Virus record (IMG/VR): IMGVR_UViG_3300047554_001053
Span: 1 to 21,372 of that record
Strand: one strand, 5' to 3'
From: a virus
Length of the DNA stretch: 21,372 nt
Both the position numbers and the translations under genes were made by a program. Position 1 is the first letter of the stretch, and each line of letters opens with the position of its first letter. This document shows, one piece after another, positions 1 through 21,372 of the stretch. The notes below the pieces were generated by a model that saw only the letters and a program-made list of their open reading frames with translations, searched no databases and had not been told where the DNA came from.

Positions 1-38
1 ATTCACTTGTTGAAGAAGTGAAATTGTCGCGTCCTTAA
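1..38 (+). CDS. possible 3' end of a plus-strand gene (partial)
   Basis: The frame starting at base 3 is open from the window edge and reads SLVEEVKLSRP followed by TAA at 36-38. Only about a dozen codons are visible, so the product cannot be named. It is listed because a hairpin terminator lies about 50 bp downstream, as expected for the end of a gene. If real, it could be the host gene flanking the prophage. An open stretch this short could also be chance. Confidence 0.3.
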   Translation, partial: SLVEEVKLSRP

Positions 39-85
39 GGTCACCCGTTGGAAGCCCGCAAATACAGGGCTTTGGAGCAAAGAAA

Positions 86-112
86 AAGGGCTCGGAGATT
101 TTCCGAGCCCTT
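86..112 (-). terminator. strong hairpin terminator, best on the minus strand
   Basis: An 11-bp perfect inverted repeat (AAGGGCTCGGA at 86-96, its complement at 102-112) encloses a 5-base loop. On the minus strand the hairpin is followed by TTTTTCTTT, a good rho-independent terminator. On the plus strand it is followed by the weaker TTGTGT, so it could work in both directions. It would stop transcripts leaving the minus-strand defence operon as well as any plus-strand gene ending near base 38. A smaller inverted repeat (AAGCCC at 52-57, GGGCTT at 67-72) lies just beside it. Confidence 0.8.
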
Positions 113-378
113 GTGTATGGTGGTGGATGGTTGACTATTTATGAACTCTCTATTTCGACTACTTAGTAATTGAAAGTAAATAAGCGGTAACGTGCGATAA
201 GTCCTAAAAACCTGAATTGCACCGATATTGTGCGTTTCTAGTTTATGGAATTGAACCGCCGTCCACAACAGGTTCATTGAAAGGAACTAGGATTGTTTTG
301 GAAATTTCACAGCGACGTATGACTTTTCAGAGTTTGCGTTAACACACATAGTTGAACAAGATTTGCTAACTTAGGGCG
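113..378. other. AT-rich stretch without a recognisable gene
   Basis: No open frame here has recognisable protein content. The minus-strand frame 41-277 runs straight through the terminator hairpin and resembles nothing known to me. No tRNA, repeat array or convincing promoter was found. The stretch is probably decayed sequence between a former phage or host boundary and the gene remnant that follows. Confidence 0.5.
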
Positions 379-558
379 ATGTTTTCAGTCTCTAAACAAA
401 CTGGAGACCTTCCTATTCCTAAGCTTCGTTGTGTCAACTGCAGCACCGACTTCACTCCCGCCCCGCAGGTTCCCAATCGGACGTATTGCTCAAAAACAGC
501 CTGCCAATAAGCACGCCGTCAGCAGTGAAAGAAATCTAGACACATTTTCATAGTTTGA
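379..558 (+). pseudogene. remnant of a small zinc-ribbon protein gene with two in-frame stops
   Basis: From ATG at 379 the frame encodes 43 residues with a Cys pattern CVNC then YCSKTACQ, and stops at TAA 508-510. The same frame continues past this stop as ARRQQ, hits TGA at 526-528, reads KKSR and ends at TGA 556-558. The pattern YCSxxxCQ followed by a basic ARR(x)QW-type stretch is one I know from small hypothetical proteins, some of them found beside transposases. The two stops fall where that pattern would have Arg and Trp, so the natural reading is a gene broken by point mutations. It could instead be a genuinely short 43-residue protein. No Shine-Dalgarno sequence is evident. Confidence 0.55.
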
Positions 559-574
559 TTCAGTCCAATCAAAC
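553..574. other. small inverted repeat downstream of the helicase gene
   Basis: An 8-bp perfect inverted repeat (GTTTGATT at 553-560, AATCAAAC at 567-574) with a 6-base loop lies about 45 bp past the end of the helicase gene and overlaps the end of the zinc-ribbon remnant. It is AT-rich and lacks a T-run on either side, so it is at best a weak terminator or RNA-end-stabilising hairpin. Confidence 0.35.
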
Positions 575-616
575 CGAAGAATTTGCTTAAAGTTCTACGA
601 TTACAAATTGACTCAC

Positions 617-2410
617 TTACACCAAGTCATATTGATATGGAATTCTTGTTAAGCACCCTGTTGCATGATAAACACCGTAACGTCCACGATTTCGGCCTGA
701 TTCCGATATGAGATGAAGATTTTTTCTTGCTCTCGAACCCACCACATAAAGAAGCTTATTGGCACTATCTTTTGGATTGGGATCACTGAAGTGAGGAACC
801 ATACCCTCAAGCAATGAAAAGGCGATCACCACATCAAATTCGCCACCTTTCACGCCATGAATGGTCGACACAGTGATTCCACTTCTATTCTGAAATGCTT
901 TCCGAAAAAATTGGAGCTCCTCAACTCCTTGCACACCATCATTTGCCAAACGCTGAAGCCGACGTGCAGAACTTTCAAAGAAGGCATCGTAATGTTCTTT
1001 CAAATGAGGGACATTTTGAAAAGGGATACTTAGTTGTTTGCATATTTCAACAAAAAACTCTCTTAGAAAATTCAGCCCGTTGATCTCATTTATTTTTATG
1101 GTGTTACAAATTCGGAGCAAATCCTTTGAACTCAACCCGGACAGATGAAATCCGACTTGGCTTAATTCACTAAGCGTCTCGGAAGCCCACCTTAAGCGAC
1201 GCACGTACATGTGAGGCGAAGGTTCAGAGAGCGCAATACGTGCGAGTTTGTACCAAAAATTCTCCGTGTCTCTCGCGAATGGCACCATGCCCGGACCATC
1301 GAATTCATACTGGGGAAGCATGGCAGACAGACCACGAGTCATGGCTGCTAAGTATGGCCATTGGGGCGCAAGAATGCAAATCTCACTTGGTGGTACACCT
1401 GCAGTACCTATGCTGTATGTGACTAATCTTGCTACTTCACCAATCACATCTTGACGCATCACCATGGTGTTATAGGAAATTCGACTTGGATAATTAGCAG
1501 CAACTCCCGCGGGTGTAACGGTTGTATTAAAAACATTGAAATTTCCAAAGTAATCGATAAGGCGAGACGAAGATCGATAATTTCGCGAAAGCTCTCTTTC
1601 CTTAATAGGAATCCCAGTTATTTGTCGTAAATCGGCGACAGCAATGGGGTATCCACCCAGCGATCCAAAAATGCTCTGATTTGGATCGCCAACCATAAAA
1701 AGCCTTGTCTTCCCTGCTCCGGCCATGAGGATAGATCCTATGATGGAATACTGAATCTGCTTCGTATCTTGGTACTCATCCACAAGTACTATGGCAAACA
1801 TATGCGACAACAATCTACTGATCTCGGGGAGTCGTTCGACAAGCTTGTAGGAGTACCAAAGCAAAAGTTCAAAATCAATGAGATGCTTTTCAGACAAACG
1901 TTGAAAGTATTGTTCTTGAATAACATGCAAAGTGCCATGCTTGTTCGCATCCGGACATTCCAACTGATACCCACCAGGTACAAAGTGGTATCCGCAATCA
2001 AAGTAGCTTATTCGTTGAGCGGCGTAGGGCTTGCACAACTCCTCAAGCAACGTTTCACGCTCATGTTGGTCAATGATTCGATACCCGTTAGCAAGAGCTG
2101 ACTCATACAAGCCATATGGCTTAATAATCCATTCAAGACAGAATGCATGAATAGTTCCAATCCATAACCTTGAAGTGTCAACTCCCAAGTCTTCTATGCG
2201 CTCTTGAATTTCATCAGCTGCACGATGTGTGTAGGTAATAGCAATAACAAACTTGCGATCCGAATTTAACCGCGAGAGCTCATAGGCAATTTTGTATGTA
2301 AGCGTACGAGTCTTACCACTCCCGGGACAAGCGATAAGAAAAACACTTCCATCCTCCAGAACAGCCTCAGCCTGCTCCTCGTTTAGCTCTCGATCTGTCC
2401 AAGTAAACAT
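617..2410 (-). CDS. gajB: UvrD/Rep-family superfamily 1 helicase, GajB-like
   Basis: The 597-residue protein has the SF1A helicase motifs in order: a Q-motif (LNEEQAEAV, about 9-17), Walker A ACPGSGKT (27-34), Walker B VDEYQDT (210-216), motif III GDPNQSIFGSLGG (241-253), motif IV LSRNYRSS (274-281), motif V VSTIHGVKGGEFDVV (514-528) and motif VI LLYVVGSRARKNL (553-565). In Gabija systems a helicase of this class works with the OLD-family nuclease GajA. GajB proteins are usually nearer 500 residues, so this one is somewhat long. Its ATG shares one base with the stop of the upstream nuclease gene (TAATG), which implies translational coupling and a shared complex. It is the last gene of the caspase-nuclease-helicase operon. 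The Gabija assignment is inferred from gene pairing; a related but distinct OLD-UvrD system is possible. Confidence 0.85.
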   Translation of the reverse strand: MFTWTDRELNEEQAEAVLEDGSVFLIACPGSGKTRTLTYKIAYELSRLNSDRKFVIAITYTHRAADEIQERIEDLGVDTSRLWIGTIHAFCLEWIIKPYGLYESALANGYRIIDQHERETLLEELCKPYAAQRISYFDCGYHFVPGGYQLECPDANKHGTLHVIQEQYFQRLSEKHLIDFELLLWYSYKLVERLPEISRLLSHMFAIVLVDEYQDTKQIQYSIIGSILMAGAGKTRLFMVGDPNQSIFGSLGGYPIAVADLRQITGIPIKERELSRNYRSSSRLIDYFGNFNVFNTTVTPAGVAANYPSRISYNTMVMRQDVIGEVARLVTYSIGTAGVPPSEICILAPQWPYLAAMTRGLSAMLPQYEFDGPGMVPFARDTENFWYKLARIALSEPSPHMYVRRLRWASETLSELSQVGFHLSGLSSKDLLRICNTIKINEINGLNFLREFFVEICKQLSIPFQNVPHLKEHYDAFFESSARRLQRLANDGVQGVEELQFFRKAFQNRSGITVSTIHGVKGGEFDVVIAFSLLEGMVPHFSDPNPKDSANKLLYVVGSRARKNLHLISESGRNRGRYGVYHATGCLTRIPYQYDLV

Positions 2411-4551
2411 TAGACTATTGGCGCAAGAATGTCATGGATTTGATCACCGGGGAGAGAGACACGCATTTTTTCCTTGATATCAAGTAAATCAATTGCACTA
2501 TTACGATAGTCTTGCAAATTAGAAATCGCTATATCTGCAACCACCTGCGGAATGTCTTGACTCAATAGCGCTCGCTGCACACGGTACTTGAAAATATTGA
2601 AGAAGAGTTCCCGGCTCAAGCTTGGCCGAGCAAAGAAAATAGCATCTCGAATGTAATTTGGGATTACTGTTTTGTGAGATATCTGGTTAGACAGGAGGAT
2701 GGCAAACCACCCCTTTCCCTTATTTTTTGCCATCGTAAGAACCCTAGGACCAAAAAGTTCTTTACGCCCAGAAATCAACTCGGCCTCAGCCACATTAATC
2801 GTGGCAGGCTTGACATATACCTGCGAAACAACTTTTTTAACAGTATCGCCATTTCCTGCGGCGATGAAATCGACTTCAAAAGTGTGATCGGCGTAATAAA
2901 CAGAAAGCCAAGGGTTATCTTTAACAAATTCATCAAGCGCAACTTTTCGTTGAGCCCCTACTGTTTGGGAATTCAGAGCACTCTGTTTTGAGCTTGCTAA
3001 CGCTGAGGAGTCGCCAGCATTGGGTGTTGTATCGATAAAGGCTGCATCAAGATCTGTAATGATGCTGCATCGTTTACGTACTCTGTCATCATTGAAGATG
3101 ACGGCGACATTTTGAAAACCAGTACTACGGATGTTGATGAGACTGACACCAAGCTCATCTAGACTCAAACCGATGACCGCCTTAAACAAGGCAGGAACGA
3201 GAACCTCCTCCGCATCCCCTTCAACGAGCACGACGCTTTTTGCGAAAAGTAAGTTACTACGAACAGCATCCAAGTAACGCTGTAGGGTTCCTACCTGTTC
3301 TGGTGATAGGCCAGTTGCAGGTTGAAAAGACTCGCAAACGATACCTCTTCTACCAAGAATATTCACATTTTCGATATTGCTAACCTCCGAAATGTGCGTT
3401 GAATGTGTCGAATAAATGATCTGGGTATCTGCATACGCAATGCGATCAAAAAGCGCCTTCTGTATGTGGGTATGAATGTGTGCTTCTGGCTCTTCGATTA
3501 TCAAAAAGTTGGCAATCGATTGATGCGCTTGCTGGTATTTGAACTCAAGAAGCTTGAGGGTCAAATAGATTAGGTTAGCCCCACCCAAACTCAGTTCGTG
3601 AACAGCCCCCTCATAATTTTCCTCTGACTCTCCAACAAATAATCGCAAAGACTGAAAGAGCTTGTCAGCTTCAGCAGGTAATTCAGATCTAATTGAGAGC
3701 GCACGTGGCGAATATGTCTCTCCCGCTGCATCTTTGATCGTGTCTCTAATGTTGGATCGCACAACTTGAACATCATTAAGGTTTTCAATAGCATTGTTGA
3801 GTTCGACAACTTTTTCCACTATGGGCTGAAGTACGGCAGGGGCGATCTCTCCACTTTTAATCTTCAAAAGATTCAGTAACGGATTGGTCCGATTGTTGTG
3901 AAACTCTGAGACGACGTCGCGAAGTGCTTGGATGAAAGTGAAGGAAACCTCCTGCGATACCGATAGATATACAGGTAGTCGCGCCCCAATCCGTTGATCA
4001 TCTACCTCATTTCGGATAATGCAGTTATCAAAGTCTCCAACCAATTCTTTGTAGATAACGGGGTCACAAAAGTCAATGTCACTTCTACCAGTAAAAAGTG
4101 TTTCGTAGTCAGTTATGGATATTTGCTTACGCAACGCCTCCAAGCTAGTGTGATCACCATCATCAACTTGAGCCAGTTTCAGTCTAATATCCTTCTTGGG
4201 TCGAAAGATTAGTGTGTACGTTGCGCGAGCCACCAAACCGCCGTCTGGAATCACTCCCGCGCTGTGCTGAAAGAGCGCCTGAATGGCTTCATCCTCGCCT
4301 ATGTCTTCAAACTCTAGGCTAACAATGATCCAGTGACCACGCCAGCTAGACAATCCACGATGGAAATCCAGCTCATCTAATTTATGTGCCGCACGTAACA
4401 AATGGTCATCCAAGAGCAAACGTATCGCGCGGAAGAGGTTAGTTTTCCCCGAACCGTTTTCCCCAATGATGGTATTAACGCCTTTTTTGAAGATGAAAGT
4501 AGAGTTCGCAAAGTTGCGATAGTTGACAAGTCGAAGTTTGGAAATATGCAT
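2410..4551 (-). CDS. gajA: OLD-family ATP-dependent nuclease (AAA/ABC ATPase plus TOPRIM), GajA-like
   Basis: The 713-residue protein has an SMC/ABC-type ATPase: Walker A GENGSGKT (30-37), signature LSLGG (320-324), Walker B FLIIEEPEAH (349-358) and the H-loop STHS (381-384). A C-terminal TOPRIM nuclease domain follows, with acidic VEGDAE (443-448), ITDLD (498-502, two Asp) and a basic KNKGKGWFA element (609-617). This layout is that of class 2 OLD endonucleases, of which GajA is the defence member. GajA proteins are usually under 600 residues, so about 130 residues are extra here. The gene lies 37 bp after the caspase-like gene and overlaps the helicase start by one base. All catalytic motifs appear intact, so the protein is probably active. 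Confidence 0.88.
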   Translation of the reverse strand: MHISKLRLVNYRNFANSTFIFKKGVNTIIGENGSGKTNLFRAIRLLLDDHLLRAAHKLDELDFHRGLSSWRGHWIIVSLEFEDIGEDEAIQALFQHSAGVIPDGGLVARATYTLIFRPKKDIRLKLAQVDDGDHTSLEALRKQISITDYETLFTGRSDIDFCDPVIYKELVGDFDNCIIRNEVDDQRIGARLPVYLSVSQEVSFTFIQALRDVVSEFHNNRTNPLLNLLKIKSGEIAPAVLQPIVEKVVELNNAIENLNDVQVVRSNIRDTIKDAAGETYSPRALSIRSELPAEADKLFQSLRLFVGESEENYEGAVHELSLGGANLIYLTLKLLEFKYQQAHQSIANFLIIEEPEAHIHTHIQKALFDRIAYADTQIIYSTHSTHISEVSNIENVNILGRRGIVCESFQPATGLSPEQVGTLQRYLDAVRSNLLFAKSVVLVEGDAEEVLVPALFKAVIGLSLDELGVSLINIRSTGFQNVAVIFNDDRVRKRCSIITDLDAAFIDTTPNAGDSSALASSKQSALNSQTVGAQRKVALDEFVKDNPWLSVYYADHTFEVDFIAAGNGDTVKKVVSQVYVKPATINVAEAELISGRKELFGPRVLTMAKNKGKGWFAILLSNQISHKTVIPNYIRDAIFFARPSLSRELFFNIFKYRVQRALLSQDIPQVVADIAISNLQDYRNSAIDLLDIKEKMRVSLPGDQIHDILAPIV

Positions 4552-4588
4552 GTTTTATAAGTTTTCGCTTAGAGCGGAAGTTATTAGA

Positions 4589-6052
4589 TTATTTTTTACG
4601 AGCAGTCCATCCAATTGGAAATTCGATTGTTCCCTTACGAATTTTTCCGAGCGATGGATAGTTAAATTTCAAAAGATGATGAGGAACCACCATCTGTTCT
4701 GCAACGTAATGCTCAAAACGTTCAAGGCGCAACTTCAGGACATCCGGAAATTCATCAAGCTCAGGCATGTAGTCTTCATCCTCTAACCACAAAATATCCT
4801 GACCATTGCAGTGAAGGGATTTCAATGCATAGGCTTCATCTTTAGTCACAGTTATCACATCGACCGTAACTGCATGCTGCTTACCTGGCAGTGAATAAAA
4901 ATTCCTAGCCTCTGGAAGAAGGCATTCAGCAACAAAATCAAAACTTGATTGCAAGTCCTCATGTTGCTGAAGCTCAAAGACATCTTGGAATTTTTTCATC
5001 TTAAAGTCTTTCCGCAACATCGCATCTGGGCCATAAAAAATTTCAAAGATCATTCCATCGAGCAGTGCTTTACGTTTTTCGTTTTTGACATTTACTGTGT
5101 TTGATGCAAAATTTTTCAAATAAATTGAAGCACTCTTTGAGCCCCCACATGCAGCTTGATAAATGTTGCGGCCAACAACGAAAAGCGAATTCAATGACGC
5201 CCTATTAACGGACTCATTGGTGAATACATCTAATGCAGCATTCTGTCGATGCCAGTTCAAACTCTTCAACTCCTTAATACATTGGTGAGAAGGCTTAGAT
5301 TCATCTAGGATAAAAAATTTATCACCTAGCGATGATTTGTCATAAATATCGATGCGAGCACCCAAGCTGAGATTGAAGAAAAACTGACCTGAAAGTGATG
5401 TGTGCTCCCACGAAATTTGTTTACCCTTCGTGGCTGCACTTAGCGTATTGCGAACACGCTTAAACATATCTTCAATAGAGCAATCGGGTGTAGAGATATG
5501 CTGTAAAAGAGCATCTGTATAGGCTCCATTGCGGCCCAACCCATCTCCTGCAAGTTGACCAGGCGATGTTGCATAGGCAATTAATGTCCCTTTAGGTGCA
5601 TAAACAGGAGCCAAACCTCTCGCAGCTATTGAACGACTCCAAGCACGTTCGAATGGGTTATTTCTGCATGCATCAAGAACAATGATGCTGGTAGCACATT
5701 GGGATTTCTCCATAACCTCAATGATGCGATTAAGAGACATTGATGAATATTTTGCTGCCGACTCATCAGCAGCATCCGTGTTTACTGCAGCAAGATAGTT
5801 TTCACCGTCAATCTGCATTCCATGTCCTGCAAAAAAGAACAGGCCTATATCGCTCTCTACCAAGCTTTGCCCGAAATCTTTCAAAGCCCTATCCATATCC
5901 ACATTGGTACTGTCAGTTTTCAAAATAACTGAAAAACCACTATCACCAAGAACTTTCGCAATGTCATTTGCATCGTTAACAGGATTTTTAAGTGCTTCGA
6001 CATGCTCGTAGCTGGCATTACCAATCAAGAGCGCGCTCATTCGACGGGGCAT
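4589..6052 (-). CDS. caspase-like cysteine protease (peptidase C14 fold), first gene of the defence operon
   Basis: The first 230 or so residues of this 487-residue protein match a bacterial caspase/metacaspase domain. It begins ALLIGNASYEHVEALKNPVNDA, then has the catalytic His in FFFAGHG (His77) and the catalytic Cys in IIVLDACRNNPF (Cys129). The substrate-pocket region around TLIAYATSPGQ is also present. The remaining 250 residues have no feature I recognise; such C-terminal parts often sense a trigger or bind a partner. There is no signal peptide or membrane segment, so it should act in the cytoplasm. Bacterial caspases serve as suicide effectors in several anti-phage systems. Here the gene leads the operon that encodes the GajA/GajB-like pair, 37 bp upstream of the nuclease. 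A modest ribosome binding site (TAAGG) precedes the ATG. The role in Gabija-type defence is inference from position. Confidence 0.85.
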   Translation of the reverse strand: MPRRMSALLIGNASYEHVEALKNPVNDANDIAKVLGDSGFSVILKTDSTNVDMDRALKDFGQSLVESDIGLFFFAGHGMQIDGENYLAAVNTDAADESAAKYSSMSLNRIIEVMEKSQCATSIIVLDACRNNPFERAWSRSIAARGLAPVYAPKGTLIAYATSPGQLAGDGLGRNGAYTDALLQHISTPDCSIEDMFKRVRNTLSAATKGKQISWEHTSLSGQFFFNLSLGARIDIYDKSSLGDKFFILDESKPSHQCIKELKSLNWHRQNAALDVFTNESVNRASLNSLFVVGRNIYQAACGGSKSASIYLKNFASNTVNVKNEKRKALLDGMIFEIFYGPDAMLRKDFKMKKFQDVFELQQHEDLQSSFDFVAECLLPEARNFYSLPGKQHAVTVDVITVTKDEAYALKSLHCNGQDILWLEDEDYMPELDEFPDVLKLRLERFEHYVAEQMVVPHHLLKFNYPSLGKIRKGTIEFPIGWTARKK

Positions 6053-6251
6053 AGCTTTACCTTAATGTGTATTTTGTTGAGCGTAGAAACCGCTCACGAT
6101 CCAGATGCTTACCTTCTTGATTATTTTTTTTGTAGTCTAAGTGGTTAAGTTAACTTACCCCCACTAGAAGCATGAATATTTTCATGAACACCACGGCATG
6201 TATGGGTCAATTGAGTGATAATTCGTCACACTTTTGACCCAGATATAAAAA
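6053..6251. promoter_or_regulatory. divergent control region between the caspase operon and the methyltransferase
   Basis: This 199-bp AT-rich gap separates two divergently transcribed units and must hold both promoters. It contains four dyads: TGAGCG/CGCTCA (6078-6096), the perfect 12-bp palindrome TAAGTTAACTTA (6147-6158) flanked by AGTGG/CCACT, CATGAA/TTCATG (6172-6186), and a long imperfect palindrome at 6203-6241. A possible -10 hexamer GATAAT (6217-6222) for the methyltransferase sits in the middle of the last dyad; no good -35 partner is visible. Such an arrangement fits repressor or autoregulator binding. Confidence 0.6.
6203..6241. promoter_or_regulatory. 39-bp imperfect palindrome just upstream of the methyltransferase start
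   Basis: The outer arms TGGGTCAA (6203-6210) and TTGACCCA (6234-6241) are perfect 8-bp inverted repeats. The inner arms GTGA (6215-6218) and TCAC (6226-6229) are in register, with symmetric 4-base mismatched segments between outer and inner arms. The dyad ends 10 bp before the ATG at 6252. It covers a candidate -10 element and the likely transcription start, so a bound protein would block transcription. In RNA it could form a hairpin beside the start codon. The methyltransferase itself is a plausible ligand, since autorepression is known for the related EcoRII methyltransferase. Confidence 0.55.
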
Positions 6252-7610
6252 ATGAAAAATCCAGTAGATGACTTCGAGCTTCTCCAACAAGTACTCGAAA
6301 TCTATGACCAAACTTTCATTGGTGAATACCTGAACAAGCATTCCCCCGGTCAGTGGTGCAGGGAGACCATCAATCGTTGGCAAAGAGGCAAAGCTTCTCC
6401 TCGCTTGAGCCATCGTGAATACCAAGCCCTGCTCAAACTACTACCTGAGCGCCCTGCTCACTACGACAGTCCTGAATTTGACTTTGTTGACCTATTTGCA
6501 GGCATCGGCGGAATTCGTCGCGGTTTTGAAGAGATTGGTGGGCGCTGTGTCTTCACTAGCGAGTGGAACGAACCTGCCGTCAGAACATACAAGGCCAACA
6601 ACTACGCTGACCCTGACGCTCACACTTTCAACAGTGACATATGTGAAGTCACGCTCAGCAAACGTGATGACGTTACTCAAAAGCAAGTTAATCAGAACAT
6701 CAACAAGATGATTCCAGACCACGATGTGCTGCTTGCTGGGTTTCCTTGTCAGCCGTTTTCGATAGCGGGCGTGAGTAAGAAGAATGCACTGGGTCGCAAA
6801 CACGGGTTTGAAGATAAAACCCAAGGCACACTATTTTTCGATGTCGCACAGATTTTGGATGTGAAGCGCCCAGCCGCATTCCTTCTGGAAAATGTGAAGA
6901 ACCTCAAGAGCCATGACAAAGGTCGAACTTTCAAGATCATCATGGAGACTCTTGACGAACTCGGCTACTGGGTTGCAGATGTTGACGTCAACGATTCAAC
7001 CGATCCAAAGGTCATCGATGGTCAGCACTTTGTGCCTCAACACCGTGAACGTATCGTCCTTGTCGGTTTCCGTCGCGATCTGAACATTCACAAAGACTTC
7101 ACTCTCACAGATATCAAAAAGGTTTTTCCTAAAAAGAAACCAAAACTTGGCGACATCCTTGATGACTCAATTGATGACAAGTACATCCTGACACCTAAGC
7201 TCTGGGAATACCTATTCAACTACTCCATCAAGCACAAAGCCAAAGGCAATGGATTCGGTTATGGGCTCGTCAAGAAAAGCGACGTAACCCGCACACTCTC
7301 GGCTCGTTACTACAAAGACGGTTCAGAAATTCTTATTGATCGTGGATATGACCACGAAAAGGATCTGCATGATCCAATCAACATGAAGAATCGTCCTCGC
7401 CGCCTGACACCTCGGGAGTGTGCTCGCCTAATGGGATATGACAAGCCCACAGGAAATGATTTTCGGATTCCCGTATCAGACACGCAGGCCTACAAACAAT
7501 TCGGAAACTCGGTTGTGGTCCCAGTCTTTGCAGCGGTTGCAAAACTGATGAAACCCTACATCAAGGCTGCTAAAGATAAGCAAGCACGTCAAAAGCGTAA
7601 AGCTGCATGA
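6252..7610 (+). CDS. dcm: DNA (cytosine-5) methyltransferase, Dcm-like, likely CCWGG-specific
   Basis: The 452-residue protein carries the C5-methyltransferase motifs: I DLFAGIGG (80-87), [10 protein letters not shown] with catalytic Cys166, VI ENVKN (213-217), [16 protein letters not shown] (263-274) and [10 protein letters not shown] (417-425). From memory it resembles E. coli Dcm along its length, including blocks near [12 protein letters not shown] and [13 protein letters not shown] in the target-recognition part, so it should methylate the inner C of CCWGG. The 75-residue N-terminal extension before motif I, with TINRWQRG, is shared with Dcm and M.EcoRII and looks helix-turn-helix-like, which suits autoregulation. 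No clear Shine-Dalgarno precedes the ATG. It faces an MvaI-family nuclease gene with 12 bp between the two stops, forming a restriction-modification pair. No vsr mismatch-repair gene is present in the window. Confidence 0.93.
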
Positions 7611-7622
7611 CGCTTGTGCGCA

Positions 7623-9077
7623 TCAGGCCTTTGCGAGATTACAAATACGGACATGTTCGTAGAGGTTTTCTACAGCGCGTGTAATGTCGTTAACACGCCA
7701 TTGCGCGCGTCGTTTGTTTTTGGACGGGTCTGCAGGAACAAACTTAGGAGCCGGGTCCAGAAAAATTGTCCCGTTTGCAATAGCTTCAAACAACCGCTCT
7801 GCGGATGAGTCCTCACAAACGATGACCCGAGGCTCATAAGTCACGAGGTACTGAAAACCCTCATCAAACTCCTGCTGGCTTGTGTTTTCCTGCTTTGTGG
7901 CAGAGATGTAAACGGCTTTATTGTGCTTAGCACCCCAGTTATTCATCAAGCGTTCAAAGCTCCAACCTGCAGCGACTTTTCCTTCATCATCTACAAGCAC
8001 AACTTCCACAGCATCCATTTTTGACGTCAGTGATGTTGATGGGTCATACGAGAAGGCGACTCGATTACCGCTCGCATCTCGAATCCAATCTGACTTTGAG
8101 TTTCCGGGTTCTGCAACGTGGTACTCCTGAACTTTCAAGGTAAGCCCCGTTCTTTTGCAACGGACGTTAGCTCTGTGAATACCAGTGACCCGATATTCAT
8201 TACCGCCCTCAGTTGTGTAGCCGTAGGTACGCATGAACACTTCGAAGCTTTCGGCGTACAGACCAAAATCAGGCTCTGGCGTAAAAAGTGTGGTCTTGAG
8301 CTGCGTGTGTGTTTTCAATTCAATGCCGTACAAATCTCCATCTTTTCCTGAGTTCGGAATGATCCCGAGTGCATGCTCAAGCGTGTAGCCACAAACCTGA
8401 GTACCCGTAAACGGCAAAGTTCTGCCAAATTTATCGAGGCGACATCCTTTAAGTGGTCGAGAAACAATCTCTGCGAGTTGCGACAACAATTGTTCGCTGT
8501 AGGTTTGCTGAATGCTCAACAACTTACAAACACGCGACCCCTCAAGTCCTGCAAGTGCATTGACCTCTGCAAGAAAGGCTTCAGATGGATCTAGGCAGAC
8601 CATCCCGAGACAAGCGCCACTAGGCAATCGCCCCAACACCAGCACTCTCTTACTTTCAGGATTCGCTTTCGTGAACGCAATCGACAAAGAGTGCGGCATT
8701 GTGTTTTCAACCGACACAAAACCTGATAACCGCGCTTCTGGGTACTGCGTGTAAACAATAACTTTGACGTTCTTTGCTTTGATACGCGAACCATCAGTCT
8801 TAAGCCATTCAAAGCTAGTAAAAACAGCCTCAGGGATATGACTCCCTGGCTTTGCAGTTGATTTATGACTTGTGCTTGCTCCGCGCTCGGCGAGCTTCAA
8901 GTCAAAGATGTTGTACAGAGAAGTAAAGCTACTGGCGAAATAAACTTGATTCTTATCGTTTGCATTTTTTGGCAAAACCTTAAGCACGGCCAAATCAGCT
9001 CCCAACTGCTGAAGCTTGTCCCTGATCTCCGAAACTGATCCGACCCGATGCTCAAACTCTGCTTGACTGCCTGTCAT
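7623..9077 (-). CDS. type II restriction endonuclease, MvaI/BcnI family
   Basis: In this 484-residue protein the C-terminal half matches the MvaI/BcnI nuclease family. A GYTLEHALGIIPNSGKDGDLYGIELK segment contains the PD-(D/E)xK site (Asp248, Glu253, Lys255), followed by the family's extended beta-rich body. MvaI cuts CCWGG and BcnI cuts CCSGG; pairing with a Dcm-like methyltransferase favours CCWGG here. MvaI and BcnI are single-domain enzymes of about 240-250 residues, so the first 200 or so residues are an additional domain of unknown role. The ATG follows a GGGAGAAG ribosome binding site. The gene is on the same strand as, and 169 bp downstream of, the phage lysis cassette, while its methyltransferase lies opposite. 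Confidence 0.85.
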   Translation of the reverse strand: MTGSQAEFEHRVGSVSEIRDKLQQLGADLAVLKVLPKNANDKNQVYFASSFTSLYNIFDLKLAERGASTSHKSTAKPGSHIPEAVFTSFEWLKTDGSRIKAKNVKVIVYTQYPEARLSGFVSVENTMPHSLSIAFTKANPESKRVLVLGRLPSGACLGMVCLDPSEAFLAEVNALAGLEGSRVCKLLSIQQTYSEQLLSQLAEIVSRPLKGCRLDKFGRTLPFTGTQVCGYTLEHALGIIPNSGKDGDLYGIELKTHTQLKTTLFTPEPDFGLYAESFEVFMRTYGYTTEGGNEYRVTGIHRANVRCKRTGLTLKVQEYHVAEPGNSKSDWIRDASGNRVAFSYDPSTSLTSKMDAVEVVLVDDEGKVAAGWSFERLMNNWGAKHNKAVYISATKQENTSQQEFDEGFQYLVTYEPRVIVCEDSSAERLFEAIANGTIFLDPAPKFVPADPSKNKRRAQWRVNDITRAVENLYEHVRICNLAKA

Positions 9078-9246
9078 TCATCTTCTCCCACCCAAATGAG
9101 CGAAGAAGCGTATCAGACGGAATCACAAAACACAATCAAAAAGAATCTAAGAATTACTTAAGCCTTTGTTTTTGTTTGCTTTTAATTTGTTTACTTGGTT
9201 TCATCCTTGTTTAAAACCAACAACATCGTCATGTGTTGTAAAGGCT
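9078..9246. promoter_or_regulatory. AT-rich gap between lysis cassette and restriction gene
   Basis: This gap marks the composition change from phage to cargo. It contains two weak hairpins just after the Rz stop: ACAACA/TGTTGT (9220-9239) and TTGGTTT/AAACCAA (9195-9220). Neither is followed by a clear T-run, so a strong terminator for the lysis transcript is not evident. A promoter for the restriction gene is expected here, but no convincing -35/-10 pair can be named. Confidence 0.4.
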
Positions 9247-9738
9247 CTAATTCGCTACCAATACCTGCCCTGTGTACCAGCGCTGCATTTCAAGCAGCAT
9301 CAGCGTTGTCTGCGTCGCATCTTTAATAAGTTGCCCACAAGTTATTGTTTTCTCATCTCCATCGGCAGAAGGTAGAGAGAAGGCGCTGGCTGGAGCAACT
9401 CCTGAGGAATTACTGGAAACGATGGACAAACTGCCTGCGTTGGTTTTTGAGTTGTCGAGCACCCGCTCAGACACAACAGTACGGCTAGCCAACAAACTAG
9501 ACTTCTTGCGATAGTCATCAGAGATCTCCTTAGATATTTGGTTTTGAACTTGGATCACATCGGCAGCGTGCTGCTCTTGCTTTGCTTGAGCGATTTGCAC
9601 AGTTTGTTTCTCTGCATCCCACTGGCGCTGCAGACGGGATTGCCCCATCTGCAGGCCTAGTAAAAACGCCATGAGAAGCAGCAGTCCCTTGAGAAACAAG
9701 GATTTATTCAATTCGAGGAACGCACGAATCCAGCTCAT
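9247..9738 (-). CDS. Rz: Rz-like inner-membrane spanin subunit
   Basis: The 163-residue protein has a short basic N-terminus, one membrane segment (about 14-31, LFLKGLLLLMAFLLGLQMG) and then a long polar, Gln/Lys-rich, helix-forming periplasmic part. This is the layout of i-spanins. Spanins fuse inner and outer membranes in the last step of lysis of Gram-negative hosts. The ATG overlaps the endolysin stop (ATGA). The gene also contains the complete Rz1 partner in another frame, which confirms the assignment. Confidence 0.88.
   Translation of the reverse strand: MSWIRAFLELNKSLFLKGLLLLMAFLLGLQMGQSRLQRQWDAEKQTVQIAQAKQEQHAADVIQVQNQISKEISDDYRKKSSLLASRTVVSERVLDNSKTNAGSLSIVSSNSSGVAPASAFSLPSADGDEKTITCGQLIKDATQTTLMLLEMQRWYTGQVLVAN
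9342..9518 (-). CDS. Rz1: Rz1-like outer-membrane spanin lipoprotein, nested inside Rz
   Basis: Read in a different frame inside Rz, this encodes 58 residues: a signal peptide MTIARSLVCWLAVLLCLSGC with the lipobox LSGC and lipidation Cys20, then a Pro-rich stretch with CPSFPVIPQELLQPAP. That stretch is typical of Rz1 proteins. An AGGAG ribosome binding site lies 7 bases before the ATG. Rz1 is anchored in the outer membrane and pairs with Rz across the periplasm. Embedded Rz/Rz1 pairs are well known in lambdoid phages. I found it by translating the shifted frame. Confidence 0.93.
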   Translation of the reverse strand: MTIARSLVCWLAVLLCLSGCSTTQKPTQAVCPSFPVIPQELLQPAPSLYLLPMEMRKQ

Positions 9739-10199
9739 ACGCCCTCCCCGTCCAAAGCACCCAAGTTATAGGTACCAATCAGGCGAATGAGCTTGTCGGC
9801 ATAGTCAGGATCAGTCGCGTAGCCTGCTTGGAGGAGCGCGCGCGCAAAGGTTTGAGCAGAGACACACAGGAAGCAGTCTTTGTAGCGTGGGTTGCGCTTC
9901 AAGAATGCAGCATGGTCATCCACACTGGCCTGCCATGTCGGGTAATTGCGCCACTTAGCGGGCACGACTACCCACTGCCCTCGGATGAACTCCTTGGTGT
10001 CTAGCGTTACGGTGTCACCCCGCCACAAACTGTCCGCCTTAATTCCGAACAGGTTCTTGGCCGTTTTGGTGAGCCCTGACTCGCCCCAGCCAGACTCGAG
10101 TGCCGCTTGGCTCACGGTAATGCTGGCTGGTACGCCAGTGGACTTGTGGCAAGCCTGTGCGGCAGGCCCAATGAGTGCAATGAAGTCTTGTGGTTTCAC
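9735..10199 (-). CDS. phage endolysin, glucosaminidase (FlgJ-like) family
   Basis: The 154-residue protein is a single glucosaminidase/muramidase domain, with ITVSQAALESGWGES holding the likely catalytic Glu35, then AKNLFGIKAD and the C-terminal FARALLQAGYATDPDYADKL block. It should cleave the glycan strands of peptidoglycan. It has no signal peptide, so it depends on the holin for export. Translation starts at GTG (10199-10197), which overlaps the holin stop as GTGA. The same domain occurs in FlgJ of the flagellum, but the lysis-cassette setting makes it an endolysin. Confidence 0.9.
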   Translation of the reverse strand: MKPQDFIALIGPAAQACHKSTGVPASITVSQAALESGWGESGLTKTAKNLFGIKADSLWRGDTVTLDTKEFIRGQWVVVPAKWRNYPTWQASVDDHAAFLKRNPRYKDCFLCVSAQTFARALLQAGYATDPDYADKLIRLIGTYNLGALDGEGV

Positions 10200-10579
10200 A
10201 GCATCTCCCTCACGTCTTTAGCGACCTCATCAATCGAGGCATCGCGCCTCTCCTCTATGAAATTAAAAATCCACCGCACCAATGCCCAGCCGGGCAAACC
10301 GCAGGCAAAGATCAAGCCGCCCATGGCGCAAAGACCTACCGTTGAAAACGCCCAGTGGTGAAGCTGGAAATACTCGATCGTGGTCGCACCACCGCCAATG
10401 CTTGAGACCACCGTACTGATCAACCCCACTGTCCATTCACGCTTATCGCGAGGAGGCGTCATGAGCATGACCACGACTGCAGCAAGCGTCGCTCCACTGG
10501 CTGCGGCGGCAGCCGTTCCACCAAAGGCTTTGTATGCAGCGGCGGCTCCTGCCACTCCGCTGCTCGTTGGTTCTGGCAT
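10196..10579 (-). CDS. phage holin (three predicted membrane segments)
   Basis: The 127-residue protein has an Ala/Gly-rich start, hydrophobic segments at about 22-41, 50-70 and 77-104, and a charged C-terminus (EERRDASIDEVAKDVREML). Size, topology and position directly before the endolysin fit a class I-like holin that opens the inner membrane at the time of lysis. The ATG follows GGGAG by 8 bases. It lies directly after a strong terminator, so lysis genes are partly insulated from the tail operon. No specific holin family could be recognised with certainty. Confidence 0.8.
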   Translation of the reverse strand: MPEPTSSGVAGAAAAYKAFGGTAAAAASGATLAAVVVMLMTPPRDKREWTVGLISTVVSSIGGGATTIEYFQLHHWAFSTVGLCAMGGLIFACGLPGWALVRWIFNFIEERRDASIDEVAKDVREML

Positions 10580-10591
10580 TTGATAACTCCC

Positions 10592-10625
10592 AAAAAAATA
10601 CCCGCCTGAATCGCTTCAAGGCGGG
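10592..10625 (-). terminator. rho-independent terminator between tail tip gene and holin
   Basis: The stem CCCGCC/GGCGGG (10601-10606 and 10620-10625) is extended by TGAA/TTCA with one bulged base, around a TCGC loop. On the minus strand it is followed by TATTTTTTT. It lies 20 bp past the tail tip stop and just ahead of the holin. Late transcription must read through it, or the lysis genes need their own promoter. Confidence 0.9.
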
Positions 10626-10644
10626 TTATGAACAACTCGTTCGT

Positions 10645-12924
10645 TTATGTTTGATCAGCGGTGTGAACGGAAGCGCTTTCTGCAACGCAGGTCACCTCCA
10701 CTAAATCAGCTCGAGGTTTGACGCTCATCACGCGCGCCATCTGGGCCCAGGTCTGCCCGACCCCAAATGCAAAGTGCGTTCGCTCCTCACCTCCACCAGT
10801 TTGGATTGCAATGCTCGGCGCTTGCTGTAACACCGCATGTCGCTCAGTAGCTCCGCGCATCACACCTATCGGGTCAGTCACAGAACCATCTACGCGCCTC
10901 AAAGCGATGTAGTGATTCGCCCCTGTCTGCCAAGGCAAGCGCTCAGAACAGACCAACACCATTGATGCACCATCCCAAGACAAGGTCTCACCACTCACGC
11001 CCCAGCTGGGCATGTCATGACTGATAGCCACCAAGTCCCCGTAGGTTGGAATGAGCCCTTCAAGCTCTGTCCTAAAGGTGATGATTCGCCTGCGGTACCG
11101 ATTGGCCGCCGCGATGTACTTGCCCTCGCGCATCGCTTGAGACTTGTCGGTACAACCAAAGAGCTTCAAGCGAGCAGGCTTAGAGAGGGCCGAACCCGCA
11201 AGGGCCACCGTTACCTCATCAGGCTTCCAGCTCTTGGGATTGAAGTACTCCACCGTGACCGCGTCCGCTGTTGCGTCTCCGGGCATGACGTACTGAATCT
11301 TCAAGCTGCTTCGCACGATGTTTCGGGTGGAGAACAAGGCCACGGGAATGGTCTTGGGTTCATCTCGAACAATGCGCACGATGCCGCCTTGCAGGAATGG
11401 CACCGCACGCCCAGCTCTGGCAATCTGCCCCATGGCGTCCCAAACTGTCAGGTTTTGATCAAACACGGCATTGAACGTATCCCCACGCGCAAACCACACC
11501 CCATCCAACCGAGCCAATGCGTTGAGATCAATCTTAGCGTCAGATAAACCTGCCCCGTAGCTCGAGCGCGTTGCATCGGCAAATGCCCAAGCAATCGAGC
11601 GAGTGGCTTGTGGCGCACTCCACCCTGTGATCTTTGACCAAACAGGGAGTTTTCGTGTGACCAAGCAGTTCACCAAACGGGATGACCGCTGCGACAAGTT
11701 GTCCGTTGCACGCATCCGCAATGCCAGCAAGGTCAAATCTGCTGGCAATGTGGAATTGACCAGATAGCCCTTAGCCTGCCCCCAGCGAAGCTCATGCCCC
11801 GCACGAGTACTGGCGTCTTTGGTGTCTAGCCTTTGAACACGTACCTCGTAGCGCCCTGCACCCACTCCGTATTTGTAGGTTCTGCGCTGCGCTGTGTTGG
11901 TGGCTGCCGAGTAAGACTCATCAGCAAGATGAAGCCATCCCGAAGTGGCATCCCCATAGTCGTTGATGGCTCTCGCCTCAACACGCCATTGAACGGTTCG
12001 GCTATCCAGCGTCCCGCTGTCAGTAGCGTAGTAAAGACCGCGCATCATCACCACATCAATCCCTATCTGATTGATTTGGGTCCCCGCAGGGTTGAGCACA
12101 AACGGCCCGATGATGCTGCCGCCCGTATCGGCGACGGCAATCAACTCCTGCCCCGTCACCTCAGCAGCAGTCACTACATCGTTGTTGAACAAGGTGTTTT
12201 GACCACCCGGCTCAATGACTTGGGCCTGCACTTCTTCAAACGAAGAAATGGGACTGTCATCAATCGACAGCTCTTCAAACTGGAAGTGCCCAATGCCGAT
12301 CACATGGAGTTGGTGCAGGTACTCCTCGTTGTCGACATACTCCGTATAGGGCATCGCTGCCAAATCCGGATAGATCAGATGCTGCCCATACACAACAGGA
12401 ATTGGCTGGGACAGCCGTCCGTAGTTGCCACGCGCCTGCAGTGAGTAAGTTGGACTTGGCGAAGAGGAACTAGCTGTCGCATTGGGCAGACTCTGATTGG
12501 GTAGCGGGACCAAGGCATTCACGATGATCGAACCCGTCACAGCGATTGCGGCCGATGCCACCGAAGTCGCTACCGCCCCGGAATATCCAAACGATGCGGC
12601 CAGCTGAGCGCCATAGGCGTTGGCCACGACCAAAACGGCAATCATCAGAACAGTCTGCAACGGGTTCTTACCCCCGCCTCCACCGCCTTGCGGCAGCGAC
12701 ACCAATGCAATGACATCTCCAGCCTCGATGAGGGTCAGGCAGCGTTCAGCCATCAGCACAGGCTTACCGTTCTTGAGCACCAGCGTTGGTTGCTCAAAAA
12801 CGATCTGCTCTTGGTTCATCCATTGGCTGATGGTTGGATTGCCCTGAACGTGATGGACATCACGCTCATGGGGATCGAATGGGTTTCGAAGCCAAACTAC
12901 GACACCGTCATTACTGCTTGGCAT
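10645..12924 (-). CDS. tail tip / host-specificity protein (lambda J-like, TipJ family)
   Basis: The 759-residue protein follows the NlpC/P60 gene, as J follows K in lambda-like tails. It begins with a small domain, then a Gly-rich hinge (GGGGGG near 80), a hydrophobic Ala/Val-rich stretch (about 85-140) and a conserved tail-hub type core containing PIPVVYGQHLIYPD. These features fit TipJ-type central tail proteins that form the baseplate hub and contact the host. It is shorter than lambda J (over 1100 residues), so receptor-binding work may be shared with the separate fibre proteins upstream. It starts within the last 28 bp of the NlpC/P60 gene and is followed by a terminator. Confidence 0.82.
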   Translation of the reverse strand: MPSSNDGVVVWLRNPFDPHERDVHHVQGNPTISQWMNQEQIVFEQPTLVLKNGKPVLMAERCLTLIEAGDVIALVSLPQGGGGGGKNPLQTVLMIAVLVVANAYGAQLAASFGYSGAVATSVASAAIAVTGSIIVNALVPLPNQSLPNATASSSSPSPTYSLQARGNYGRLSQPIPVVYGQHLIYPDLAAMPYTEYVDNEEYLHQLHVIGIGHFQFEELSIDDSPISSFEEVQAQVIEPGGQNTLFNNDVVTAAEVTGQELIAVADTGGSIIGPFVLNPAGTQINQIGIDVVMMRGLYYATDSGTLDSRTVQWRVEARAINDYGDATSGWLHLADESYSAATNTAQRRTYKYGVGAGRYEVRVQRLDTKDASTRAGHELRWGQAKGYLVNSTLPADLTLLALRMRATDNLSQRSSRLVNCLVTRKLPVWSKITGWSAPQATRSIAWAFADATRSSYGAGLSDAKIDLNALARLDGVWFARGDTFNAVFDQNLTVWDAMGQIARAGRAVPFLQGGIVRIVRDEPKTIPVALFSTRNIVRSSLKIQYVMPGDATADAVTVEYFNPKSWKPDEVTVALAGSALSKPARLKLFGCTDKSQAMREGKYIAAANRYRRRIITFRTELEGLIPTYGDLVAISHDMPSWGVSGETLSWDGASMVLVCSERLPWQTGANHYIALRRVDGSVTDPIGVMRGATERHAVLQQAPSIAIQTGGGEERTHFAFGVGQTWAQMARVMSVKPRADLVEVTCVAESASVHTADQT

Positions 12925-13340
12925 GGCTCACCTCGAAATGCATAAAACCCCTCGACACGCCAACCATGACGGTCAAGCGCCCACAAGTCCTGGAACACCA
13001 CACCCACGCCTTGCGCGCAATGCAGCACGCCACCACCATCGATGTCTAGCCAAACACCGACATGCACCGGATATCTGGACTGACGCATCAGCACGGCATC
13101 CCCATGCTTTGGATTCGGAACACGTTGCCAGCGTTTTCGCTCAGGGTGCTCGTTGAATGTCCTGAGCACAACCCGCAAATCCAGCGCATCCACAGGGATG
13201 AGCGGAAGCTCACGTCCGAAGTGACTTCTCTGCACCCATAAAAAAAGGCCCCAGCAGTCAAATGACTCGGGGCCTCGCGCGCCTGCTATCCATAGGCGAC
13301 CGATGTATCGGTGCGCCCAGTAGCCGTCTGTTGGTTTCAT
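12897..13340 (-). CDS. NlpC/P60-family tail peptidase (lambda K-like)
   Basis: The 147-residue protein has an NlpC/P60 Cys-His arrangement: Cys29 in SFDCWGL, His93 in PVHVGVWL and a possible third polar residue at His107 (VLHCAQG). Phage members of this family sit at the tail tip and are thought to cut peptide cross-links in peptidoglycan during DNA entry or to process tail parts. It is between a DUF1833 protein and the J-like protein, the usual place. It starts 10 bp after the DUF1833 stop. Confidence 0.88.
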   Translation of the reverse strand: MKPTDGYWAHRYIGRLWIAGARGPESFDCWGLFLWVQRSHFGRELPLIPVDALDLRVVLRTFNEHPERKRWQRVPNPKHGDAVLMRQSRYPVHVGVWLDIDGGGVLHCAQGVGVVFQDLWALDRHGWRVEGFYAFRGEPCQAVMTVS

Positions 13341-13350
13341 GAATTACCCA

Positions 13351-13893
13351 TCACCGGGCAAGTCCCGGAAACTCTGTCGAGGTGTAGAGCCGACCCGGAA
13401 ACGCTTTGTTCCCGATATCGACCATTCGCGCTCTTGCAGTCACACGCATCACATCCGCCTCCACCTCAGTCAGCACCAGCGTGATGGGAGGATCCATCTG
13501 AGGCCCCTCCATATCGTTTGACAAGTACGGTCGATAAGTGACTTCGATAGAAGCTTCTGACTCGGACGCAGCATCAAGGTGTTTGACGATCTCGCGGGAG
13601 ACGTTGTCCAAGGTCAGCACGACCTCAGGAACCGGTGCAATGTCCACAGGTGGCAAATCCAAATCAAACCCCATGGCCACAAACCTCACTGTTTGGCTGG
13701 GGTTCAACGGTGCCGAGGCTTCGAGGCGCGCAAAGAGGTCTTGTTGGTCTCGCACCACTCGGATGGCCGTCGTCACGCCCGACTCGTTTTTAAAGTCAGG
13801 ATGGCGCAGCTCCAAGGTATGCAGGATCACCACATCTGAAGGCGAACTCGCGTACGCCTCCTTCAAAGCGTCACTCAACGACACATCAGGCAT
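13351..13893 (-). CDS. DUF1833-family phage tail protein
   Basis: The 180-residue protein matches my memory of the DUF1833 family: LSDALKEAYASSPSDVVILHTLELRHP at the start, TLDNVSREIVKHL in the middle, then VTYRPYLSNDMEGPQMDPP and a C-terminus ending FPGLAR. Members are found between tape measure and NlpC/P60 genes and are probably distal-tail or hub components, in the place of lambda L. Its ATG overlaps the stop of the radical SAM gene by 8 bases, so the modifying enzyme and this structural protein are made from one transcript. Confidence 0.88.
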   Translation of the reverse strand: MPDVSLSDALKEAYASSPSDVVILHTLELRHPDFKNESGVTTAIRVVRDQQDLFARLEASAPLNPSQTVRFVAMGFDLDLPPVDIAPVPEVVLTLDNVSREIVKHLDAASESEASIEVTYRPYLSNDMEGPQMDPPITLVLTEVEADVMRVTARARMVDIGNKAFPGRLYTSTEFPGLAR

Positions 13894-15235
13894 GCTCTAC
13901 CTTGATGGGAATGACACGACGCTCTTTCGCTTCGGAGTGCTCACGAACCAATCCGAAGATATCTCGCCGTTCCTGCGGTAAATCTCCCTCGATGTAGAAC
14001 GGGAAGCAGCCAGTGAGGAACTCAATGCCAGCGGCCAAGAACGGCACGTTGTCGGCGTAGGAGGCATCGCACCCTGCCGTCCACAAGAGGCCGTCCAAGA
14101 ACATGCATGAGCCTTTGCACAACTGAAGCACAGGACAGTTTGAACAACCATCTCGCTTGCTCCAATGCGTGGCGCTGCGCATCTTGACTGCTTGAAGCTG
14201 AGAGATGTGCCCAATCTTGTGTGACTCGCCGTTTGGAGCGACAGCGGCTGCGCTCACGTTCTGGCAAGTCAACACATTGCCGTTCAGATCAACCGCGAGG
14301 TTGTCGGTACGGTCCATGCCACACTTTTGGCCCAACGCGCTGGCAGGACGACCTTGGACTACAGACTCCACAAAATCCATGATCTTCTTGCGACCGATGT
14401 CAAAACTGGTCACTGCACCTGCACGCAACTCCTTGAACGCATAGGCACTGAAAGTGACGCGCTCCGCAGAAGTCTGAAACGTGGAAGCCAATCCACCCTC
14501 GTCATACGGGTCAATGAAAGCTCCCTCGCCAATGACGACATCCTCACCAAAGCGCTCGCGTAGCCATGCCTGCACATGCGCGCGACTTGGATTGTTTGCA
14601 TGAATCATGGCGTTGATGCTGATCCGCCCCTCAGGCTTCAAACGTGCGTACAAATCAAAGATGGCAGCTCGCTTTTGTGGATCATCCAAAGGATCTGCAC
14701 CGCGCGCGTGATAACCAGGACCATCGTGCGACAAACCCACAGAGAATCCCAAACGGTCAATCCATGCGTTCTTGTCCGCATCCAACAAACTGCCATTCGT
14801 AATTATGCTGAACTGAGCCTTGGGGTACATCGCCCTCAACCGCTCAGCCAGTGGTTTTAAGGTCTTCCAGTAAACCAGCGGTTCACCGCCCCAAAACTCA
14901 ATGCGTTCTGGAGGTTCAATCAGCGCATCGGTCAATGAGTTTAGAAAAGCATCAACCTCTTCTGAATTCGTTTGATCGGCATGGGGCACAAATCGTTGTG
15001 AGCAGTATGTGCAGGCGTAATTGCAAAGCAGCCCAAGACTGATCTTGAGCACTCGCACATTGCCCTTGCGACCGGGTTGATCTTTGGCAACAACCATCGC
15101 ATCACGCCAAGCGCGTGCTTTGACTGGAACGACCGACTGACCATGACTCCAAGAAAGGCTAGAAGTTTGGTTGTTGTAGACCAGCGAGTCTTCTGTGCCG
15201 TCTGGCTTGATCACATAGATGCGGAACTCAGCCAT
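13886..15235 (-). CDS. radical SAM/SPASM-domain enzyme in the tail operon, putative peptide/protein maturase
   Basis: The 449-residue protein has the radical SAM 4Fe-4S motif CNYACTYC (Cys71, Cys75, Cys78), then EFWGGEPL typical of the fold. The C-terminal SPASM domain keeps the full pattern CX13GX4C - CX2CX5CX3C - C (from KCGMDR to TAGCDAS), which binds auxiliary iron-sulfur clusters. SPASM enzymes include anaerobic sulfatase maturases and RiPP maturases that form thioether or carbon-carbon cross-links, or epimerise residues. The first 60 or so residues could be a substrate-binding region, but no clear RRE fold is recognised. The gene overlaps its neighbours by 8 bases on each side, placing it firmly in the late tail operon. 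The likely substrate is the Cys-rich fibre-tip protein encoded three genes upstream; that link is inference. Confidence 0.93.
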   Translation of the reverse strand: MAEFRIYVIKPDGTEDSLVYNNQTSSLSWSHGQSVVPVKARAWRDAMVVAKDQPGRKGNVRVLKISLGLLCNYACTYCSQRFVPHADQTNSEEVDAFLNSLTDALIEPPERIEFWGGEPLVYWKTLKPLAERLRAMYPKAQFSIITNGSLLDADKNAWIDRLGFSVGLSHDGPGYHARGADPLDDPQKRAAIFDLYARLKPEGRISINAMIHANNPSRAHVQAWLRERFGEDVVIGEGAFIDPYDEGGLASTFQTSAERVTFSAYAFKELRAGAVTSFDIGRKKIMDFVESVVQGRPASALGQKCGMDRTDNLAVDLNGNVLTCQNVSAAAVAPNGESHKIGHISQLQAVKMRSATHWSKRDGCSNCPVLQLCKGSCMFLDGLLWTAGCDASYADNVPFLAAGIEFLTGCFPFYIEGDLPQERRDIFGLVREHSEAKERRVIPIKVEHA

Positions 15236-15839
15236 GGATGCGCTCCACTTTGATATTGAAAAGAATGTTCATGAACGGTTGCTCCCCAAAGTAGGGTTTC
15301 TGAAAATGAATCGCTCTGGCATCAAAGGCGATCAACAGACCGCGATGAGGTTTGATCCAGAACTTGGATGGAGACTCCCAAGGCATGAGCAACCCAGCAA
15401 ACCCGGACGAGCGCCAGGCGGGGTTACAGATGGCGAAGCCATTGGGTGCGAACTGATTGATCTGCGGCATCAAGCCAAGCGAAGGGTCTAGCTCGGGGCC
15501 GAGTGGAAAGTAGATAGCCTGCACATCACATTCGTCTTCGTCGTTGTGCGGCATGATTTCGACGCCGCTAGAACGAACAACCTCTCGCCCTTGCACATGG
15601 ACCACTCGCCCGCTTGGGCCAAGTAGTTCCTGCACTTTGGACAAGACTGCCGTCTGCAATGTTTGGCAGCGCGGTGAATGTCCATCAAAGATGTTGTGGT
15701 TCTCGCGTTCCCAGATCTGATCGCCTGTTTGCATGCGCTCGTTCAATTGCAAGAGTTCTTCATAGAGCCCCTGATCAAACACCGCATCCATTCCAAGTGA
15801 CCAGATCCCTGTTTTAAGAGGGAAAAGGTCAAGGATCAT
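15228..15839 (-). CDS. 2OG-Fe(II) oxygenase-like protein (putative hydroxylase)
   Basis: The 203-residue protein shows a double-stranded beta-helix oxygenase pattern: an HxD pair (His98, Asp100, in MPHNDED), then the C-terminal block PHRGLLIAFDARAIHFQKPYFG with the distal His178, followed by FMNILFNIK. These residues would bind Fe(II). The usual Arg that binds 2-oxoglutarate about ten residues past the last His is not in its expected place (sequence EQPFMN), so activity or co-substrate may differ. Such enzymes hydroxylate proline, asparagine or other side chains. The gene overlaps the 280-residue protein before it (ATGA) and the radical SAM gene after it (8 bases). A role in modifying a tail protein is inferred. 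Confidence 0.6.
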   Translation of the reverse strand: MILDLFPLKTGIWSLGMDAVFDQGLYEELLQLNERMQTGDQIWERENHNIFDGHSPRCQTLQTAVLSKVQELLGPSGRVVHVQGREVVRSSGVEIMPHNDEDECDVQAIYFPLGPELDPSLGLMPQINQFAPNGFAICNPAWRSSGFAGLLMPWESPSKFWIKPHRGLLIAFDARAIHFQKPYFGEQPFMNILFNIKVERIHG

Positions 15840-16678
15840 GGAACGCTCACCACCAAGTCATCCGTGCCGCTGAAGTACTTGAAGCCAACTTTGATCTTGA
15901 CTTCGGCGCCAGAGCTCAGACCATCTGTTTTGAAAACAGTGCTACCCGCCCCCTCAACAGTCATCACGCGACGCTCGCGCAAGAAACCAGCGGTTGAGTC
16001 CAAGTAGATCTCTGCTTCGTGATGGGTAATTGGCTGGCCATCTGGCTCTTCCAGTCTGAAATTGACAATCAACCCCTCGTCCGATTCAACGCTGGGTGTG
16101 AACCGAACCACGGGCAAAGACTCCATGCGTGCCAGAGCCAATGTCACACAAGGCTCGGTATCCAAGTTCCCTGTTGTTTTGACGAGCACAGGATCGAACA
16201 CATTGAAGCCAAGCAACCAGCCTGAGAGTTCCGATGTTTTGAAGGGCACCAAGATGTGGCCAATGGGGTGAGCCTGAACCACGGTGGCGTGATATGCCTG
16301 CGCGTCCATCTTGCTCGCCAAAGTGGCGACATACAGGTTGGGCGTGTGATCAAAGAGGCTTTCACGCGCGCCCTCTGATGCCCAGCCCTTCGGGGCATAC
16401 AACATGAACGAAGCATGGTCGCCAAACTCAGCATGTGATTTGAGTGTTTCCAAGTCCAGAGATCGCTGGTAGGCGCCTTCATCAAAAACACCCCAATCTC
16501 CCCGCCACTCGGTAATCAACGATTCATCAAAGAACTTGCATCCGTTGACATCCTCTTTTTGAGGATTCCCCACAAAGTTCCTCTGCACAACTGATCTGAT
16601 CTGAAACTTCAGAATCGTGCCGGTTAGAACAACATCAAGCGCAAACGGTGTATTTTTTGTGGCTAGGTGAAGTTTCAT
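15836..16678 (-). CDS. tail-fibre-associated protein with Ig-like C-terminal domain, function unknown
   Basis: I do not recognise a family. The chosen ATG at 16678 follows AAGGA by 9 bases and gives 280 residues; an ATG further upstream (16711) would overlap the fibre-tip gene and has no ribosome binding site. The first 185 or so residues are mixed polar and aromatic (for example GDWGVFDEGAYQRSLDL and ASFMLYAPKGW). The last 90 residues alternate short beta-type segments (VRFTPSVESDEGL, EIYLDSTAGFL, VKIKVGFKYFSG) like an Ig-like domain of phage structural proteins. There is no signal peptide. It stands between the Cys-rich fibre tip and the two enzymes, so it may be a tail decoration, a fibre chaperone or another substrate. 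Confidence 0.7.
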   Translation of the reverse strand: MKLHLATKNTPFALDVVLTGTILKFQIRSVVQRNFVGNPQKEDVNGCKFFDESLITEWRGDWGVFDEGAYQRSLDLETLKSHAEFGDHASFMLYAPKGWASEGARESLFDHTPNLYVATLASKMDAQAYHATVVQAHPIGHILVPFKTSELSGWLLGFNVFDPVLVKTTGNLDTEPCVTLALARMESLPVVRFTPSVESDEGLIVNFRLEEPDGQPITHHEAEIYLDSTAGFLRERRVMTVEGAGSTVFKTDGLSSGAEVKIKVGFKYFSGTDDLVVSVP

Positions 16679-16689
16679 CTTTTCATTCC

Positions 16690-17289
16690 TTAGCAACAGT
16701 TGCAATCGCAATTGCAGTTGTATCGAGTGCCATAAGCACCAAGTCGTATGTTTCCACCGTTATCAAACAGCGTCGGTAACGTGTTGCTTTGATTGGGTGC
16801 AAATTCGCCGCAGTTGTAGCAGTTGTCTGTCACTTGACAGTTAGGTGCACCTGACCAAGCTGAACTTGGGTTTCCATTAATTCGAATGCAATTACTCACG
16901 TTATTGAAAAAACAGTCATGCAACCAACCGTAGTTGGCCGTCCACATCTGGCCACCGTTATTCATGTACATGTCCCAGTTGCCATCGGATTTCAAAAATC
17001 CCATCAGCCCTTGGTTGTGATGAAACGAACGCGTGCCCCAGTCCGTATCGACCATGTCGATGTAATTCGCAGTGGATGCGACTTGCAGACGCGGAACGGA
17101 CAGGGTTCCCGTAATCGTGTCACCCGCCTTGTTGACCTTGGTCGACAAGTCAAGCGCAGCAGTACCGGCTAAGGTAACTTGTCCTTTGCTGTTGACCGTC
17201 ACCACGGGGATTTGCGAAGCAGACCCATAGGTTCCTGCAGATACACCCGAGTCTTTGAGGCCCTCGGGTGGGATTTGGGTAATGGGCAC
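16690..17289 (-). CDS. short tail-fibre tip protein with Cys-rich C-terminus, candidate substrate of the radical SAM enzyme
   Basis: The protein has 199 residues from a GTG start preceded by a near-perfect AAGGAGG site. The N-terminal half is fibre-like: GVSAGTYGSASQIPVVTVNSKGQVT is a common fibre motif, followed by DTITGTLSVPRL and a WGTRSFHHNQGLMGFL block seen near the distal ends of fibres. After residue 125 the character changes: ten cysteines (126, 134, 151, 157, 160, 192, 194, 196, 198, 199), with none earlier. Nine of them follow Asn or Asp, and the protein ends YNCNCDCNCC. No SDxRLK-type S74 chaperone domain is present at the C-terminus. It starts 25 bp after the long fibre gene. The tail could form disulfides, bind metal or be enzymatically cross-linked; the last is suggested by the nearby radical SAM gene. 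Confidence 0.85.
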   Translation of the reverse strand: MPITQIPPEGLKDSGVSAGTYGSASQIPVVTVNSKGQVTLAGTAALDLSTKVNKAGDTITGTLSVPRLQVASTANYIDMVDTDWGTRSFHHNQGLMGFLKSDGNWDMYMNNGGQMWTANYGWLHDCFFNNVSNCIRINGNPSSAWSGAPNCQVTDNCYNCGEFAPNQSNTLPTLFDNGGNIRLGAYGTRYNCNCDCNCC

Positions 17290-17314
17290 AGCGGCCTCCT
17301 TTCAAATGAATGCG

Positions 17315-19945
17315 CTACAGATACCGAACAACAATTCGCACCCCGTTTAAGGGCGCAGATGTGAATCTCAAGGTGGCACCGCTATTGACCAACACATACG
17401 CATCCAACGAGTCTTGAATGACGTTGGCAACGGTCACCATGAGCTTGGTGACACTCGCCGCTGCCGTGGTGAGGGCAAAGTCAGTGGCACTGCCGTTTCC
17501 CGTGAACACCTGCGGCGCAACGCTCGAACCTTGCGCGCTAGCTGCCGCAGCTTGTGCCTGCGTGGCATAAGTCTGGGCATTGGTTGCTGAGGTGGAAGAA
17601 GCAGTGGCACTTGTTGCAGCATTGGTGGCCGAGGTCGATGCCTGAGAAGCAGACGTACTCGCTGCACTTGCCGAACTTGCAGCACCAGTTGCGGAGCTAC
17701 TGGCTTCTGCGGCCTTAGTTATGGCTGTCGCCGCAGACGTTGCTGCATCAGAGGCTTTGGTAGTCGCCGTTGCAGCAGAGGTAGCTGATGCGGTTGCGGA
17801 AGTCGCTGCGGCAGATGCAGACGAGGCTGCACTCGTTGCCGACGCCGCTGCTTCACCTGCTTTAGTAGTGGCTGTTGTCGCTGAGCTCGCAGCTGCAGTG
17901 GCAGAACCAGATGCGTCAGACGCCTTGGTCGTGGCGGTCGCAGCTGAGGCCGAGGCAGAAGTCGCAGACCCAGAAGCATCCGTTGCCTTTTGGGTTGCCA
18001 CAGCACTACTCGCAGCGGCTGCACCTGCGTGGTACTTAGCTGAGTACTCCGTCGAGCCTGAGACCGTGCCAGTCGTCTTCGTTGCCCACTCTTGTGCAGC
18101 AGCGGCACCTGACTGCGCTTCCTTATCCAAATACCGAACACTGATAAGGACACCATTGCCCGGCGCTGAGCTGAATCGAAGCGTGGTCGTTGTGGGCGTG
18201 GTGTACGCATCCACAGGCGCTTGCTGCACCCCAGCAACCGAGACCAACAAAGCACCGGGATAAGAGACTCCGCGACTGATCGTGAAATCCGTCGCCACAC
18301 CATTGCCCGTGAAAGTCTCCGCCGGAATGATGGTGTTGGTCGTCACCGCTGCGGCAGAACCTGCCGCTTGCGCTGCCCAGTACTTGGCTGAGTAACCCGT
18401 CCCGTCAACCGTCGCCGCAGTCTTCTCCGCCCAATCCGCCGCTTTAGTGGCTTGCGTTTGAGCTGAAGACAGAGAAGTCGCGGCATTTGTTGCGCTGGTT
18501 GAAGCAGCACTCGCAGACGAAGCAGATGCGTTTGCACTGGCCAATGCCTCTGAGGCCTTGGTCGTTGCCGTCGTTGCAGAACCTGCTGCGGCGCTCGCAG
18601 AAACGGCAGCACTCGTTGCACTAGAACCTGCGTTCGTCGCAGAGGTTGCGGCAGCCGTGGCGCTTGCAGACGCATCACTTGCTTTGGTGCTGGCCGTGTT
18701 TGCAGAGCCAGATGCCGCAGTCGAAGATGCACCTGCATTGGTTGCAGATGTCGCCGCCGCAGTGGCTTGTGCTGTTGCCGTTGTTGCTGAGGATGCAGCG
18801 CTACTGGCGGACGCAGCACTCTCCGAGGCCTTGGTCGTAGAAGTACTGGCCGCGCCTGCCGCAGCCGTGGCACTCGCCGCCGCATCACTCGCTTTTTGAC
18901 TGGCAGTTGCCGCAGAAGCCGTGATGGACTGGGCGTAGTACTTGGCCGAGTAATCAGTGCCACTGACAGGCGCACTTGTTTTGGTCGCCCAGTCTTGCGC
19001 GGTATTAGCACTCGTCGCAGCTGCACTCGCTGAACTCGAAGCACTCGATGCACTGCTAGATGCATCGGTGGCTTTAAACGCTGCAGTGGTCGCGGAGCTG
19101 GCAGCAGCAGTGGCTGATGTAGCAGCACTATTGGCAGAACCAGTAGCCGCACTGGCTTGTGTCGTTGCAGTTGCAGCAGAAACTGCTGCATTGCTCGCAG
19201 ACGTAGCCGCGTCACTGGCCTTGTTACTGGATGTGGTCGCGGAAGCTGCAGAGGCTGAAGCACTCGTTGCAGCCGCAGAAGCTGAAGCACTAGATGCGCT
19301 TGCACTGCTTGACGCTGCCTGCGCTTGGTATTTCGCCGAATACTCAGAGCCCTGCACAGGCCCCGTGGTCTTGGTCGCCCAATCCATAGCGGCAGCGGCA
19401 CCGGTCTGGCTCTCTTTATCCAACATCCGCGCGGTGATGCTCACCCCATTCAAGGGAGCAGTCACAAACCTCAGCGTTCTGGAATCAAACAGCGAATAGG
19501 CATCCACGGGTGTTTGCAACACACTGGCCACCGTGACTTGCAATGCACCGGGATGACCCACCGCATAGTCAAGCGCAAAGTCAGTCTGAGTCCCGTTTCC
19601 CACCCATGTCTTGGTTGGAATCACCACGGCACTGGTTGCCGCGTCTGCTCTAGCCTTGACCTCTGCCAGCGTTGCCGCTGCGTCTGCTGCTTTGGACGTG
19701 GACAGATTGGCACTGCTCGTGGAAATGCCAGCTTGCCTTGTGGCCTCCCCCACCTGAGCTGTGAGCTCTGTGCGGGACGCCGCCAAATCAAGTTCAACCT
19801 GATGGATAGCCTTGGCCACCGTTTTGACAGGACCACCCTCGGTGACCACATCCGTCTGGCTGTTGCCATGCACCACTTGGTGCAACAAGGACACATCAAG
19901 CTCAGCCTTGTTGACTGTCGCTTCTAACCGTTCTTGCAGGTTCAT
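17315..19945 (-). CDS. long Ala/Ser/Thr-rich phage tail fibre protein
   Basis: The 876-residue protein has three copies of a roughly 65-residue module (about 113-178, 545-609, 813-876), each with TGNGxxTDF, a VxVAxVxQ core, DAY, TLRF and a final RxLDKE or RYL. Four copies of a WATKTxxPVxGxxYSAKY element start near 188, 318, 503 and 619. Long low-complexity linkers of Ala, Ser and Thr with regular TKASDA-like heptads lie between (about 203-317, 341-500, 642-806). This is like lambda Stf and other side or central fibres, in which the linkers form extended trimeric rods. It follows the tape measure and a short tail gene. Its C-terminus ends inside the third module, so the receptor tip is probably supplied by the separate Cys-rich protein. 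Confidence 0.9.
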   Translation of the reverse strand: MNLQERLEATVNKAELDVSLLHQVVHGNSQTDVVTEGGPVKTVAKAIHQVELDLAASRTELTAQVGEATRQAGISTSSANLSTSKAADAAATLAEVKARADAATSAVVIPTKTWVGNGTQTDFALDYAVGHPGALQVTVASVLQTPVDAYSLFDSRTLRFVTAPLNGVSITARMLDKESQTGAAAAMDWATKTTGPVQGSEYSAKYQAQAASSSASASSASASAAATSASASAASATTSSNKASDAATSASNAAVSAATATTQASAATGSANSAATSATAAASSATTAAFKATDASSSASSASSSASAAATSANTAQDWATKTSAPVSGTDYSAKYYAQSITASAATASQKASDAAASATAAAGAASTSTTKASESAASASSAASSATTATAQATAAATSATNAGASSTAASGSANTASTKASDASASATAAATSATNAGSSATSAAVSASAAAGSATTATTKASEALASANASASSASAASTSATNAATSLSSAQTQATKAADWAEKTAATVDGTGYSAKYWAAQAAGSAAAVTTNTIIPAETFTGNGVATDFTISRGVSYPGALLVSVAGVQQAPVDAYTTPTTTTLRFSSAPGNGVLISVRYLDKEAQSGAAAAQEWATKTTGTVSGSTEYSAKYHAGAAAASSAVATQKATDASGSATSASASAATATTKASDASGSATAAASSATTATTKAGEAAASATSAASSASAAATSATASATSAATATTKASDAATSAATAITKAAEASSSATGAASSASAASTSASQASTSATNAATSATASSTSATNAQTYATQAQAAAASAQGSSVAPQVFTGNGSATDFALTTAAASVTKLMVTVANVIQDSLDAYVLVNSGATLRFTSAPLNGVRIVVRYL
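17528..18028 (-). repeat. low-complexity Ala/Ser/Thr codon repeats in the fibre gene (C-terminal linker)
   Basis: This stretch encodes fibre residues about 640-806. It is made of short degenerate repeats of Ala, Ser and Thr codons with recurring TKASDA and SATSAAS units. The repeats make long open frames on the other strand and in the shifted frame that are not genes. Such DNA can gain or lose units by recombination and change fibre length. Confidence 0.8.
18446..19339 (-). repeat. low-complexity Ala/Ser/Thr codon repeats in the fibre gene (N-terminal linkers)
   Basis: This stretch encodes fibre residues about 203-500, two Ala/Ser-rich linkers divided by one YSAKY element near 318-336. The repeat unit is not exact at the DNA level, so it is an old, diverged repeat rather than a recent tandem expansion. 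Confidence 0.8.
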
Positions 19946-19976
19946 TGGAGCTCAAAAGAAAGCCCCCAGACCTGAG

Positions 19977-20465
19977 TTACCAGGGTTCTGAGGGCAGTTG
20001 GTGTTGGACGAGGTATTCGAGCGAGTCGATAGAAAGCTCCAAGGCTTCAAAGTCAGAGTTCACAAGAACTCCAAGCGCGTCACGGGTCAGGACAGGACGA
20101 TTTCGGATCTCCAGCTCACCGCTGACTTCCCATTGGTTGCGCCGCACCAGCTTGGCTTGATAGGCCTTGGTAAAACGCGCTTGTGTCGTGGCCATGCCAA
20201 TGCCCGCAAGCAATGGCAACTCGAACCACTCAGCGCCATCAAGGATTTCGTGCTTGAACCAAGATTCAAAAATTGCATAGATCAGTGGTCGCAGGTTCCA
20301 GCGAACACTCACCCGCGCAGGTGTTTGACTAAACCGTCGCCGCGATCTAGCTGCGCCCGATTCCATATCCGTACGAATGACAGCCTCACCGGGTGAAATG
20401 GTGTAACCATCCACCGAAGGAAGTGGGATCCTCTCCACCGGGAACTGTGGATAACTACTGGTCAT
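19977..20465 (-). CDS. conserved-type minor tail protein downstream of the tape measure
   Basis: The 162-residue protein is not one I can place in a named family. It is rich in aromatic residues and beta-type segments (ARVSVRWNLRPLIYAIFESWF, QWEVSGELEIRNRPVL). Its ATG overlaps the tape measure stop as ATGA. Gene position matches lambda M, a tail-tip protein coded between the tape measure H and L. A distal tail or tail-tip role is likely from position and size only. Confidence 0.6.
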   Translation of the reverse strand: MTSSYPQFPVERIPLPSVDGYTISPGEAVIRTDMESGAARSRRRFSQTPARVSVRWNLRPLIYAIFESWFKHEILDGAEWFELPLLAGIGMATTQARFTKAYQAKLVRRNQWEVSGELEIRNRPVLTRDALGVLVNSDFEALELSIDSLEYLVQHQLPSEPW

Positions 20466-21372
20466 CGCATTGCTCCTGCGGCAGGGTTGAGGCCATAGCG
20501 ACGCTCAAGCGTTGGCGCGATACCCGTGCCCTGACCAATCGATCGGGACATGCGGGCTTCAATTTGCTCAACGATGATGTCTAGACGCATAGAACCATCC
20601 GCTTGTTGAGAGGACTGCACGCGCGCGTCCACGCCCGAAGCGTTGTTGATCACGTTCACGGCCACACGCACTTGAGGTTGATTCTTTGTAGAAAGCGCCC
20701 TACCCAATGCACGCATCTGGCCCGGCGTGAACACCGCCTCACCACGCTGCGCAATGATGGGCACCTCACCGTCGACCAAGCCCCCCGTGTGATAACGGGT
20801 GGCACCTGCGAAGTTGTGAAGCCCCACAGAACGGGAAGCCAAACTGTCCGAACCAATCAAACCACCCGTGTGCGCCACAGCGACCAAGGGATTCATAAGG
20901 TCCGTCGCACCCATAGGGACGATGCTGCCGCCTGCGGCAGGCGTGGGTGATGAGCCCAAACCTCCTAACCATCCCGCCAAGGGCAAGGTGACCATGCGCT
21001 GGATCTGAATGCGCACGAGGTCAGCAATGATGGAGTTGGCCAAGCTGCTGAAGTCGAGCTTGCCCGTGGTCACGAACTGAACCAGCGCATCCTCCATGCC
21101 CTTGAAGGCAGAAGTCACCGCCCGTTCGGCTTGCTTGGCAGCGTTCGTGGAATCTTCCACATAGCTGCGAACAGATGAGCGCATGCCGTAATCAAAGCTG
21201 CGTTGGTACTCCGCATTGGCACGGGCCAAATCCACAATCACAGGCAACTGGCGAGACAGCGCATGGTTGATGAGCTCGATAGCTTCAGCCTTGAGGCCCG
21301 GGTCAGTGATTTGATCTGCCTGCTTACGCGCAGCGTAGGCCGCTTTCTCCAAATCGAAGCGCACTTGCATGC
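20462..21372 (-). CDS. tail tape measure protein, C-terminal part (partial, runs off the window)
   Basis: About 300 residues are visible and the frame is open to the window edge, so the Met near 21370 is probably internal. The segment SAFKGMEDALVQFVTTGKLDFSSLANSIIADLVRIQIQ is the conserved C-terminal block of lambda-family tape measure proteins. It is followed by a Gly-rich stretch and GGLVDGEVPIIAQRGEAVFTPGQM, also typical of this end. The tape measure sets tail length and helps DNA entry. The family is usually 700 to over 1000 residues, so most of the gene lies to the right. Confidence 0.88.
   Translation of the reverse strand, partial: MQVRFDLEKAAYAARKQADQITDPGLKAEAIELINHALSRQLPVIVDLARANAEYQRSFDYGMRSSVRSYVEDSTNAAKQAERAVTSAFKGMEDALVQFVTTGKLDFSSLANSIIADLVRIQIQRMVTLPLAGWLGGLGSSPTPAAGGSIVPMGATDLMNPLVAVAHTGGLIGSDSLASRSVGLHNFAGATRYHTGGLVDGEVPIIAQRGEAVFTPGQMRALGRALSTKNQPQVRVAVNVINNASGVDARVQSSQQADGSMRLDIIVEQIEARMSRSIGQGTGIAPTLERRYGLNPAAGAMR

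Follow-up and report, generated by a model that had tools for sequence, protein, structure and literature searches.

Why would a phage place a radical SAM enzyme among the genes that build its tail, and on what would such an enzyme act? These questions are raised by a virus record of 21,372 bases (this whole stretch of DNA is called the window hereafter) whose tail module is encoded on the minus strand. The module comprises the end of a tape measure gene and genes for a PHROG 384 structural protein, an 876-aa fiber, a 199-aa short fiber, a companion protein, a 203-aa protein, a 449-aa radical SAM protein, a DUF1833 protein, an NlpC/P60 protein, and a J-like tip protein. The original prediction held that four consecutive tail genes at positions 13886-17289 cooperate to mature a fiber tip. 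All four genes are present at this location on the minus strand, and the gene content is directly evident from the features below. Judging from the sequences and their genomic contexts, we consider it probable that these genes constitute a phage-encoded maturation cassette for tail-fiber tips.

17315..19945, minus strand: long Ala/Ser-rich tail-fiber protein, 876 aa, directly upstream of the tip gene (PHROG tail fiber matches)
16690..17289, minus strand: short tail-fiber tip protein, 199 aa, GTG start, proposed substrate (matches to tail-fiber PHROG 8443 and 33642; tail-fiber homologs in isolated phages)
16693..16719, minus strand: C-terminal NCNCDCNCC tail, proposed modification site (sequence; two-way association with the enzyme)
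15836..16678, minus strand: companion, 280 aa from ATG, C-terminal Ig-like domain (homologs in 178 loci; model pLDDT 92.9; phage-only fold relatives)
15228..15839, minus strand: 2OG-Fe(II) oxygenase-like protein, 203 aa, with H98, D100, and H178 (AlphaFold model pLDDT 91.9; best Foldseek matches are prolyl hydroxylases, E ~5e-6; homologs in 166 loci)
13886..15235, minus strand: radical SAM/SPASM enzyme, 449 aa (Pfam Radical_SAM 32.8 bits; TIGR04085 above cut-off; PHROG 1802, E=1e-58; ten cluster Cys in at least 157 of 159 rows)
15002..15025, minus strand: CX3CX2C cluster motif, CNYACTYC at residues 71-78 of the enzyme (sequence; invariant in a 15-member alignment)
13351..13893, minus strand: DUF1833 minor tail protein, 8-base overlap with the enzyme gene (PF08875, E=8e-43)

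The predicted coupling of these genes by short overlaps was correct for 4 bases between the companion and oxygenase genes (15836-15839), 8 bases between the oxygenase and enzyme genes (15228-15235), and another 8 bases that the enzyme gene shares with the DUF1833 gene (13886-13893). The companion gene most likely does not overlap the tip gene, because its probable start is the ATG at 16678 (moved from a TTG at 16711), which follows a good ribosome-binding site (AAGGA, ~8 bases upstream).

Two other regions of the window carry recognizable systems. Positions 617-6052 (minus strand) encode a complete Gabija-type pair (PADLOC: GajB 821 bits, GajA 1018 bits) with a caspase-domain (Peptidase_C14) gene directly upstream. 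Positions 6252-9077 encode a C-5 cytosine methylase (plus strand) facing an MvaI/BcnI-type restriction endonuclease (minus strand), a type II restriction-modification pair adjoined by a glucosaminidase-type lysis gene.

An Intact Radical SAM/SPASM Enzyme

The proposal that the 449-aa protein is a full radical SAM/SPASM enzyme is confirmed. A CX3CX2C motif and a GGE motif (WGGEP at residues 115-119), together with a Pfam match above cut-off, place it in the radical SAM superfamily, and a TIGR04085 score of 36.1 bits against a cut-off of 27 places it among SPASM-domain enzymes. The seven-Cys SPASM pattern (CX9-15GX4C - CX2CX5CX3C - C) is complete, consisting of C305, C324, C364, C367, C373, C377, and C389. 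The cluster residues are conserved in relatives: both radical SAM motifs and all ten cluster Cys residues are invariant among 15 aligned members that are 35-69% identical to the window enzyme, and in a broader alignment with 159 rows each SPASM Cys is kept by 157-159 of them. Neither Pfam nor NCBIfam gave a match to a RiPP recognition element in the enzyme, whose N-terminal 60 residues lie outside the model; this is a point against the maturation reading.

The specific function of the enzyme is less readily assigned from its relatives. It is a member of PHROG 1802, a family that carries a domain name (radical SAM domain-containing protein) and no assigned function. The best NCBIfam models are mostly peptide maturases, all of which score far under their cut-offs. 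Among solved structures, those of anaerobic sulfatase maturases and 5wgg are some of the closest. Identification as a PapB ranthipeptide maturase, the first of these models, was rejected on a score of 63.5 bits against a cut-off of 340 (NF047865). Likewise, we rejected an anaerobic sulfatase maturase (TIGR03942, 46 versus 349 bits; no sulfatase among the scanned genes of the window) and viperin (NF038283, 52 versus 180 bits).

Enzyme and Cysteine Tail Occur Together

The short fiber protein has the Cys-rich end that had been described for it, terminating in YNCNCDCNCC. To survey viral contigs from the enzyme side, we used the best 80 of 420 relatives, which are those closest to the window. Where these viral relatives have sufficient upstream sequence, almost all are accompanied by a protein that ends in an alternating (xC)n run. 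Under a fixed rule, a tailed fiber-like protein is found nearby on the same strand in 54 of 58 informative viral loci from this set and in 50 of 62 bacterial-genome loci, mostly prophage, compared to 4/58 and 3/62 on the opposite strand. Reading frames were called mechanically, and the denominators are set by flank limits.

Of the four viral exceptions, two have the motif further upstream, one has a degenerate version of it (TACNCAGGACDCG), and one is a fragment. The twelve genome exceptions include one with the motif ~11 kb away and six solitary chromosomal enzymes of a single clade from Variovorax, Ramlibacter, and a gammaproteobacterium (loci L266, L267, L268, L270, L272, and L273). This clade, which keeps the enzyme without a tailed neighbor, counts against the reading that the tail is the substrate.

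The same association is observed when the search is run from the tail. A DNA pattern for NCNC[ND]C[ND]C, blind to the enzyme, matched at least 120 stretches in viral contigs; 21 stretches whose flanks were too short and 15 that lacked an in-frame reading frame were set aside. Among the matches listed, the enzyme lies within 6 kb on the same strand in 80 of 81 informative tail loci, where the sole exception has a motif that is not C-terminal, and the enzymes form 43 clusters when grouped at 70% identity. Thus, the expected co-occurrence of the SPASM enzyme with Cys-tailed fiber proteins held in both search directions. The pattern named in advance as contrary to it, regular occurrence of the enzyme in phages lacking a Cys-rich fiber protein, was looked for and did not appear.

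Fiber bodies lacking the tail were also sought in viral contigs, where each of the best 80 matches proved to be a close relative ending in NC or Hint. Because these gave no contrast, isolated phages served as controls. The complete phages Dolphis, Itty13, S-RIP2, and Alfirin have homologous fiber bodies with other ends and no enzyme relative, whereas Achromobacter phages JWF and 2-1 carry both tail and enzyme. The four tail-less phages are few and diverse, and so they illustrate the rule rather than prove it. A relative covering most of the enzyme is present in only 3 of 50,697 records of isolated phages. A tblastn search of isolated phages with a small NC protein gave no match, for which low-complexity filtering is possibly responsible.

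Among 399 genomes of the Limnohabitans order, most motif matches consist of (AACTGC)n repeats that lie in no suitable reading frame. The three true C-terminal or Hint-linked tails in these genomes are accompanied by the enzyme in 3/3 cases, one of which is in a genome reached via the enzyme beforehand. The single motif match among 293 genomes of the Thalassobacter order is not a C-terminal tail.

The Tail Is a Conserved Peptide on Many Fiber Bodies

Seventy distinct motif strings have X positions that are ~63% Asn, 14% Asp, and 13% Ala, with Gly, Ser, and Thr rare; part of this Asn/Asp bias comes from the search itself because the DNA pattern favored these two residues. A single tail peptide can have as many as 13 distinct DNA encodings, and therefore it is the peptide rather than the DNA that is kept. 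The tail is found on 19 clusters of fiber bodies, the largest of which was merged by single linkage. The motif is not a product of chance, given that this alternating sequence, variously encoded, lies at the end of fiber-like proteins whose bodies are unrelated and whose genes neighbor this enzyme.

The motif is usually followed by zero to four residues. A Hint domain starts at the motif in Achromobacter phages JWF and 2-1, in Burkholderia paludis MSh1, and at four further loci (L153, L275, L277, and L278), and a Peptidase_S74 chaperone lies just past it at locus L117. Hint and S74 modules are self-processing. Judging from domain order, maturation would here too leave the motif at or close to the end of the protein.

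The proposed window substrate is a 199-aa fiber protein with the motif at its end, and tail-bearing relatives include forms of 67-133 aa. It does not resemble a small precursor from which a leader is removed to release a peptide, and the window cassette has no protease. A putative dedicated repeat-core substrate encoded near the enzyme, another hallmark of RiPP systems, is present at the loci counted above (54/58, 50/62, and 80/81).

Variations on this arrangement occur among the relatives. Three loci (L145 5630-6542 in reverse-strand coordinates, L074 5711-6582, and L058 6011-7090) have three consecutive small paralogs, each with its own (NC)n end, ahead of one enzyme, forming putative multi-substrate cassettes. 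In bacterial genome G115, locus L400 (4640-6793 and 11011-15269, reverse-strand coordinates) encodes a tandem pair of proteins that open with a Tat-like segment (SRRQALLGALLAG) and carry NCNCNCNCCNC followed by Hint. The locus also holds several genes for radical SAM enzymes and one that resembles the companion gene. For this set, use on a cell surface outside phages is possible.

Companion, Oxygenase, and Additional Partners

The companion was proposed to be Ig-like, which is accurate for its C-terminal part only. The model as a whole is confident but unfamiliar in fold, and its good fold matches are uncharacterized phage proteins. The gene directly before the enzyme at locus L271 (7078-7998) encodes a tail-tube protein (PF18906) whose final stretch resembles the C-terminal domain of the companion.

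The 203-aa protein was correctly recognized as 2OG-Fe(II) oxygenase-like. Its model has the double-stranded beta-helix fold with an HxD...H triad, in which H98 and H178 are invariant and D100 is present. The window protein itself has no Pfam match, and several relatives match PF13759. It shares the fold and iron ligands of 2OG-Fe(II) prolyl hydroxylases and PF13759 proteins but lacks the canonical basic residue that binds the 2OG carboxylate after the distal His; this residue is Arg in many relatives and is absent there in the window clade. For this reason, the model makes activity of the window protein likely but not certain, and the lack of the residue counts against the proposed role.

Although common, neither the companion nor the oxygenase accompanies the enzyme at every locus. 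In several phages, the tailed fiber gene directly precedes the enzyme gene with neither partner between them, and therefore the fiber and the enzyme look like the core of the system. At some loci there is in addition a member of the flavin halogenase family or of the fatty acid desaturase family, or more than one radical SAM enzyme. Tryptophan-halogenase or fatty-acid-desaturase family genes adjoin the enzyme at L117 (7308-7813), L151 (3637-4839), and L094 (3886-4605), which hints at further modification.

Proposed Function and Its Alternatives

The near-constant placement of the enzyme beside NC-tailed fiber proteins, in the tail gene clusters of a broad set of phages, suggests that these phages chemically finish their own fiber tips. 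By this association, the (NC)n tail is very likely to be the substrate of the enzyme, which would act on this C-terminal segment before or during virion assembly. Among possible products, thioether or other Cys-centered cross-links within the tail are the candidates we favor, albeit tentatively, because they fit both the enzyme class and the pattern of fixed Cys residues with mostly small, beta-carbon-bearing neighbors. With somewhat greater reserve, we suggest that the oxygenase hydroxylates the same protein, plausibly at the Asn or Asp residues of the motif, as it may by analogy with known Asn/Asp hydroxylases. The companion would play a structural or presenting part that is specific to phages. 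Where relatives carry Hint or S74 modules directly after the motif, these modules would be cut off to leave the motif as the mature end. The modified tip could then serve to stabilize the fiber, to contact the receptor, or to assist DNA delivery.

One alternative is that the tail forms a metal-binding or disulfide tip, in which three chains join their CxC ladders and the enzyme epimerizes residues or aids cluster loading rather than making cross-links. The alternating residues do set every Cys on one face of a strand, and HxH iron sites exist in the T4 gp37 and pyocin fibers (PMC6116203). However, metal binding alone requires no enzyme, and yet the tail almost only occurs with the enzyme. The number of Cys residues per tail shows no even/odd preference, which argues against simple disulfide pairing and led us to reject such pairing as the sole role of the tail. 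Overall, we regard this alternative as unlikely.

It is also conceivable that the enzyme modifies another tail protein, such as the companion or the long fiber, and that the NC tail is merely co-inherited. Homologs of the companion are as widespread as those of the oxygenase, as would suit the companion as a target, and genetic linkage is compatible with such a target too. We nevertheless find this explanation improbable, since the tail sits on unrelated bodies in varied gene orders, the enzyme directly follows the tailed protein in some phages, and in four complete phages fiber bodies without the tail are also without the enzyme. More remote still is the notion that the enzyme is a metabolic or defense moron, such as a sulfatase maturase or viperin, that resides in a tail operon. 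The deposited annotation in phage JWF is indeed anaerobic sulfatase-maturating enzyme, and there are weak matches to pVip and anSME models, but these scores are far under the curated cut-offs given above, no sulfatase is nearby among the scanned genes, the gene overlaps tail genes, and the link to the Cys tail is strict.

Modification of the fiber tip by the enzyme therefore remains our preferred explanation, and it may extend well beyond the window. We speculate, somewhat hesitantly, that phages of many bacterial hosts share a RiPP-like virion chemistry, in which a radical SAM enzyme and a hydroxylase, sometimes with other enzymes, turn an exposed (NC)n fiber end into a cross-linked, non-proteinogenic, host-contacting tip for which Hint and S74 modules serve as removable caps. 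If true, viruses would contact their receptors through a class of chemistry that is new. To our knowledge, the receptor-binding tips of phages are usually regarded as polypeptide without modifications, a view on which both fiber engineering and structure prediction rest. If many phage lineages finish their tips by radical chemistry, then recombinant fibers may be incomplete when the enzymes are left out, and a large, so far unexplored repertoire of enzymes that modify structural proteins opens up. For PHROG 1802, an uncharacterized phage family, this points to a function that can be tested, already now in isolated phages (Achromobacter JWF and 2-1) and in cultured lysogens. JWF is a temperate siphovirus available in culture (PMC3899368).

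Comparison with Known Systems

We found no published phage-tail radical SAM maturation system in the open-access literature searched. Campylobacter phages carry 11-12 radical SAM genes (PMC2853527), but these probably do not represent the same system, as the first 50 kb of phage CP220 contains no C-terminal NC tail. Two other phages have distinctive repeat proteins near radical SAM genes. In Thermus phage Cumys (L283 3976-6266), a radical SAM gene beside the baseplate genes is immediately preceded by the gene for a 343-aa protein that consists mostly of H-x-D repeats, an arrangement that recalls His-Xaa-Ser systems. In Erwinia jumbo phage Asesino (L284 2441-6302), small proteins with Cys at approximately every fourth residue are encoded near two radical SAM genes, one of which matches the TIGR04115 CXXX-repeat maturase (E=4e-35).

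The HxH iron-binding fiber tips of T4 gp37 and R-pyocins resemble the NC tail in having a short, alternating, metal-capable motif in a trimeric fiber, but they use His rather than Cys and involve no modifying enzyme. SCIFF, CXXX-repeat (TIGR04115), and Cys-every-fifth systems likewise place a dedicated radical SAM enzyme beside a Cys-repeat substrate. They differ in their repeat and enzyme subfamily, and by their names and definitions have no link to phage virions.

PapB and other freyrasin-type ranthipeptide maturases (NF047865) share with the window enzyme the radical SAM and SPASM domains and a Cys-rich repetitive substrate encoded nearby, except that here the substrate would be a fiber protein rather than a small precursor peptide. 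Within CX3D/E motifs, PapB joins the Cys to the acidic residue, Asp or Glu (PMC9413430). Such motifs are absent here, where strictly alternating xC runs allow only odd Cys-to-X distances. Because CX3D spacing is impossible in an alternating run, any thioether would need another spacing or other acceptors. The system would be a RiPP-type maturation moved onto a virion protein.
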